Shown one piece after another: positions 1 through 64,000 of a stretch of 64,000 nt of DNA. Position numbers and translations under genes: made by a program. Source of the stretch: Pedobacter polysacchareus (GTDB lineage: Bacteria > Bacteroidota > Bacteroidia > Sphingobacteriales > Sphingobacteriaceae); contig NZ_JAHYSS010000006.1 in assembly GCF_019802255.1 (NCBI RefSeq), positions 186,001 to 250,000 of the forward strand, in the 5' to 3' direction. Below the pieces are notes generated by a model that saw only the letters and a list, made by a program, of their open reading frames with translations, had not been told where the DNA came from and ran no database searches. Within the stretch, counting starts at the first letter, position 1. Each line of letters opens with the position of its first letter.

Positions 1-174
1 ATCAGGTAGCTTCACATCGCTGATCACGACATTCACATCCTGCATGGAGAGGGTTTTCAATCCTTCCTTTCCGGTGTTAGCCTGAAACACCTTAAATCCT
101 TCCAGCTCAATAATCCTGGCCAGAAGGCTGCAGATCTTTTTCTCGTCATCAATGATTAGGACGGTGTCTTGCAT
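1..174 (-). CDS. Response regulator, receiver domain (partial, N-terminus only)
   Basis: The first 58 codons of a gene that runs off the left edge of the window. They read as the start of a CheY-like receiver: a VLIIDDE acidic pocket near residues 5-11, then VVISDVKLPD at the edge, which supplies the phosphoacceptor Asp. The output domain is outside the window. The style resembles NtrC-type regulators, but that is a guess. It follows the ArgE-like gene on the same strand with only 10 bp between, so it could be co-transcribed with it. Confidence 0.8.
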   Translation of the reverse strand, partial: MQDTVLIIDDEKKICSLLARIIELEGFKVFQANTGKEGLKTLSMQDVNVVISDVKLPD

Positions 175-184
175 ATCGTAAATT

Positions 185-1348
185 TCAGCAATTATAATAA
201 TTATCTGACACAACTAAGTTCTTCTTACGGTCATGGTGGCTAAATAAATTTTCCAGCATCCAAATATACGTCACAATTCCAGACCTGATTTCCTCAACAT
301 AAATAAATTCATCAGCGGTATGCGATCTGGCAGAATCACCGGGTCCCATTTTTAAGGAAGGCACTTCCAGCCAGCCCTGATCGGAACTGGTTGGAGAGCA
401 ATACGTTGATTTCCCAATTTCTTTACCTGCCATGACTAAAGGATGGTAACCATCAATAAAAGATGGTTTCATCACATTTGGCCTTACTTTAACCTGGCAG
501 TTCGTATGGTTTTGAATCGTAGTTAAAATTTCTTTTGGCGTCCAGCTGTGGGTAAAACGGATGTCTACAGTAAAATCGCATTCCCCAGGCACAATATTGT
601 GCTGTAAACCGGCATGAACTTCGGTCACAGTCATTTTAACCGGGCTCTGCAGATCTCCTTCAATAGGAAAAATAAAGTCCGAGAACCATTGAATGTCCTG
701 CAATGCTTTATAAATGGCATTGTCGCCCTCTTCCCTTGCAGCATGTCCTGGTTTTCCGAAGCTGGTACAATCTAATACCATAGATCCTTTCTCTGCGACT
801 GCCATTTCCATTTGTGTAGGTTCTCCAACGATGGCAAAAGCAATGTTGTGAAGTTCAGGGAGAATAGATTTTAACCCATATTCTCCAGACGTCTCTTCTT
901 CTGCTGTTGCCGCCAGACAAAGGTTATAAGGTAGGTTTTCGAATTCATGAAAATGAAGGAAAGCAGCAATCAAAGAAACCAGACAGCCGCCTGCATCATT
1001 ACTGCCCAGGCCATATAATTTTCCTTCCTCCATAAAAGGAAGAAAAGGATTGAAATGGTAGGCTTTCGTTGGCCGAACCGTATCATGGTGAGAATTTAAC
1101 AGCAAAGTAGGTTTTGCAGGATCAAAATTCTTATTGTAGCACCAGATGTTATTGCGCTTGCGAAAAGTAAAAACATGGTGTTTGTGTAGGAAAGCCTCGA
1201 TCAGGTCGGCAGTATCCTGCTCTTCACCACTAAAAGAAGGTGTGGCAATCATTTTTTTTAATAGCTCCAGTGGCTCATCACTTAAAGTATACAGGTCTGG
1301 CATCTGGCCATTGTGATTTTCGTTATGGGTGTTCATCATTGATTTCAT
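185..1348 (-). CDS. M20 family metallo-hydrolase, ArgE/DapE-like (probable acetylornithine deacetylase)
   Basis: A 387-residue zinc-dependent amidohydrolase of the M20 family, about the usual ArgE length. Metal and catalytic motifs are in order: LLLNSHHDTV (metal His and Asp), GLGSNDAGG (bridging Asp), TAEEETSG (catalytic and metal Glu), GEPT, and a C-terminal SHTADEF (metal His). Family members remove the N-acyl group from acetylornithine, the deacylation step of arginine synthesis. Its start codon overlaps the stop of the upstream GNAT gene (TAATG), which implies translational coupling. That GNAT is the kind linked to arginine genes in Bacteroidota, which supports the ArgE reading. The substrate could instead be succinyl-ornithine, as reported for some Bacteroidota. 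No other arginine gene is adjacent. Confidence 0.8.
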   Translation of the reverse strand: MKSMMNTHNENHNGQMPDLYTLSDEPLELLKKMIATPSFSGEEQDTADLIEAFLHKHHVFTFRKRNNIWCYNKNFDPAKPTLLLNSHHDTVRPTKAYHFNPFLPFMEEGKLYGLGSNDAGGCLVSLIAAFLHFHEFENLPYNLCLAATAEEETSGEYGLKSILPELHNIAFAIVGEPTQMEMAVAEKGSMVLDCTSFGKPGHAAREEGDNAIYKALQDIQWFSDFIFPIEGDLQSPVKMTVTEVHAGLQHNIVPGECDFTVDIRFTHSWTPKEILTTIQNHTNCQVKVRPNVMKPSFIDGYHPLVMAGKEIGKSTYCSPTSSDQGWLEVPSLKMGPGDSARSHTADEFIYVEEIRSGIVTYIWMLENLFSHHDRKKNLVVSDNYYNC

Positions 1349-1965
1349 TAGGAAGGAAGATTAGTTTTAGAAAAATATCGTTGATAGGATTCGGTGGGAA
1401 ATTCCGGCTCCTGTACCTGTTTTATCTTTTCAGGGTCGAATAGCATGGCGGTACACAGGCAATTGCATTTTTTCTTGCCTTCCAATACGTCATAGTTGAC
1501 ACAGCTTTTACAGCCTTCCCAGAAATTTGGGTCATGGGTAATCTCTGCAAAGGTGACCGGCTCAAAGCCAAGCTGGGTATTCATTTTCATAATGGCCATT
1601 CCAGAGGTGATGCTAAACACTTTTGCCTGAGGATACCTTCTCCTGGAGATTTTGAAAACACGGTCTTTTATAGCTCGGGCTACGCCAGACTTCCTGAATT
1701 TAGGGGCAACAATTAGTCCGGAGTTGGAAATAAACTGGTCATTCTCCCAGGTTTCAAAATAGGCGAAACCTACCCATTCCCCAGTACTGGTTACCGCGAT
1801 CACGGCTTTTTCATCCCTCATCTTCTGTGCAAGCGATTCTGGCGTTCTTTTTGAAATGCCCGATCCACGGGCAATAGCAGAGGATTCCGTTTCCTGAATT
1901 ATTTCATCTACGTATTTTATATCATTTATGGTAGCAATACGCACAAAGATCATTGGATTTTCCAT
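1348..1965 (-). CDS. GNAT acetyltransferase, ArgA-like of Bacteroidota
   Basis: A 205-residue protein with a GNAT fold in the first 150 residues. The acetyl-CoA loop region is LIVAPKFRKSGVARAIKD. The C-terminus carries a cysteine cluster (CKSC followed by CNCLC) and an ALLFDPEK-like tail. This pattern recalls the GNAT encoded beside argG/argC in many Bacteroidota, where it is proposed to act as N-acetylglutamate synthase. Here it is paired only with the ArgE-like gene, by a 1-bp overlap, so the two ends of the acetyl cycle are joined without argG, argC, argB or argD. The cysteines may bind zinc (inference). Met1 or Met5 could be the start. Confidence 0.75.
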   Translation of the reverse strand: MENPMIFVRIATINDIKYVDEIIQETESSAIARGSGISKRTPESLAQKMRDEKAVIAVTSTGEWVGFAYFETWENDQFISNSGLIVAPKFRKSGVARAIKDRVFKISRRRYPQAKVFSITSGMAIMKMNTQLGFEPVTFAEITHDPNFWEGCKSCVNYDVLEGKKKCNCLCTAMLFDPEKIKQVQEPEFPTESYQRYFSKTNLPS

Positions 1966-2160
1966 TAGTATTCTAATTTTACCAAAGCCCTGTTCAAAGT
2001 CGGTGCCTAAGCAGGAAAAATCAACGAAACTGGGTTTTAACGTTGATTAAGGCAGGAATATTAATTTCATGACGTTCTGATGTCAATAGTAAACCTTACC
2101 AGAATGGAAGGGTTAATTTCATTTTAGTTACCTTTACCGAAATTCTATAATCAAAAAATT

Positions 2161-2814
2161 ATGAAGCTAAAGTTTTCCATTCCTACTACATTTCTATTTG
2201 CGCTTGCTCTCTTCGTTTCTTCCTGTCAGGATACTAAAAAACTGCCTATTCTCGGGCCCAGAGAAGCGGTCACTGTAAAAAATGCAGATGGTTCAATGGG
2301 TGTGGATACGGTTTATAAAACTATTCCTGCCTTTAGTTTCTTAAATCAGGATAGCGTTTTGATCAATAATGATACTTTCAAAGACAAAATCTATATCGCT
2401 GATTTCTTCTTTACTTCCTGTACTACGATTTGTCCGACGATGCACAGAAATATGAAAACCATTTTTGAGGAGTATAAAGAAAATCCGGAGGTGATGTTTC
2501 TATCTCATACCATCGACTTTAAATACGACAAGCCATCTGTATTAAAAAAATACGCGGAGAAGCTGGGGGTAGACGGTCCTAAATGGCAGTTTGTATATGG
2601 TTCAAAAGACAGCATTTATAAAATTGCAGAAAAAGATTATTTGGTAGCGGTAATTGAAGACAGCACCAATAAAGATGGTTATATTCACCAGGGATGGCTG
2701 ATGCTGATCGATAAGAACAAACGTATTCGTGGTGCTTATGATGGCACTGACGATAAACAAGTTGCACAGCTTAAGAAAGATGTGGCCGTTTTACTTGCTG
2801 AAGATAAAAAATAA
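2161..2814 (+). CDS. SCO1/SenC family copper-binding lipoprotein
   Basis: A 217-residue thioredoxin-fold protein. The N-terminus is a lipoprotein signal ending in the lipobox VSSC, so it should be anchored on the periplasmic side. The copper motif is intact: CTTIC (CxxxC) with a following PTMHRNM, and a distal His in FLSHTIDF. Sco proteins deliver copper to the CuA site of cytochrome oxidase or act as thiol reductants. The next gene starts 2 bp after the stop and encodes a c-type cytochrome, so the pair is an operon with a respiratory role. No oxidase subunit is in the window. Confidence 0.88.
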   Translation: MKLKFSIPTTFLFALALFVSSCQDTKKLPILGPREAVTVKNADGSMGVDTVYKTIPAFSFLNQDSVLINNDTFKDKIYIADFFFTSCTTICPTMHRNMKTIFEEYKENPEVMFLSHTIDFKYDKPSVLKKYAEKLGVDGPKWQFVYGSKDSIYKIAEKDYLVAVIEDSTNKDGYIHQGWLMLIDKNKRIRGAYDGTDDKQVAQLKKDVAVLLAEDKK

Positions 2815-2816
2815 CC

Positions 2817-3239
2817 ATGCGCAAATTACTGATTTCAATCCCCGTACTTTTCACGTTCATCATGATGATTTACTCCTGCCAAAGTGCGGATCAGGTTACT
2901 CAAGATTTGTATTATGTGAGCGGAAGAGACTATTATATCAAATATTGTCAAAATTGCCATGGTGCTAAAGGTGAAGGCCTCGGCGCTCTTGCCCCACCAC
3001 TTACCGATACTGTTTTTCTAAAAGAAAATAGAAATAAGCTGGCTTGTTTTATTAAAAACGGAATGTCTGAGCCCATTACGATTCATGGCAAGAAGTATGA
3101 AGAGAAAATGCCCGATTTCCAGACGCTGGGCAATATAGACATTGCAAAGATCGTGGTCTACATCACCAATTCATTTGGAAATAAACAAGGGATGTATCCT
3201 CTTGAACAGGCCAACGAAGACCTTAAAAAGTGTAAATAG
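2817..3239 (+). CDS. Monohaem c-type cytochrome lipoprotein
   Basis: A 140-residue protein with a lipoprotein signal (lipobox near IYSC) and a single haem-binding motif CQNCH. The distal Met is probably in KMPDFQTL. It is a small class I cytochrome c facing the periplasm. It lies 2 bp after the Sco gene, and a perfect palindromic terminator follows about 30 bp downstream, so the two genes form a complete two-gene transcript. Its electron partners are not encoded nearby. Confidence 0.87.
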   Translation: MRKLLISIPVLFTFIMMIYSCQSADQVTQDLYYVSGRDYYIKYCQNCHGAKGEGLGALAPPLTDTVFLKENRNKLACFIKNGMSEPITIHGKKYEEKMPDFQTLGNIDIAKIVVYITNSFGNKQGMYPLEQANEDLKKCK

Positions 3240-3270
3240 GTTTTCTTTTATAACTCCTGTTTTTAATCGT

Positions 3271-3308
3271 AAAGGCTGAATTTTCTAACGTTAGAAAATT
3301 CAGCCTTT
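3271..3308. terminator. Perfect 38-bp palindrome, bidirectional terminator
   Basis: AAAGGCTGAATTTTCTAAC followed by its exact reverse complement, with T-runs on both sides. It lies between the convergent cytochrome gene (+) and the SPFH gene (-) and can end both transcripts. Confidence 0.88.
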
Positions 3309-3396
3309 TTGCTTAGAAAGCTATAATGGTGAGATAGGTTTAACGCTTCTGACCTACGTTTTGCAGATTGGAGTTTATGACGCCGAGCAAAACTAT

Positions 3397-4401
3397 TTAC
3401 AAGTGCGCTAAATACTCTTTTTTCTTTTGATCGAACTCTTCCTGCGTAATGATTTGCTCATCCAGCAACAGTTTTAGCGTCTTCAACTGTTCAACAGGAT
3501 CTTTTCCAGCAGCAGGCTGGATCACTTCATCTATTTTATCATGGAATACTTTTCCCATATTCATCGCGGCACCCAATGCAATTCCGGCACCAGCCATACC
3601 GCCTTCATTTTTGGCAGCATCTCTTAAGGCGCGTAGTTTTTCTAATTCAAAATAGGATAATCCACCTTTAGCAGCAGCCATAGCATCTGCTGACACATCG
3701 GCAACTCTACCAATTCTAAGTTCGGTTGCTTCATCAAAGGAATTGCCTTCCACCCTGAAATCGGTCAGTACAGTCCCTAATTTCGCAAATTCCGCTTCCA
3801 GCTGAGTTTTCAGCTCCAGGGTAATCCTATTTAGCTCTGCATCAATCCTCGTAAAGGGGATTTTAGATCCGGAAAGATACGACGAAAGCATTTGAGGAAT
3901 ACGAGACTGGATCAACTCACGAAATACCTCGGTCGTATATTCCTGTTGTGTACCGGCATATTCCGTAAAAAGTTTTTTCGCATCCAGCAGCCGATAAGAA
4001 AAGTTTCCAAATGCAGAAAGCTGTACAGGAATCTGGTACTCCACATCGATATATTTCACTGGTGATGAGGTCCCCCATCCCTGATTCACAACTTCAGCTT
4101 TGCGATAAAAGTAGAGCCCAAGTTTGTGTTCAGACTCGAATAGCTGTGCTACTTTGAGTAATGAGGTCACAAAAGGATGATTATCAGTGGCGATATCATA
4201 TACACCTTCGACATCAAGTACATCAGTCAGCTGGCCTTCGTACACCAGAATGCAGCCTTGTCCAGGTGCAATGACGAGCTTGCTGGCATTCTTAATCTCA
4301 TCTGTAGCGCTGGGATATTTCCAGAGCAGCACATCAGGCTGTTGAGGCTGCCACTCAATAACGGTGGCCAGTTGTTTTTTTAGAAAATTAAAAAATCCCA
4401 T
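3397..4401 (-). CDS. SPFH domain protein with C-terminal SHOCT domain
   Basis: A 334-residue protein. Residues 1-220 look like the SPFH/virion-core-like family (YdjI type), with the pattern of alternating strands ending in a helical LEAEFAKLGTVLTDFRVEG segment. An Ala/Gly-rich linker (about residues 265-285) follows. The last 30 residues (DPVEQLKTLKLLLDEQIITQEEFDQKK) form a SHOCT helix pair, a module often found at the end of oligomerising proteins. There is no signal peptide, so it is probably cytosolic or peripheral at the membrane. It is the second gene of a pair, 9 bp after the zinc-ribbon membrane protein. The role is unknown; related genes are sometimes linked to membrane stress. Confidence 0.75.
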   Translation of the reverse strand: MGFFNFLKKQLATVIEWQPQQPDVLLWKYPSATDEIKNASKLVIAPGQGCILVYEGQLTDVLDVEGVYDIATDNHPFVTSLLKVAQLFESEHKLGLYFYRKAEVVNQGWGTSSPVKYIDVEYQIPVQLSAFGNFSYRLLDAKKLFTEYAGTQQEYTTEVFRELIQSRIPQMLSSYLSGSKIPFTRIDAELNRITLELKTQLEAEFAKLGTVLTDFRVEGNSFDEATELRIGRVADVSADAMAAAKGGLSYFELEKLRALRDAAKNEGGMAGAGIALGAAMNMGKVFHDKIDEVIQPAAGKDPVEQLKTLKLLLDEQIITQEEFDQKKKEYLAHL

Positions 4402-4410
4402 ATCTTTTTT

Positions 4411-5784
4411 TTATTTTGGGTCAAACAAATTATCCGCATCCAATTCTTTAATCATTTTTCCAGCATTGTCAATGATCACTATTTTATTGACACGCCCTGG
4501 TGATCCATAATTGTAATAGTTGAAAACCAATCCATTTCGATAACCATAAAAATTATGGTCATCAAAAGAATACTTTACGACAGGCGGCGTATATGACCAA
4601 ATCACTTTTCCTGTTTTGCTGTCGATTTTCTGAATAAAGGGATTACCCTGAGGATTGGCATTCGGCAGTCCTTTAATGTAAAGATTTGCACTGTCCTGGT
4701 AGACAATATCAGCATCGAAAAACATTCTATCAGGTGTAAGGTCTATGAACCTGGTAAAACGTGGCTCAGCGAACAGTTTTTTTTCATAGGTATACGTACC
4801 TGTATACCTACCAGAGCCTGTGGGATCCATGCGGACTTTACGCCACTTCACCTCGTGGTTATACGGATGCTGCACAGGATAACCTGGATTATTCTTGTAC
4901 CAATATTTGATAAGCTGAACCTTTTCCTCAGGATATTCATTACTCTTTTCCGAGAAAATGTAATGTACCGTTTCTACCGCACCAGGATATAGACTTTCTA
5001 AGCCTTCCTTTGCTTCCCTTAATTCCTGATAGCCAGAATAGATTTTCCTCGACAAGGGATAATAAGAATATTCTTTACCATCATTCGTCATGATTTTAAA
5101 ACCATCTCCTTGTTTCTCAGAAATAAATCCCAGCGTGGCAATACCTGAACTCAATTCGGGTAAATTCCCAAAAAACCTGGAGGTCATATCCTCCAGTGTG
5201 TTGCGCTCTTGGTTTACCAGGTACACCCGATTGCTTTTGTCTGGGCAGATATAAATATGCCCATCGCTAAACAGCTGAGAACGCAAATAATAACTATCCT
5301 TCCACTCCGTCATTGGCTCATCGTTTAATACCTTATTTTTGGTGGGGTCGTAAAAACGCATCAGATACTGATCAGCCCCCCGATCTCCATAAGTGCTCCT
5401 TATAATCTTAAACAACAGTATTGGATATGGAGAATCTTTGATGCTATAGGCTATAAAAGAGTCGAAACGCTCATGGTATTCCTTGGCTTTGCTGCTTCCT
5501 GCACCTGATTTCGATTTTTCATCAAAAAAAATACCGAGAAATGTTTGCAAAAGAATGACTAAAATGATAGCCCCTAACACGCTAAAAATGATTTTTCTTG
5601 CTTTTGGATTTAAAGCAGTCGATCCATGATTAGTATAGCTGTGCCGAATATTCACATTAATATCATCATTATCCAGAAAATATTCGGTACCACAATTGTT
5701 GCAGATATAATGATCTTCCTTAACCTCCTGTTTTTTAACGCTGCCACATTGTGGACATTTTAATGCTTTTATTTGTTTCGACAT
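4411..5784 (-). CDS. Zinc-ribbon membrane protein with a large extracytoplasmic domain
   Basis: 457 residues. An N-terminal zinc ribbon has Cys10/Cys13 and Cys28/Cys31. One transmembrane helix (about residues 66-88, IIFSVLGAIILVILLQTFLG) follows, then about 360 residues rich in Tyr, Asp and beta strands. Phrases such as KIDSKTGKVIWSYTPP resemble PQQ-type beta-propeller blades. The topology places the ribbon in the cytoplasm and the propeller-like domain outside. It is first in an operon with the SPFH-SHOCT gene. I do not know the function; a membrane sensor or scaffold is a guess. Confidence 0.65.
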   Translation of the reverse strand: MSKQIKALKCPQCGSVKKQEVKEDHYICNNCGTEYFLDNDDINVNIRHSYTNHGSTALNPKARKIIFSVLGAIILVILLQTFLGIFFDEKSKSGAGSSKAKEYHERFDSFIAYSIKDSPYPILLFKIIRSTYGDRGADQYLMRFYDPTKNKVLNDEPMTEWKDSYYLRSQLFSDGHIYICPDKSNRVYLVNQERNTLEDMTSRFFGNLPELSSGIATLGFISEKQGDGFKIMTNDGKEYSYYPLSRKIYSGYQELREAKEGLESLYPGAVETVHYIFSEKSNEYPEEKVQLIKYWYKNNPGYPVQHPYNHEVKWRKVRMDPTGSGRYTGTYTYEKKLFAEPRFTRFIDLTPDRMFFDADIVYQDSANLYIKGLPNANPQGNPFIQKIDSKTGKVIWSYTPPVVKYSFDDHNFYGYRNGLVFNYYNYGSPGRVNKIVIIDNAGKMIKELDADNLFDPK

Positions 5785-6059
5785 ATGTAATCATCCATCA
5801 GAGCCTCCTCTATCCTTCAACAAATCAGTAGTTATCAATCAATAATGACCCTTTAATTTTTTAAATTTAAGCATATCTTTTCTTTTCCTTGGTCAACAAA
5901 CCGCTTTAAAATTAATTTACTACGCAGCTCTTTTAAATTGGAGATAGATTTAACTCGCAATTAACCCCCGACATACGCTATATTTTTTTCACAGATTTTC
6001 CGCGCTTACACTTGCTCTGGTATTGCGCTCCTTTTGTCCGAGCAAAACAAAAACACAAC

Positions 6060-6092
6060 AAGAGCAAAACAAGAGCAAAACAAGAGCAAAAC
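6060..6092. repeat. Three tandem copies of an 11-bp unit
   Basis: AAGAGCAAAAC is repeated three times without change; a partial copy (GAGCAAAACA) lies about 15 bp upstream. It sits in an 800-bp gene-free stretch (5785-6580). An 11-bp period matches one helical turn. It could be a binding array or simple slippage. Confidence 0.7.
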
Positions 6093-6351
6093 AGATAGGC
6101 CATTCAACCTAGTCAAATTACGGCCACTTACGACCTATCTTCTTTCATTTTCTTGAGTTTTTAAAACCGATCAAATACACTATGCTCTTTTTCGAAGAGA
6201 TTGCAACTCAATTCATGATTAAACACTATTTTCCATATAAACTATTTTATTTCTCAAAAAAAAACATCAAAATTTGATGATTCCAGCAATCTTCATGTTA
6301 AAAATTATACCTACGATTACTTTAGGATCGAATTAAACTAAACAATTTCAT

Positions 6352-6522
6352 TGGATCCTTCAGCGGCAGGCCAGCATCAGCTGGAACTCAACAAAGATAA
6401 AATGGTCAAAACACCTGGTGCTCTTGCTGAAATTCAGCTCCTCAACGAAACGGAAAAAACTATTCCTGAACCATTTAACCACAGAAATCACTGGTACAGC
6501 CCTTAAACTGGAAGCACTATAA
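6352..6522 (+). pseudogene. Possible short gene remnant (unidentified)
   Basis: Within the long gene-free stretch, bases here read as about 50 protein-like codons in one frame, ending in a stop, while a second frame reads TEITGTALKLEAL before a stop at about 6522. Base composition is richer in G+C than the flanks. It has no credible start or known motif. It may be a decayed gene. The rest of 5785-6580 shows no gene. Confidence 0.25.
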
Positions 6523-6583
6523 AAACAAATGAAGCCTAAATCGATAAAGAACCTGCCTTATAGCAAACAACGCTGTTTTTTTA

Positions 6584-6591
6584 TATCTTTG
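6584..6591 (+). promoter_or_regulatory. -7 promoter element for rnpB
   Basis: TATCTTTG is an exact match to the Bacteroidota -7 consensus TAnnTTTG and lies about 6-10 bp before the expected 5' end of RNase P RNA. No clear TTTG is visible at -33. Confidence 0.6.
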
Positions 6592-6601
6592 TCGCACAAA
6601 A

Positions 6602-6973
6602 AATGCAAGCTGTTCTATCGCTGCGATTTATCGGAGAGGAAAGTCCGGGCAACACAGAGCATCCCGCTTCCTAACGGGAAGAGGCTTAGGAATGAATACC
6701 TGAGTTATGGAAAGTGCCGCAGAAAACATACCGCCGATGGCTTTTTAAGTACAGGTAAGGTTGAAAACGTGAGGTAAGAGCTCACGAGTATTCCGGGCAA
6801 CCGGATTGCTGGTAAACCCCGGGAGTTGAAAGACCAAATAGGCTAACGCATGTAGGGCTGCTCGTCCGATGTTAGTGGGTAGGTCGTTAGAGATAAATGG
6901 TGACATTTATACTGGATTAATGGTAGAAAGGCTGAGCAATCAGCTTACAGAACCCGGCTTACAGGCTTGCATT
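6602..6973 (+). ncRNA. rnpB: RNase P RNA, bacterial class A
   Basis: The catalytic RNA of RNase P, which removes tRNA 5' leaders. The universally conserved blocks are visible: GAGAGGAAAGTCCGGGC near the 5' side and ACAGAACCCGGCTTAC near the 3' side. GGTAAACCCC and the GAAAGACCAAATAGG region lie between. The ends pair (AATGCAAGC with GCTTGCATT) to give helix P1, which sets the boundaries used here, and the run of T from 6972 is the terminator. Length is about 370 nt, normal for type A. Confidence 0.95.
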
Positions 6974-7148
6974 TTTTTATTTAATCCCTACGTGCTAAAA
7001 AGCAGGTAAATACGTTTTACCCCTGGTTACAAAAAAGTTTTATTCAATGGAAATAATTGCCGGATCGAGCATCAACAATGTTAAAAGCAATTATATTCAA
7101 ATGAAAATAATATATTCGTATTCCTATTAAAATTGATGAGCAATACCT

Positions 7149-8552
7149 ATGGCAAGATTATTAATAATTGATGATGAACGCGCAATAAGGAGCACACTTC
7201 GTGAAATCCTAGAGTATGAAAATTACGATGTAGAAGATATTGATAATGGTGTTGACGGTTTAGATTTGATCAAAAAAAAGAAATTTGATCTGGTATTGTG
7301 TGACATTAAAATGAATAAAATGGACGGTATGGAAGTGCTGGAACAAGCACAGGCCTATAGTCCGGACCTTCCTTTTATCATGATTTCTGGCCACGGAACC
7401 GTAGAAACAGCGATTGAAGCGAGTAAAAAAGGAGCCTTTGACTTTATCTCTAAACCACCGGATTTAAACAGGTTATTAATTACGGTAAGAAATGCGCTGG
7501 ACAGGGGTACTTTAGTCACCGAAACTAAGGTCCTGAAAAGAAAGGCCAGCAAGACAAGAGATATATTGGGTAGTTCTGAGAGTATTGGAAAAATCAAGGA
7601 AACTATTGAGCGCGTTGCCCCTACTGATGCCCGTGTATTGATTACCGGCGCAAATGGTAGTGGTAAAGAACTAGTTGCAAGATGGTTACATGAAAAATCC
7701 AACCGTGCAGACAGCCCATTAATCGAAGTTAACTGTGCGGCTATTCCCTCGGAACTGATCGAGAGTGAACTATTTGGACATGAGAAAGGATCCTTTACTT
7801 CGGCTGTAAAGCAGCGTATTGGTAAATTCGAACTGGCCAATGGCGGGACTTTATTTCTGGATGAGATTGGTGACATGAGTCTTTCTGCTCAGGCCAAAGT
7901 TTTACGTGCGTTACAAGAGCATAAGATCAGCCGTGTTGGTGGAGAAAAAGAACTTGAAGTGAACGTAAGAGTACTTGCAGCAACGAATAAAGACCTTTTA
8001 AAAGAAATCGAAGATGGCAATTTCCGTATGGATTTATACCACCGTCTAAACGTCATCAACATTCATGTACCTCATTTAACAGAACGTATTGAAGACATTC
8101 CGGAGATCGCACAGCACTTCCTGGAGGAAATTTGTAAAGAATACGGTATGCCGGTTAAAAAGATCGGTGATGCAGCTATGGCGGCCTTACAGGCTTTACC
8201 ATGGACAGGAAACGTACGTGAGCTGCACAATATGATCGAACGTTTAATTATCCTGAGTGATAAAGCTATTACAGAACAAGACGTAGCTGCGTTTGCGAAC
8301 CCTGGCGGCGGCACAAACATCGGAGCGGCACATGCTGTTACTGGTCAGCAGGCAGTTCGTAGTATAGCTCAGAATTATGACAGCTTTAGCAATTTCCAGG
8401 ATTATAAAGATCATGCGGAAAAGGAATTTATCAAGTTCAAGTTGGAGAAAAACAACTGGAACGTGTCTAAAACGGCAGACGATATTGATATTCAGCGCAG
8501 TCACCTTTACAGTAAGATTGAAAAATTCGGACTAAAAAGAACTGCAGAATAA
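7149..8552 (+). CDS. NtrC-family sigma54-dependent response regulator
   Basis: 467 residues in three domains. The receiver (1-120) has the acidic pair DDE and phospho-Asp52. The AAA+ domain (about 140-370) has Walker A GANGSGKE (167-174) and Walker B TLFLDEI (234-240). The C-terminus is a Fis-type HTH (about 425-465). Such proteins open promoters bound by sigma54. The sigma54-contact loop, normally GAFTGA, reads GSFTSA at 214-219, a double change. No histidine kinase is adjacent, so the partner is unknown. The gene stands alone between rnpB and a terminator shared with the ClC gene. Confidence 0.92.
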   Translation: MARLLIIDDERAIRSTLREILEYENYDVEDIDNGVDGLDLIKKKKFDLVLCDIKMNKMDGMEVLEQAQAYSPDLPFIMISGHGTVETAIEASKKGAFDFISKPPDLNRLLITVRNALDRGTLVTETKVLKRKASKTRDILGSSESIGKIKETIERVAPTDARVLITGANGSGKELVARWLHEKSNRADSPLIEVNCAAIPSELIESELFGHEKGSFTSAVKQRIGKFELANGGTLFLDEIGDMSLSAQAKVLRALQEHKISRVGGEKELEVNVRVLAATNKDLLKEIEDGNFRMDLYHRLNVINIHVPHLTERIEDIPEIAQHFLEEICKEYGMPVKKIGDAAMAALQALPWTGNVRELHNMIERLIILSDKAITEQDVAAFANPGGGTNIGAAHAVTGQQAVRSIAQNYDSFSNFQDYKDHAEKEFIKFKLEKNNWNVSKTADDIDIQRSHLYSKIEKFGLKRTAE

Positions 8553-8580
8553 ACCGCATTTCAACAACAGTAAAACAATA

Positions 8581-8615
8581 AAAAAGCCAGCTTCCTTTTA
8601 AGGAGCTGGCTTTTT
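8581..8615. terminator. Bidirectional terminator
   Basis: AAAAAGCCAGCTTCCTT and AAGGAGCTGGCTTTTT form a hairpin with one bulged T. It sits between the convergent sigma54 activator and ClC genes. Confidence 0.88.
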
Positions 8616-8616
8616 G

Positions 8617-10410
8617 TTATTCCATATAATCTGCCTGTCGGGCCAGTAATTTGCGGTATTTATTAAAGATGGCAGTCTTGGAGACAAAGCCAAGATAGCG
8701 GTCTTCTTCTGTCAGTACCGGCAAAGCCCATACATTTTCCTTTTCCATCTTCTGCATCACAGTTCTCATGGAATCGTTGATATGAACGGTATCAGGAGCC
8801 TCTTCAATTAAATCATTTGCCCTTACTTCCAGATGGTCTACCTGATTGATTCCTTTTTTCAGGAGTTCTTCCAGATAAATCAAGCCTTTAAAGCTGTGGT
8901 CTTCCTGAGCAACCACCGGAAAAACACTGCGTTTAGATTGTAGAATCTCAGGTAAGCGGTCTACAATTAAATCATCCTGATTTAAAACCAGGTAATCTTT
9001 CTCTACCAGATACCTTAACTTCATCATGTTCAAGACCGTAGAGTCTTTGTCTTCATAAGACAGCAGCTCTCCTTTTTCCGCAAGCGGTTTGGTATAGATC
9101 GAATATTTATTTTTACTTCTATTGATCAGGTAAGAAATTGCGGAAACAATCATCAGCGGCACCATTAATACGTAACCACCAGTAATTTCAGCGATCAAAA
9201 AGATGCCGGTGAGTGGCGCATGCATGATCGCACTTAAGGAGCCCGCCATTCCCGCAACAATAAAATTGGCCACATTCAGCTCTGCAAGACCCAGGGTATT
9301 CACGGTAAAGGCGAGCATAAAGCCCATCAAACCACCCATAATTAAACTGGGCGCAAAGATCCCACCGTTACCTCCGGCACTTAAAGTGATCAGCGTTGCC
9401 GCAGATTTAGCAAAAAGTGTGGCTAAGGTAAAAATGAGCACCAGCCATGGCAAATGCCTATATTCAGAAAAAATACTATTATTGATCACTGTGGAATAGT
9501 TTCCACCCAATAGATTTTTGATCGTGATGTAGCCCTCTCCATACAAAGTAGGGAATAGGAACACCAATAAACCTAACATCAATCCACCTAAAGCTACTTT
9601 CTTATAGGGATGCTGAATCTTATAAAAAGCGCCTTTTATATAGGCACTGGCTTTAGTAAAATAGATCGAAAAGAAACCAATGACTACAGCGAGAATGACA
9701 TAATAAATCAGCGCATCCATCTTCCACCCTTCTGTGACCAGGAAAAACAGCTGTTCATTGTAAAACAGCCTTGCCACTACCGCTGCCGTGGCTGAAGCCA
9801 GCAGCAAAGGAATAAAGGCAGGAATACTGAATTCGGGGAGCAGAATTTCCACCGCGAACACAATCCCTGCAATCGGGCTATTAAAGGCTCCTGCGATACC
9901 CGCAGCAGCTCCACAAGCCAAAAGCATGGTTGTTTCCTTATAGGACAAGCCCAGGAAACGGCCGACTACAGATCCGATTCCGGCGCCACTGGTTACAATG
10001 GGCGCTTCCAGACCCGTAGAACCACCAAAGCCTACCGTTAAGGCGGCTGTGATGATCTGCGAATAAATATTATGGGGTTCTACCTTACTTGATTTTCTGG
10101 AAATCGTGTATAGCAAAGGGGTTAATCCGGTTTCAAATTTCCCTCTTCTAATGAAACGCCGGACATACATGACCGACAACAAGATCCCGATGAAAGGAAA
10201 AAAGAAGAAGAGGTAATATTTGTACTGCCAATGAAAACCTGTTTGCAGAAAATCCTCAATATGGTGTGTAATGGTTTTCAGCAAGGAAGCAGCAAGTCCG
10301 GCAAGGACCCCAACGATCAATGCCGCAATTACCAAAAAGTTCCTGTTTGAGATTTTAGTCTTCCGGTACTGGTTAATTCTGTCTACATAATTCACCATCC
10401 GTACATACAT
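8617..10410 (-). CDS. ClC-family chloride channel/transporter with C-terminal CBS pair
   Basis: 597 residues: a ClC membrane core (about 25-420) and two CBS domains (about 450-590). The gating glutamate motif is GLEAP (Glu135) and the later filter motif is GGIFAP (349-354). Two positions differ from E. coli ClC-ec1. The GSGIP Ser region aligns with ETGLT, and the inner proton glutamate (Glu203 in FIIEEM) aligns with Ile189 in FAVEIL. Channels carry a hydrophobic residue there, so proton coupling may be lost (inference from motif alignment). It is third in an apparent operon: PhoB-like regulator, RluA-family gene, ClC, with 5 to 10 bp gaps. Confidence 0.9.
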   Translation of the reverse strand: MYVRMVNYVDRINQYRKTKISNRNFLVIAALIVGVLAGLAASLLKTITHHIEDFLQTGFHWQYKYYLFFFFPFIGILLSVMYVRRFIRRGKFETGLTPLLYTISRKSSKVEPHNIYSQIITAALTVGFGGSTGLEAPIVTSGAGIGSVVGRFLGLSYKETTMLLACGAAAGIAGAFNSPIAGIVFAVEILLPEFSIPAFIPLLLASATAAVVARLFYNEQLFFLVTEGWKMDALIYYVILAVVIGFFSIYFTKASAYIKGAFYKIQHPYKKVALGGLMLGLLVFLFPTLYGEGYITIKNLLGGNYSTVINNSIFSEYRHLPWLVLIFTLATLFAKSAATLITLSAGGNGGIFAPSLIMGGLMGFMLAFTVNTLGLAELNVANFIVAGMAGSLSAIMHAPLTGIFLIAEITGGYVLMVPLMIVSAISYLINRSKNKYSIYTKPLAEKGELLSYEDKDSTVLNMMKLRYLVEKDYLVLNQDDLIVDRLPEILQSKRSVFPVVAQEDHSFKGLIYLEELLKKGINQVDHLEVRANDLIEEAPDTVHINDSMRTVMQKMEKENVWALPVLTEEDRYLGFVSKTAIFNKYRKLLARQADYME

Positions 10411-10420
10411 ATCTTACTGT

Positions 10421-11167
10421 TTAAGCGTCAAATTTATCAAGTAATTTAATCAAGGTTGCAAAATCCTTAGGATATGGTGCATCAATCACGATATCAGCGC
10501 CGTCTAGTCCTTTAAACACCAAATGTCTGGCATGTAAAGCAAAACGTTTCATAATCGGAAGTTCTTCATCATCCTTTGCAATGCGGTAACCTTTTTTCAT
10601 GGTCGATAAGAATACCGGTTTTCCACGGTACATATCATCACCAGCAATTGCTGCGCGCTGTGTAGCCAGGTGGATCCTGATCTGGTGCATGCGGCCGGTA
10701 ATCGGCTTACATTCTACCAGGGTATAATGACGGTAATGTTTTATGGAATTAAAAATGGTTTCTGCACGTTTACCCTCTTTTCGGTCGATGGTAACGCTCT
10801 TATTCCCGTCGTTAAGGATGGGAAGGTCGATAAACAGCTCGTTAAAAGTAAACTGTCCGTCTACCACTGCGTGGTATACTTTGTTTACTTTACGCTTTTC
10901 AAATTGTATCGCAACGTTGCGATAGGCATCAGGAGTTTTCGCGATGATAATCGCGCCTGAAGTTTCTTTGTCTAAACGATGACATACCTGTGCATCAGCA
11001 GAATACTGCTTTGCCAAACGTAATATATTGACCTCGCCTGATCCGCCGCGCTCATCCAGCGAGGCTACAAATGGAGGTTTATTTACGACGATATAATCAT
11101 CGTTTTCGAATAGGATAAGATCTTTAAAAGAAGGATATTTCAATACAGTGAATTTAATACTGCACAA
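10421..11167 (-). CDS. RluA-family pseudouridine synthase
   Basis: 248 residues. The catalytic motif CHRLDKETSGAIIIAKT contains the Asp that attacks the uracil ring, and GRMHQIRIHLA is the second family signature. It isomerises uridine in rRNA or tRNA; the exact target cannot be told. There is no S4 domain, and the length is that of the short RluA branch. It starts 5 bp after the response-regulator gene, so it is probably co-transcribed with it. Confidence 0.9.
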   Translation of the reverse strand: MCSIKFTVLKYPSFKDLILFENDDYIVVNKPPFVASLDERGGSGEVNILRLAKQYSADAQVCHRLDKETSGAIIIAKTPDAYRNVAIQFEKRKVNKVYHAVVDGQFTFNELFIDLPILNDGNKSVTIDRKEGKRAETIFNSIKHYRHYTLVECKPITGRMHQIRIHLATQRAAIAGDDMYRGKPVFLSTMKKGYRIAKDDEELPIMKRFALHARHLVFKGLDGADIVIDAPYPKDFATLIKLLDKFDA

Positions 11168-11172
11168 AAATA

Positions 11173-11862
11173 CTAAGAAAGTTCGAATTTATAGCCTACA
11201 CCCTTCACTGTTGCTACATAAGTCTCCCCTAATTTCTCACGAAGTTTGCGGATATGCACATCAATTGTACGGTTGGTGACCACTACTGAGTCTTCCCAGA
11301 TATTTTTAAGAATAGATTCTCGGGTGTACACTTTTCCTGGTTTAGAGGCTAATAAGTACAATAATTCGAATTCTTTTTTGGCTAAGACTACCTTTTGTCC
11401 GCCTTGAAACACCAGGTAAGCTTCCCTGTCAATTACTAAATCTCCGATTTCTACTTTATTATCAGAAACCTCATCAGCACTTGAATTTCTTCTTAATATG
11501 GCATTAATTCTACTCACCAATGCACGTGGTTTAATTGGTTTGGCGATATAATCATCTGCACCTACATTAAAACCAGCGATTTCTGAGTACTCTTCACTTC
11601 TGGCGGTTAGGAACACCATGAACGTATTTTTAAATTCTGGAATGGCACGCATTAACCTGCAAGCCTCAATTCCATCCATTTTAGGCATCATGATATCCAG
11701 GATGATCAAATCAGGATGAACTTTCTTGGCTACCGTAATTCCTTCCTGGCCATTACTAGCCAAAAAAACCTGATATCCTTCTTTTTTCAAGTTGTACTCG
11801 ATCAATTCAAGGATATCAGGTTCATCATCCACAATCAGTATCTTTTGTTTTACGGTGCTCAT
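11173..11862 (-). CDS. OmpR/PhoB-family response regulator
   Basis: 229 residues: a receiver with VDDEP and phospho-Asp56 (LIILDIMMPKMDG), then a winged-helix domain with the recognition region VTNRTIDVHIRKLREKLG and the wing VATVKGVGYKF. This is the PhoB/PhoP type. The gene leads an operon with an rluA-family and a ClC gene, and no kinase is adjacent. Its upstream region holds three TTAAC repeats 11 bp apart, the architecture expected for tandem binding by this family, so it may control itself. Confidence 0.92.
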   Translation of the reverse strand: MSTVKQKILIVDDEPDILELIEYNLKKEGYQVFLASNGQEGITVAKKVHPDLIILDIMMPKMDGIEACRLMRAIPEFKNTFMVFLTARSEEYSEIAGFNVGADDYIAKPIKPRALVSRINAILRRNSSADEVSDNKVEIGDLVIDREAYLVFQGGQKVVLAKKEFELLYLLASKPGKVYTRESILKNIWEDSVVVTNRTIDVHIRKLREKLGETYVATVKGVGYKFELS

Positions 11863-11909
11863 AGCTTTAAATATTTGTTACGAAATTAGGTAATCAATTA
11901 TAATATACC

Positions 11910-11954
11910 GTTAAAGCCAAGTTAACAAATTGTTAAGTAACTCTAGTGTGTTAA
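11910..11954 (-). promoter_or_regulatory. Candidate PhoB/PhoP-type box: TTAAC repeats at 11-bp spacing
   Basis: On the minus strand TTAAC occurs at positions 11936, 11925 and 11914 (first base), exactly 11 bp apart; another copy lies at 11954, 18 bp further upstream. They end about 48 bp before the response-regulator start codon. PhoP boxes of Firmicutes are TTAACA-like at the same period. The link to this regulator is inferred. Confidence 0.55.
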
Positions 11955-11967
11955 CACGGATTTAGGA

Positions 11968-13074
11968 TTATTTTAAAGTTTTATTTAAGAAAGCATCCAG
12001 CTCTTCACCACGTAGGTTCTTTGCAATAATTTTTCCGTTAGGGTCTAATAGAAAGGAACTTGGGATCGCTTCGATCTCATACTGCCTCACTACCGGGCCA
12101 TCAAAATCTTTCAATTCGCCAGCATGCGTCCATGTTAAATGATCTGCAGCAATTGCGTTTTTCCATGCGCTAGCGTCTTTATCTAATGAAATTCCAAGGA
12201 TGGTAAAGTTCTTATCTTTGAAAGTATCGTAAGCTTTTACCAGGTTTGGATTTTCCTGGCGACAAGGCATACACCAAGATGCCCAGAAGTCGATCAGCAC
12301 ATATTTCCCTTTAAAATCTGACAATTTCACTGGTTTACCATCTAAACCTGCAATGGTAAATTCTGGTGCCTGAGCACCTACAGATAAAGCTTTCAGCTTA
12401 GACATTTTTGTTAAAAACTCTGTTACCGAAGGATTGTCATTGAAGCTACTTTTAATTTTATCTGAGTATTCTACCATTTCTTTCTCGTATTCAGCAGGAT
12501 TTAACAGGTTAATTGCATAGAATCCAGCTAAAGAGCTGCTGTTGTCTTGAGCGAATTTCAATACCGCTTTATTCAGGCCATCGATCTCTTTTGTGTATTC
12601 AGGTCTGAATTGCTCCATGATCGCTTCTCTTTTATCAGGTTGAGCGGCTACTGCTTCTTCAAACTTCGCTTGAATTGTACCAAGTTTAGCCATGTATTGG
12701 TTTTTAACCGTGTTCAATTCTTGTAGTTTATCTGCTTCCATTGCACCAGAAACCGTATAAGCTAAGTTCTTATCCGCTAAGTCGGCAGCAATCTTAATGT
12801 CATCACCATTTTTGGCGATGATCATATATTCATTATGTCCGGCAGAGATTCTAAAGAAATCTACGCCAGGTGTACTGTGTGAAAATTTAAACTCTCCTTT
12901 TTCAGAAAGCACTGTAGAATCCAAAGGAAGCACATTTTCTTTTTGTAGACCAAATAAGTAAACTTTACTTTTAGGTGTTGCGTTTTTAAATTCTCCACTA
13001 ATGGTAAACTTACTGGTGTCTTTACATGCAGTAAATGCAAAACAGATCAATAACAGATATCCGAGTTTCTTCAT
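11968..13074 (-). CDS. TlpA-like thiol-disulfide oxidoreductase lipoprotein with DUF4369 domain
   Basis: 368 residues. A lipoprotein signal ends at FTAC. Residues about 20-120 match the DUF4369 beta domain that often precedes TlpA in Bacteroidota. A helical linker follows, then a thioredoxin fold (about 230-368) with WASWCMPCRQE, an intact CxxC active site, and the cis-Pro IEAIPSSF. It should act in the periplasm in disulfide exchange, for example in cytochrome c maturation. It lies 11 bp downstream of gatB on the same strand and probably shares its transcript; the functional link is unclear. Confidence 0.88.
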   Translation of the reverse strand: MKKLGYLLLICFAFTACKDTSKFTISGEFKNATPKSKVYLFGLQKENVLPLDSTVLSEKGEFKFSHSTPGVDFFRISAGHNEYMIIAKNGDDIKIAADLADKNLAYTVSGAMEADKLQELNTVKNQYMAKLGTIQAKFEEAVAAQPDKREAIMEQFRPEYTKEIDGLNKAVLKFAQDNSSSLAGFYAINLLNPAEYEKEMVEYSDKIKSSFNDNPSVTEFLTKMSKLKALSVGAQAPEFTIAGLDGKPVKLSDFKGKYVLIDFWASWCMPCRQENPNLVKAYDTFKDKNFTILGISLDKDASAWKNAIAADHLTWTHAGELKDFDGPVVRQYEIEAIPSSFLLDPNGKIIAKNLRGEELDAFLNKTLK

Positions 13075-13085
13075 TTGTATTCTTT

Positions 13086-14549
13086 TTACTTTAATTTATC
13101 TTGTAACAATTCGTTTATTTTCTGGGCATCTGCTTTTCCTTTGGCCAGTTTCATCACTTCTCCAACAAACAAGCCAAGCACCCCTTTTTTGCCTTTTTTA
13201 TAAGCTTGTACCTGGGCTTCAAATTTCGCCAGTACTTCCTCTACAAAACCGGATAATTCATCGCTGTTCTCTACTATTAATAGATTCAAAGCAGCAGCTG
13301 TGCTCATGGCTTCCGCTGCTGGATTTTTCATCAGCTCAGGAAGTAATTGCTGTAAAGCAATCTGCTGGGTGATCTTTTTATCGTCTACGAGATTGATCAG
13401 TTCGGCCAGCTGTTGAGGCTGGAGTTTAAAATCAGCAATACTGATTTCCTGTTCGCTCAATAACGCTCTAATCGAACCCGTAAGCCAGTTTACCAGACTT
13501 TTCTTATTACTTACAATCGGTAAAGCGGCGTTAAAATAGGTCAGCAAATCACGATCTTCAGAAAGCATAGCAGCCTCAGAAGCATTAACGCCAAAGTCGG
13601 CAACTAATTGTTTGGAGATTTCTGCTGGTAATGCGGGCATATCGAACTTAATCTGCGCCAGCCATTCGGCAGAGATATGGATCGGGGCAAGGTCAGGATC
13701 AGGGAAATAACGGTAATCATTGGCCTCTTCCTTGGTTCGCATTGGGGCAGTTGTCCCCTGATCTGCGTCAAAGTTTAAGGTGCTTTGGATGATCCTCCCC
13801 CCTTCAGAAATTACTTCCTGCTGACGGTTAAATTCAAATTCCATCGCTCTGCGCACATTGCGGATAGAATTCAGGTTTTTCACTTCGCAGCGTGTACCGA
13901 ACTCACTGGTTCCAAATTTACGGATCGAGATGTTCGCATCGCAGCGCAAACTGCCTTCTTCCATATTTCCATCACTCACATCCAGGTGACGTACCAGTTT
14001 CCTGATTTCTAATAGCAAAGCTGCGGCCTCTTCCGCAGAACGGATATCGGGCTCAGTTACGATTTCTATCAATGGAACTCCTGCCCGGTTCAGGTCTACA
14101 AAGGAAAATCTATCATCCTGATCGTGTAAACTCTTCCCTGCATCTTCTTCCAGGTGGATCCTGTTGATTCCTATTCTTTTTTCCTCGCCATTTGCTAAAG
14201 TCACATTCAGGAAACCATTCTGACAGATGGGCTTATTGTCTTGCGTAATCTGGTATCCTTTCGGAAGATCTGCGTAGAAATAATTCTTACGGTCAAAATA
14301 ATTGATTTCATTGATGGTACAATTTAGCGCCAGTCCCATTCTAACGGCTTTAGCTACTACCTCTTTATTGAGTTTAGGCAAAGCACCGGGCAGAGCAAGG
14401 GATACCGCAGAGATGTGTTCATTGGGTTTAGCCCCGAAAGAAGCACTGTCTGAGGAGAAAATTTTTGATTTTGTATTTAGCTGTACGTGGATTTCTAAAC
14501 CAGATACCAATTCAAATTCTGATGGAGAAACTGCTGTATTCGTACTCAT
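13086..14549 (-). CDS. gatB: Asp-tRNA(Asn)/Glu-tRNA(Gln) amidotransferase subunit B
   Basis: 487 residues, full family length. The N-terminus has the GatB signature GLEIHVQLNTKSKIFS, followed by LPGALPKLN, FDRKNYFYADLPKGYQITQ, HLEEDAGKS and LNRAGVPLIEIVTEPDIRS. The C-terminal YqeY-like domain ends the protein. With GatA and GatC it transamidates mischarged Glu-tRNA(Gln). GatA and GatC are not in the window. A perfect -7 element lies 45 bp upstream, so this is the first gene of the gatB-tlpA transcript. Confidence 0.97.
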   Translation of the reverse strand: MSTNTAVSPSEFELVSGLEIHVQLNTKSKIFSSDSASFGAKPNEHISAVSLALPGALPKLNKEVVAKAVRMGLALNCTINEINYFDRKNYFYADLPKGYQITQDNKPICQNGFLNVTLANGEEKRIGINRIHLEEDAGKSLHDQDDRFSFVDLNRAGVPLIEIVTEPDIRSAEEAAALLLEIRKLVRHLDVSDGNMEEGSLRCDANISIRKFGTSEFGTRCEVKNLNSIRNVRRAMEFEFNRQQEVISEGGRIIQSTLNFDADQGTTAPMRTKEEANDYRYFPDPDLAPIHISAEWLAQIKFDMPALPAEISKQLVADFGVNASEAAMLSEDRDLLTYFNAALPIVSNKKSLVNWLTGSIRALLSEQEISIADFKLQPQQLAELINLVDDKKITQQIALQQLLPELMKNPAAEAMSTAAALNLLIVENSDELSGFVEEVLAKFEAQVQAYKKGKKGVLGLFVGEVMKLAKGKADAQKINELLQDKLK

Positions 14550-14593
14550 TTATAGGCAATGATTAAAACTTGGTTTTCGATATATTTTATAGA

Positions 14594-14601
14594 CAAATAT
14601 A
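14594..14601 (-). promoter_or_regulatory. -7 promoter element for gatB
   Basis: TATATTTG on the minus strand, an exact TAnnTTTG match, 45 bp before the gatB start codon. Confidence 0.5.
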
Positions 14602-14950
14602 ACGGAATTGAGCATTAACAGGGTAGTTTCCATCCATAATTATACAGTAGAGTAAAACTTTGATCCTTTAATTCCCTAAAACCACAGGATTTTGGTGATT
14701 GTGACAGCAGCAAATTATTATGCGAGAGGTCGTACATGTTATAAGCTTAATTTTCTTTTCACAGCATCATAAATCCTGTCGATCATTGATTAGGAAGCTG
14801 AACAGGGATAATAAGTGTTTTTTCCCAGCGTTAAAAGAAAGACAATTATGCCGGGTATTTATTTTTAATCATTCTAAATAACAAACAAATATGCTTACAT
14901 TTACCAATATGTTCGCAATGAAAACATAATTATTTTAACCAGCACCCTTT
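14602..14950. other. Divergent intergenic region, no gene seen
   Basis: About 350 AT-rich bases between gatB (-) and the haem-utilisation gene (+). I see no open frame, no RNA family and no clear Fur-like palindrome. TACATTTA at about 14893-14900 is a near match to a -7 element for the downstream gene. Confidence 0.5.
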
Positions 14951-15976
14951 ATGATCGCCGCAACCAATCCACTTATAGAAAAATACGAAGCCTACAAAAT
15001 AGCCAATCCTAAGAAACGCATCAGAGCAGCAGCACAGGATTTAGCGGTATCCGAAGCAGAATTATTAATGACTGGCCTGGGTACTACGGTTACCTTTTTA
15101 CAACCTGATTTCGAGAAGATTCTGGAATCTGTACCTTCTTTAGGTTATGTAATGGCCTTAACCCGCAATGAATATTGCGTAAACGAAAGAAAAGGTGTTT
15201 ATGAAAAAATTTCTTTCACACCGCATGCAGGCCTGGTTTTAGGTGCCGATATCGATCTTCGCTTGTTCCTCCGTGTATGGAAATATGCGTTCGCAGTCGC
15301 GGAAAATAACCGCCAGAGTTTACAGTTTTTTGATGCCAATGGTAACGCCATACACAAGATCTACCTGACTGACCGCAGCAATGTGGCAGCATATGAAGCT
15401 TTAGTTGCGCAATTCCTGAACGCTGAACAAAAAGCTGTCCTAATTGAACCAGCGCCGGCAGCTGCCCCAATCGCAGAAATTCCAGATTCGGAAATCGATG
15501 TAGCTGGTTTTCAGGAAGCCTGGAACAAAATGGGCGACAGCCATGAATTTTTCATGCTGCTAAGAAAATTCAAAGTAACCAGAACTCAGGCCCTACGTCT
15601 TGCACCAGCAGGAAGAGCAAAAGAAACTACTGTTGAAGGGTTTAGAAAAGCAATGACCTCCTGCTCAGAAAAACAGGTTCCAGTCATGGTTTTCACCGCA
15701 AATGCGGGTTGTATTCAGATTCACAGCGGAAATATTACAAAACTGGTGGAAATGGGTCCCTGGTTTAATGTTTTAGATCCAGAATTTAATTTGCACCTTC
15801 GTGAAGATGAAGTTCACAGCGTATGGCAGGTGGTAAAACCTTCTACCGATGGCGATGTCAACTCTATCGAATTGTTTGACAAAAACGGAGAAATGATCGT
15901 TCAATTTTTTGGTAAACGCAAGCCTGAAATTCCTGAATTAGAGGGCTGGCGTAAAATCCTGAAAGAATCGCTTTAA
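14951..15976 (+). CDS. HemS/HmuS-family haem-utilisation protein
   Basis: 341 residues made of two related halves (about 1-165 and 170-341), the tandem layout of HemS/HmuS/ChuS. The opening pattern NPKKRIRAAAQDLAVSEAEL is the family N-terminus, and TRNEYCVNERKGVYEKI followed by LVLGADIDLRLF matches the first repeat. These cytosolic proteins bind haem, and some degrade it, to release iron. There is no receptor or haem ABC transporter in the window. It is followed after 2 bp by a 44-residue membrane protein gene on the same transcript, ended by a terminator at 16131. Confidence 0.88.
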   Translation: MIAATNPLIEKYEAYKIANPKKRIRAAAQDLAVSEAELLMTGLGTTVTFLQPDFEKILESVPSLGYVMALTRNEYCVNERKGVYEKISFTPHAGLVLGADIDLRLFLRVWKYAFAVAENNRQSLQFFDANGNAIHKIYLTDRSNVAAYEALVAQFLNAEQKAVLIEPAPAAAPIAEIPDSEIDVAGFQEAWNKMGDSHEFFMLLRKFKVTRTQALRLAPAGRAKETTVEGFRKAMTSCSEKQVPVMVFTANAGCIQIHSGNITKLVEMGPWFNVLDPEFNLHLREDEVHSVWQVVKPSTDGDVNSIELFDKNGEMIVQFFGKRKPEIPELEGWRKILKESL

Positions 15977-15978
15977 AT

Positions 15979-16113
15979 ATGACAAATACACCCACATCAG
16001 AAAAAAAAGCCGCCATTATTAAATGGGTAAAGAAATTTGGTTTCTGGGGATTTTTATTCTTCCTCATCAAAGGCCTGCTCTGGCTGGCACTTGGTTACTG
16101 GGTGATCAAATAG
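15979..16113 (+). CDS. 44-residue single-span membrane protein
   Basis: A short gene that starts 2 bp after the HemS-like stop and ends just before the terminator. The N-terminus is polar and basic (TSEKKAAIIKWVKKFG), then one hydrophobic helix (FWGFLFFLIKGLLWLALGYWV) with a Lys in its middle. The tight spacing, absence of another start and shared terminator support translation. Function is unknown; by position it may assist haem uptake or tether the HemS-like protein to the membrane (inference). Confidence 0.7.
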   Translation: MTNTPTSEKKAAIIKWVKKFGFWGFLFFLIKGLLWLALGYWVIK

Positions 16114-16130
16114 GCTAATTTTAATAAGAG

Positions 16131-16170
16131 GGGGTATTTCGTTGAGGTTTGAACCTTAACAAAATACCCC
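16131..16170 (+). terminator. Rho-independent terminator of the haem operon
   Basis: GGGGTATTTCGTTGAGGTT pairs with AACCTTAACAAAATACCCC (two G-U-type mismatches), then TTTGTTATTTT. Confidence 0.85.
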
Positions 16171-16226
16171 TTTGTTATTTTGGAAGTTTTCCTATTTGAT
16201 CACCTGCTCAATCTTGATCTTCTTTC

Positions 16227-17300
16227 CTATTTAGAACTCAACTTTTCAATCTGATTGATCACCTCATTAATTCCTCTCAATTTTCCAGTAGGAATTAACA
16301 TTCCATTTGCCAAAAAGATAACGGTAATCTTACTGCCAGGAAACTTTCTAAATGCCGTAGCCACTCCACCTGAAAAACCATAAGAGATTTTCCCATCTGT
16401 TTTGATCAGGTCCAAGCCATAGGTGAAATCTCTTTCCTGCTGATAATGGTAAGGTTTCAGCAGCTGCTGCTTTGTACTTTCTTTAATCAGCACACCATCA
16501 TCAAATTGTTTATTCCAATTGATAAAATCGTTTAGACTGAGGTTTAAAGCAGCCGTACCATACATATACACTGGAAAAAACCAGTTGCGCTTCAGCATCG
16601 TTTGCTCATTTTCATATACATAACCATAGCTTAGATTTTTGACTACCCGCAAGTTATTTCCTTCAAAAACTGCAGCATTTTTAAAACTGGAAAACTGATT
16701 CTCGATGATGTATTGGGCTAAGGTTTTACCAGTGATTTTTTGAATGATGCGATTCAAAAGCCAGAAGTTCGTCTGGTTGTAATCGAACTGATTTCCTGGT
16801 TGAAACTTGATAGCATCCTTGTAGACTTTTGCTTTTGCAACAGATTCCTCTCTTTCCGTTTCATAGTCTACAATATCGGGCAAACCAGAAGCGTGTGTGA
16901 GGAGGTTTTCTATTTTTATCGCTTTCCAGGTATCTGGAAGATCGCTGATAAATTCTGCTATTTTGCTGTCTAATGAAAGCTTCTTTTGTTGGATCAATTG
17001 ATAAGCCGCCACCACAGAAAACACTTTAGTAGTAGAAAATAAAGGGAAGATCACCTGATCATTTAATGGAATATTATACTCAATGTTCGCGATCCCATAG
17101 CTCTTTTTATGAATTACTTTTCCGTCTTTTATCACTGCTAAAGCGAGGCCAGGAATATGGTACTGCTGTTGAATTTCTTCGATATATTCATCCAGATCTT
17201 TATTCAGATTTGTGTTTGAGGCTGCGATCTGGGCACTGGACACTCCCGTGCTAGCGATCACAAGGAACAATGCAATCATCAAGAGCAATGTTTTTTTCAT
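16227..17300 (-). CDS. Serine beta-lactamase-like hydrolase (class C / PBP4* family)
   Basis: 357 residues with a signal peptide ending near SSAQIAA. The catalytic SxxK is STTK (FPLFSTTKVFSVVAAYQL). The second motif, usually YxN, is YNQTN, so the Asn at position three is replaced by Gln, or the register is shifted. The third box is GFSGG. Such periplasmic enzymes cleave peptides, esters or D-amino-acid links; true resistance is unlikely to be the main role. A single gene with its own -7 element upstream. Confidence 0.85.
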   Translation of the reverse strand: MKKTLLLMIALFLVIASTGVSSAQIAASNTNLNKDLDEYIEEIQQQYHIPGLALAVIKDGKVIHKKSYGIANIEYNIPLNDQVIFPLFSTTKVFSVVAAYQLIQQKKLSLDSKIAEFISDLPDTWKAIKIENLLTHASGLPDIVDYETEREESVAKAKVYKDAIKFQPGNQFDYNQTNFWLLNRIIQKITGKTLAQYIIENQFSSFKNAAVFEGNNLRVVKNLSYGYVYENEQTMLKRNWFFPVYMYGTAALNLSLNDFINWNKQFDDGVLIKESTKQQLLKPYHYQQERDFTYGLDLIKTDGKISYGFSGGVATAFRKFPGSKITVIFLANGMLIPTGKLRGINEVINQIEKLSSK

Positions 17301-17328
17301 GAATGAGGTGGTTTGGTTTACGTGATTG

Positions 17329-17336
17329 CAAATATA
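17329..17336 (-). promoter_or_regulatory. -7 promoter element for the beta-lactamase-like gene
   Basis: TATATTTG on the minus strand, an exact TAnnTTTG match 29 bp before the start codon. Confidence 0.5.
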
Positions 17337-17524
17337 TAATTATACACCGCAGCAGCTGAATTACCTCCCAATAATCTGAAAAATAAAGCATTATATTATT
17401 CAAACTATCAATTAAAAACAGAGGTATGCGGAGAACATGTATATACATCAGCTAAAAAACTGGCCTGACTTCACCTGGGATGCGGACGCGATCTACACAC
17501 CTGTTAATTAATGATCAAATTGAG

Positions 17525-17995
17525 CTATTCTCTAACATTTAGTATCTTTTTGATCAGCGCAATCTGTCCAAGATGGTAATGGGTATGTTCAATAATTCCA
17601 TGAAGGTTCCTAAAATAGTTTCCGTACTTCGGATCTGTGAAATCTTCAAAAAGTTGCTCTTCCTTTAACCCTTCTATCTGTAGCGCAAAGCGCTCCGCCT
17701 CCATCAAAGCCTGGTCTACTAATTTTCTCCAATCTGCTTCAGATTTTATTGCTGGCGCATTAAAACTCAATTGATCACTGCCGTCCAAAGGTCCTCCTTC
17801 TAATACTTTTAATACCACACTCACATAATAATTCGTATGAAAAACCAAGGTTGCAATAGTATTCAAATCGTAGACTTTTGCAGTTGCTTGCTGCCAGCTT
17901 ACATCGGATAAAGTGTCTCTTAGATTTACTGTTGTCCAGTTTCCACCAAAATGAACATCTCTAAAATGTTTTGCGATTTGCTGAATTGAATCCAT
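17525..17995 (-). CDS. DinB/YfiT-like metal-binding protein
   Basis: 156 residues forming a predicted four-helix bundle. A His in LVFHTNYYV and the C-terminal pair in EHTHYHLGQIALIKK fit the three-His metal site of the DinB superfamily. Many members are thiol transferases or have no known activity. There is no signal peptide. A single gene; neighbours give no hint. Confidence 0.8.
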   Translation of the reverse strand: MDSIQQIAKHFRDVHFGGNWTTVNLRDTLSDVSWQQATAKVYDLNTIATLVFHTNYYVSVVLKVLEGGPLDGSDQLSFNAPAIKSEADWRKLVDQALMEAERFALQIEGLKEEQLFEDFTDPKYGNYFRNLHGIIEHTHYHLGQIALIKKILNVRE

Positions 17996-18113
17996 ATCCT
18001 AAATTCCTGTTAAAAATCAAATACTCATAGTCGACTCCTATAAATTTGGAAAAAGATATTCAGAATACAAATAGGCATGGAGAGAATGAGGTAAGTTTAG
18101 GATCATATTTTAC

Positions 18114-18821
18114 CTAAAAATTCAATTGAGCAATGTAATTTTGAAATTGCTGACGATAAGCTTCTCCAATGGGAATATCTACTCCAGCTACGGTGATCTG
18201 TGATTTCTGGATAGACTCGATCTTATTCAAGGCTATTATAAAGGACCTGTGCACTCTCATAAAATTTCCTGAACCTAGCCGTTCTTCAACTATTTTAAGT
18301 CCTATTCTTGTGGTGACAGGTTTTCCGTCAGTATTGTTAATTCTCACATAATCCTTCATGCCTTCAATAAAAGTAATCTCCTGCACTTTCACTTTTACCA
18401 ATGCGTAATTTGCATTGACGAAGAAGTGATCATTTTCGTCCAATACCAGCTTTTTTTGTACGTGTTTACTTTGGTATAAAACATGGGCCTTTTGTACTGC
18501 CTTTAAAAACCTCGGAAAGGGCACTGGCTTAATCAGGTAGTCCACCACATCCAGGTCAAAGCCATCCAGAGCATGTTCTCCATAAGCGGTCACCATAATC
18601 ACCATTGGTGGATGCTCTAAAGCCCTTAATAATTCCAAACCGTTGATTCCAGGCATCTGGATATCCAGAAACATCAGGTCGATTTGCTGGGTTTTAAGGG
18701 TTTCCATCACTTCCGCTGGCTTCCGACAAGAGGCCACAATATTTAAATAAGGAAGCTGACGGACATTGTCTTCCAGCAAATCTAAAGCTGGTTTCTCATC
18801 ATCAAGGAGTAAACAATTCAT
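18114..18821 (-). CDS. LytTR-family response regulator
   Basis: 235 residues: receiver with DDEK and phospho-Asp53 (LMFLDIQMPGINGLELL), then a LytTR DNA-binding domain (about 130-235) with ITFIEGMKDYVRIN and MRVHRSFIIALNKI. It works with the LytS-like kinase gene that ends 23 bp upstream. The pair lies directly downstream of the TonB-receptor/DUF4249 operon on the same strand and may serve that system. Confidence 0.93.
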   Translation of the reverse strand: MNCLLLDDEKPALDLLEDNVRQLPYLNIVASCRKPAEVMETLKTQQIDLMFLDIQMPGINGLELLRALEHPPMVIMVTAYGEHALDGFDLDVVDYLIKPVPFPRFLKAVQKAHVLYQSKHVQKKLVLDENDHFFVNANYALVKVKVQEITFIEGMKDYVRINNTDGKPVTTRIGLKIVEERLGSGNFMRVHRSFIIALNKIESIQKSQITVAGVDIPIGEAYRQQFQNYIAQLNF

Positions 18822-18844
18822 AGTATAAATTAATTTGAAACGGC

Positions 18845-19918
18845 CTATAAAGCGATTTGGAGCTTCACCGTAAACGTTTGATCATTTTTTTCGATATTGA
18901 TCTGATGCTGGTCGGGATAAAGCAACGCTAATCTTCTGCACACATTAGGTAATCCGATTCCGGAATCCTTTTCCACCGCATGGACCTGCTCAGCAAGGCC
19001 GTTCATCACTATCAGGTGTAACCTTCGTTCCCCCTCTTCTATTTTCAGAAACACATCAATAATAGGATCATTCAAATCCCCTATCCCGTGCTTAAACGCA
19101 TTCTCTACAAATGGAATCAGGAGCATCGGTGCAATTGTAAAGTGTTCATAAGGGCCGGTCAGGTATAAGTTTACCTGGATATCATCCCCAAATCTGAGCA
19201 ATTGTAAATTGATGTAATTTTTCAGGTATTCTACTTCATTGGCAAGGCTGATTCTGGCGCCATCATGGTCGTACAGCATATAGCGCATCAATTGCGAAAG
19301 ACTGATTAAAGAAGGTTCCAGCAACTCCGATTTTTTCCTGGCCATAGAAACCAGCGTATTTAATACATTGAACATAAAATGAGGACTGATCTGTGAGGAA
19401 AGAAAGGCCAGTTCCGTTTTAAGGTTTACATTTTCCAGCTCTTTAATTAAGCCTTCCCGAGCTATTTTATCATGGTATAACCGATAGCAAAAACCGATGG
19501 TAATCACAAAAGCGAAAGGGATCAAGGAGATCCATAACCGGGGATTAGCAGGACCTGGCTTGCGAATTCCCCGCTCCTGATTCACATGGCTTTCTGCTGC
19601 TAAGCGCTCCCTGAATTGCGGCCTGGCAGGCATCATCAAACTATTTAACCCGATAAATACCATCAGACAAAGCACTAATAAACCACTATAAATCCAGGAA
19701 CCGAATTTGCGGTCTTTTAAAGGATAAATCAGGTAATAATGTATATAAAAAACAAGAACCAGCAGGATGTTAAACCAGAGCTCATGCTTTAACATTTCTG
19801 CCCTCCTCTCCGCAGGAAAATCATTGCCACGAAGCAGAAATGGCAGACTCAGTAATGGCAGTCCAATAAAAAGAGGAATCAGGAAATTAAAGACTTTGCT
19901 GTAGGTCGATTTTGTCAT
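18845..19918 (-). CDS. LytS-like sensor histidine kinase (His_kinase family)
   Basis: 357 residues. Four transmembrane helices (about 10-30, 50-66, 76-95 and 128-147), a short coiled coil, then the His_kinase motif SQISPHFMFNVLNTL with phospho-His180, and an HATPase region with PFVENAFKHGIGD and GIGLPNVCRRL. There is no large sensory domain, so the signal is read in or near the membrane. It is co-transcribed with the LytTR regulator. A paired TTAACAT repeat lies about 130 bp upstream. Confidence 0.93.
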   Translation of the reverse strand: MTKSTYSKVFNFLIPLFIGLPLLSLPFLLRGNDFPAERRAEMLKHELWFNILLVLVFYIHYYLIYPLKDRKFGSWIYSGLLVLCLMVFIGLNSLMMPARPQFRERLAAESHVNQERGIRKPGPANPRLWISLIPFAFVITIGFCYRLYHDKIAREGLIKELENVNLKTELAFLSSQISPHFMFNVLNTLVSMARKKSELLEPSLISLSQLMRYMLYDHDGARISLANEVEYLKNYINLQLLRFGDDIQVNLYLTGPYEHFTIAPMLLIPFVENAFKHGIGDLNDPIIDVFLKIEEGERRLHLIVMNGLAEQVHAVEKDSGIGLPNVCRRLALLYPDQHQINIEKNDQTFTVKLQIAL

Positions 19919-20047
19919 TAGATATTATGGTTTTCTATCTTGATGATGCCATCCTAAACTATTCATCAGGGTTATAAATGCTAAGTTTAGGATGGTTTCA
20001 TCTGATCTTCAAATGTAAGCTTCGAAGTATAAAAATGAGTGTCAATG

Positions 20048-20066
20048 AATGTTAAGGTATGTTAAT
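20048..20066 (-). promoter_or_regulatory. Paired TTAACAT repeat, candidate LytTR site
   Basis: On the plus strand ATGTTAA starts at 20049 and again at 20059, 10 bp apart, overlapping the end of the DUF4249 gene and about 130 bp before the kinase start. The same pair occurs at 24446 and 24456 before the DUF4397 gene. Half-site pairs at helical spacing are typical of LytTR proteins; assignment is inferred. Confidence 0.45.
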
Positions 20067-20865
20067 GTGTCACCAGAACATTTAAGGTATCGGCGCGCAT
20101 CGCGGTAAATATCCCCAGGCCATTTTGAACATTGGTATATTGAGGAGTTAAGTTTAAGGAATTGGAGCTGCTGCTGCTGATCGCTTTGCTATATTCTTCA
20201 TTGATATGAAAAAGCAATACCTGATAATTCCCTAAATAGTTAAACGTCATTTGCTGTGTTTGATGAGTGGCAACCGTACCCAGGATACTTTCAATATCCT
20301 GGTAGGTACGGTTAAACCTGGAATCAGTAGGCGTTTTATATAAGTCTGTATTTTTAAACACCATCATATAGTTATCTTTCCCAGGGTTATTCCAATTGAA
20401 AACAAGCGGTATAAAGGCTGCCGGTGTAGTCCCAAAAGAAAACTCAGGGACAACTTGTGTGGTACTGGAAACCCTGAATCCTGTTGGTTTCCCGGGAACA
20501 CTGGTCTCCGCAGTAATGGTTTTACCCAGATACTCGAAACTCAGCGCATAATGTTGGTGGTCTTTCACAAAACTTGCATCTGCATAATTGTAAACCCCGG
20601 GGCTGGTTTCCGATAACAGTACCTCATCTGTTCCATTACTGATTTTTAAGTTCAGATTGGTGATGGGATAGCCGTGTGTGATGGTATCTTCCATAAATTT
20701 CTGGTAGGACACTTTTACCTGTATAGGTACGCCGGGAACGAGATAAGCCTGAACCACCGGCCTGTCGTAATAATCGTTCTCTACATCCTGCGATTTTTTA
20801 CAGGAATAGCAGCAAATGAGTAGCAAACTTAGGTACATCAATCGCATTATATTTTTTATTTCCAT
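20062..20865 (-). CDS. DUF4249 family lipoprotein
   Basis: 267 residues with a lipoprotein signal (lipobox LICCYSC). The DUF4249 features are an N-terminal strand region DRPVVQAYLVPGVPIQVKVSYQ and a later YALSFEYLGKTITAETSVPG. Such proteins are encoded next to TonB receptors in Bacteroidota and are thought to sit at the outer membrane. Its start lies inside the end of the receptor gene (10-bp overlap), so the two are translated together. The substrate is unknown. It is on the short side for the family. Confidence 0.8.
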   Translation of the reverse strand: MEIKNIMRLMYLSLLLICCYSCKKSQDVENDYYDRPVVQAYLVPGVPIQVKVSYQKFMEDTITHGYPITNLNLKISNGTDEVLLSETSPGVYNYADASFVKDHQHYALSFEYLGKTITAETSVPGKPTGFRVSSTTQVVPEFSFGTTPAAFIPLVFNWNNPGKDNYMMVFKNTDLYKTPTDSRFNRTYQDIESILGTVATHQTQQMTFNYLGNYQVLLFHINEEYSKAISSSSSNSLNLTPQYTNVQNGLGIFTAMRADTLNVLVTH

Positions 20866-23672
20866 CTTAAACTGAGCGTTATATTAGGGGTAAGTCCGAG
20901 GTAATTCACATTAGAAGTAATCACCTGATTGTTAACGATGGTATATTGTTTATACCAGATATTGGATCGGTTGTAAACGTTAAATAATGAAAAACCGATA
21001 CTACCTGTCTTCCGGCTATCTACTTTTAATAAATCGTAAGTAATGGCTACATCCATTCTATGGTATGGCGCCATCCGCAGCGCATTTTTATCACTAATCG
21101 TCAGATAAGAATGGCTTTGACCGGTAAAATCATCCACTGTATAACTCGTTAAAGGTGCGGTATAGGGCTTGCCAGTAGCGAAAGTCCAGGTGGCGGAAAA
21201 TGCCCAGCGTCCGAGATGGTAAAGGTTCACCAGTTTCAGTTCGTGTCGGGTATCCTGATTGGCCGCAAATTCCCCACCATAAACATCGAAGTTATTGATC
21301 GCTTCCGCCAAAGTATAACTGATCCAACCCGTATATTTTCCTCTTGTTTTTTGCAGTAATACTTCTAAACCTTTACTATAGCCGCTTCCGGTATAGAAAT
21401 GTTCTTCCAGATTCTGCAGTCCCCCTCTTCTATTTCCTCCGGTCATTCTTTGAGCATACTCTGATAAGTTATCTAGCTTTTTATAATAAGCTTCAATATC
21501 TATCAAATAGTTTTTGGCCTCATAGCTGGCTCCGGCAATATAATGGAGCGAAGAGCTCACCGGGATGGCGGTATGATTAGAAAGCACCCAAAAATCACGG
21601 CTGCCAGACAATACATCTTCCCGGATCACACGGTTGGCAAACTGGTAAAACTTACCTGTTGAAGCTTTTAAGGTAATGCGATCGGTTAAGGTATAAGTGG
21701 CCGAAAAGCGAGGTTCCGAATAGAATTTCCGGGTCTGATCATAATAGGTTCCCCTCCATCCAGCTTTTACCTGTAAATGATCTCCGAGGTCGCTTTCCAA
21801 CTCTGCATAAGCACCGGAAGTGATCGCTTTAGTATTCTGGTCGATGAGCTTGCTGGTATCATTCTGACTATTTTCATAATACACGTGCTGGTTGGATGCA
21901 AAAATGCCATAGTTCAGTTTCAATTTTCCTGTGGCCTGATATTCCCAGTCAGATTTCAGACTAAAATCTTCCAGACTATTCTTTTCCAGTGTTCCAGTCT
22001 TGATTTCCTGACTCACACCGGCGGTATCCGAAAAATTCACGGTACTGGTGTTGTCCCGATCGCTATGGTATCTGGAATAGCTGACTAAAGTATTGGAATA
22101 TAATTTAGGACTCCATCTTTTCGACCATTTCAAGCTGGAACCCAGGTTACCATAGGTGGTTTTGTCGGTCATACCGATTCCACCAGCCCCAGCGCCAATT
22201 CCGGAAGGCAGCGAAATCGACCTTGTATTGTCCAGGTTGTCATTCCCCTGGTAAATACTCCAGGAAAATTTATTCTTATCGTCTGGAGTATAAGTGTATT
22301 TCGCATTTAAATCATAGAAATAGGAGAATGGAGTAGAAACGGTGACTTCAGCACCGCCTCCAAAACCACCTCCGCCGCCCCCCGGCCGGCCCATTCCCTG
22401 TCCTGGAACTCCGGTAGTACCGGTACTCGCAGCACTGCTGGCATTAAACTTATTGAAAATCTTATTATACAGTGGTCCCTGGTAAGAATGGCGGAAAGCC
22501 AATAACAAGGATGATTTATCATTTAACGGACTTTCCAGGAAAACATTTGCGCTCATTAAGCTGAGGTCAGCAGAGATATTGGCTTCCTTGATGTTTCCTT
22601 CCTTCCCAACAATATCGGTTACGCTGGATAGACGACCGCCAAATTTGGCAGAAAACCCGCCTTTATAAAGCGTCACATCTTTTACTGCATTACTGTTAAA
22701 GGCACTAAAAAAACCATACAAATGGTCTACCTGATAAACAGTAAAACCATCAAACAGCACCAGGTTCTGGTCGGGAGTTCCACCTCTTACGTAAGCACCC
22801 GAGGAGGATTCATTACTTCCACTTACTCCTGGCATGAGTTGGAAGGACCTCAATATGTCTTTCTCGCCAATGTTTGGTAATTCGTCTAGCTTGGCAGGAG
22901 AAATTTGCAGGACACTGATTCTCCTTTTGTCGGTTGACATCAGCCCATCACTTTTCTTGTCATTAATGGTCACTTCATTCAATGCCCTGACGGCGACAAA
23001 GAGCTTAATGACCAGTTCCTCTTTGATATTATTTTGATTCAAAAAGAAAACTTCCGGCTGATAACCTACATAATGAACATCCAGGATACAGGTATCAGAT
23101 GGTACATTTAATAAGGTAAAATAGCCATCAGTATTGGTTTTGGTACTGATATTTGTATTCCTCACCTTCACAATTGTTGCTGGCAGGGATTCCCCATTTG
23201 CATTGTCAAGGATTTTACCACTGATGTTAAATGGCCCTGTTTTCTTTACCGCTTTTGTTTCCAGCTGCTGAGTATACGCTAAAGGCCTTGCAGCGGGGAT
23301 CTTATCTTTTTCCAGACGCTGCTCTCTCCCGATTTTCTTTAAGCGGCTGACATCTTCAGATGTTCTGATGATGTAAACCGTTTGATCTGCGTCGATCCAG
23401 TAACGGAGCCGGTTTTGCTTACAAAGCCCATCCAGCAGGTCTTTTACATTTTCATTATCGTAATGATCCACCACATTATATTCAGAGATCATTTGCAAGT
23501 CGTACACAATTCTAACGCCTGATTGCAGCGTGATCTGATCCAGCATACGGCTCAATGAACAGGTGTAAAAACCCGAAATCGTTGCTTTACTATCCAGGGG
23601 GCGCTGCGCATTTGCTTTAGAAAAACACAAAGCAAAGACCAGGATAATCCATAAAAATTTCCTGTTCCCCAT
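20856..23672 (-). CDS. TonB-dependent receptor with STN and carboxypeptidase-like domains
   Basis: 938 residues, exported (signal ends near ANA). An STN domain (about 35-110), normally used to signal to an anti-sigma factor, is followed by a CarboxypepD-reg domain (about 150-235, ISGKILDNANGESLPATIVKV), a plug (about 250-380, YVRGGTPDQNLVLFDGFTVY) and an outer-membrane barrel ending in LSLRWK with a terminal aromatic neighbour. A glycine-rich stretch (GRPGGGGGGFGGG, about 430-445) lies in an early barrel loop. No FecI/FecR genes are adjacent; a LytTR pair is. The ligand is unknown. It overlaps the DUF4249 gene and touches the DUF4397 stop by one base. Confidence 0.92.
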   Translation of the reverse strand: MGNRKFLWIILVFALCFSKANAQRPLDSKATISGFYTCSLSRMLDQITLQSGVRIVYDLQMISEYNVVDHYDNENVKDLLDGLCKQNRLRYWIDADQTVYIIRTSEDVSRLKKIGREQRLEKDKIPAARPLAYTQQLETKAVKKTGPFNISGKILDNANGESLPATIVKVRNTNISTKTNTDGYFTLLNVPSDTCILDVHYVGYQPEVFFLNQNNIKEELVIKLFVAVRALNEVTINDKKSDGLMSTDKRRISVLQISPAKLDELPNIGEKDILRSFQLMPGVSGSNESSSGAYVRGGTPDQNLVLFDGFTVYQVDHLYGFFSAFNSNAVKDVTLYKGGFSAKFGGRLSSVTDIVGKEGNIKEANISADLSLMSANVFLESPLNDKSSLLLAFRHSYQGPLYNKIFNKFNASSAASTGTTGVPGQGMGRPGGGGGGFGGGAEVTVSTPFSYFYDLNAKYTYTPDDKNKFSWSIYQGNDNLDNTRSISLPSGIGAGAGGIGMTDKTTYGNLGSSLKWSKRWSPKLYSNTLVSYSRYHSDRDNTSTVNFSDTAGVSQEIKTGTLEKNSLEDFSLKSDWEYQATGKLKLNYGIFASNQHVYYENSQNDTSKLIDQNTKAITSGAYAELESDLGDHLQVKAGWRGTYYDQTRKFYSEPRFSATYTLTDRITLKASTGKFYQFANRVIREDVLSGSRDFWVLSNHTAIPVSSSLHYIAGASYEAKNYLIDIEAYYKKLDNLSEYAQRMTGGNRRGGLQNLEEHFYTGSGYSKGLEVLLQKTRGKYTGWISYTLAEAINNFDVYGGEFAANQDTRHELKLVNLYHLGRWAFSATWTFATGKPYTAPLTSYTVDDFTGQSHSYLTISDKNALRMAPYHRMDVAITYDLLKVDSRKTGSIGFSLFNVYNRSNIWYKQYTIVNNQVITSNVNYLGLTPNITLSLRWK

Positions 23673-24388
23673 TATAGATTTGTAATCAATTGCGCAGAAA
23701 AAGGTTGATCGTTGTTCCCGGCTGCATTTTGCAGACCCCTTGAAATAATGGTATAATACTTTCCTGCGGTCAGGGTATTCTCAGGCAAACTGGTTATCAA
23801 TTCCTGTGTGTCATGGTCTTTGAGCTGCAGGTTAAAAGTGCCCGGATCTACCGCGATAAATTCGCTGGCGCCCTTATAGGAAATATTGCTGATGAGGTTT
23901 CCTTTGTCTTCTATGGCAAAATCCAATGCCCTGGTATCCGGCGACAAATGAATGAACCTGATAAAGGCTTTTTCTGTGGAAGCTACAGTCATCACATCCT
24001 TCACCAGCAGGCCATTCAGATTTTCCCCTTTGTCTATTGCGAAATAAGAATAGACGGTATTCTCTGAAAGCGTAATGGTTTTACTGAGCAAGGCATCCGT
24101 ACTGCTGGCGGTCGTAAATTTCATAGTGTGATCACCTGCTGTGTATTGCACATAGTTTAATACTCCACCAAAGGGAATCGCCCCGGTATTCACCTGTGTG
24201 CCGTCCAGGTAAATATTAAAAGTACCCAAAGTTGGAGCAGCATTGATGATGCTCAGATAGGACGTATTGCTGGTGGTGGTGTCGTTCTTCATGCAAGCCG
24301 TCGACAACTGGATAAATAAACCCATCATCCCCCATAGGCTGACACTTTTTAATCTGGTTCCGATTGTTTTTGTAGATTTCTTCATCAT
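23672..24388 (-). CDS. DUF4397 domain lipoprotein
   Basis: 238 residues with a lipoprotein signal (lipobox STAC). Two beta-rich repeats are seen: YLSIINAAPTLGTFNIYLDG (about 40) and FIRFIHLSPDTRALDFAI (about 140), the pattern of DUF4397 proteins. It is first in the three-gene operon DUF4397, TonB receptor, DUF4249, with overlapping ends. It probably sits at the outer membrane and helps the receptor, for example in adhesion or ligand capture (inference). Confidence 0.8.
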   Translation of the reverse strand: MMKKSTKTIGTRLKSVSLWGMMGLFIQLSTACMKNDTTTSNTSYLSIINAAPTLGTFNIYLDGTQVNTGAIPFGGVLNYVQYTAGDHTMKFTTASSTDALLSKTITLSENTVYSYFAIDKGENLNGLLVKDVMTVASTEKAFIRFIHLSPDTRALDFAIEDKGNLISNISYKGASEFIAVDPGTFNLQLKDHDTQELITSLPENTLTAGKYYTIISRGLQNAAGNNDQPFSAQLITNL

Positions 24389-24444
24389 AATTTTAAAATT
24401 TAGCGGTGTATTATCTGTTTACTCCAGCGAATTTTGAGAATTAT

Positions 24445-24463
24445 GATGTTAAGAAATGTTAAT
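24445..24463 (-). promoter_or_regulatory. Paired TTAACAT repeat before the TonB-receptor operon
   Basis: ATGTTAA (plus strand) starts at 24446 and 24456, 10 bp apart, 58 bp upstream of the DUF4397 start codon. It matches the pair at 20049/20059 at most positions. A single further ATGTTAAG lies at about 24603. Confidence 0.45.
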
Positions 24464-24684
24464 TGAGACGAACGGGGTTATATTTAGGATCAAGAGGTTG
24501 ATTTTGGCGAAAAATAAGTTTGTGAGGATATTACTGTCATCAACATCTCGAAATAATAGGAAGTGATGATTTAGGTAACTGTTTTTTGAAGACCGCTAAT
24601 TAATGTTAAGCAATTAAAAAATTGCTTGATTATTTAACGTTTAAATAATATTAAACTCATTATTTTGCGCCACAAATCAAATTT

Positions 24685-26106
24685 ATGAGAATAAAACACT
24701 TACTTATTTACAGTTCACTGGTTATCTTTAGTTTAGCTGGTTGTTCTAAACAAATTACCTCTGACGCAATTGAAGCCCCAATAGAAAAGCTACCCGAAAA
24801 TTATAAAATCACAGAAGATTTTGAGAACGTGACTAAAACTGGATACGCTGCAGCTGACATCAGTATCTCTACCGGATCCTGGAATTTTGACGATGCCCTA
24901 GTCGGTGATCTAGCCGCAGATCTTAAAAACGGAAAAAAAAGTGTCCGAATGAGAACTGGAAAAATCACTATGAATTTCGACGTTGCAGGACTAAAAACCT
25001 TATACATCAGCCACGGTAAATACGGAAAAGACGCAGATTTCACCTGGCAATTATTGATGTCGGAAGATGGAGGAACAACCTTTACGCCGCTTGGTACAGA
25101 AATTCAGGAAAAGAATACCACATTGGTAACTGACTCCTTCAAAATTGATGCTAAAGGAAAAGTGCGCTTCCAGATCAAAAAAACAAGCGCAACAGTACGT
25201 CTTAATATTGATGACATCATTTTCAAAGGAACCGGAGAATCAGGTATTATCGTAGGTACTCCTGACACCGACCCGGGTGAAGATCCTTCTACACCTCCAA
25301 GTTCTGATCCTTCAAGAGATCTTGTTATAGGTGCTGATGCACAACCTGCTACTGGTGACGATAGCAATGCACTTTTTGGAAACCCATCTGAAGCCAATGG
25401 ATTAACTCCTGATAACTACTTGCTGAATATGAGCTATTATGTTCAGTCTTACAGCAGCAGCCGCGGTACACCAAACTGGGTGAGCTGGCATTTAGATCCA
25501 AAAACCATTACCCAAGTCACTAAGCGATTAGACAATTTCGCAGGTTACTCAGGTTTACCAAGTAATTTTTACCAGGTATCTAACACCAGTTATTACAATT
25601 CAGGTTTTGATAGAGGTCACAATTGTCCATCGGCAGACCGTACCAGCTCAACAGCAGCAAATGGTGCAACTTTCCTAATGACCAATATGATCCCGCAAGC
25701 ACCAAATAACAATCAAAAACCATGGGCAGACTTTGAAAATTACCTAAGATCTCAAGTAGTTTCAGGTAATGAAGTTTACATCATTATGGGAAGTTATGGA
25801 ACTGGTGGTATCGGTAAATCCGGAGCACTAACTACTACAATCGATAACGGCAAAGTAACTGTTCCAAGTAATGTATGGAAAGTAGCATTGATCATCCCTA
25901 ATGGTAACGGAGATGCTTCCAGAGTGAGCACTTCTACCAGGGTAATTGCTTTGAATACACCAAACGTGAATACCATCGATACGGATTGGAAAAAATACAT
26001 TGTTACCGTTAGAGATATTGAAAAAGCTACCGGTTATAATTTGCTTTCTGCATTGCCTCAGGGAGTTCAGGATGTGATTGAAACCAGGAAAGACGCTGGG
26101 AACTAA
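24685..26106 (+). CDS. Secreted DNA/RNA non-specific endonuclease (NUC1/NucA family), lipoprotein
   Basis: 473 residues. A lipoprotein signal ends at LAGC. Residues about 45-185 form a beta-sandwich region that may bind ligand. A Pro/Asp/Ser-rich linker (about 190-215) leads to the nuclease domain (about 220-470). The catalytic motif is FDRGHNCPSADR (DRGH with His as general base), and the metal Asn lies in NMIPQAPNNNQKPWADFENYLR. It should degrade extracellular nucleic acids as a nutrient source or for biofilm control. It stands alone and has its own terminator. Confidence 0.9.
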   Translation: MRIKHLLIYSSLVIFSLAGCSKQITSDAIEAPIEKLPENYKITEDFENVTKTGYAAADISISTGSWNFDDALVGDLAADLKNGKKSVRMRTGKITMNFDVAGLKTLYISHGKYGKDADFTWQLLMSEDGGTTFTPLGTEIQEKNTTLVTDSFKIDAKGKVRFQIKKTSATVRLNIDDIIFKGTGESGIIVGTPDTDPGEDPSTPPSSDPSRDLVIGADAQPATGDDSNALFGNPSEANGLTPDNYLLNMSYYVQSYSSSRGTPNWVSWHLDPKTITQVTKRLDNFAGYSGLPSNFYQVSNTSYYNSGFDRGHNCPSADRTSSTAANGATFLMTNMIPQAPNNNQKPWADFENYLRSQVVSGNEVYIIMGSYGTGGIGKSGALTTTIDNGKVTVPSNVWKVALIIPNGNGDASRVSTSTRVIALNTPNVNTIDTDWKKYIVTVRDIEKATGYNLLSALPQGVQDVIETRKDAGN

Positions 26107-26125
26107 TAGACTTCATTGCATTTAT

Positions 26126-26159
26126 AAAGAAGCGTTCGTATGCCTACGAACGCTTCTTT
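26126..26159 (+). terminator. Terminator of the endonuclease gene
   Basis: AAAGAAGCGTTCGTA, loop TGCC, perfect complement, then a T-run to 26164. It may also serve the convergent minus-strand gene. Confidence 0.9.
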
Positions 26160-26179
26160 TTTTTAAGTCAATTCAACCT

Positions 26180-26974
26180 CTAAGAATTTCTTACCAGGAA
26201 GAATCCTTTATCGTAACCCTGTACACTATTATCAATGTTAATTTGCTGCTCACCAACTACGTATGAGGCAAACTCAGTTTTGATCTCATAGTTATCGAAA
26301 TGCGTAAGAAAGTTCTTTTCATTAAAAAACCATGAAGGATACTTTGCTTCGTAAATCTCTGGAGATACAATTTGCAAAGTCAATCTATCAGGGTTGTTAT
26401 CGCAAATGAAAGCCGTTCGATCTATCAGAATGTATTTAAAGTCGATTTTTTTCAATTCATTTAGAAATTCGTGGGGCTTTTCCAAATACTGTACGACACC
26501 TGAGAGCAATAATATATCCGCTTTCTTAGTGCTCATGCTATCAGCAATTGTCGGATGGAACTTTAGAACATCATCCTCAAACATTGTTTTCCCACAATTC
26601 ACATAGTCCTTTTGCTCCACTACACTCCAATGCACTTTTAGTCCCGATGGAATAAAATCACGAACCTGATAATAGGTGCTTCCTAATGAACCTCCAAAAT
26701 CAATTACATTTAAATTATTATTGCAATTAATAGCAGCGTATAGAAGAGCGGTTATTATGGAATATGGATATATCTTTTCATCAAATAATACAGAATCCCG
26801 TTCGTAAACGGCCTCACCATTTTTTATCTTCAATAATGAATCGCGTGTTTTATTTAAAATTAAATCTGACTCATATCCTCCAGAAAGCGCTACAAGTTCG
26901 CTCCAATCTTTATAATCACCAAACCATCCATATCTATTGTTCTCAGCTTTCTTTTTCCTCTTAAAAAATGACAT
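26180..26974 (-). CDS. Methyltransferase of the TIGR04325 (LIC12133) type
   Basis: 264 residues. A basic N-terminus (MSFFKRKKKAENNRYG) precedes a class I methyltransferase fold. The SAM motif is VIDFGGSLGSTYYQV, followed by ILLLSGVVQYLEKPHEFLNEL and YILIDRTAF. Relatives sit in surface-glycan clusters. Here it is alone with no glycosyltransferases around, so the substrate cannot be inferred. Met1 is the only good start. Confidence 0.75.
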   Translation of the reverse strand: MSFFKRKKKAENNRYGWFGDYKDWSELVALSGGYESDLILNKTRDSLLKIKNGEAVYERDSVLFDEKIYPYSIITALLYAAINCNNNLNVIDFGGSLGSTYYQVRDFIPSGLKVHWSVVEQKDYVNCGKTMFEDDVLKFHPTIADSMSTKKADILLLSGVVQYLEKPHEFLNELKKIDFKYILIDRTAFICDNNPDRLTLQIVSPEIYEAKYPSWFFNEKNFLTHFDNYEIKTEFASYVVGEQQINIDNSVQGYDKGFFLVRNS

Positions 26975-27244
26975 ATACAGTCTATAATTTGTTTGGTGAA
27001 ATATAGAAATTTACTTTGACAGATAGTAGTTTTTAATCTAATGAAACCTATGTTTATTATAGAGCTTAAACAATAAAAATAGGCGTTAAGTTAGGATGTT
27101 GTATCATCGCTGTCTGAATTTTTATTGACCATAAATTTATCCTATCCTAGATGAGTAAGAAGTCCGTTATTTTTTCTTTTAATTCTACTTTGGAAAGATT
27201 GTGCAAACTGTCAAAATAAGATCTGTCTTGCTATTTTTGTCTTA

Positions 27245-27679
27245 CTATTTCGAATCAGCTATGCAATCAATCTCAATCATGGCATTTTGTGGTAAGGCAA
27301 CAACTTGAATTGTGGTTCTGGCAGGCTTATTCATTGGTAAATATTTAAGATAAATTGCATTAACAAAATGTAATTGAGTAATGTCTGTCAGATATATATT
27401 CACTTTTATCATATGGCTAAAATCTGAATTATTCTGCTCTAATATGGCTTTTATATTCTCCATAATTTGAATTGTTTGGCTTTCCAAATTAGAGGCTAAT
27501 AATCTTGTTGAAGGATTAATACCCAATTGCCCAGAAGTGAAAATTAAGCCACTACCATTCTTTACTGATTTTGAGTAGGGTATGTTTTCTGAATTGTTCG
27601 TATAGATTAAACTCCTTTTATGCAGTACACAGGAGCTTAAACTTATCACTGTGAAAACCAATAGTATTATTTTCTTCAT
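27245..27679 (-). CDS. RidA/YjgF-family lipoprotein
   Basis: 144 residues from the ATG at 27679, chosen because it opens a signal peptide (KKIILLVFTVISLSSC) with a lipobox. The mature part is a complete RidA domain: SGLIFTSGQLGINP near the start and ARTTIQVVALPQNAMIEID at the end, with the conserved Arg that binds the substrate carboxylate. RidA proteins hydrolyse reactive enamines and imines and are normally cytosolic, so an exported, lipid-anchored copy is unusual. It is downstream of an alpha/beta hydrolase gene but separated from it by a terminator. Confidence 0.82.
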   Translation of the reverse strand: MKKIILLVFTVISLSSCVLHKRSLIYTNNSENIPYSKSVKNGSGLIFTSGQLGINPSTRLLASNLESQTIQIMENIKAILEQNNSDFSHMIKVNIYLTDITQLHFVNAIYLKYLPMNKPARTTIQVVALPQNAMIEIDCIADSK

Positions 27680-27696
27680 TATAATTAAATATTTCA

Positions 27697-27743
27697 AAAA
27701 AAAATGAGATACAGAACCATACAATTCTATATCTCATTTTTTT
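27697..27743 (-). terminator. Terminator after the secreted alpha/beta hydrolase
   Basis: AAAAAATGAGATA and TATCTCATTTTTT pair around a short loop, with T-runs in the minus direction. It separates the hydrolase from ridA, but read-through could link them. Confidence 0.7.
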
Positions 27744-27759
27744 GTGAAGTTGAGTAAAT

Positions 27760-28671
27760 TTATTGCTCAATAAAATTTAATAATTCTGCATTGAATTTTG
27801 AAAGCTCTTCAATGAATAAAGCATGACCACTTTTCTCTAATGGAACCAATTTCGAGTTTTTAAGAAGTACATGCATTTGTTCGGCTAAATCATAAGAACA
27901 AATTTTATCCAATTTACCGTGTAGAATAAGTGTAGGAATCTTAATCTTTTTCAAGTCTGGTCGAAGGTCACTGTCTCTTAGTGTTTTTAAACCTTCGGCC
28001 ATTGCGTATGGAGATGCTTGAGCTTGAATTGTTCCTAACCATGCACCAAGTCCTGATGATACGCTTGTTGCGTTTGCTGGAAATATTTTTCCGAAATTTT
28101 CAAATAATTGTGGTCTGTTAGTATTATTTAAGTGTATTAAACCATCAACATCTTCTTTTGTCCAAAGACCATAGTTAAAATCAGCTCTTTTTGTCCAGAT
28201 TGGGGCTGCAGCTCCAAACAAAGCCATTTTCGAAACATGCGCAGCATTGTACTTAGCTACATAATGAATAACGGTTGCTCCTCCCATTGAAAACCCACCA
28301 ATTGTTGCGTTTTGGATATTCAATTTATCAAGCACAACTTTAATATCATCTGCAAAAACATCATAATTGTATTGGCCGGCAGGTTTGTCTGAAAGACCAA
28401 ATCCTCTTAATGTAATACCAATTACTCGGTAGCCTTTTTGTATTAAATCCATATATTGGTATTCGTACATGGCATCACTTAGTGGCCAGCCATGAATCAA
28501 TACAACTGCTTTCCCTTGTCCAAGATCAGTAACATGAAGTTTTACATTTTTTTCAACTTCTATATATTCTTCTCTTCCTAAAGCTGCTGGAGTTCTTTGG
28601 GTTTGTGAAAAAGAAACCTTACTTGTAAAAATTATAGTAAGAAGTCCGATTGCTAAAATTAAATTTTTCAT
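27760..28671 (-). CDS. Secreted alpha/beta hydrolase
   Basis: 303 residues with a signal peptide (ends near SFSQTQ). The fold is a standard alpha/beta hydrolase: oxyanion region LIHGWPLSD, nucleophile elbow GFSMGG (Ser128), acid region LHGKLDKICSYD and a C-terminal SGHALFIE His. The closest feel is the non-haem haloperoxidase/arylesterase branch, the same branch as the next gene upstream. The substrate is unknown. Its promoter carries the three-copy operator shared with 28784-29605 and dps. Confidence 0.87.
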   Translation of the reverse strand: MKNLILAIGLLTIIFTSKVSFSQTQRTPAALGREEYIEVEKNVKLHVTDLGQGKAVVLIHGWPLSDAMYEYQYMDLIQKGYRVIGITLRGFGLSDKPAGQYNYDVFADDIKVVLDKLNIQNATIGGFSMGGATVIHYVAKYNAAHVSKMALFGAAAPIWTKRADFNYGLWTKEDVDGLIHLNNTNRPQLFENFGKIFPANATSVSSGLGAWLGTIQAQASPYAMAEGLKTLRDSDLRPDLKKIKIPTLILHGKLDKICSYDLAEQMHVLLKNSKLVPLEKSGHALFIEELSKFNAELLNFIEQ

Positions 28672-28707
28672 TTTGTTGTTTTTATAGTATTAATTAATTT
28701 GATAATA

Positions 28708-28764
28708 CAAAGTTGGGGTTATTCTTAATGCTCATCAATGGATGTTCTCCCCTTTGCATTGTAC
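28708..28764 (-). promoter_or_regulatory. Shared operator-promoter, copy A
   Basis: Minus strand: half-sites GTACAATG (28764-28757) and ATCCATTG (28743-28736) start 21 bp apart; 20 bp further comes CAACTTTG (28715-28708), a -7-like element. Copies B and C have the same spacing. It drives the gene starting at 28671. Confidence 0.72.
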
Positions 28765-28783
28765 TTTTTTCTCAGAGTTATTA

Positions 28784-29605
28784 TTAAGATTTGATGAATT
28801 TCAAAATGTCTTTATTAATTACTTCTGCATCGATAGTAGGCATCCCATGTGAAAGACCAGGATAAATAATAAGTTTTCCATTTTTGAGAAGTTCTGCTGC
28901 TTTTACTGCGGTAGTAGCGTAGGGAACAATCTGGTCATCGTCTCCATGAAGCACTAATACTGGTATTTCTACACTTTTAAGATCTTCAGTAAAATCAGTT
29001 TCTGAAAACACTTTTATGCAATCGTATTGCGCTTTTATTCCTCCCATCATGCCCTGTCTCCACCAATTATCCTGGATGCCTTTTTTTACAATGGCATTTT
29101 CTCTGTTGTAACCGTAAAACGGAACTGTTAGATCTTGATAAAACTGTTGTCTGTTGTGAAGTGTATTTTCTCTAATATCATCAAATACTGCCAATGGTAC
29201 GCCTTCAGGATTATTCGCATCCGCAATCATGTAAGGTGTAACTGCACTAATGAGCACCACTTTTGCCACACGTCCATTTCCAAATTTCGAAGCATATCTT
29301 ATGGCTTCGCCGCCACCTGTAGAATGGCCTACATGTATAGCATTTTTAAGGTCTAAAAATGCGGTAAGTTCTGCCACATCTGATGCATAGGTATCCATAT
29401 CATTACCTGTAAATGTTTGAGTAGATCTACCATGACCACGTCTGTCATGGGCAATAACTCTGTATCCTTGATTTAAGAAGAACATCATTTGTGCATCCCA
29501 ATCATCAGATGATAATGGCCATCCGTGGTGAAAGAAAATTGGTTGTCCTGTTCCTAGATCTTTGAAATAAATTTCTGTTCCGTCTTTAAGTATTAAACTG
29601 CTCAT
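28784..29605 (-). CDS. Alpha/beta hydrolase, non-haem chloroperoxidase/arylesterase type
   Basis: 273 residues, no signal peptide, so cytosolic. Motifs: HHGWPLSSDDW (oxyanion loop), HDRRGHGRS, nucleophile elbow GHSTGGG (Ser95), acid LHGDDDQIVP and the C-terminal GLSHGMP His. This set is typical of cofactor-free haloperoxidases, which also act as esterases or perhydrolases. The adjacent homologue at 27760 is a secreted version. The upstream region carries operator copy B. Confidence 0.9.
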   Translation of the reverse strand: MSSLILKDGTEIYFKDLGTGQPIFFHHGWPLSSDDWDAQMMFFLNQGYRVIAHDRRGHGRSTQTFTGNDMDTYASDVAELTAFLDLKNAIHVGHSTGGGEAIRYASKFGNGRVAKVVLISAVTPYMIADANNPEGVPLAVFDDIRENTLHNRQQFYQDLTVPFYGYNRENAIVKKGIQDNWWRQGMMGGIKAQYDCIKVFSETDFTEDLKSVEIPVLVLHGDDDQIVPYATTAVKAAELLKNGKLIIYPGLSHGMPTIDAEVINKDILKFIKS

Positions 29606-29644
29606 ATCTTTAATTTTTTAATTGTTTCTTTTAATTTGATAGTA

Positions 29645-29701
29645 CAAAATTGAGGTTATTATCAAAGCTTATCAATGGACCTATTTCGCTTTGAATTGCA
29701 C
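29645..29701 (-). promoter_or_regulatory. Shared operator-promoter, copy B
   Basis: Minus strand: half-sites GTGCAATT (29701-29694) and GTCCATTG (29680-29673), starts 21 bp apart, then 20 bp, then CAATTTTG (29652-29645). It drives the gene starting at 29605. Confidence 0.72.
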
Positions 29702-29718
29702 TTTTTCCTCCCCTGCCA

Positions 29719-30192
29719 TTATTTTAGATGTGCTCTTAAGATCCAGGCTGTTTTTTCATGTTCTTGCATTAGGCTAGTAATAAAATCACTTGTACCTAAA
29801 TCCCCATATTTATCAGCAAAAAGGCTTATATTTTCTCTTAAATGACGAATTATTGTTTCATGAGCCATAAGTAACTCATTCATGTACGCTCTACTATCGC
29901 TTTTCAGTACTGAATTTTCAGTTAAGTGCGTTAATTCAAGAAAAGAGTTTAATGTGGCCGGAACCAAATATCCCAGGGTACGAATTCGCTCTGCCACACT
30001 GTCTATACTCCTTGATATCTGCTCCACCTGCTCATCAAAAAGCTTGTGTTTATCGGAGAAATCAACACCTTCTACGTTCCAATGTGCTTCTTTTGTTTTT
30101 GTATAAAGCACATATTCATCTGCTAATAATTTTGATAACTCAAGAGCCACTTTTTGGCGATTTCCCTCTGAAATTCCTATGTTTATATCCAT
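29719..30192 (-). CDS. dps: Dps-family DNA-protection/ferritin-like protein
   Basis: 157 residues, the usual Dps length. The ferroxidase-site region is intact: TKEAHWNVEGVDFSDKHKLFDEQVEQI supplies His, Asp and Glu. Dps forms 12-subunit shells that oxidise Fe(II) with peroxide and shield DNA in stress. Its promoter carries the same operator (copy C) as the two hydrolases downstream, which suggests a common stress regulon. A terminator of the AraC gene lies upstream. Confidence 0.93.
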   Translation of the reverse strand: MDINIGISEGNRQKVALELSKLLADEYVLYTKTKEAHWNVEGVDFSDKHKLFDEQVEQISRSIDSVAERIRTLGYLVPATLNSFLELTHLTENSVLKSDSRAYMNELLMAHETIIRHLRENISLFADKYGDLGTSDFITSLMQEHEKTAWILRAHLK

Positions 30193-30220
30193 TTTGATTC
30201 GTATTTGTTATTTGATATCA

Positions 30221-30277
30221 CAAAGATCTTGCAAATAGAAAAGTATATCAATGGATACATTTCTCATTCAATTGCAC
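30221..30277 (-). promoter_or_regulatory. Shared operator-promoter, copy C
   Basis: Minus strand: half-sites GTGCAATT (30277-30270) and ATCCATTG (30256-30249), starts 21 bp apart, then 20 bp, then GATCTTTG (30228-30221). It drives dps. Confidence 0.72.
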
Positions 30278-30357
30278 TTTTTTCCTCTAAAAGCTAAAGG
30301 GTTAAAACTAAAGTGCAGAAGAAGAAGAAAACACCTTTTGGAAAAACCAAACAGCAC

Positions 30358-30390
30358 AAAAAAAGCATGATTGTGAAATCATGCTTTTTT
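30358..30390 (-). terminator. Terminator of the AraC gene
   Basis: AAAAAAGCATGATT, loop GTGA, AATCATGCTTTTTT. It lies 20 bp after the AraC-family stop codon. Confidence 0.88.
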
Positions 30391-30410
30391 GAATATTTAG
30401 AGAGATTATC

Positions 30411-31241
30411 TTAGAATTGTTTGCGAAATGAAAGTGGGGAAATACCTGCGTTTTTTGTAAAGAAACGCACAAAATAGGCATCGTCTTCATAATTTAAGCT
30501 ATAGGCTATTTCTTTAACAGTGATTGTCGTGTGGGCCAAAAGGCGTTTACTTTCGAGGATAATTCTATTTTTAATAATATCATTAGGCGTGTCCTTACTG
30601 AGCAACCCTATTTTTTTACTAAGATTTTTTGGTGTAAGACAAAGCATATCTGCATAGTCAGCTACAGTATGGTGAGTTTTATAATGCTGTTCTACAAGTT
30701 TACTGAATTTTCTTAAAAACTGAACATCCGATTTTTGCTCTTGCTGTGATAGTTGATGCTTTTCTTTCCAAATTCGTGTTGATTTTAGAATAATTAGTTT
30801 TAATAAAATCCGTAACATTTCCTCAGTACTGGTATCTTCATTAAGCATTTCAAGCTGTATATCGCGGATTATTTTCTGTATATCTGCCGATTTATTTTCA
30901 TCTAATTCAATAAATGGAACTTCAAATACATTGTTGTATAAAATACCATCACAAGAAAGTTCTTGGTCGTGAATTTCAATGCAATAAAAATCTTTATTAA
31001 AGTGCAGTAACAATCCACCAGTTTCATTATCTTCATTTGGCTTGATCACTACTTTTGGATTAATAAATAGCAATGAATCTTTTTCTATTGTGAATTCTCG
31101 AAAATCAACCTTGATCTTGTTGCCTTTGGGAATAAAGAGTATCTTGATATGGTCGTGCACCAACAAAAGTTTATGCTCATCAAGGTTTGACTGAGTAAAT
31201 TCTAAATTCCCGAATTGTTTGTATGAAAATTCTTTAATCAT
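30411..31241 (-). CDS. AraC-family transcription regulator
   Basis: 276 residues. The N-terminal half is a cupin-like sensor region (about 20-170). The C-terminal 100 residues contain two HTH motifs: VADYADMLCLTPKNLSKKIG and ITVKEIAYSLNYEDDAYFVRFFTKNAGISPLSFRK. It is the first gene upstream of dps and the two hydrolases that share a tandem half-site operator, and AraC proteins bind two direct half-sites about 21 bp apart. It is therefore the leading candidate for their activator (inference). Its own promoter lacks an obvious copy of the operator. Confidence 0.9.
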   Translation of the reverse strand: MIKEFSYKQFGNLEFTQSNLDEHKLLLVHDHIKILFIPKGNKIKVDFREFTIEKDSLLFINPKVVIKPNEDNETGGLLLHFNKDFYCIEIHDQELSCDGILYNNVFEVPFIELDENKSADIQKIIRDIQLEMLNEDTSTEEMLRILLKLIILKSTRIWKEKHQLSQQEQKSDVQFLRKFSKLVEQHYKTHHTVADYADMLCLTPKNLSKKIGLLSKDTPNDIIKNRIILESKRLLAHTTITVKEIAYSLNYEDDAYFVRFFTKNAGISPLSFRKQF

Positions 31242-31361
31242 TATTGTTGTTTGTTCATTTTATGTTATTCCATTCCTCGATTATTCTGAAGACGTTTAAA
31301 CAATGCTTTGACTTTTATTCCCTACGGAAATCCTTGAAAAGGATAAACTTCATGAATGCTA

Positions 31362-32651
31362 TTATAAGCAAGAAACTCCCTCTTTCCAAACCCCCACAAT
31401 TGATAAAGTATCTGAAATATTTTTAGAAGGGTCGCCTTTAACCAAAACCAGATCCGCTCTCAACCCCTCGGCAATTCGTCCTCTATCTGACAAACTAAAT
31501 CTTTTTGCGGTTACTGATGTTGCGGATCTTAAAGCATCAATTGGACTCAGCCCCGCTTCTACCAATAATTGCATTTCATGATGGACACTTACCCCATGAG
31601 CCAGCCCCCCCAAATGTGCCATTGGGACTGATACATCAGTTCCGACAAGTATATCAACTCCTGCATCATGTAGATCTTTTACATTATTGAAACTGTCTTC
31701 CATTTTCCCTGATGGAAAAGTATTAAAACAAGAACACATCGTCATTTTCCAATCTTCATTTAGTTTGTAACCTACTCGTTCATCGTGTGCTACATGGCAA
31801 GCAGACTTTCCGATTATTGATGAATTAAGTACTAAACAGGGTGTTACAAAAATTCCTTTGTCCGCAATAGATTTAATGAGTTCAGCTGTCCAAATAGGCC
31901 TGTCAATAAATAAATGAGCTAAACCATCAACGCCAACTTCAACTGCTGTTTTTGTTGCTTCTGCTGTTAATGCATGTGCTATGACTATCTTACCCAACTT
32001 GTGAGCTTCTTCAACGGCTGCTTTTAAAACTTCGGTTTTTATCATCGGTAAACCTGGCGCATTCATTACAGTTCCTTCTTCAATCATTATTTTGAAATAA
32101 TCTGCACCATTTTCCATTTGTTGTTGCACAAACTGGACAGCACCTTCTACGGTTGTAACATCAGGTTTGTTACCATCCTGATTTTCCCTTTCTTCAAAAG
32201 CTGCAAGAAATTCCTTTTTTTCTTGCGCTGTCATTTTTTCCATCTTTCTCAAGATAAAGCCTGGAATGCCATCTTCTTTGGGAATTAATTCATCTGGATG
32301 GCCCCCGGGAGCAGTTAAAGCCATACCGGATGAACGCACATCGGCAACACTACTTTTGTCTTTTATTTGCAGTTCACGTCCTTTTTTTGTCATACCACCT
32401 TGCATTTCTAATTCGGTAGTTACTCCAAACATTATAGCGTCTCTTAATGACTCTTCAGAAGTATGGACATGTGCATCTATTAATCCGGGCAGTAATGTGC
32501 ATCCTTTTCCGTCAATAACTTCTGCGTCAGATGGTATTTCTTCTAAAATACTTATGATTTTTCCATTTTGAAATACTACAGTTTTTCCCTCTGACATTTC
32601 AGTACCGTCAAACACATTTGCGTTGACAATTGCTGTTTTTTTATTCTGCAT
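31362..32651 (-). CDS. Amidohydrolase-family protein (imidazolonepropionase-like)
   Basis: 429 residues. The metal motif DAHVHTSEESL (HxH) follows the N-terminal beta-sandwich. A later His is in KIVIAHALTAEATK, another in VDGLAHLF, and the metal Asp is in VGTDVSVP. There is no signal peptide. Such enzymes hydrolyse cyclic amides or carry out prolidase-like reactions; the substrate is not deducible. It lies 43 bp downstream of an AraC-family gene on the same strand and is probably its co-transcribed target. Confidence 0.87.
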   Translation of the reverse strand: MQNKKTAIVNANVFDGTEMSEGKTVVFQNGKIISILEEIPSDAEVIDGKGCTLLPGLIDAHVHTSEESLRDAIMFGVTTELEMQGGMTKKGRELQIKDKSSVADVRSSGMALTAPGGHPDELIPKEDGIPGFILRKMEKMTAQEKKEFLAAFEERENQDGNKPDVTTVEGAVQFVQQQMENGADYFKIMIEEGTVMNAPGLPMIKTEVLKAAVEEAHKLGKIVIAHALTAEATKTAVEVGVDGLAHLFIDRPIWTAELIKSIADKGIFVTPCLVLNSSIIGKSACHVAHDERVGYKLNEDWKMTMCSCFNTFPSGKMEDSFNNVKDLHDAGVDILVGTDVSVPMAHLGGLAHGVSVHHEMQLLVEAGLSPIDALRSATSVTAKRFSLSDRGRIAEGLRADLVLVKGDPSKNISDTLSIVGVWKEGVSCL

Positions 32652-32694
32652 CTTTTTTAATGAGTTTAAAATTTATGACGCAAAACTATTTCTT

Positions 32695-33441
32695 TCACAG
32701 GGTAGAAAATTGTATAAATCGGTCGTTTTGATTTTGCCTCAATTCTTTAGGCAATGCACCGGAAAGTTTCTTCACTTCTCTTATAAAATGAGATTGGTCT
32801 ACAAAGTTCTGTTCTGGAAATACTTTCCCCTCTTTGATATGTTGAAAGGAAGCACGGAAACGAAGAATATTGCAATAAGCTTTTAATGAAAGTCCAAATT
32901 GCTGATTAAAATAACGGTTGATTTGCCTGCTAGTCCAAAATACTTTTTCCGAAAGTTCCTTTACTGTCATTTCTCCATTTGAAGAATAAATTAAGTCAAA
33001 CAGTTTTCTCTTTCTGCTATCTATTTTAGGTGGTAAACGTAAATGAATTATTTGCGCCGCTTTTTTATAGAAAAGGGTAAAATCATTTAATTCACCTAAA
33101 CTAGTACCCCAAAAATCACAAGATAAATTCTGAGTATTGTCTAACAGATTAGAAATAGAATTTTGAAAAATATATTCAGTTGCCAGTAGCTTGAAACTAA
33201 CGACAAACATTGTTGTTTTACTGGCAAGAATTACTTTTTCAGGATGCGTTCCAATTCCTACAAGGATAGTTTGACATTGCTTATTATCTAATTTAAAAAA
33301 AATTAAGTCAATTCTTCCGTCTGGCAACACCATCATTTCTTTGTCGCTTTCTGACAGATTTTGTAACAACCAAAAGCTTTCTACAAATTCGTTAAGCGCT
33401 TTATCGGGTTTGATGATTTCGTAATTTAGATCTTTAATCAT
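32695..33441 (-). CDS. AraC-family regulator (DUF6597-like N-terminus)
   Basis: 248 residues from the ATG at 33441, preferred because KPDKALNEFVESFWLLQN, the usual family opening, follows at once; a start 21 codons earlier is possible. The C-terminus has the two HTH motifs (MTVKELSEKVFWTSRQINRYFNQQFG and a second ending in VKKLSGALPKEL). Such proteins usually sense a small molecule or stress. It precedes the amidohydrolase gene by 43 bp, and a decayed hipA lies just upstream. Confidence 0.85.
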   Translation of the reverse strand: MIKDLNYEIIKPDKALNEFVESFWLLQNLSESDKEMMVLPDGRIDLIFFKLDNKQCQTILVGIGTHPEKVILASKTTMFVVSFKLLATEYIFQNSISNLLDNTQNLSCDFWGTSLGELNDFTLFYKKAAQIIHLRLPPKIDSRKRKLFDLIYSSNGEMTVKELSEKVFWTSRQINRYFNQQFGLSLKAYCNILRFRASFQHIKEGKVFPEQNFVDQSHFIREVKKLSGALPKELRQNQNDRFIQFSTL

Positions 33442-33511
33442 GTTTTTTGTTCGCAGTACTGTTGTTTTAGGGATTCCCGAGAGAGTGCCTCCCATACCGG
33501 ACATATTGCCC

Positions 33512-34055
33512 TTATAGCTTTAAAAGTGTTGACTTTATGCTTTCTTTTAATTTTTCACTAACCTTTGCCTTATCTGCATAAGCCTCCCAATTATCGACCT
33601 TATCCTGGATCTCGTCTACTATCGAGTCAGCTGACTTGATATTCATTTTCCGTGCCACTTCCAATAAATCTGCACGCATAATCCCATCCATTCCCCTTTT
33701 TTTATCCATTATAAAGGCAAAATTCTTAGAATGATCATCAACTGCCATGAGGTGATAGGCATACTCAACACTACCAAAACCATAAGTAGCACCAAACTGG
33801 CTGTCGTAGGCACCATCAAACTTGATCAGCCAATGGGCAAACCCTTCCGGTGCCTTTGGCTGCCGGTTCAAACTCCAAGGCTCCCATCCCCCCTTTTACC
33901 AACAAAACAGAGCATTTCTACTGGATTCATACTGCAATATCCAGATCCTCACTTATAAAATCTGGATCATACTCAAAGCCTGCCAATTGAGTATTTTAAT
34001 CCCAAAGTACCGCAGCCACGCGTTTATTCCAAAGATTTATTATTGCTGTTGTCAT
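33512..34055 (-). pseudogene. Decayed hipA (HipBA toxin kinase)
   Basis: The reading starts at 34055 (TTAIINLWNKRVAAVLWD), overlapping the hipB stop as TAATG. The HipA-like opening is cut at codon 20 by TAA, where GAA would be expected. Later, NPVEMLCFVGKRG reads in another frame, then MGALEFEPA in a third, and APEGFAHWLIKFDG to EYAYHLMA in a fourth stretch that runs straight into the C-terminal helices. A normal HipA has about 430 residues; here about 540 bp remain, so most of the kinase core including the catalytic loop is deleted. It cannot be an active kinase. Confidence 0.8.
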
Positions 34056-34402
34056 TACCAGTCAGATTGTAACTTATCTTCCGAGGGTTTGTTTCCACTT
34101 GCCCTTTTCTTCTTTTTCATGGATAATTCTGCCATTTTTATTGGGCTGACCTGCCTTATAAATTTCATATTTTCCAAAACACCTAGCTTTCCTAGAGCAC
34201 GCAGAATCTGAATAAGCGACAGGAGATGAATAGAGTCTCCCCTTTATGCTTTTATTAGGGTCGTCCTATCTACACCAGCCCTTTCAGCCACAACATTTTG
34301 CGTGAGATCAAGTTCAAGCCTTGTCCCTTTCAAAAATTCCCCAATCTGGTTTAGGTATTCCAGATCACTCTTGGCATTTACTTCAAAATCAGATATATCC
34401 AT
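34055..34402 (-). pseudogene. hipB-like HTH antitoxin with an in-frame nonsense codon
   Basis: 116 codons in one frame with a HipB-type HTH: IGEFLKGTRLELDLTQNVVA, then ERAGVDRTTL. Codon 53 (34246-34244) is TAA where HTH proteins have the Glu of the ERG motif (GAA to TAA is one change). The frame continues intact after it (RGDSIHLLSLIQILRALGKL) to a stop that overlaps the hipA start. The spacing and coupling of a hipBA operon are still visible, and the promoter still has a perfect -7 element. Confidence 0.8.
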
Positions 34403-34428
34403 CTTTAACTATTAAAAACTCAACTAAT

Positions 34429-34497
34429 GTCGGTATTTTCCAACATAAACACAGATATTCAACAAACAAATCAACAAGTCGTGTTTTTCCAAATTTA
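34429..34497 (-). promoter_or_regulatory. hipBA promoter with direct repeats
   Basis: TAAATTTG (34497-34490, minus) is an exact -7 match. Two related 15-mers on the minus strand, TTGGAAAAACACGAC (34492-34478) and TTGGAAAATACCGAC (34443-34429), start 49 bp apart and may be old autoregulatory sites. Confidence 0.45.
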
Positions 34498-34578
34498 GGC
34501 CTATTAAATAGACATAAAGTAGAGATTAAACTACTTTATTATCTTTTACTGGCTGTATTCAAAGCACAACATTAATAG

Positions 34579-35742
34579 TTACTGAATGATTAAAGTTCCC
34601 CTTGTTGCTTTACTCGACACCCCATTTTTATCAATAAAATCCACGAAAAATTCAAAAGATGATCCTGATTTATAACCACCTGCCTGCAACATGTCTGGTG
34701 TGATTGTAATTTTAGGACCTGATAATCCAAAACTTCCCAGGTCATTCCCTAAGGCATACCAATGTACGGTTGTATTGGCAGGCACATTGGTCACTGTAAA
34801 GGTTTGCGATCCGTTTTTTACAATCTGTGCTGATACAGGGGAAAGATGGGGTTGAATCGGATTTTGCACATACTGACTCTTTTTATTTACATTGATCAAG
34901 CCATAGTATCTCACATATTCTATTTCCATAACCGCTGGCATAGCAGTTTTATTGATATTCTTTCCAACAAAATCACCGCCAACGCTTAGGCAAATATTTA
35001 GATCGAAGTAATCATTGAACGGCCATCCATCATATCCTTTACCATTGTTGTTGAAAGTACGCATCAGCACACCATTAAAGTACCATTTGATATAATCAGG
35101 GGTCCAGTCCATTCTATATTCATTGAACTGGTTCAGGGTAACTTGAGTGGGCAGCATAACCATATTTGATGCACCAGAGGAATTTGCTGAATGTACATTA
35201 TAGTTTACTTGACGATCATTTTGCCCTTTAATTTCCACAATATCAAATTCGCCGCAATTGGGCCAGGTTTTCAGATCATAGTCTTTGTGACGCTCGCCGA
35301 AGCCAAAAATTGCCGGCCAAAGTCCAGCGCCTAATGGCATTTTTGCTTTGATAATATATCTGCCGTAACGTTGCTTTTTGTTGGAAACAATTTTTCCTGA
35401 TGTATAATTGAACCCACTGTATGACTCATTTAAAGCAATAATCTTTAATTTACCATCTTCCACTTTCACATTTTTTGATCTGCCAGTGAAATATTGAAGC
35501 TCATGATTACCCCAGCCATAGTATCCATTACCGGTACTCATATTCCATTTCTTTGGATCAGGAGTACCCATATAGTTAAATTCATCCCCCCAGGTTATAG
35601 ATGGACTGAATTTATATTGGGATCCAATAACAGATGGATCAGGTTTATTTACTACATCTTCCCAGGCTACTGTCTTTAAATACCCCTGTGATGTTAAAGA
35701 CTGCTCGGGTGCTAATTGGGTAATTTCTATAGCTGCTATCAT
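34579..35742 (-). CDS. GH16-family glycoside hydrolase (beta-glucanase-like), probably 5'-truncated
   Basis: 387 residues. The GH16 fold is clear: WGDEFNY opening, active site GEFDIVE with nucleophile Glu165 and acid/base Glu170, and the closing EIEYVRYY. A C-terminal beta domain (about 290-387) follows. GH16 enzymes cut beta-1,3/1,4-glucans outside the cell, yet no signal peptide is present. The frame stays open upstream of the ATG to a stop at 35796-35794, so the start is uncertain and the exported N-terminus may have been lost. It is isolated among decayed genes. Confidence 0.82.
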   Translation of the reverse strand: MIAAIEITQLAPEQSLTSQGYLKTVAWEDVVNKPDPSVIGSQYKFSPSITWGDEFNYMGTPDPKKWNMSTGNGYYGWGNHELQYFTGRSKNVKVEDGKLKIIALNESYSGFNYTSGKIVSNKKQRYGRYIIKAKMPLGAGLWPAIFGFGERHKDYDLKTWPNCGEFDIVEIKGQNDRQVNYNVHSANSSGASNMVMLPTQVTLNQFNEYRMDWTPDYIKWYFNGVLMRTFNNNGKGYDGWPFNDYFDLNICLSVGGDFVGKNINKTAMPAVMEIEYVRYYGLINVNKKSQYVQNPIQPHLSPVSAQIVKNGSQTFTVTNVPANTTVHWYALGNDLGSFGLSGPKITITPDMLQAGGYKSGSSFEFFVDFIDKNGVSSKATRGTLIIQ

Positions 35743-35926
35743 TGACTTCCCTTCTGTTTTATATACTTTACTATTAACATCGGGAATATACAGTTATTTC
35801 CATCTTTTCTGTTTGGGTGTACAGGCAGATATCATTTTAATATAACTCACCGTATTGATAATCAACCATCCTTTGTACTCCAGAATGAACATTTTTTCAT
35901 GATCATCAATTATTTATAGAAACAAA

Positions 35927-35954
35927 AAAGTCGGAAGATTTCTCTTCCGACTTT
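35927..35954 (-). terminator. Terminator after the 103-residue secreted protein gene
   Basis: AAAGTCGGAAGA, loop TTTC, TCTTCCGACTTT. A degenerate copy of the same 28 bp lies at about 39718-39745. Confidence 0.82.
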
Positions 35955-35996
35955 GACTGAATAAAGCTTTTTTTAATGCTTTGATGAATCTTAAAC

Positions 35997-36308
35997 TTAT
36001 TGAACTACTTTACCATCCTCAGCGATTTTGATAGAAGCGGTTTCTGCGTCTTTTTTAACATCAACCTGATAATACGTAGTTTTATCTGCATTGGTGACCA
36101 AGAAAGCGGCTACTGGAGTCCATGCTTTAACTGGTTCACTTTGCAATGTAGTTTTTACTGCTTCTGGAAGATCTTTCAATTCAACCGGAACTTTAGTGGT
36201 ACTATCTTGTTTCACTGTAATAGCTACTGGATTTTTTACTTCTGATGCGTTTACTGCTGTGATGGATGCGAATGCTAAAAATGCTGCTGATAAAATGATC
36301 TTTTTCAT
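35997..36308 (-). CDS. Small secreted protein, PepSY-like size, unidentified
   Basis: 103 residues with a clear signal peptide (MKKIILSAAFLAFASITAVNA). The mature 80 residues are charged and alternate strands and helix: VPVELKDLPEAVKTTLQSEPV, then YYQVDVKKDAETASIKIAEDGK. This resembles small periplasmic beta-lactamase-inhibitor/PepSY-like proteins common in Bacteroidota, but I recognise no exact family. It stands alone, with a 28-bp palindrome 58 bp upstream and a terminator downstream. Confidence 0.75.
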   Translation of the reverse strand: MKKIILSAAFLAFASITAVNASEVKNPVAITVKQDSTTKVPVELKDLPEAVKTTLQSEPVKAWTPVAAFLVTNADKTTYYQVDVKKDAETASIKIAEDGKVVQ

Positions 36309-36365
36309 AACTTATATATTAGTGTTAAATATTCTTGTGAATTATGTTTAGAGATGGTTCATAAT

Positions 36366-36393
36366 GGTGCCAGGAATGATCATTTCTGGCACC
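36366..36393. promoter_or_regulatory. 28-bp imperfect palindrome
   Basis: GGTGCCAGGAATGATCATTTCTGGCACC has one mismatched pair. It lies 58 bp upstream of the secreted-protein start codon. There is no T-run, so an operator is more likely than a terminator. The rest of 36394-36650 shows no convincing gene. Confidence 0.45.
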
Positions 36394-36650
36394 CACCTGA
36401 AAAAGAGACCATTACAAAATCAGGTTCGATTTTAACTGTAGAGATCCGCCACAGTTTGCTGAGTAAAGAAGCAGATCATTGCCAAACATTGAGTTTTTAT
36501 GCTAACATTATACTTCTTAAAGCTAGTACTAAATCAAATTCTGAAATGGCTTTAGGTTTATTTATCATAGATCAATTCAATACTTTAAAAGCTTCCTTAA
36601 CTTTAGCCTAACATCAGCGTTGCTGGAGTAAAACCTATAAAAGTTAAGCT

Positions 36651-37739
36651 ATGATTCCTGACAAAAATGTTTTTTACAAAGTAGACATTGTCGTGATTGG
36701 GGCAGGACAAGCTGGTTTATCAGCAGCCTACAATTTACAACGTGAAGGCATAAAACCTGGAAAGGGATTTGTTGTTTTAGACGATGAATTTAGTCCGGGT
36801 GGCGCCTGGCAGCATCGTTGGGATTCTCTAACACTAAGCAACGTAAACGGCATCAATGATTTACCTGGAATGGCCTTTTCGGATGTTGTAAACACTAAGG
36901 AAACAGCGTTACAAGCGAATATTGCAATTCCCAAATATTATGAACAATATGAGAAAACCTTTGGCCTTCCAATCATTCGTCCCATAAGAGTGATTGATGT
37001 TACTGAACAAAACGGACGGTTTATTATCCGAACAACCGGAATTCAATTTAGTGCGCGCGGATTGATCAATGCTACCGGTACCTGGAAAACCCCGCACTGC
37101 CCTAAATATCCCGGCTGGGAAAAATTCAAAGGGAGGCAACTGCACACTGCTGAATACAAAAATGCTGAAGAATTTATCGGCAAGCATGTGATCGTTGTGG
37201 GTGGTGGCATTTCAGCGATTCAATTACTCGGGGAGATTTCAGCAGTAACCCAAACTACCTGGGTGGCTCGTCGATCTCCTGATTTTAGGGAATATGAATT
37301 TTCGCCAGAAATAGGCCGTGAAGCTGTAGCTTTAGTAGAGAAAAGAGTACGAGAAGGCTTGCCACCTGAATCAGTGGTTTCTGTAACAGGCTTGCCCATT
37401 ACTCCTGCTATTGAAGAAATGTTGAACAAAGGCGTTTTAGATCGAAAACCTATGTTCAAGGAAATCATGGAAACAGGCGTTCGATGGGAAGATGGAACGA
37501 CCCTAGATGCTGATGTTATTTTTTGGAATACGGGCTTCCGTCATTCATTAAATCACCTTGGCCCCTTAAAGTTAATGAATGATAAAAATGGGATTGAAAT
37601 GTCTGGAAAATTAGCCACACAGGTCGCTAAAGATCCGCGTATCCACCTCACAGGCTATGGTCCATCAGCCTCCACTATTGGTGCAAACCGAGCCGGCCGA
37701 ACCGCAGCTATAGAGCTGATCGAATTTCTTGAATTGTAA
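36651..37739 (+). CDS. FAD/NAD(P)-binding oxidoreductase (flavin monooxygenase-like)
   Basis: 362 residues with two Rossmann sites: VIGAGQAGLSAAYNL at residues 14-28 (FAD) and VVGGGISAIQLL at about 183 (NAD(P)H). A later IHLTGYGPSASTIGANRAGR contacts FAD. This set fits class B flavin monooxygenases or thioredoxin-reductase-like enzymes; the substrate is unknown. It is followed by a GntR regulator gene. A promoter for that gene lies in the 82-bp gap, so the two are probably not strictly one transcript. Confidence 0.85.
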   Translation: MIPDKNVFYKVDIVVIGAGQAGLSAAYNLQREGIKPGKGFVVLDDEFSPGGAWQHRWDSLTLSNVNGINDLPGMAFSDVVNTKETALQANIAIPKYYEQYEKTFGLPIIRPIRVIDVTEQNGRFIIRTTGIQFSARGLINATGTWKTPHCPKYPGWEKFKGRQLHTAEYKNAEEFIGKHVIVVGGGISAIQLLGEISAVTQTTWVARRSPDFREYEFSPEIGREAVALVEKRVREGLPPESVVSVTGLPITPAIEEMLNKGVLDRKPMFKEIMETGVRWEDGTTLDADVIFWNTGFRHSLNHLGPLKLMNDKNGIEMSGKLATQVAKDPRIHLTGYGPSASTIGANRAGRTAAIELIEFLEL

Positions 37740-37785
37740 AGAGAATGGTTACTACGAGAAATCGTATAATAACATTAAAAATAAC

Positions 37786-37819
37786 TATGTTTGCATATTG
37801 TATACAATATGCAAACATA
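37786..37819. promoter_or_regulatory. Perfect 34-bp palindrome overlapping the GntR promoter
   Basis: TATGTTTGCATATTGTA followed by its exact reverse complement. The core TTGTATACAA resembles the GntR/FCD consensus TNGTNNACNA, and the left arm TATGTTTG is itself an exact TAnnTTTG -7 element. It ends 2 bp before the GntR start codon, so a bound repressor would block both promoter and translation start. Confidence 0.7.
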
Positions 37820-37821
37820 AT

Positions 37822-38463
37822 ATGATATCACCAGAATCACTAAAAAGTCAAATCATAAAAGCATTGTGGCAATTGATCATTGAAGGCAAAATAATACCCA
37901 ACGAACCTTTGCGTGAAATACAATTGACAGAATTGCTAAACATTAGTCGAACGCCACTTCGAGATGCCCTTCAGCAATTAGAATGGGAAGGAATTGTAGT
38001 ATCTGAACCTCGGAAAGGATATCGATTAGCGCCATTTTCAGAAGCTGATATTCTTGAAATTTATCCATTGAGAGCAAAGTTAGAATCGTTTGCCTTAGAG
38101 TTATCTGGCCTTCCGGATAAAAGAGTTTTGGATGAACTCCATAAAATTAATTTAAAAATTCTTCAGTCAAAATCGCCCAAAGACCTGGTTGAATTAGATG
38201 AGCGTTGGCACGTATTATTAATTTCTAAATGTCCCAATCAAAGATTACTAAAATCCATAAGAACTTTGCATCGCCAATCGCAGCGTTATGAATATGCATA
38301 TATGTCCATGAACAAAATGGTTCAGAAATCCAGCAATCAACACGAGAGTATTATTCTTCATTTACAAAATGGACAGCTCCAAAAAGCAACAGAACTGCTT
38401 GCTGAAAATAATTTAGTCGGGATTGATGCGCTTATTAATTGGCTAAAATCTACCGAAAAATAG
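37822..38463 (+). CDS. GntR-family regulator, FCD type
   Basis: 213 residues from the ATG at 37822; earlier in-frame Met codons lie in or before the palindromic operator and are unlikely. Winged HTH at about 10-70 (LKSQIIKALWQLIIEGKI, then LTELLNISRTPLRDALQQLEWEGIV), then an all-helical FCD domain with ADILEIYPLRAKLES and the ligand/metal region SNQHESIILHL. It probably autoregulates through the 34-bp palindrome. The likely targets are the hydrolase gene 89 bp downstream and perhaps the oxidoreductase upstream. Confidence 0.88.
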   Translation: MISPESLKSQIIKALWQLIIEGKIIPNEPLREIQLTELLNISRTPLRDALQQLEWEGIVVSEPRKGYRLAPFSEADILEIYPLRAKLESFALELSGLPDKRVLDELHKINLKILQSKSPKDLVELDERWHVLLISKCPNQRLLKSIRTLHRQSQRYEYAYMSMNKMVQKSSNQHESIILHLQNGQLQKATELLAENNLVGIDALINWLKSTEK

Positions 38464-38551
38464 CACGATAATTTCCTATCCATGGTACATCAAACCTACT
38501 GTTCTCCACTATCTCCTAAAACCAACACGCCCTAAATAACAACAAACCAAA

Positions 38552-39637
38552 ATGAAAAAAATCTTTTTACTCTCCTTAATATTCTCTTTCGCATTTTCAA
38601 ATTTTTGTGACGCACAAAATCAAACTCAAAACGAGCAGATCGACACTGAGTTTTTTATACCTATTGAAAAATCAAACCTACATGCAAGAGTTGTTGGCAA
38701 TCCTGACAAACCTATAATTATAACACTTCATGGGGGCCCAGGTGCTTTTAATGTAGACCACGAATTTTATAGAAATGTTTTTGAAAAAGATTACCTGATG
38801 GTCTATTTTGACCAAAGAGGAAGTGGTAAATCTGAGGAATGGAAGGATAAAACAATGCTCAACACCACACAATTCGTGAAAGATTTAGACCAGGTGGTAG
38901 ACTACATTAAAAACAAATATCCAAACCGAAAAATAAATCTTTTAGGCGCTTCCTGGGGTGGAATGTATGGCTTCCTTTATTTGATAAAACATCAGGAAAA
39001 AATCAATTCATTTATTAGCAATTCAGGTTCTGCAAATATCCAACACAATAGTCTTGCTTTGATCAAACACGAACAACAATTAGCGAAAAAATTGCTCAAG
39101 AAAACCAATGATTCCAACAAAGCAAACAGATATAAAGAAATTCTGAAAAAGTTAGATACTATAGAAAGAAGTGGATTTAAAAACTTCTTTGCCGATATGA
39201 ATACCATCAGATATGAATTCCCAAAAGACTTAGGATTTGATGTTTATTGGGCTCAACCTAAAAAGAAAGAGAAAATTGATGCCTTATTAAAAGATCCAGG
39301 GTTTTATACCAGAAATAACTATACACCCGAACTTTTAGAAAAATCGATGGCAAGATTTGAGTACATTAATGAAGTATTCCACGGTCAGGAAGCCTACAAT
39401 AATCTTAATGTTTTAAATGAAATTGCTATTATTAAAACACCAATTTTAATTATTCAAGGAGAATTCGACTATGCAATTGGCGTAGAATCTGGCAAAATGA
39501 TTTATAAAGCATTGAAAAACATTCCCAAAAAAGATAAAGAACTAGTATATATTAAAAATGCTTCCCATAATGTACCACATGAGGCTCCCGAAGAATTATA
39601 TCAGTCATTAACAGCTTTTTTTAAGAAGCATAATTAA
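38552..39637 (+). CDS. Secreted alpha/beta hydrolase, proline iminopeptidase-like
   Basis: 361 residues with a signal peptide (cleavage near DAQ). The peptidase S33 features are present: HGGPG (60-64), YFDQRGSGKS, nucleophile GASWGG (Ser134), acid in IQGEFDYAIG and His in NASHNVPHE. Such enzymes release N-terminal proline or cleave related amides and esters. It follows the GntR gene, with a shared terminator at 39753. It is the third alpha/beta hydrolase in a 12-kb stretch. Confidence 0.86.
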   Translation: MKKIFLLSLIFSFAFSNFCDAQNQTQNEQIDTEFFIPIEKSNLHARVVGNPDKPIIITLHGGPGAFNVDHEFYRNVFEKDYLMVYFDQRGSGKSEEWKDKTMLNTTQFVKDLDQVVDYIKNKYPNRKINLLGASWGGMYGFLYLIKHQEKINSFISNSGSANIQHNSLALIKHEQQLAKKLLKKTNDSNKANRYKEILKKLDTIERSGFKNFFADMNTIRYEFPKDLGFDVYWAQPKKKEKIDALLKDPGFYTRNNYTPELLEKSMARFEYINEVFHGQEAYNNLNVLNEIAIIKTPILIIQGEFDYAIGVESGKMIYKALKNIPKKDKELVYIKNASHNVPHEAPEELYQSLTAFFKKHN

Positions 39638-39752
39638 ATAATATTGCTTACCATTCCCAGTCTTTCCAACTTTGCACAAAACATCAAAACTCCACCGAAT
39701 TGACTAGACACAGCAAATAGTCTGAAGATTTCTCTTTCGACTATGAAAGAAT

Positions 39753-39781
39753 GATTAACCCGATATTTTATCGGGTTAATC
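39753..39781. terminator. Bidirectional terminator
   Basis: GATTAACCCGATA, loop TTT, TATCGGGTTAATC: a perfect 13-bp stem between the convergent hydrolase (+) and candidate immunity gene (-). Confidence 0.85.
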
Positions 39782-39794
39782 ACATTTAAAATTG

Positions 39795-40274
39795 TTAGAA
39801 TTTTTCACTCAACTTATCAAATAATGATTCTTCATGTTTATAAAGATCCATATTATTTACTTCAAACTCAGTAGCTACACATTCAAAAATATTATCATGA
39901 AACGTCAGGATAAAATGCTTATAGGTCTTCCACCTCTCTGAATTATGGTAAGGATGTATCTTATCTACATTTACTAAAGATTGTATCAAATCTGAGTCCT
40001 CTAATTCATAAAAACCACCTGAGTTCATTCCATATTTATAATAAGGATGACCGGAAATAGTTTCATTCGAAGGAGGGCCAAATCTCGAAAAAGTACAACT
40101 ATTAAATTTAATAACAATCCTTCCTTCAGAAGAAGAGAAATCTGGTTTCACAAGCTGATCCTCATCAAGATCGGTGTAGAAAGAAACGTATGTATGACCC
40201 TCATTTATTATAACATGAGGATTTGGACCTCCATAATCCATTCTAAAAAGATTTGTAATTTCGTTTAATTTCAT
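39795..40274 (-). CDS. Candidate immunity protein downstream of a toxin C-terminus
   Basis: 159 residues from the ATG at 40274 (KLNEITNLF follows); a start 12 codons earlier is possible. The protein is acidic, cytosolic and beta-rich (VIINEGHTYVSFYTDLDEDQL, then DSDLIQSLVNVDKIHPYHNSER). I recognise no family. Its place 190 bp downstream of an orphan polymorphic-toxin C-terminus on the same strand is the standard toxin-immunity order, which is the only reason for the call. Confidence 0.5.
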   Translation of the reverse strand: MKLNEITNLFRMDYGGPNPHVIINEGHTYVSFYTDLDEDQLVKPDFSSSEGRIVIKFNSCTFSRFGPPSNETISGHPYYKYGMNSGGFYELEDSDLIQSLVNVDKIHPYHNSERWKTYKHFILTFHDNIFECVATEFEVNNMDLYKHEESLFDKLSEKF

Positions 40275-40462
40275 ATGTTTATTAAAAAAGGGTAGCTTTA
40301 AAAAAACCACCCTTATTTGTTAATATATTTCCAGGTCATTGAAAGGAACCATTTCATTATTAATCACCTCTATCAAATTAGTTTTCAACGAGTGAAATAA
40401 ATTACAAAATAATTAAAATCTTACGGCAAGCTAAAGGGCTGTTATGGCATATTTCAGTCTTT

Positions 40463-40861
40463 TTATTTGGGAGTATAAAACCTGATCTCTGTACCTGTTT
40501 GTCTTACCGTATTTACCCCGTTTAACAAACTATTCCTGAGCATTTGGCCACTAAGCATTGACTCATAAAAACCGTCACCAGTCCTATTTATCACTGCCCA
40601 AGCGCTTCTTGGAATTCCAGCTTGTGTTAGTGCAATTGATGATCTTGTATTAAGAATCAAAGTCTGACCATTTCTAGAAATTACATCAATTGTAACATCT
40701 GCAACGCTTACCTTACCAGTTTTCAATTGATCGACCAACTCGCTTAAAGGCTTTAAAGAAAACTTTCCATCTTTACTAAACTGTTGACCAGAAGTTTTCT
40801 GGCTCCATAAAGCCCCCTCAATGTTTATTTCATCAGCGCTTTGATTGCCTGTTCTGTCCTC
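40463..40861 (-). pseudogene. Orphan C-terminal toxin domain of a polymorphic toxin (N-terminus lost)
   Basis: An open frame of 132 codons bounded upstream by a stop at 40864-40862 and without an ATG near its start; the first in-frame initiator-like codons are TTG. It reads EDRTGNQSADEINIEG, then ALWSQKTSGQQFSKDG, and then a compact domain: VSVADVTIDVISRNGQTL, LNTRSSIALTQAGIPRSAW, NRTGDGFYESMLSG. The last part resembles C-terminal toxin tips of Rhs/polymorphic toxins. No Rhs core or secretion signal precedes it. It is most likely a displaced toxin tip left by recombination. Confidence 0.55.
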
Positions 40862-41093
40862 TTAAGCTATGAAAACTCGAAAGTAAATACGAGTCCTAGA
40901 ATCTTCATTTTACTGAGTATTATCCCATTCGGTTATTTTTCCATCGTTGGTTTAAATAGAAGTCCGGGTTATTTTTTGATAATAACTTTTCTCATAGCCT
41001 ATCCTTAACTTCTGTAACCCCACTTATTGTAAAATCAATAACTTTTTGTTTTTGCCTAATACCTGAAATTTCATTTCAACAATGTATTATCTT

Positions 41094-41222
41094 TTATATA
41101 TGCCATTTTATTCGGTTATTATAATGATAAGAGGCTATTTTTATGGAGTCAACAATCACTTCATCCTCATTTTTGATATCAGTGGGAGCACCAACATACA
41201 CTGCTCTATTAATCAGAAAAAT
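41094..41222 (-). other. Short protein-like fragment
   Basis: In the minus strand LINRAVYVGAPTDIKNED followed by VIVDSIKIASYHYNNRIKW runs to a stop at 41096-41094, beginning inside the end of the SUKH gene. It may be the C-terminus of another lost gene. The remainder of 40862-41093 shows no gene. Confidence 0.25.
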
Positions 41223-41658
41223 AAAGAGTTTCTGAATTTTCGGAGTATAGGTCTAAAAACTCTGAAAAAGAATTAGCAATTAATTTGAACTTATCCCCTG
41301 CAATGATGTAAACTTCATTGTGTGAAGATTTTCGTTCGTACAGTCTTATACAATAAGTAAACAGATGACAAGAATAATCTGAAAAAACATAACAGCTAGA
41401 ATGAAAGTTCATTGTATTTATAATGTTTCTATAATCCGGCACGCCACCCCAATCAGACAATTCATCTTTCACACTTCTAAAACCATTTAAGGAATAGAAT
41501 TTAAAAAAATTATGCTCATACTCTTCATTAGTACCATTAATTTCTTTGAAATAATCTCGTAGATCATCGGGAAAAACTAAACTCGTTCTATTCTGAAAAG
41601 ACAAAACATCCTCATTTGTTGCTAAATCAAGTACCTCAATTTCAGACTGCTTCCACAT
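41209..41658 (-). CDS. SMI1/KNR4 (SUKH) family protein, probable immunity protein
   Basis: 149 residues. The SUKH pattern is visible: VFPDDLRDYFKEINGTNEE, then FFKFYSLNGFRSVKDEL, then YVFSDYSCHLFTYCI. A Trp-containing opening precedes it. SUKH proteins neutralise nuclease and other toxins of polymorphic systems. It lies just upstream of an orphan toxin C-terminus and on the same strand, so the whole 39.8-42.5 kb block looks like the remains of a toxin-immunity array. It is low in G+C. Confidence 0.72.
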   Translation of the reverse strand: MWKQSEIEVLDLATNEDVLSFQNRTSLVFPDDLRDYFKEINGTNEEYEHNFFKFYSLNGFRSVKDELSDWGGVPDYRNIINTMNFHSSCYVFSDYSCHLFTYCIRLYERKSSHNEVYIIAGDKFKLIANSFSEFLDLYSENSETLYFSD

Positions 41659-41721
41659 TTTTTTGTAATTCAGACGGATTCATATTTTATTTATTTAATG
41701 GCTGACACTTACATTAAGTGG

Positions 41722-41937
41722 CTAAAGCGGGGCAAACAAACTTCCATTCTTTTCATATTCATTAAAAGTAAGTGAATTAATCCCGTTATAAAGAATAATT
41801 TGACTTCCATGAGGGTCAAGATTGGATAACTTATTCAAAGACGCAAAAACTAGGTAGACATACAGATAAAAAAAACAGAATAACCAGGTTTTCCTTCTAT
41901 AACACCCTACCTTGCTTATCAGTAGCATAATTTTCAA
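41722..41937 (-). CDS. Small hypothetical protein with one hydrophobic segment
   Basis: Up to 71 residues. A basic lead (GCYRRKT) and a hydrophobic helix (LFCFFYLYVYLVFASL) precede a soluble tail ending NGSLFAPL. It could be a signal-anchored small protein, or a fragment. It overlaps the end of the fragment upstream in another frame. No family recognised. Confidence 0.3.
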   Translation of the reverse strand: MKIMLLISKVGCYRRKTWLFCFFYLYVYLVFASLNKLSNLDPHGSQIILYNGINSLTFNEYEKNGSLFAPL

Positions 41938-42180
41938 GAATATATATATTCATCAATTTGGCATTATCTTTTATATCACTAGCCTTTTTAGCCTCTGGCT
42001 TATATAAGATTTGATCAAACCTTTTCTTATTCAGATCATAATCATAAAAGATAAACTGATCTCTTTTGCCATTACTGATTTTCAAAGCTTGTTCACTTGT
42101 AAATATAGATGAGTTAGATAACTCATTCGTAAAAAAGACGGTCAGATCATTAGTATTTGTTGATTCTAAGAAAGCCAATT
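41897..42180 (-). pseudogene. Fragment of an unidentified protein, N-terminus missing
   Basis: The stretch from LAFLESTNTNDLTVFF to FFTNELSNSSIFTSEQALK and FIFYDYDLNKKRFDQILY reads like a real acidic protein. Codons upstream of about 42180 are instead the antisense of a DUF6266-like remnant, so a junction lies there and the true start is gone. Confidence 0.35.
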
Positions 42181-42529
42181 GTGAGCAGATGACAGTCGTT
42201 AACGACTTCCTTAAAGCCAATTTAGACTTCATCCACTCTGGCTTTAAACTCATCACTGCCGGGACAGATAAAAACTTTTACAATGAATTCAAATAGAAGT
42301 TCCCGCAGATCTACCGCAGGAACGTAGAAATGATCGCGCCATGTTATTGATTTATTTTCCAGAAGCTGGTACCTCTAGCTATATGCTGAGCGGAGCGAGA
42401 AGACACGAAGGACGAGAAGTCGTATACATTCCAAAAAACCAAACTAAAAACCGCATAGAGGCCTATATTTCCTTTATGAATGAGGATGGGACTGAGATTT
42501 CAGACAGTGTTCTTGCCGGATCTTTAAAC
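42168..42529 (+). pseudogene. Broken DUF6266-like gene
   Basis: One frame reads CEQMTVVNDFLKANLDFI then HSGFKLITAGTD and stops at 42296. A second frame from 42341 resumes with LLIYFPEAGTSSYMLSGARR, then RIEAYISFMNEDGTEISDS and VLAGSL. This is the order and style of the C-terminal half of DUF6266 proteins of Bacteroidota. The 5' half is missing, and a frameshift with a small gap separates the two parts. The family call rests on recall of the motif pattern. Confidence 0.42.
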
Positions 42530-42799
42530 CACAATGAAACAGAATTCCAGAAAACCACAACTCCAGAAAAACTAAAAACACCTGTGATTCCGCAAAAACA
42601 GGATGCCCTCACAACAGGAACCAGAACAACAGGAGCCCGAGCAGACCTTAGTCCAGCGTCTCAAATACCTCCGAAAGAACTGACATCCTTTCGCTGGACC
42701 AGTAGTCAGTTCATCTCCTCAGCGCCTATTTATAATTACACCTGCTTAGCTTCTCCCTCCTGAGCGCTTAATCATTTCACGAACTTTGGTTGTTAATGG

Positions 42800-43600
42800 C
42801 TATCCTAGCTGTGATGGTGCCACTCCAAATTCTTTTTTAAAGGCAAAAGAAAAATGAGACAAATCTTCAAAGCCTAGTTCGATATAAATATCGGATGGAC
42901 GGGATTTACCATGAGTAATCAGATAATGAGCTTGTTTTAACCTTCGCTTTTGCAGCCAGGTTCTAGGTGACAGCTGAAATATCTTTTGGAAATCTCGCTT
43001 AAAAGTGGCTAAACTACGACCTGTAAGAAAAGCAAAACGTTCCAGGTTCACATTGAAATGGTAGTTCTTTTGCATAAATGCTTCCAGGTTTATTTTATGG
43101 GGGGCTGATAAATCAAAAAGCACCTCCTTTAACTGCTTGTCGTAAGCAAATAGCAACTGCAGCGCCTCACTTTGCTTTAGTTTCAGCAATTCAGGAGCAT
43201 TATTCTCTAAAAGCTGACGATACTGCAACAGGGACTCCATAAAATAACGCAGGTGCTGAGCCTGAGACAGCTCGATAAATGATGGCGTTTCCAATTTCTG
43301 CTTGAATACAAAACCCTCCTGAACACTAGCATCACGCAGCAATTCATCATCTAATAAAATCGACAGCGATTTGAATTCTTCCTCCTCCAATGGTTTCTTT
43401 TCAAACTTTAACAACTGGTTTTTCCTGGCCAGATAAACATCTCCTTTTTTGAATGTCCTACGCACTGTACCATCATTTAATTCCATTTCCCCAGACACAA
43501 TCATTCCCAGGCTATGCTGAGAAACAAACTGCTCTCCTTCTCTAAAGGAATTGAAATGACAGGAATAATTGATGTATTTAATAGTTTCTGCCATAATCAT
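42800..43600 (-). CDS. AraC-family regulator (exsA-like architecture)
   Basis: 266 residues. The N-terminal cupin sensor includes SLGMIVSGEMELNDGTVRRTFKKGDVYLARKNQ. The C-terminal HTH pair is FNVNLERFAFLTGRSLATFKRDFQ and SDIYIELGFEDLSHFSFAFKKEFGVAPSQ. It starts about 90 bp from the stop of the aldehyde dehydrogenase gene on the same strand, so it could be the last gene of that transcript or its regulator. Confidence 0.9.
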   Translation of the reverse strand: MIMAETIKYINYSCHFNSFREGEQFVSQHSLGMIVSGEMELNDGTVRRTFKKGDVYLARKNQLLKFEKKPLEEEEFKSLSILLDDELLRDASVQEGFVFKQKLETPSFIELSQAQHLRYFMESLLQYRQLLENNAPELLKLKQSEALQLLFAYDKQLKEVLFDLSAPHKINLEAFMQKNYHFNVNLERFAFLTGRSLATFKRDFQKIFQLSPRTWLQKRRLKQAHYLITHGKSRPSDIYIELGFEDLSHFSFAFKKEFGVAPSQLG

Positions 43601-43690
43601 ATCACATAGTTGTATTCCTTCGTCATTAAATAGAAAGCATCTTGCCTAAAAACTGACAAGATGCTTAAATATATGAATCTTTGCATTTAC

Positions 43691-45109
43691 TTAAATCAAT
43701 ATGGTTTTAGGTTCCAAATATTCCTCTAAACCAAAAGCACCAAATTCTCTTCCAATACCAGACTGTTTGAAACCTCCAAACGGAGCTAAAGGATCGTGCT
43801 TGAAACCGTTGATGCAAACCCGGCCTGCATCAATCTGTGAAGCCAACCGCAATGCCCTGCTTTCATCCGCAGAACTAACATAGGCAGCCAAACCGTAAGT
43901 CGTATCATTGGCAATAGCGATCGCATCCGCTTCATTTTCATAAGGAATAATGGAAAGCACTGGCCCGAAAATCTCCTCTTGTGCGATACGCATATCGTTA
44001 CGCACATTGGTAAAGATGGTCGCTTTCACAAAATTTCCTTCTTCCAGGCCATCAGGCTTACCTGTTCCCCCTGTTAAAAGACTCGCCCCTTCCTCAAGAC
44101 CAAGCGCGATGTATTGCTGTACACGTTCGTATTGCTTTACCGAAACCATCGGCCCAACATTTGTATTTTCATGGGCAGGAAAGCCGACTACAACACTTTC
44201 GGCAGCCGCTTTGGCAAGTTGGTTCGCAAGTTCTAATTTAGCTTTTGGCACCAGCAAACGCGTAGGTGCAATACATGCCTGTCCGCTATTCATATAAGCT
44301 CCAAATACAGCTTGAGGAATGGCTTTTTCAAAATCTGCGTCTTCCAATATGATATTAGGTGATTTTCCGCCTAGCTCTAATGTTACTCTTTTTACAGTAT
44401 CAGCTGCCATCTGTGCAATTCTTTTTCCGGTTAACGTAGAGCCTGTAAAAGATATTTTGGCAACATCAGGATGTGTGACGATTTCTGTACCTACTACATT
44501 TCCCAATCCATTGACCAGGTTGAATAAACCCTTTGGTAAATTGGCTTCATGGAAACATTCGATCAGCAGCGCGGTCTGCAAGCCGCTCATTTCACTGGGC
44601 TTCACTACTACCGTACAGCCTGCAGCAACTGCAGCGGCTAGTTTACTACAGATAAAGCTATTGCTGGAGTTCCAGGGAGTGATAATTCCTACCACACCAA
44701 CTGCTGTCATCTCTACCAAAGTATCATTACCTACTTTCCGTTGAAATTTAAAATCTTTCAGGGTAGCGATCATATCGTCGAATGCAGAAATCGCATTTTG
44801 TACACTCATGCTGCAAAATTGCCTTGTCCCTCCGTATTCAAGAATCATCACTTCTATGAGTTCTTGTTTTCTCTTGCTCACCGCATCTTTTAATCTTTCC
44901 AGGATCGCTATTCTTTCCGCTATACTGCTGAGCGAAGCCATCTTAAAAGCATGTTTGGCCGCGCTTATAGCAAGTTGAGCGTCTTTGACATCACCTAAAG
45001 TTAACTCCCCTATTTTTTGATGATTGCTCGGATTGATCAATTCGAAAATTTCAGCGCCTTGTAAGGCTGCAAACTCCCCATTGATATAAGCTTTATTTAA
45101 TTGTTCCAT
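43691..45109 (-). CDS. NAD(P)-dependent aldehyde dehydrogenase
   Basis: 472 residues from the ATG at 45109, chosen because MEQLNKAYINGEF is a usual family opening (a start 8 codons earlier exists). Key residues are present: Asn in TPWNSSN, cofactor loop FTGSTLTGKRIA, Glu245 in LELGGKSPN, and catalytic Cys279 in NSGQACIAPTR. It oxidises aldehydes to acids; the C-terminal GIGREFGAFGLEEYLEPKT is typical of benzaldehyde-type or broad-range members. It lies upstream of an AraC-family gene. Confidence 0.93.
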   Translation of the reverse strand: MEQLNKAYINGEFAALQGAEIFELINPSNHQKIGELTLGDVKDAQLAISAAKHAFKMASLSSIAERIAILERLKDAVSKRKQELIEVMILEYGGTRQFCSMSVQNAISAFDDMIATLKDFKFQRKVGNDTLVEMTAVGVVGIITPWNSSNSFICSKLAAAVAAGCTVVVKPSEMSGLQTALLIECFHEANLPKGLFNLVNGLGNVVGTEIVTHPDVAKISFTGSTLTGKRIAQMAADTVKRVTLELGGKSPNIILEDADFEKAIPQAVFGAYMNSGQACIAPTRLLVPKAKLELANQLAKAAAESVVVGFPAHENTNVGPMVSVKQYERVQQYIALGLEEGASLLTGGTGKPDGLEEGNFVKATIFTNVRNDMRIAQEEIFGPVLSIIPYENEADAIAIANDTTYGLAAYVSSADESRALRLASQIDAGRVCINGFKHDPLAPFGGFKQSGIGREFGAFGLEEYLEPKTILI

Positions 45110-45229
45110 GTTCTTTTTTTTAACAAATTTCATGGAAAAAACAAAGACTTACTTTGTTGTACAGTTCAAAAACACTTTGTTCTGTGGCTCATCCATACGC
45201 ATATAAAGTGCCAGTCCCTTAAAAGAAAA

Positions 45230-45259
45230 ACAGTGTTGCTTTCGTAAAAACAACACTGT
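45230..45259 (-). terminator. Terminator of the methyltransferase gene
   Basis: ACAGTGTTG and CAACACTGT form a stem with a 12-nt loop, and T-rich sequence follows in the minus direction. Confidence 0.7.
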
Positions 45260-45320
45260 CCATAAAATTTATGCTAAAGCAAGGCACATGGCTTTACTTA
45301 GGATATCGGAAGATTCAAAT

Positions 45321-46094
45321 CTAAAACATTAAAACAACCGACATAGAGTCTGGCTGCAGGTATAAATCTTCTCCACAGCTGCAACGAAGATTTGTAAAAT
45401 CAAAATTATTGGTATTACAAGAAAAACAGAAATCAGGCAGCACGTTTCTTCTGTAGAATTTCAAGGTTTTGATTTTGCTGAACAGCAGTTCAACTTCCTC
45501 ATAAGTAAAAAGACTGTTTTTAAAATCAATCGTATTTTTTACTTCCGAAGGTGTTCTGCCATTGGTTTTAAGGTGTTCAATTAATAATAAACACTGCAAA
45601 GGCATGAATACATTCTCTGGTTTTTTGCCAAAAGAAAAAGATGATCCCTGGAACTGTTTTACTCTGGTTTTATAATACGAATGATGTGGATGTGCAGTAT
45701 GAATGTCTTCCAGAATATAGATAGCACCCGCTGTTAAATAGGGCAAACTCTCAATTAAAGATATTTTTTGATGTAAAGGATCGTGACTTCCGTCTTCAAT
45801 TAAAATATCAATCTGGCTGCCTATTGACTTCAAAATAGAATGATAACCAGCAGCATCACTTTGATCAGCCTGGAAATATTTAATATGGTTGTCTTTTGGC
45901 CAGGAAGGAATCTCCTCCACAATGTCAAGACCGAAAATATTCGCACTAGGATAGCGCTCTCTCCAGTATCTGATGGAATCTCCTTTAAAAACTCCAATCT
46001 CTAAGACGTTTTTTGCTTCTTTTGGCAGTAATTCTTCATAGAAGTTGATGTATTTATGCCAGAAAATTTTATCCGAGATAGGCGAAGTGTTCAT
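45321..46094 (-). CDS. Class I SAM methyltransferase with C-terminal cysteine motif
   Basis: 257 residues. SAM motif VLEIGVFKGDSIRYW, then IFGLDIVEE, then DILIEDGSHDPLHQKI with the metal-type Asp and His, and GAIYILEDIHTAH. This order resembles the MycE/CmcI-type sugar or antibiotic O-methyltransferases. The last 50 residues carry four cysteines (CFSC, then CSCGED) like a small zinc site, which is unusual for the family. It stands alone; the substrate is unknown. Confidence 0.75.
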   Translation of the reverse strand: MNTSPISDKIFWHKYINFYEELLPKEAKNVLEIGVFKGDSIRYWRERYPSANIFGLDIVEEIPSWPKDNHIKYFQADQSDAAGYHSILKSIGSQIDILIEDGSHDPLHQKISLIESLPYLTAGAIYILEDIHTAHPHHSYYKTRVKQFQGSSFSFGKKPENVFMPLQCLLLIEHLKTNGRTPSEVKNTIDFKNSLFTYEEVELLFSKIKTLKFYRRNVLPDFCFSCNTNNFDFTNLRCSCGEDLYLQPDSMSVVLMF

Positions 46095-46334
46095 GTATTG
46101 ATGTTTTATAGGTTTATTTGTCCGGCGAATTTATAAAAAAAACAATTATGTACATTATTTTTCAAATTAACTTAACAAACAAGAATATTTTGACATCATT
46201 TTTTCTGAATTTCAAAATAACTCAAAAATATATTGTTTATGGCTAAAAATTAGCATTTGCTCGCTTTCAAAGCTTCCAACCAGAACTATCTCAATGCAGC
46301 TATTAAGTCTGGGTTCTGTCAAATTACCAATTAA

Positions 46335-46382
46335 AACATCTGATGTTTAAGCACCTGACATACCTTTGAAACATCAGACGTT
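46335..46382 (+). promoter_or_regulatory. Promoter of the GntR/TauE operon flanked by two operator palindromes
   Basis: TACCTTTG (46361-46368) is an exact -7 element. AACATCTGATGTT (46335-46347) and AACATCAGACGTT (46370-46382) lie 35 bp apart on either side. The form ACATCNGAYGT fits GntR/FadR-type operators. The second copy ends 5 bp before the GntR start codon. Confidence 0.65.
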
Positions 46383-46387
46383 TAAAC

Positions 46388-47041
46388 ATGAATAAAAAGA
46401 TAAAACTGTCCGACAAGGTCATCATAGAGATCAAGAAAGACATTGCCTCTGGCAAACTCAAAAAAGGAGAAAAGATCCCCGCAGAACCGGAATTGATGGA
46501 ACATTACGGAGTGGGGCGTTCTACCATCCGCGAAGCGATAAAAACATTATCCATTTCAGGTATCCTTAAAGTACAGCAAGGCTCAGGCACTTTTGTCGTG
46601 TCTAAAATAAAAGATGAAACCCTCTCCCAGCGCTTAAAAAGAGCGGACTTTGAAGAAATTAACAGCGTACGCGCACTATTAGAAAAGGAAATTGTAAAAC
46701 TGGCCAGTCAGCATCGAAGCGATGCAGATTTGACGATGATGGAAAACCTCCTCCAGCTACGGAAAAAGGCCATTGAAGAGCAGCAGCAAAAGAAATGTGC
46801 AGAAGCAGATATTGCTTTCCACATCAGCATTGCTAAAGCTTCCGGCAACCAGGTACTTTCTGATCTTTATGAAAATTTCACGGTGGTCATGCGTAATTTT
46901 TTTGAGCTCAGAGATGCCGCAGATATCAAACACTTTAGCAGCAGTCAGCATTCCCATGAAGCTTTATTTGAAGCCATCAAAAAACAAGATTCAAATCTGG
47001 CCGAACAACTTACTATCGACATTCTAAATCACAACTATTAA
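46388..47041 (+). CDS. GntR-family regulator, FCD type
   Basis: 217 residues. N-terminal winged HTH: LSDKVIIEIKKDIASGKLKKGEKIPAEPELMEHYGVGRSTIREAIKTL. C-terminal FCD helical domain with ADIAFHISIAKASGNQVLSDL and HSHEALFEAIK. It sits 5 bp upstream of the TauE-like gene, in one operon, and its promoter is flanked by two matching palindromes, so it likely represses its own operon. Confidence 0.92.
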   Translation: MNKKIKLSDKVIIEIKKDIASGKLKKGEKIPAEPELMEHYGVGRSTIREAIKTLSISGILKVQQGSGTFVVSKIKDETLSQRLKRADFEEINSVRALLEKEIVKLASQHRSDADLTMMENLLQLRKKAIEEQQQKKCAEADIAFHISIAKASGNQVLSDLYENFTVVMRNFFELRDAADIKHFSSSQHSHEALFEAIKKQDSNLAEQLTIDILNHNY

Positions 47042-47046
47042 GCTTT

Positions 47047-47880
47047 ATGAATATTTTACTTTTCACCCTCGTTCTATTATTGGGGGCTTACCTGGCCGGA
47101 CTTGCTGGCTCCTTAACCGGACTTGGTGGTGGTGTAGTAATCATTCCGCTCCTTACCTTAGGTTTTCACGTCGACATCCGTTATGCCATTGGCGCTGCAT
47201 TAGTGGCTTCTATTGCCACCTCTTCCGGCTCAGCCAGTGCTTATGTAAAAGAAGGAATCACCAACGTCCGACTCGGGATGTTTCTGGAAATTGCCACCAC
47301 TGCAGGTGCAGTAATGGGTGCCATCCTCGCCATTTATACACCAGTTAACCTGGTCGCCATTCTATTTGGTGTGATGCTAATTTTTTCAGCAGCAATGACC
47401 TTAAGGAAAAAACATGAAGATGCTTTGCAGAAAGGCAGTAGCCTTTCCTACAAATTGAAATTAAACGGCAGCTACCCCACTAAAGAGGGAGAAGTTTCTT
47501 ATAAACTAAAGAATATTGGCGGAGGCTTTTCGATCATGACCATTGCAGGCGTACTTTCTGGTTTATTGGGCATAGGATCTGGTGCTTTAAAAGTACTGGC
47601 AATGGATACAGCCATGCGTGTACCTTTTAGAGTGAGCACCACGACCAGTAATTTTATGGTGGGTGTAACCGCAGCGGCGAGTGCCGTAGTTTATTTACAA
47701 AGAGGATACATTGATCCTGGGATTGCTTTTCCAGTGATCATTGGGGTACTTGCCGGAGCCTTTACCGGTTCCAAACTCCTCATGCGCATCAATGTAAAAT
47801 CGCTGAAAGTGATTTTCTCTATTGCCATTACGCTCATTGCAATCAATATGATTTACAACGGTATCAACCATAAATTCTAA
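47047..47880 (+). CDS. TauE/SafE (TSUP) family anion exporter
   Basis: 277 residues, about 8 transmembrane helices in two related halves. The first repeat opens with LAGSLTGLGGGVVIIPLLTL and the second with IMTIAGVLSGLLGIGSGALKV. Such proteins export sulfite, sulfoacetate or other organosulfur or organic anions. It is co-transcribed with the GntR gene (5 bp gap) and a DUF1634 gene (4 bp gap), the usual TSUP-DUF1634 arrangement. The ligand of the regulator may be the substrate. Confidence 0.9.
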   Translation: MNILLFTLVLLLGAYLAGLAGSLTGLGGGVVIIPLLTLGFHVDIRYAIGAALVASIATSSGSASAYVKEGITNVRLGMFLEIATTAGAVMGAILAIYTPVNLVAILFGVMLIFSAAMTLRKKHEDALQKGSSLSYKLKLNGSYPTKEGEVSYKLKNIGGGFSIMTIAGVLSGLLGIGSGALKVLAMDTAMRVPFRVSTTTSNFMVGVTAAASAVVYLQRGYIDPGIAFPVIIGVLAGAFTGSKLLMRINVKSLKVIFSIAITLIAINMIYNGINHKF

Positions 47881-47884
47881 TCAG

Positions 47885-48274
47885 ATGGAAAAGAATAAAA
47901 AAGTGACCGACTATGATATGGAACAACTGATTGGTCAGGTTTTAAGGTATGGCGTATTAACGTCTGGGATTATTGCCATTATAGGTGGCATCTGGTACCT
48001 GATTCAAAGTGGCTCTGGAATTCCAAATTACACTTCATTTAGCGGAGAACCTGCCGGATACACCAGCTTAACAGGGATCATTAAAGGATTAGCAGCTGGC
48101 AGCGCAAAGGAAATTATACAGTTGGGTGTGGTCATTCTGATTGCCACCCCAATCCTGCGCATAGTTTTTTCTTTATTCTCTTTTATATTGGAAAAAGACA
48201 GGCTTTATATAGTGATCACCTTAATCGTACTGCTGATTATTATATTCAGTATGTTCGGCGGACTCAAAGTCTAG
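47885..48274 (+). CDS. DUF1634 membrane protein
   Basis: 129 residues with three predicted membrane helices (about 20-40, 78-98 and 103-125). The pattern VLRYGVLTSGIIAIIGGIWYL and IIQLGVVILIATPILRIVFSL matches DUF1634, a family nearly always next to TSUP permeases. It probably supports the exporter. It ends the operon, with a hairpin about 27 bp downstream. Confidence 0.87.
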   Translation: MEKNKKVTDYDMEQLIGQVLRYGVLTSGIIAIIGGIWYLIQSGSGIPNYTSFSGEPAGYTSLTGIIKGLAAGSAKEIIQLGVVILIATPILRIVFSLFSFILEKDRLYIVITLIVLLIIIFSMFGGLKV

Positions 48275-48300
48275 CCTCTCTTAACACCTGCATATATATT

Positions 48301-48339
48301 ATTGGTTGTCTGCCCTAGCAACTGGAACAGACAACCAAT
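48301..48339. terminator. Hairpin between convergent genes
   Basis: ATTGGTTGTCTG and CAGACAACCAAT pair exactly around a 15-nt loop, without a long T-run. Terminator role is likely from position between the DUF1634 and TerD genes. Confidence 0.6.
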
Positions 48340-48346
48340 ATTTATA

Positions 48347-48895
48347 TTATTCGTATTTATTCAGGTAATCCTGTAAACCGCCATTCATTCCTGCGCCTAC
48401 GGCTTCAAATTTCCACTCTCCATTTCTGCGGTAAATCCTGCCAAATTCAACTGCAGTTTCAATAGAGAAGTCTTCTTCTAACTCATATTTCATCAGCTCC
48501 ACTCCATTCTGATCTACGATCCGAACAAAAGAGTTTCTCACCTGACCAAAATTCTGCTTACGCGCTCCAGCCTCATGAATGGTCACTACGATGCAAAGCT
48601 CCGAAACTCTAGGATCAACTTTTGAAAGGTCTACTTTAATGCTTTCATCATCTCCATCACCTTCTCCGGTTAAGTTATCACCAGTATGTTCGATTGCGCC
48701 ATCTGGCGAATTCAGGTTGTTATAAAAAACAAAGTAATCGTCTGATACCAGTTTCTTATTTTCTCCAAGCATAAACACCGAAGCGTCTAAATCAAAATCA
48801 TGTCCGGTGGAACTGTTCGTATCCCATCCTAATCCTACTGTAAATTTTGGAGCATTGATGTTCTCCCGCTGTCCTTTTCTTAGGTTAATAGCCAT
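48347..48895 (-). CDS. TerD-family stress/tellurium-resistance protein
   Basis: 182 residues. The TerD pattern is complete: INLRKGQRENI, VGLGWDTN, HDFDLDASVFML, FYNNLNSPDGAIEHTGDNLTGEGDGDDESIKVDL (Ca-binding acidic loop) and VSELCIVVTIHEA. TerD proteins bind calcium and are linked to tellurite, phage and other stress resistance. The other ter genes are not in the window; it stands alone. Confidence 0.93.
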   Translation of the reverse strand: MAINLRKGQRENINAPKFTVGLGWDTNSSTGHDFDLDASVFMLGENKKLVSDDYFVFYNNLNSPDGAIEHTGDNLTGEGDGDDESIKVDLSKVDPRVSELCIVVTIHEAGARKQNFGQVRNSFVRIVDQNGVELMKYELEEDFSIETAVEFGRIYRRNGEWKFEAVGAGMNGGLQDYLNKYE

Positions 48896-49287
48896 AATCT
48901 TTCTGGTTATTTTTACAAATTATTCTAAACGTTTATCGCAATTTACGGTATTCCATAAGATTCCCTGCTTTACGTTATGTAAAAAATACAAACAACCCCT
49001 GAAGATGTCACATTTCTAAAACATTAGCACAAAAAAATGAAATGTGGAACGGATATTGCTATTCTTGACCATAATCTATGTTAAAAAAGCAGGTCAGAGT
49101 TGACGATTCTTCCCCTATTGTCAATTTTTCTTCAGGTTTGCATTACGTTACTATTAATAGCGTTAACCTCTAATTACTTGAGGTATTATGGAACGAGAAT
49201 CAAAATATTAATTAAATATTAATTGGACAAATTTGCGTGTATGACGCTAAATCATTTTAAAGCCAATTAATATGACTAATTTTGGAA

Positions 49288-49962
49288 ATGACAATGAAGC
49301 ACCTAATAACAAAGGAACAGGAAACTTTTTTAAAAAAGCACAAAATCTCATCCGAACTATTGTTCGATGCCCAAGGAGAGGACATATCAGAAAATTTGCA
49401 GAAAAGTATGACTGAAGCTGACAAGGTGATTGCTTGCAACACCGCGCCATGCACGGAGAATGACACCCATACGTTAAGAACGATTGGAGGTTTTTGTCCA
49501 CAATGCGATACGACTAAAATTGCTGCTGCTTTAAGGGAACTTAAACCAGGTTACATTTACTTCTCAGGGTCCAAAAGAGGAGGATTAATTAAAATCGGTT
49601 CAACAAACGAAGGAAAGAGTAAGACACTTACCTTAAATTTAGCTACTGCCAGAGATGGCGGTTATGACGACTGGGAACTTCTTTTCAGTGCAAAAACACC
49701 AACACTAGGAAGAGTAGAACGCTTAATCACTGATAAACTTGCGGAATACAAAGCAGCTTATCAAAGTGAAAAAAGTGGTAAACTACAAAACGGCGGCGAA
49801 TTATACAGATGTTCGTTCCTGAAAGCTAAAGAAGCTTACCTTGCCGTTACTGAAGAAAATCAATTCGATTTCACTCAGGTTAGCGAAAAGAAACACATCA
49901 CTTCTGAATACCAATTCAAGAATTTAAAAATGACAGCTAGAAAAGCAGTTATCGAAGCATAA
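49288..49962 (+). CDS. GIY-YIG/T5orf172-like nuclease-family protein
   Basis: 224 residues from the ATG at 49288; TTG 49282 and ATG 49294 are alternatives. N-terminal region with FLKKHKISSELLFDAQGED, then a zinc-like pair of motifs (CNTAPC and CPQC), then the GIY-YIG-like core GYIYFSGSKRGGLIKIGST with TARDGGYDDWELLF and a conserved Glu in GRVERLI. The family fold is that of MUG113/T5orf172. Whether it cuts DNA is unknown. It stands alone with its own terminator; upstream (49020-49280) I see no other gene. Confidence 0.7.
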   Translation: MTMKHLITKEQETFLKKHKISSELLFDAQGEDISENLQKSMTEADKVIACNTAPCTENDTHTLRTIGGFCPQCDTTKIAAALRELKPGYIYFSGSKRGGLIKIGSTNEGKSKTLTLNLATARDGGYDDWELLFSAKTPTLGRVERLITDKLAEYKAAYQSEKSGKLQNGGELYRCSFLKAKEAYLAVTEENQFDFTQVSEKKHITSEYQFKNLKMTARKAVIEA

Positions 49963-49997
49963 CTCTTTATCCATGATATTTGACCTTCGGGTCTTGA

Positions 49998-50044
49998 AAG
50001 ACCAGTCTCTTTGATTCATTTAGGATCATTTGATACTGGTCTTT
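49998..50044. terminator. Terminator between convergent genes
   Basis: AAGACCAGT and ACTGGTCTT pair around a loop of about 28 nt, with T-rich flanks. Lies between the GIY-YIG-like (+) and secreted coiled-coil (-) genes. Confidence 0.68.
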
Positions 50045-50045
50045 T

Positions 50046-50939
50046 CTATTGCTTATATTTTTTTACGATCAGGTCTTCCAGCACAGGAACATTCGCTTTT
50101 AACTGCGCTAATTCTGTTCTATATTTCAACAATTCAGCCTCCTCTTGCTCCGTCAGGCGTTCTTCATTTTTCAATTCATACTTTTGGCCATTTAAAACCA
50201 GCATATTGGTATAACAATCCATCGCCAGGTGATAGGTACTGAAATCTGTCAGAGGAAAAGTCATTTCTTTCCATTTGATCACATTAGAATTTTGCTTTAC
50301 CGTTTCAAAAGAAAAACTGCAGCTCAAAACTTTGGTTTCTTTTGGAGCGAAGGATACCCCTTCAGCCGGTCCTTTCACACAACTCCAGCCATCATTGATG
50401 TCTGTTGTGGAACCATAACCAATGACGGTTTCATAAGTAGTCAATACCTGATCACTTTCATTGGTAAAAGCACATAAGATCACCAACTGTCCAGATAGGA
50501 CATCAACACTTAAAGGTTTCGCCTTTAAAACACCCAATTTCAGCTTTAATGCATCAGATTTTTTCTTTTTAGCATCCAATACCCCCATTTCCTTTTCCAA
50601 TTTATCCATCTTCCGCTGGTGATCCTCTTTTATATATTGATTGGCCATTGCATACGCTTCGTCCAGGTTCTTACCATTCAGTCGCTTCCACACCAGCTCA
50701 TCAAAGTTTTCTTTCTTCAACGCAGGCTGATGGTCTCTATCATAAATGGCAGAAAATGCAAGCACCCTTAAAGCAAGCTCCAGTTTTTCTTTTTCGGCGG
50801 TATCAAGACGCGCTGCGATCTTATCTTTCGATGCTTTAAACTTCTCTTTTGATCCTCCTTTGAAACGATCCTGACTAAAAACCAGAACAGGGAAAATGAT
50901 CAAAATCAACAATAGGTAACTATTCCATTTCATAATCAA
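50046..50939 (-). CDS. Secreted coiled-coil protein, unidentified
   Basis: 297 residues. A signal peptide (LLLILIIFPVLVFSQ) leads to a lysine-rich mature protein. Two helical coiled-coil segments (about 25-150 and 265-297) flank a beta-rich middle with LVILCAFTNESDQVLTTYE and SFAPKETKVLSCSFSFETV. No family recognised. It is probably periplasmic. A single gene; the next gene upstream (51072, +) is divergent. Confidence 0.7.
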   Translation of the reverse strand: MIMKWNSYLLLILIIFPVLVFSQDRFKGGSKEKFKASKDKIAARLDTAEKEKLELALRVLAFSAIYDRDHQPALKKENFDELVWKRLNGKNLDEAYAMANQYIKEDHQRKMDKLEKEMGVLDAKKKKSDALKLKLGVLKAKPLSVDVLSGQLVILCAFTNESDQVLTTYETVIGYGSTTDINDGWSCVKGPAEGVSFAPKETKVLSCSFSFETVKQNSNVIKWKEMTFPLTDFSTYHLAMDCYTNMLVLNGQKYELKNEERLTEQEEAELLKYRTELAQLKANVPVLEDLIVKKYKQ

Positions 50940-51071
50940 TGATTCAATTCTATAACGTTCTAACCTTATTAACGCGATATTCTAAGAAATACCACAAGCT
51001 GAAGCAAGATTAAAACACTTTAAAGGTAAACTATTAAAAAGTTTTTTTGTTAATCACAGACAACCGCTGAT

Positions 51072-51971
51072 ATGATTAAAGACAATAAATCCATTTACAG
51101 TGCTCTAGCCGCCAATCTCCTCATCGCCATCACCAAATTTATTGCCGGTGGTTTTACGAATAGTTCTTCGATGATCTCTGAAGGAATCCACTCTATGGTA
51201 GACACGATCAATCAGGTTTTACTGTTATATGGCCTAAAAAAAAGCAAGAAAGTACCTGATCAATCGAGACCTTTTGGCTATGGTAAAGAGCTGTATTTCT
51301 GGTCTTTTATTGTCGCCATTTTAATCTTCGGCCTGGGTGGAGGTATTTCCATTTACCAGGGTATACAACATATCATCAAACCAGAGCCCGTGAGTAACCC
51401 ACTGATCAATTATGGAGTGCTAATTTTATGTTTACTTTTTGAAGGTTGGTCCTTACGCATCGCGATCAGGGAATTTGACCAGCAAAGAAATGGCCTGAGC
51501 TGGTGGAAAGCCATTGTCAAAAGTAAAGACCCCTCCAGCTTTCTGGTGCTCTTTGAAGATGGAGCGGCAGTCCTTGGTTTATTAATTGTTTTCATTTTCA
51601 TGCTGATCGGACATAATTTCGACATGGATTATATGGATGGTTTAGCCTCCGTATTGGTCGGTTTATTACTGGTATTCGTGTCCGCTATACTAGCCAGAGA
51701 AAGCAGAAGTTTGCTCATGGGAGAAGGTATTGCTCCAGAAACCAAGGAAAAGATCAAATCACTGGTAGAAAAAGATCCATCGGTGATTAAAATTTCTAAC
51801 ATCATCTCCACTTACCAATCTCCTGAGGAGGTTTTGCTGGTGATCATTGTCGTTTTTCAACCGGATATTGATACAGAAGACATTACGGATGCCATCAGCC
51901 GGATCCGCGAAGCTATCAAAAAAGAATTTAAATTTATCAAATTCATCATCATTCAACCATCAGAAGATTAA
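51072..51971 (+). CDS. Cation diffusion facilitator (CDF) transporter
   Basis: 299 residues, about six membrane helices. The metal-site motifs are GIHSMVDTINQ in TM2 (HxxxD) and DYMDGLASVLVG in TM5. A C-terminal cytosolic domain (about 215-299) ends the protein. CDF proteins export Zn, Mn or Fe by proton antiport; the metal cannot be told. A single gene. Confidence 0.9.
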   Translation: MIKDNKSIYSALAANLLIAITKFIAGGFTNSSSMISEGIHSMVDTINQVLLLYGLKKSKKVPDQSRPFGYGKELYFWSFIVAILIFGLGGGISIYQGIQHIIKPEPVSNPLINYGVLILCLLFEGWSLRIAIREFDQQRNGLSWWKAIVKSKDPSSFLVLFEDGAAVLGLLIVFIFMLIGHNFDMDYMDGLASVLVGLLLVFVSAILARESRSLLMGEGIAPETKEKIKSLVEKDPSVIKISNIISTYQSPEEVLLVIIVVFQPDIDTEDITDAISRIREAIKKEFKFIKFIIIQPSED

Positions 51972-52047
51972 AGGTTCCTGTAATAGAAATTCATATCTTG
52001 AGTCTATCAGATCAAATGAAGATCCCTATTTAATTGAATATCCCTAT

Positions 52048-52965
52048 TTAATTCAGGATCCCTTCAGCATTTTGACTGGCCGCAGGAAACGGCTTCCCTC
52101 CCATTTCCAATAGGGTTGTTTCAATCATACTGGTCATCAAGTTTAAGGCCAGGTCGTTGGGTTGAGTTCCAAAAGGCTCCTCGATTTCATCTGCAATCGC
52201 TTCCAGGGCGACAAAAGTATAGGCGATAAAGCTAACGATAAAAGGGGTCAACCAGCTCAGGCTGTCTACAAAACCAAAAGGGAGTAAAAAGCAATAAATA
52301 TAGACGGTGCGGTGTAGTAAAATACGGTAGGTATAAGGAATTGGCGTTGAAGCAATTCTTTCGCATGCCCCTACAATATCCGATAACTTATCCAGATTCT
52401 GATCAAATGAGGTTTGTATAATGGTATCTATTTTCCCTTCTTCTTTCGCTTTCTGTACCCATAATCCCATTTCTTTCATCAGCAGAATTGGTTTATAAAT
52501 CCCTGGTTTCAGCTTTTCACTCAATTCCGGACTCAATCTTTTCGCTAAGTCGGCATTGGCGTCTGTGTGCCTCAACTGGTGTTTTAAGGCATAAGTAAAA
52601 GCAATCAGGTAATGAATAAAAGTATCGACTTCTTTACTTTCCGGAGGATAGCTACTCATGGTGAGTGCTTGTCTGGCTAAGGATCGGGTATCATTTAATA
52701 AAGCGCCCCAAACTTTCCTCGCTTCCCAAAAGCGATCATAGCTGGCATTATTACGAAAACCCAAAAATAAGGCCAGTGCAATACCAAATAAAGTAAATGG
52801 CGCTGGGTTTAAAGGAATCTTAAAATCGAACAATTTCCCCTTTAAATAGACCACACAAACAGAGAATAGAAACAAAAGCAATAATCTGGGAAGCAATAGC
52901 GGTAAAACAGATCCTTTCCATATAAAAAGCATTTTAAACCAATGTTCATTCTTTCTTATGATCAT
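52048..52965 (-). CDS. Bestrophin-family chloride channel (UPF0187)
   Basis: 305 residues with membrane helices near 15-40, 55-70 and 210-245. The pattern PFTLFGIALALFLGFRNNASYDRFWEARKVWGALLNDTRSLARQAL is the bestrophin signature, including the neck region and RFWE. Bacterial homologues form pentameric cation- or anion-conducting channels. It is alone. Confidence 0.9.
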   Translation of the reverse strand: MIIRKNEHWFKMLFIWKGSVLPLLLPRLLLLFLFSVCVVYLKGKLFDFKIPLNPAPFTLFGIALALFLGFRNNASYDRFWEARKVWGALLNDTRSLARQALTMSSYPPESKEVDTFIHYLIAFTYALKHQLRHTDANADLAKRLSPELSEKLKPGIYKPILLMKEMGLWVQKAKEEGKIDTIIQTSFDQNLDKLSDIVGACERIASTPIPYTYRILLHRTVYIYCFLLPFGFVDSLSWLTPFIVSFIAYTFVALEAIADEIEEPFGTQPNDLALNLMTSMIETTLLEMGGKPFPAASQNAEGILN

Positions 52966-53066
52966 AATTCAAAAATCCGATTTTATTTATAATTCACAGC
53001 ATTTTTCGGCTTGTAAAATAAGCCAATGGAATAAAAACCAGGATAATACTAACTTGTTATAGCTAT

Positions 53067-53831
53067 ATGGAAAAAGTCATTTATGCTGGAACCAGTGGTT
53101 TGATACTTCCCGTTCCAAACAAACAATATTTCCCTATCGAGTTTCGCGATAAAAGCAGGCTCACCTATTATGCGACCTTATTTAACAGCATCGAAATCAA
53201 CAGCTCTTTCTATAAGGTCCCAATGCCCGTTACGGTAAAAAAATGGGCAGATAGTGTTCCTGAAGACTTTAAATTTACGTTTAAACTTTGGCGTGGCATC
53301 ACACATGCACCCGGACTTTCTTTTAACAAAGAAGATGTGAATCGTTTTATAGCAACTATCAATCAGGTAGGAGAAAAGAAAGGCAGTTTACTGGTCCAAT
53401 TTCCACCTAGTATTGTTCAGAAAATCTATATTCCACATGTCATGCGTTTATTGCATACCATCCGGGAAGCCGATCTGGAAGAAAACTGGGATCTTGCAGT
53501 AGAATTTCGCCATGATTCCTGGTATAAGGAAACCACTTACAATTTACTAAATGAATTCAATGCTTCTCTGGTCTTTCACGATAAGCCGGGTTCCGCAAGT
53601 CCGATGAAGGAAATGAAAACTGACTTCATCTACCTGCGTTTTCACGGCCCAAGTGGCGATTATAAAGGAAGTTATGAGGATAGTTTCTTAGCTGAATACA
53701 GTAATTATATCGATGAATGGAGAAAAGAAGGAAAAACAGTTTATGTCTATTTTAACAACACTGCTGGAGATGCCATTCGCAACCTGCAGACTTTAAATGC
53801 TGAATTGGATCAATTGGCTTTAATCCCTTGA
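53067..53831 (+). CDS. DUF72 domain protein (YecE-like)
   Basis: 254 residues, TIM-barrel type. The signature is YAGTSGLILPVP, then YYATLFNSIEINSSFYKVP (Glu and Asn of the putative site), FTFKLWRGITHA, and VYVYFNNTAGDAIRNLQTL at the end. The family's biochemical role is unknown. It is convergent with and slightly overlaps the ABC transporter gene end (12 bp). Confidence 0.9.
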   Translation: MEKVIYAGTSGLILPVPNKQYFPIEFRDKSRLTYYATLFNSIEINSSFYKVPMPVTVKKWADSVPEDFKFTFKLWRGITHAPGLSFNKEDVNRFIATINQVGEKKGSLLVQFPPSIVQKIYIPHVMRLLHTIREADLEENWDLAVEFRHDSWYKETTYNLLNEFNASLVFHDKPGSASPMKEMKTDFIYLRFHGPSGDYKGSYEDSFLAEYSNYIDEWRKEGKTVYVYFNNTAGDAIRNLQTLNAELDQLALIP

Positions 53832-54482
53832 TCTGACATAACCTAAACGCTCCAAATCATTGATATCCTTGATTAAGTGTACCTTTTCGTCTGATAAAAC
53901 ATATAAATCATCTGCTAATTCCAATACATCATGGTACATGTGATCCGTGATAAGAAAGCCTTTCTTTGGTTGTTCTTGTCTGATCAGCTTTTTTATACTT
54001 CCAATCATCAAGGGGCTCAAATGAGAAAATGGCTCATCCAGCATTACAAACTCAGATTTTGCTTTGATCAATATATAAGTTTCCACCAAACGCCTTTGTC
54101 CACCAGAAAGCTGTTTCATTTTACTGCCCTGCTGAAGAATAAATTCTGGGAAAACTTTTTCAAATGGTGCATAATCCAGACTAAAGTCTGAAAACACCCT
54201 CTTTAAAGTTAAATGAGCAGGAATGAAATTATATTGAGGAAGGTACGACAAAAGTTCATGGTGCTGATAGGCTTTGGGTATAGATTGTCCGTCAAAACGA
54301 ACCGACTTATTGCCGGGCACCAGATTACCAAAAATGAGGTTCATCAAGCTCGATTTTCCAGTACCATTCCTACCCAGCAAACCTGTAATTTTACCGGTTT
54401 CACATTTTAGATATACATCAGAAAGGATCTCACGGTTCCCAAATTGCAAGCTTATACTATCTACTTCTAATTGATGAGCCAT
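53820..54482 (-). CDS. ABC transporter ATP-binding protein
   Basis: 220 residues with Walker A GRNGTGKS (37-44), Q-loop region YLPQYNF, signature LSGGQRR, Walker B FVMLDEP and switch His in LITDHMYHD. It pairs with the 112-residue membrane protein 6 bp upstream. No exporter core or binding protein is adjacent, so it may be part of a tiny two-component system. Confidence 0.9.
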   Translation of the reverse strand: MAHQLEVDSISLQFGNREILSDVYLKCETGKITGLLGRNGTGKSSLMNLIFGNLVPGNKSVRFDGQSIPKAYQHHELLSYLPQYNFIPAHLTLKRVFSDFSLDYAPFEKVFPEFILQQGSKMKQLSGGQRRLVETYILIKAKSEFVMLDEPFSHLSPLMIGSIKKLIRQEQPKKGFLITDHMYHDVLELADDLYVLSDEKVHLIKDINDLERLGYVRSRD

Positions 54483-54488
54483 ATGATC

Positions 54489-54827
54489 TTATACAAAAAG
54501 GTTAAAGAAATCTATACTTACACCAGGGAATTTCCCTGACAATAGGAAAAGAAATAAAAAGATCAAAAATTCCATCATCATGGTTCCAAACCATAAAAAT
54601 GTTTTGGAAATACCCAGGTTCTGATAATATAAAAACTCTTTATACTTGTATTTACTGATGTAATAAGCGACAATTCCAAGTGTAGCAATTTTAAACCAGA
54701 TCAAAATGGTCAGTGCAGGTATCCCCAGGTAAGCAAATAATGAGGCACAGGCAATAGAGGTCACAAATGTGGCCGGAAAGAAGCTCGAGTAAAAAGTCAA
54801 TAAGAGACGGAAGAACTTGAACTTCAT
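54489..54827 (-). CDS. Small membrane protein paired with the ABC ATPase
   Basis: 112 residues, about three or four membrane helices and no signal sequence other than the first. It ends 6 bp before the ATPase start, on the same strand. The number of helices is low for a full ABC permease, so dimers or a remote role are likely. No family recognised. The function can only be inferred from pairing. Confidence 0.7.
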   Translation of the reverse strand: MKFKFFRLLLTFYSSFFPATFVTSIACASLFAYLGIPALTILIWFKIATLGIVAYYISKYKYKEFLYYQNLGISKTFLWFGTMMMEFLIFLFLFLLSGKFPGVSIDFFNLFV

Positions 54828-54866
54828 TCAGGTTATGAAAAAGGATGTTTCACAAATTACGATTAT

Positions 54867-55237
54867 TTAAGGAGAAGATTTCACTCTTTTCAGAAAATTA
54901 CTTAAATCCTGAACGAATCGCTTTGGCTGTTCATAATGGATGTTATGACCCGTATTTTCAAAAATAATGTGCGTAATAAATTCCGGATAGGCATCATAAA
55001 AAGCAGTACTGACTCCACCACCTCTGGACCAACCACCAATGACCGCTTTTTTAATTTCCAATTGATCCATCAGTTGTTTAATATCATCACCCACATGGTA
55101 TAAGGATACTGGATGTGTAGGAATATCAGTCTGCCCATGACCATAATAATCGATGGCTATCAGGTTCTTGTGGCCTTGAGCTTTTAGAAAAAAACAAATG
55201 CGAATAATAATAAAAAAAGAGCAATACTACGCTTCAT
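54867..55237 (-). pseudogene. Decayed secreted alpha/beta hydrolase
   Basis: The ATG at 55237 opens a signal-like sequence (KRSIALFLLLFAFVFF) and stops at once. One base out of frame the hydrolase resumes: LKAQGHKNLIAIDYYGHGQT, then GGWSRGGG (nucleophile Ser) and DAYPEF, which jumps directly to ITHIIFENTGHNIHYEQPKRF, the C-terminal His region. About 100 residues between and most of the N-terminal strands are missing. A 1-base frameshift occurs at a 7-T run. Not functional. Confidence 0.72.
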
Positions 55238-55265
55238 AAAATTGTTAAGGTTATGCTTTCTAACA

Positions 55266-58247
55266 CTATGGTGCACCATCAGTGAGCAATTGTTTAAAGC
55301 CAGGTCCTGGTGTAATTTTCAATTTCGCAAGCTTTGTTCTGACTGCCGCAACCTTTTCCTTTTCTCCGGTAGCCTGATAATGGATGATCAATTCTGAATA
55401 AGCAGGAAACAGGTATGGATTTGCAGCAATCGCTTTTTCATATAATGCAGCAACAGTCCCTTTATTCCTATCCTTAGCAGCCTGAAGTTTTCCTTGCGTA
55501 TAGTAATAATCTGCCATATAAAAAGGATCCCCCTTAGCAATAATGGTATTAAACAAGCTTTCAGCCTGGTCAATATGACCTGTTTTGGTCAATAAAAGGT
55601 TATACCTCAACTGGTCTGCCGCCCTTACTGCTTGATCCCCCTTTATAAAGGGCTGAAGATACTCCCCCGCCTGATCCATGTCTCCTTTTGAGGCATAGAA
55701 ATCTGCAATCCTAAGGTTATAATCCGTACGAGCATTGCCCGAAGCTGCCAGAATGCGCTGTGCTTCTTTTAGGGTAAAAATAGCGGCATCATATTGCCGA
55801 TTCATAGCCAATGCATCCGCATATTTGTTTCTATACTCAAAATTCTGCGGTTTCTGCTCCACCAATCCTTTCAGAACAGCTACTGGTTCTTCGGCATAGC
55901 CTAGAGTAGATTTCAATACTGCAGCATAAGCTACTGCATCATCCCTGCGATCTCTGAGATAGGTAGAAACTGTTGCGCCAGTTTTACCATATTCACTGGC
56001 AGTAGCCATGGATTCCGCGATCATTCCATTTTTCTTATACATCTCTGCCAATGACAAACTGATGCCCGCAAGCTCCTGGTAATCATCTTCCAGACGGAAG
56101 GCCTTATCCAGGTAAAATGCTTGTTTTAAAACACCGGTTTGCTGGTCAATTTCAACTGCAGCAAACCTGGCTGCATATAAATCTGCATAAGCAGTATAAA
56201 TCGGTGCATATTTTGGATCCAGCCCTTCTGCCTTTTTAATCCAGGCTTCTGCAGCTTTAAAGTCTTTTCTTTCTGTTTTCAATTGGGCATAATAAAGATA
56301 GGCCGGCAAATACAAAGGATCGTACACCAATGCGGTATCCAGATAATTTGTAGCCAGCCTCAAATTAGTCCTGCTCCTATCCTTACTTTTATTCAGGTAC
56401 ACTTCCGCCCAGTTGCTGGCCATTGCTTTTTGATCTCCGGCCAGGTAAGCACGCTCTTTTTTGACCAGCTGATCCAGAAACGCATACATATCCGGGTCTT
56501 TAGTTTTCAAATCAGAGGTCGTATTCATGGATTTAAAATCCAATGGATGCACCTTCACCGGTTCAAAATAGGCAGGATAAGTTTGTGCGAAATACTCGCT
56601 TTCATTGTTTTGAGAATAGTAATCCAGTGTTCTTTTCTCTTTCATGGCCTGATAATACAAGGCCCTGATTTTACGGCATTCCGCATCGGTAAGCACCCGA
56701 CCATGAAAAAGGTGGACATATTCATGAAGGATCACATTTCTTTCCAGAAAAGCGCCGCGTTCTACATATTCTATAGCTGCAGCACCACTTCCCACCCCAC
56801 GGATATCCATCCATTGCCTATTGTCGAAAGTAGTCATATAGCGAAAATATGGGGCATTCATCGTTACCGCAAGATCTTTGTGTAATGGTGGAATCCGGAA
56901 AGATTCTCCCTGTTTAGAAAGAAAAGGAAAATACACCACCGCAGTAAATAATTGGTTCCAGGCCATTGCTTTCACTGTTTCACCAGGATAATAGTTCACA
57001 TCAGGAAATACCTTTTGAAAATTGGCCATATCATTGATATTCCTGGTATTCAAGGTATTTGAGATCGAGTCGTACACCGCCAGATAAGGGATTCTTTTAG
57101 ACTTAATCACAGCAGATAAGCCATTGTGTGCAGGTCCGTAATGCTTTTTCCTAAGCAGTATATTGCTAAAGATGTTTTCTGCTGAATCCAGTCTGGTTTT
57201 ACGATCCATGTCGAAGGCAATATAATAGATCGAAGCGCGGTGCATGCCAGGAAGTACGGATGCCGGATATTGTTTTTCTACTGTTCTGGTGGTTTCAATC
57301 GCATTGGCGACCTCCCCTTTACTCAGCTGCACATCTGCCTTTTCCAAAGCTTTTCTGATGACCTCATCATCTTTCTCCACATAATCGGCATACGTGAGGT
57401 TGGTATGTCCATTTCCCCAATGCCAGTTCGTTTGAAAATGAAGCGGATTGATGGCCAGTGCCAATTCCCATTGTGCCGCCATCGCATTTAGCTGTGTGGC
57501 ATCAACTCGTCGCCAGATCGCATAACCATAACTAAACCGCGCATCGGCATTATATGGATCTAAGGTTAATGACTGCTTTAAGGGGGCCTCTGCCAGCTCT
57601 GGCTGCTGGTTCCAGAAGTAAACATCTGCTTCCAGCAGGTAAGCAGCGGCACTATTGGGATGCTGCTGAATGACTTTTTTGGCAATTTTAAGCGCCTCAG
57701 TATAGTTTTTTTGAAGCAATCGTGTCCTGCCCAGCATCAGCCAAAGTTTTTCTGAAGACTGCTGATCATCCGAGGCCTTGTCTTTTTTCGAATGCTGTTC
57801 GTTCTTAGCAGACTTATTTTTTAGTGCTAGCTCGCAAAGCAATGCAGCTTCTGTTAATCTCCAAGCCTGAATTTCTAAGAAAGCTTTTAACAGAATTGCT
57901 TTTTCATTTTCCGGCTGTGTCTTTCTCAATTCATCTACCAGGACTTCAGCCTGCTTGAACTCATTGTTTAGAATGAGGTAATCTGCTGTCAGTAATTTAT
58001 ATGCCGCAGCAGGTTTCTTATTGGCTGAAATTGCCTGTTTGGCTTCCTTCCATAGGCCCAGGCGCAGCATTTTTTCTATGCTTTCTGTTTTGTTTTTAGC
58101 ATTTGAAAAGTTCTTCAGCACTTCCTGCTTTTCTTTTGATAATTGTCGCAATGCCAAGCCCGTACTATCCGGAGCAAAAGTTTGTGCAGAAAGCAAGGAG
58201 ACCTGAAAGCAGATCAAAGCAGAAAGATAAAGGTTCAGCATTTTCAT
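55266..58247 (-). CDS. Large TPR protein with an HEYVH metallopeptidase-like motif
   Basis: 993 residues from the ATG at 58247, chosen because it opens a signal peptide (KMLNLYLSALICFQVSLLSA); a start 14 codons earlier has a non-signal lead. Multiple TPR helices run from about 90 to 450 and from 640 to the end (LMLGRTRLLQKNYTEALKIAK, AAEAWIKKAEGLDPKYAPIY). Between them, residues 508-512 are HEYVH, preceded by hydrophobic VIL, an HExxH-like zinc motif. A third ligand, perhaps a Glu downstream (NNESEYFAQTY), may complete a gluzincin site. It is exported. No substrate is known. Confidence 0.72.
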   Translation of the reverse strand: MKMLNLYLSALICFQVSLLSAQTFAPDSTGLALRQLSKEKQEVLKNFSNAKNKTESIEKMLRLGLWKEAKQAISANKKPAAAYKLLTADYLILNNEFKQAEVLVDELRKTQPENEKAILLKAFLEIQAWRLTEAALLCELALKNKSAKNEQHSKKDKASDDQQSSEKLWLMLGRTRLLQKNYTEALKIAKKVIQQHPNSAAAYLLEADVYFWNQQPELAEAPLKQSLTLDPYNADARFSYGYAIWRRVDATQLNAMAAQWELALAINPLHFQTNWHWGNGHTNLTYADYVEKDDEVIRKALEKADVQLSKGEVANAIETTRTVEKQYPASVLPGMHRASIYYIAFDMDRKTRLDSAENIFSNILLRKKHYGPAHNGLSAVIKSKRIPYLAVYDSISNTLNTRNINDMANFQKVFPDVNYYPGETVKAMAWNQLFTAVVYFPFLSKQGESFRIPPLHKDLAVTMNAPYFRYMTTFDNRQWMDIRGVGSGAAAIEYVERGAFLERNVILHEYVHLFHGRVLTDAECRKIRALYYQAMKEKRTLDYYSQNNESEYFAQTYPAYFEPVKVHPLDFKSMNTTSDLKTKDPDMYAFLDQLVKKERAYLAGDQKAMASNWAEVYLNKSKDRSRTNLRLATNYLDTALVYDPLYLPAYLYYAQLKTERKDFKAAEAWIKKAEGLDPKYAPIYTAYADLYAARFAAVEIDQQTGVLKQAFYLDKAFRLEDDYQELAGISLSLAEMYKKNGMIAESMATASEYGKTGATVSTYLRDRRDDAVAYAAVLKSTLGYAEEPVAVLKGLVEQKPQNFEYRNKYADALAMNRQYDAAIFTLKEAQRILAASGNARTDYNLRIADFYASKGDMDQAGEYLQPFIKGDQAVRAADQLRYNLLLTKTGHIDQAESLFNTIIAKGDPFYMADYYYTQGKLQAAKDRNKGTVAALYEKAIAANPYLFPAYSELIIHYQATGEKEKVAAVRTKLAKLKITPGPGFKQLLTDGAP

Positions 58248-58349
58248 AATATCAATAATACCATAAAAAAGATTATAAAAAAAAAGCAACCCTCCTGCGC
58301 TCTGCCGAAGTGTTGCTTAATCAAGAAATTTTACGCTGTTTAGAACCGA

Positions 58350-58718
58350 CTATTCAGCTACTAAATCTAAAGCTGCTGCTTTAGCTGCAGTCGTCAGATC
58401 ATCCACTTCTGCATCATGCGTATGGCTGCGTACTGCTGCAATACTCCGTTCCATATCCAACCAGTACTCATAGTAACCACTACGGGCAAGCACCTGATTG
58501 TCTGCGTCCTTTAATATAAAGAAAGAACCCTGCTCGTCCGTTTGTCTACTGAAACGCTGTGCAAATTTTGAATTGGCTCTTACCAATTCTACTTGCTTTT
58601 CGCAGGAAATCTTGGCGGCAGTTTTATCTGCACTATGCAATACGATACCGCCTGATTTTAGCTTTAGGTTAAAATGGAACTTGTTGTCAAGGTCTTTTAT
58701 AATCTGAAATTTCGCCAT
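58350..58718 (-). CDS. YegP/DUF1508-like protein
   Basis: 122 residues from the ATG at 58718 (MAKFQIIKDLDNKFHF). Two related units follow: FHFNLKLKSGGIVLHSADKTAA and GSFFILKDADNQVLARSGYY, the UPF0339 pattern of FxLKxxNGxxi-like beta hairpins. The second half ends in an acidic tail. The role is unknown. Expression may be high because the protein is small and acidic. The reading start 18 codons earlier is unlikely. Confidence 0.75.
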   Translation of the reverse strand: MAKFQIIKDLDNKFHFNLKLKSGGIVLHSADKTAAKISCEKQVELVRANSKFAQRFSRQTDEQGSFFILKDADNQVLARSGYYEYWLDMERSIAAVRSHTHDAEVDDLTTAAKAAALDLVAE

Positions 58719-58871
58719 CACTCTTGTTAAGTTTACGACTACAAATTTAAGCTCATGAATTAGAAAAAACACACATCCTTGTCAATCGAAAAACTGATAA
58801 TTATCAATTTAAATTAAAGTTATTACCGCAACATGACCTTTATTATGGCCCGAATGCAGAAAAATTAGCAG

Positions 58872-58879
58872 TAACTTTG
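58872..58879 (+). promoter_or_regulatory. -7 promoter element for the Crp/Fnr gene
   Basis: TAACTTTG, an exact TAnnTTTG match, 45 bp before the start codon. Confidence 0.5.
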
Positions 58880-58923
58880 TCGCATCAAAAAGGATTCAAT
58901 TCAAAGAATAGAGAAAGAGCATT

Positions 58924-59646
58924 ATGAGCCTAGCCGGTATTTTCCCAATTGATCAATGGAATTTCAAATCCCAATCTATCCTGAAAAGCATTCCCGAAGA
59001 AGACCAGAATCGTCTTTATGCGAATATGACGATCGAGAGCTATAACAAAGGGGATGTGATTTTCAAAGAAGGCGCAGTTCCTTCCGGGATATTTTTCATC
59101 CAGAAAGGAATCGTGAAAAAGTATAAAGTAGATCGGGATGGCCGGGAGCAGATCATGTATGTAGCAGGCACTGATGAGCTGATTGGTTATCATGCCATCC
59201 TTTCTGAGCAGCGGTATCCTGATTCGGCATCCGCTATTGAAGACTGTGTAATTGCCTTTATTCCTAAAGAAGATTTCCTGGAAGTACTCCACAACTCTGC
59301 AATTTTATCTCAGCGTTTGCTGAAAAATATGAGCCATGAGTATGCGGTGCTGACCAATAATATCTCTGTATTTACACAGCGTACGGCAAGGGAAAGAGTG
59401 GCGATCACGCTGATTGTGCTGAGAGAAAAATACAAGAATGAGGAATCAAATGAGGAGGCCATCAACATTTCCCGCAGCGACTTGTCGAACATGGCAGGCA
59501 TTGCTAAAGAAAACCTGGTGAGAATCCTGAAAGAGTTCAAAAACCTGGGTCTCCTGGTTTCAGAAGGCCGTAAAATCACGATTACTAATATCAAAATGCT
59601 GGTAGAAATCTCTAGTTACAGCAATAAAACCCTTAAACTTCGCTAA
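58924..59646 (+). CDS. Crp/Fnr-family transcription regulator
   Basis: 240 residues. The N-terminal cyclic-nucleotide-binding-like domain covers about 20-140 (GDVIFKEGAVPSGIFFIQKGIVK, and VAGTDELIGYHAIL). The C-terminal Crp HTH covers about 165-235 (INISRSDLSNMAGIAKENLVRILKEF). There is no FNR-type cysteine cluster, so oxygen sensing through Fe-S is unlikely. It overlaps the end of the SMUG2-like gene on the other strand by 14 bp. The effector is unknown. Confidence 0.92.
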   Translation: MSLAGIFPIDQWNFKSQSILKSIPEEDQNRLYANMTIESYNKGDVIFKEGAVPSGIFFIQKGIVKKYKVDRDGREQIMYVAGTDELIGYHAILSEQRYPDSASAIEDCVIAFIPKEDFLEVLHNSAILSQRLLKNMSHEYAVLTNNISVFTQRTARERVAITLIVLREKYKNEESNEEAINISRSDLSNMAGIAKENLVRILKEFKNLGLLVSEGRKITITNIKMLVEISSYSNKTLKLR

Positions 59647-60325
59647 AAGCACGCAGATATTTATCGATATAGACTGACTTTTCCTTAGACTTATACTGCA
59701 TGATATACCTGGGATGTTCCAGTGCAACAATCTTTTTGAAAAACTGATGTGCTTCGTTCAGTTTTCTAAAGAAAGCCTCATTTTTACCTGTTCCAAAGCA
59801 AAAACAAACCTCAGTTTCAAAGCCCATCTCAATTTGTTTTCGGATGTTCTCTACAATAAATGGATAAACCGATTTCAATAAAGCCGGATTATCGTAATAA
59901 TTGTAATTGGTTTCTTTGCCGTTCTCCCCTATTTTCGTAAAGCCCAATGGACAAATGGAATGGATATAGAACTGCTGATAGAACTGTTCCTCCCCCCCAA
60001 AAGCGGCTATCATCTCATAAATATAGGCAGAAGAAGGCTCGTGCGTCATTGGCCCGGGGTAATCAATATGGCAATTGGCCACTAATCGCTTCGGATCTGT
60101 GAAAGAGATTCCCGTTTGTCCGGAACCGAAACGTCCGGGATTGATGCCCAGAATCAGATGACGTGGCTGGCTATCATTATAATATTTCTGATAAAATTCG
60201 GAGGAAGCGGCCAGGGCCAGCGGGCTTTCCTGAAAAGGATTCATAATCCTGATGCCTTCCGGCAAAATCCCTTTATACGTCAGGCGCTTATTAAAGGCAA
60301 TAATTCGTGCTGCAAAAGTGCTCAT
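59633..60325 (-). CDS. SMUG2/DUF4918-like uracil-DNA glycosylase
   Basis: 230 residues from the ATG at 60325 (STFAARIIAFN); a GTG 9 codons earlier is possible. The UDG-like motif is LILGINPGRFGSGQTGISF with the catalytic Asn, and the second motif is HPRYIMQY. Such enzymes remove uracil or related bases in repair. The gene is 93 bp after dnaA on the same strand, and a terminator lies between them. Confidence 0.78.
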   Translation of the reverse strand: MSTFAARIIAFNKRLTYKGILPEGIRIMNPFQESPLALAASSEFYQKYYNDSQPRHLILGINPGRFGSGQTGISFTDPKRLVANCHIDYPGPMTHEPSSAYIYEMIAAFGGEEQFYQQFYIHSICPLGFTKIGENGKETNYNYYDNPALLKSVYPFIVENIRKQIEMGFETEVCFCFGTGKNEAFFRKLNEAHQFFKKIVALEHPRYIMQYKSKEKSVYIDKYLRAFSEV

Positions 60326-60351
60326 TCCTAAAGATAAATATTCTACCCACA

Positions 60352-60399
60352 AAAAAGCCGGGAACGAAAATCTATAAAGATTTCTATTCCCGGCTTTTT
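60352..60399 (-). terminator. Terminator of dnaA
   Basis: AAAAAGCCGGGAA and TTCCCGGCTTTTT pair around a 22-nt loop that is itself able to form AAATCT/AGATTT. Confidence 0.88.
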
Positions 60400-60417
60400 A
60401 ATATATGCTTAAATGCC

Positions 60418-61851
60418 TTAGCTCATTTTCAGTTTTTTCTCAATGTCATTCACATAAGCTCTGAAAGTCTTATCCGTTTGAATCAGATCTTCTACCGTCT
60501 GACAAGCGTAAATCACTGTAGAGTGATCCCTGCCACCAAAGAAGGCGCCGATAGTTTTCAAAGAAGACTTAGTCATCCCTTTTGATAAATACATAGAAAT
60601 CTGACGGGCCTGAACGATTTCCCTTTTACGGGTCGGCGCTTTTAATAAATGTACCGGAACTTCAAAGTAGTCACAAACCAGCTTCTGGATATAATCCATT
60701 GAAACTTCTTTTGTGGTATTTTTGATAAAGTTCTTCAACATTGATTTAGCCAGCTGCAAATCAATTTCTTTTTTATTCATGGTGGATTGTGCCAATAGCG
60801 AAACCATTGCGCCTTCCAGCTCACGAACGTTGTTGTCAATGTTATGTGCCACGTATTCTACCACTTCATCAGGAAGATCAATTCCATCTGCGTACATTTT
60901 CTTTCTTAAGATCGCAATTCTGGTTTCCAGTTCAGGGATCTGAAGATCTGCTGATAGGCCCCATTTGAAACGACTCAATAAGCGTTCCTCTAAACCGGTA
61001 AGGTCTTTTGGAGACTTATCAGAAGTGATGATGATCTGCTTGCCGGATTGGTGTAAATGGTTGAAGATGTGGAAGAAGATATCCTGAGTTTTTTCTTTTC
61101 CAGCGAAGTTGTGAATATCATCCATGATGATCACATCCATTGCCTGATAGAAATTCACGAAATCATTAATGGTATTGTTTTTCAATGATTCTACGAACTG
61201 CTGACAGAATTTTTCACATGATAAGTAGATCACTAACTTATCAGGAAGGTTTTGTCTGATTTCATTTCCAATCGCCTGTGCCAAGTGGGTTTTTCCCAAA
61301 CCTGAAGCACCATAGATCATTAATGGGTTAAATGAAGTTGCACCAGGTTTTGCCGCTACCGCATGTCCTGCCGAACGGGCAAGGCGGTTACAATCCCCTT
61401 CCACAAAAGTATCAAACGTATAGTTTGAATTCAGCTGTGGATCTACATTCATCTTTTTCAATCCAGGAATCACAAATGGATTCTTAATGTCTCTGTTCAC
61501 ATTTACAGGAACCGGCATAGATTGTTTCCTGTTGGTAGAAGACATGCTTCCGTTTGATGGCATATTAGTCGTATAAGGCAGTGCTCCATTTGTAGATTTA
61601 TCTACCACTATATTATACTCTAAACGTCCTTCTGCGCCAAGTTGTTGTTTAACCGTTTTACGTAATAATGCCACGTAATGCTCTTCCAGCCACTCGTAGA
61701 AGAACAAACTAGGTACTTGTACAGTTAAAACGCTGCCTTCCAGCTTAAGGGCTGATATCGGTTCGAACCAGGTCTTGAAGCTCTGGGCCGGGATATTATC
61801 CTTTATGATTTGGAGACAGTTATTCCATACTTGGGTACAAGTGTTTTGCAT
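60418..61851 (-). CDS. dnaA: Chromosomal replication initiator DnaA
   Basis: 477 residues. Domain I (1-80, WNNCLQIIKDNIPAQSFKTWF), a low-complexity linker (about 85-140), the AAA+ domain with Walker A GASGLGKT (181-188) and Walker B VIIMDDIHNFAGK, and domain IV ending in GGRDHSTVIYAC, the DnaA-box reading helix. It binds DnaA boxes at oriC and opens the origin. A cluster of DnaA-box-like sites lies about 165-205 bp upstream, so the gene is probably autoregulated and may neighbour the origin. Confidence 0.97.
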   Translation of the reverse strand: MQNTCTQVWNNCLQIIKDNIPAQSFKTWFEPISALKLEGSVLTVQVPSLFFYEWLEEHYVALLRKTVKQQLGAEGRLEYNIVVDKSTNGALPYTTNMPSNGSMSSTNRKQSMPVPVNVNRDIKNPFVIPGLKKMNVDPQLNSNYTFDTFVEGDCNRLARSAGHAVAAKPGATSFNPLMIYGASGLGKTHLAQAIGNEIRQNLPDKLVIYLSCEKFCQQFVESLKNNTINDFVNFYQAMDVIIMDDIHNFAGKEKTQDIFFHIFNHLHQSGKQIIITSDKSPKDLTGLEERLLSRFKWGLSADLQIPELETRIAILRKKMYADGIDLPDEVVEYVAHNIDNNVRELEGAMVSLLAQSTMNKKEIDLQLAKSMLKNFIKNTTKEVSMDYIQKLVCDYFEVPVHLLKAPTRKREIVQARQISMYLSKGMTKSSLKTIGAFFGGRDHSTVIYACQTVEDLIQTDKTFRAYVNDIEKKLKMS

Positions 61852-62015
61852 AGGTTCTCTTTAATTTTACGGTTTTAAACTTTAAAACAGCGAATGGATC
61901 CGTTGTTTTGGGAGTGCGAAGATCATAAATTTTACTAACATTGAAGCGGAAAATTTCACCTTTTTCGTAACTCGCTCATTAGTAATTTTATACAGAGGGG
62001 ATAACTTTGTCTGGC

Positions 62016-62056
62016 TGTGGATAACTACGAGATATCCACAAATAAAGATTTCCACA
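62016..62056. promoter_or_regulatory. DnaA-box cluster upstream of dnaA (candidate origin or dnaA control region)
   Basis: TGTGGATAA (62016-62024) is an exact box in reverse; ATATCCACA (62032-62040) and ATTTCCACA (62048-62056) differ by one base each from TTATCCACA. AGGGGATAA at 61996 is weaker. AT-rich sequence follows to 62100. The intergenic region 61852-62141 has no gene. Confidence 0.6.
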
Positions 62057-62141
62057 TTTGAGCGTCAGGCTTAATTTTTCTCTAAATTACATTATTAAAA
62101 TGAGATACGTTCCATCCAAATTATAAAGAATAAAAAGAACA

Positions 62142-62867
62142 ATGGCCCATTTCAAGACTGCGCTCCTAATTGGCATGATCGTCTTACTTTCTGGCTGTGG
62201 ATTGTTTTTACGCAATAGGAAAACCACGCATGCAGGCCTTGAGAGGTACGATTATGACTTACCAGTGGTACTTTATCCAAGCAGTGTACCGGAGTCTGAC
62301 AAGCTGATCTTCGTCCTTTCAGGTGATGGTGGCTGGCTGGACTTTGAAGATGAACTTGCCCAGGAGTTTTCCAAAAACGGCTTCCACACCATTGGTTTCA
62401 ATACCCGGAACTACTTCTGGGAAAAGAGAACTCCAGAAGAACTTTCTAAACACTTGTTATTGCTGTTGAGAACCTACCGCAGGAAGTACCATGCGACTGA
62501 AATCTACCTCTGCGGCTATTCCTTCGGCGCAGACATTATTCCCTTTGCTTACAACCGACTACCTGCCCCTGCAAAAAGAAGAATCGCCGCTATCCAGCTT
62601 TGCTCCCCTTTTGCCACCAGCGACTTTAAAGTCCGTACTGTTGATTTACTCAACCTTGGTGGTGACGACAAACCCTATAAAGTAATTCCAGAGGTTGAAA
62701 AGATCAGCATTCCCATCCTCTGCTATTATGGGGAGGGGGAAGAACCGAAAGCATTAAAAGACATTTCCCTTAAAAATTTCAAACTGATGATTTTGCCTGG
62801 CAGCCATAGCTACGAATTCCCTGCTACTCAAAAGATTGTATCCGGGCTATTGAAAAAGATGCATTGA
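62142..62867 (+). CDS. AcvB/VirJ-like lipoprotein hydrolase
   Basis: 241 residues with a lipoprotein signal (lipobox LSGC). The VirJ-type alpha/beta hydrolase motifs are VLSGDGGWLDFE, nucleophile elbow GYSFGADIIPFAYN, LCSPFATSDF and C-terminal LPGSHSYEF (His). VirJ/AcvB members hydrolyse lysyl-phosphatidylglycerol or act in virulence; in Bacteroidota the role is unknown. It is a single gene divergent from dnaA. Confidence 0.82.
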   Translation: MAHFKTALLIGMIVLLSGCGLFLRNRKTTHAGLERYDYDLPVVLYPSSVPESDKLIFVLSGDGGWLDFEDELAQEFSKNGFHTIGFNTRNYFWEKRTPEELSKHLLLLLRTYRRKYHATEIYLCGYSFGADIIPFAYNRLPAPAKRRIAAIQLCSPFATSDFKVRTVDLLNLGGDDKPYKVIPEVEKISIPILCYYGEGEEPKALKDISLKNFKLMILPGSHSYEFPATQKIVSGLLKKMH

Positions 62868-62950
62868 TATCTAGATATAATGAGCTCTAAAACATGGAAT
62901 CATTGCCTTTAATCCATATGGTTTACGAAAAATAGGCTAAATTTGCAGAC

Positions 62951-64000
62951 ATGAGTACTGTGGATTCCGCCAATGAAATTTTTGACAATGTCATCTCCTT
63001 TATCGAATATACCAACCAAAGCATTTTCCTGACTGGAAAAGCCGGAACCGGGAAAACGACTTTATTGAGGAAAATAAAAGAGACGACAGCGAAAAAGACG
63101 GTGATTGTTGCGCCCACTGGTGTAGCAGCCATGAATGCCAAAGGCGTCACCATCAATTCCCTGTTTCAATTGCCTCCGGGATCTTTCTTTCCTGGAGATG
63201 TGAACCTGGCCAGCTTAAGAGCCGGGGTCGTATCCATCAAAAGCCTCCTTACAGAACTCAACTATTCGAAAGAAAGAAAAACATTATTGATGGAGCTGGA
63301 GCTCATGATCATTGATGAGGTATCTATGGTGCGCTGTGATGTGATTGATGCGGTGGATGCGATACTTAGGATGGTCAGAAAAAATGATGCGCCCTTTGGC
63401 GGCGTACAGCTCTTATTGATCGGAGATCTTTTCCAATTGCCCCCGGTCACTAAAAGAGAAGACTGGGAATTGCTGAGCAGAATCTATCCTTCCCCTTATT
63501 TCTTTGAAGCGACGGTAGTGAAGCAAAACCCATTATTACAAGTGGAGCTGAAAAAGGTATTCCGCCAAACTGAACCTGAATTCGTGGATATCCTGAACGA
63601 CATCAGGAACAACCAGATCGGAGATGAAAGGCTGGCGATCTTAAACCAGCGTTTTGATCCTTCTTTTAAACAGGCAGCAGGCTCTAACCATATTATCATT
63701 ACTTCTCATAATGCAGAAGCCAATACCATCAACAACGAAAAAGCAGATGAGCTGGAAGGCGAAGATTTTGTTTTCGAAGGTCAGGTGGAAGGTACTTTTA
63801 GCAACCAGGTATTGCCAGTAGAACAATCTTTACGCCTCAAAATTGGCGCTCAGGTGATGTTTATCAAAAATGATACTGGTGACGACCGGAAATTCTACAA
63901 TGGTAAAATTGGAAAAGTAAAATCAATCCATGGAGAAGAAATCTACATCTCTTTTCCAGATGAGGAAGAACCATTATTATTGGAACGATCATCATGGCAA
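62951..64000 (+). CDS. PIF1/RecD-like DNA helicase (partial, C-terminus beyond the window)
   Basis: 350 codons from ATG 62951 to the window edge. Walker A GKAGTGKT (29-36), APTGVAAMNAKGVTINSLF (motif Ia), LMIIDEVSMVRCDV (Walker B), LLIGDLFQLPPV and VFRQTEPEFVDILNDIR (motifs III-IV) identify the PIF1 family. These helicases unwind DNA 5'-3', for example at G-quadruplexes or recombination intermediates. A TAAATTTG -7 element lies 6 bp before the start codon (62938-62945), so the mRNA may be nearly leaderless. In Bacteroidota the C-terminus often carries an HRDC or WYL-like extension, not visible here. Confidence 0.9.
   Translation, partial: MSTVDSANEIFDNVISFIEYTNQSIFLTGKAGTGKTTLLRKIKETTAKKTVIVAPTGVAAMNAKGVTINSLFQLPPGSFFPGDVNLASLRAGVVSIKSLLTELNYSKERKTLLMELELMIIDEVSMVRCDVIDAVDAILRMVRKNDAPFGGVQLLLIGDLFQLPPVTKREDWELLSRIYPSPYFFEATVVKQNPLLQVELKKVFRQTEPEFVDILNDIRNNQIGDERLAILNQRFDPSFKQAAGSNHIIITSHNAEANTINNEKADELEGEDFVFEGQVEGTFSNQVLPVEQSLRLKIGAQVMFIKNDTGDDRKFYNGKIGKVKSIHGEEIYISFPDEEEPLLLERSSWQ

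Follow-up and report, generated by a model that had tools for sequence, protein, structure and literature searches.

Gene context and geometry of the palindrome

The sequence analysed here (the window, a full stretch of 64 kb from a genome of 5.83 Mb) contains a gene for a GntR-type regulator, gntR, preceded by a 34-bp palindrome and followed by an alpha/beta hydrolase gene (Table 1). The gene upstream (36651-37739, plus strand) codes for an ArsO-like flavin monooxygenase, with an NCBIfam score of 292.6 bits that lies below the cut-off of 425, and it ends 82 bp before gntR. The gntR product consists of an N-terminal winged helix (PF00392; 50.9 bits for a cut-off of 27, 1.2e-13) and a C-terminal FCD domain (PF07729; 56.2 bits for a cut-off of 24.3, 6e-15), the architecture of the FCD (FadR/VanR) subfamily of the GntR family. 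Its best NCBIfam match reached 66.3 bits for a cut-off of 271.5, and therefore no named function was assigned. As read from an alignment with 3sxy, residues D126, H130 and H174 fit the metal site of FCD domains (Asp/Asn plus three His), and the last histidine appears to be replaced by asparagine (Asn196/197).

A related regulator is Atu1419 from Agrobacterium fabrum, an FCD/VanR-group GntR repressor that, according to the accessible part of its description, binds ATGTATACAT, represses its own gene and contacts DNA through Glu34, Arg45, Thr46, Arg49 and Gly66 (PMC7797058). Residues E32, R43, T44 and R47 of the window protein align with the first four of these contacts, are identical to them and are invariant in the eight orthologous proteins considered below, as are M1 and I2. 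Gly66 aligns with R64, as far as can be read from the alignment.

The palindrome is an inverted repeat of 34 bp without mismatches or spacer, as an earlier note on this DNA had claimed, and the copies of TATGTTTG that the note had placed in both arms were also found. It does not end at the start codon as had been proposed, since its last base (37819) is located 2 bp before the gntR ATG (37822-37824). With the base composition of the window, about 8e-6 perfect palindromes of at least 34 bp would be expected by chance in 64 kb, and 7.5e-4 in 5.83 Mb. Three perfect palindromes of at least 16 bp were detected in the window, this site being one of them. The second (38 bp, 3271-3308) is located between convergent open frames and is probably a bidirectional terminator, and the third measures 18 bp (10907-10924). 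The central 24 bp of the gntR palindrome are single-copy in the genome, even when up to three mismatches are allowed, and this ruled out a dispersed repeat.

Table 1. Features at the gntR locus, with positions in the window
Feature	Positions	Strand	Remarks
Perfect palindrome, 34 bp, whole feature	37786..37819	.	arms TATGTTTGCATATTGTA and TACAATATGCAAACATA
Sigma-A -7 box of the gntR promoter, TATGTTTG	37786..37793	+	8/8 sites have TAnnTTTR 17 nt to the left of the centre
Conserved operator, about 22 bp	37792..37813	.	inner TTGTATACAA (37798-37807) with half-site-like TGCATA and TATGCA flanks
Predicted transcription start (approximate)	37798..37798	+	24-nt leader; inferred from F. psychrophilum
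Mirror copy of TATGTTTG, fortuitous or genome-specific	37812..37819	-	absent there in 7/7 orthologs
gntR, 213 aa, presumed binder of the site	37822..38463	+	winged-helix GntR plus FCD (Pfam)
Alpha/beta hydrolase, presumed second operon gene	38552..39637	+	Pfam PF12146/PF00561

Conservation of the probable operator and the -7 box

Orthologous loci were sought in one genome per species (84,980 genomes) by requiring exact peptide patterns, so the scan is not exhaustive. It yielded 54 pattern matches and, from these, seven loci encoding a gntR relative with 74-83% identity, all of which were used (four in Chryseobacterium, the others in Algoriella, a Weeksellaceae bacterium and Gynurincola). Together with the window they gave eight sites, whose columns were aligned on the operator centre. 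In the seven orthologs the site precedes the same ATG, with 16-21 nt from the centre to the ATG, and the 12-mer ATTGTATACAAT was found before the gntR ATG exactly in six of the eight sites and with one mismatch in the other two. Columns G-3 and C+3 are fixed in all of them. The 11 inner pairs of the palindrome were retained in 67 of 77 cells across the orthologs, and the six outer pairs in 16 of 42, which is chance level (composition expects about 0.305; p 0.31). The poorest pairing was that of L014, with 8/11 inner and 0/6 outer pairs. The conserved columns spell an operator, about TGYATATTGTATACAATATRCA, that overlaps a plus-strand sigma-A -7 box of the form TAnnTTTR.

In the eight sites this -7 box always begins 17 nt to the left of the operator centre, while the spacing from the centre to the ATG varies. 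It matches TAnnTTTR in all of them and TAnnTTTG in seven: columns T-17, A-16, T-13, T-12 and T-11 are conserved in 8/8 sites and G-10 in 7/8, and both nn columns in 4/8. The left outer arm is therefore conserved because its fixed columns are those of the -7 box. The mirror box (CAAAnnTA) was found only in the window (1/8 sites), and the columns of the right outer arm are not conserved. These results indicated that the conserved unit is an operator of about 22 bp fused to a one-way promoter, and that the perfection of the 34 bp is local; full symmetry seems to be peculiar to the genome of the window.

The same data bear on a palindromic promoter firing in both directions, in which the two -7 boxes would give the gntR mRNA from the plus strand and a short antisense RNA from the minus strand toward the end of the oxidoreductase gene, as the earlier note had suggested. 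This reading draws on the presence of TATGTTTG on both strands and on a minus-strand match at 37851-37822 (10/12) to a model of E. coli sigma-70 type. However, such matches occurred in the region at the level of shuffled sequences (12, against 12.8 expected), the mirror box is confined to one of the eight sites, and there is no minus-strand TTG within the 28 nt upstream of it, the nearest one being 29 nt away. Furthermore, the nearest downstream minus-strand frame of at least 90 aa has its start within the oxidoreductase gene, at 37187. A minus-strand promoter is thus unsupported, the mirror box is probably not a promoter, and we consider bidirectional transcription very unlikely.

In Bacteroidota sigma-A promoters, a -33 box TTTG/TTG sits about 17-23 nt upstream of the -7 box. 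When gaps of 12-25 nt were tested, a -33 TTG was missing at seven of the eight sites, including the window, and was present only in L012. This weakens the promoter assignment and makes its strength uncertain, with no effect on the conservation of the -7 box. Compared with flavobacterial sigma-A promoters as described in the accessible parts of two studies (PMC9723704; PMC6847099), the -7 consensus TAnnTTTG is matched exactly in the window, but the -33 TTG is lacking at the usual distance and the -7 box forms the outer arm of the operator. In Flavobacterium psychrophilum the sigma-A box TAnnTTTG extends from -12 to -5, and 5'UTRs have a median length of 24 nt, according to the part of that study available (PMC9723704). 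If this geometry is applied here, the gntR transcript would begin near 37798, where TTGTATACAA has its first base, and the predicted leader of 24 nt would equal that median.

More distant homologs were retrieved from the family (6 of 301 genomes, E≤1e-8), the phylum (8 of 395, E≤1e-20) and the class (3 of 395, E≤1e-15), with the genome of the window being counted in each search. This gave 14 further gntR loci, of which L003, a remnant without the gntR start, was excluded from the count. The 12-mer core was found near the start in the 13 remaining loci, whose proteins are 24-37% identical, with no mismatch in five, one in four and two in four (L006, L021, L030 and L031, the weakest ones). The search covered 270 bp per locus (250 before the match and 20 into it), and the chance probability for each locus ranged from 0 to 0.034 (1000 order-1 randomisations each). 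In several of these loci the site takes the form TGTATATTGTATACAATATACA or one close to it, that is, the inner site plus outer half-sites. None of the 13 had TAnnTTTR in the -17 register, and the fixed register thus holds only among the close orthologs.

The inner TTGTATACAA (37798-37807), with its conserved GT/AC, conforms to the pattern NyGTM-N0-1-KACNy given for FadR-subfamily operators in the accessible part of a survey of GntR operators (PMC4494728). That survey also lists a group with 2-nt spacing (GntR, HpxS, HypR, MdcY, PrpR and UxuR) and extra half-sites 7-12 nt from the centre. The window site resembles these operators in the 2-nt spacing of GT-AT-AC and in its TGCATA/TATGCA boxes 6-11 nt from the centre, and the inner site plus outer half-sites of the distant loci fit the extra half-sites. 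On the contrary, the symmetry of the window site reaches 17 nt to each side, unlike the FadR-subfamily operators described in the available part of the survey. With the Atu1419 site, as far as the accessible text of PMC7797058 describes it, it shares a 10-bp palindrome with central GTATAC, a location within promoters and autorepression, here predicted. The two differ in the placement and number of sites. Upstream of its own gene, Atu1419 has its site between -10 and -35, and the sites that overlap a -10 box are those of atu1418 and atu1420. Atu1419 also uses paired distant sites with looping, whereas here a single, extended site lies over the -7 box of a Bacteroidota promoter. A literature search for the 10-mer core together with GntR returned no paper, and the matches listed for the 10-mer alone look unrelated by title. 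For Bacteroidota GntR operators, none of the titles listed names such an operator; the text of PMC4306948 holds GntR, operator and TAnnTTTG.

Only one other exact copy of the 12-mer was found in the genome, inside an OmpA-like coding frame. With up to one mismatch there were 39 places (37 of them with one mismatch), compared with 10 for the backwards control, coding context being assessed for the second exact copy and the other 37 places being counted. Congener G209, which has only a gntR remnant (see below), contains 41 such places (control 11). Thus, the number of places is no sign of a wider regulon.

Genes downstream of gntR and a deletion in a congener

The hydrolase gene follows gntR after a gap of 88 bp in which no TAnnTTTG/A was found, and its product begins with a signal-like segment, as read from the sequence. 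We infer that gntR and the hydrolase gene would form one operon. A homolog of this hydrolase lies after gntR in three of the seven orthologs, directly in L014 and after one gene in L009 and L010. In the other four there is none beside gntR, which means that another gene is controlled there or that the operon varies in composition. In L011, L012 and L013, a gene of a family of beta-lactamase plus TPR domain proteins begins 0-1 bp after gntR (the Pfam analysis covered L011 and L013); in L008 the gene that begins there codes for another alpha/beta hydrolase. The gene or genes after gntR thus include one for a hydrolase-type protein at every locus, although the protein is not the same throughout.

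Within the genus, a gntR match was found in only two of 145 genomes (E≤1e-12): that of the window and G209. In the latter, only about the last 42 codons of gntR are left (83% identical), and the hydrolase gene is whole (89%). A window-like promoter with TACGTTTG lies just before the remnant, followed by a broken operator. The deletion (L003, 1561-1701) ends at a CAAT common to the operator and gntR. No 12-mer with fewer than three mismatches was found in L003 901-1811, and the sole exact core elsewhere in G209 is in an apparent coding frame. The joint loss of the repressor and the operator core with retention of the -7 box would be expected if the promoter serves the hydrolase, although this is one case. 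A third congener, G1020, has a hydrolase 68% identical and no gntR relative in its genome (E≤1e-12). The 1.6 kb examined at its hydrolase locus contain neither TAnnTTTG nor a core with fewer than three mismatches, and this genome is therefore uninformative on the palindrome site. Relatives of gntR with 74-83% identity (L008-L014, compared with 37822-39637) occur in other genera and families, yet in only 2 of 145 congeners; the gntR locus looks like one acquired by horizontal transfer.

Proposed self-repression and alternative roles of the site

With high probability, the palindrome is the operator through which the FCD-type GntR repressor regulates its own gene, situated within the sigma-A promoter of that gene. 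This reading is supported by the palindrome itself, by its conservation and the register of the -7 box, by the cores at distant homologs, by the contact residues and by the joint loss in the congener. We propose that a repressor dimer would bind TTGTATACAA, probably aided by the outer TGCATA/TATGCA half-sites, and would sit over both the -7 box and the start site predicted at ~37798, keeping RNA polymerase from initiating a transcript of gntR and the hydrolase gene. Release of the operator would then depend on an effector, which may be a small acid related to the hydrolase substrate. Switches of this sort, by which bacterial regulators control themselves, are ordinary. The part of the earlier note in which the regulator blocks its own promoter agrees with these data, since an FCD-type operator overlaps the gene's own -7 box in a fixed register at eight sites, with its core kept at distant homologs. 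A block of the ribosome start by the bound protein did not hold, because a DNA-bound repressor stops RNA polymerase, not the ribosome.

Alternatively, the site could act as RNA, with a hairpin in transcripts reading through from the flavin monooxygenase gene that masks the gntR AUG, and internally started transcripts that stay unfolded. Consistent with this, read-through RNA (37780-37830) folds with -18.6 kcal/mol (z -4.7), and RNA from 37799 with -3.5 kcal/mol (z -0.2). Since the hairpin needs both arms, only read-through transcripts could fold next to the AUG. A precedent exists in Flavobacterium johnsoniae, where structure near the AUG was tied to lower initiation, according to the accessible part of PMC6847099. 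However, the comparable stretch, with -19.7 in the window (random mean -7.3, sd 3.7), has -7.9 to -13.0 in the seven orthologs, within 2 sd of random in all of them, and the hairpin is thus at most a local add-on. Besides, signals in DNA account for the columns of both the -7 box and the core, none of the seven ortholog loci has a homolog of the upstream flavin monooxygenase gene, and no Rfam match was found in 36500-39800 at E≤1. An RNA element as the role of the site is accordingly given very little probability. A combined scheme, an insulated switch of two layers in which the repressor silences the promoter and a 15-bp hairpin, which the extended symmetry in the genome of the window would give to read-through mRNA 2 nt before the AUG, limits gntR translation to internally started transcripts, is unlikely.

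Given the core, the six pairs beyond it have a chance of about 8e-4 with the local composition, and a local cause (template-switch correction or selection) may thus have acted. Template switching is a mechanism that corrects imperfect palindromes. Perfect symmetry depends on the outer 6 bp of the right arm, and these may derive from chance, from such a correction of an imperfect palindrome, or from a minor local gain in affinity.

As the genome contains four FCD genes, the site might be the operator of another transcription factor, its adjacency to gntR being incidental. Against this, the site accompanies gntR across different neighbours and in distant homologs, and the exact TTGTATACAA is absent from the other three FCD loci (about 3.4 kb each), where only L027 has a copy with one mismatch, on the 3' side of the gene; we regard this explanation as scarcely tenable. 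A terminator of the upstream oxidoreductase gene is extremely improbable: the perfect hairpin starts 46 bp past its stop and there is a terminator-like match on the minus strand, but the hairpin is not followed by a plus-strand U tract, no plus-strand terminator was matched there, no minus-strand frame of at least 90 aa ends beside it, and orthologs with other upstream genes still have the site.

The locus thus offers a clear and testable pairing of operator and promoter for an FCD regulator of the Bacteroidota, which are hardly covered by the survey of GntR operators (PMC4494728; in the part available, the Bacteroidetes row of its table reads 0, 1 and 0, in columns taken as FadR, HutC and YtrA). 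The 17-nt register in eight sites and the natural deletion in a congener lead to simple predictions on self-repression at the unusual sigma-A promoter of this phylum. The wider claim is modest.

The window contains a second FCD-type GntR gene (46388-47041, plus strand), which has its own upstream repeats, AAACATCTGATGTTTAA and GAAACATCAGACGTTTAA, instead of TTGTATACAA. The frame after it codes for what we take to be a TauE-like permease.
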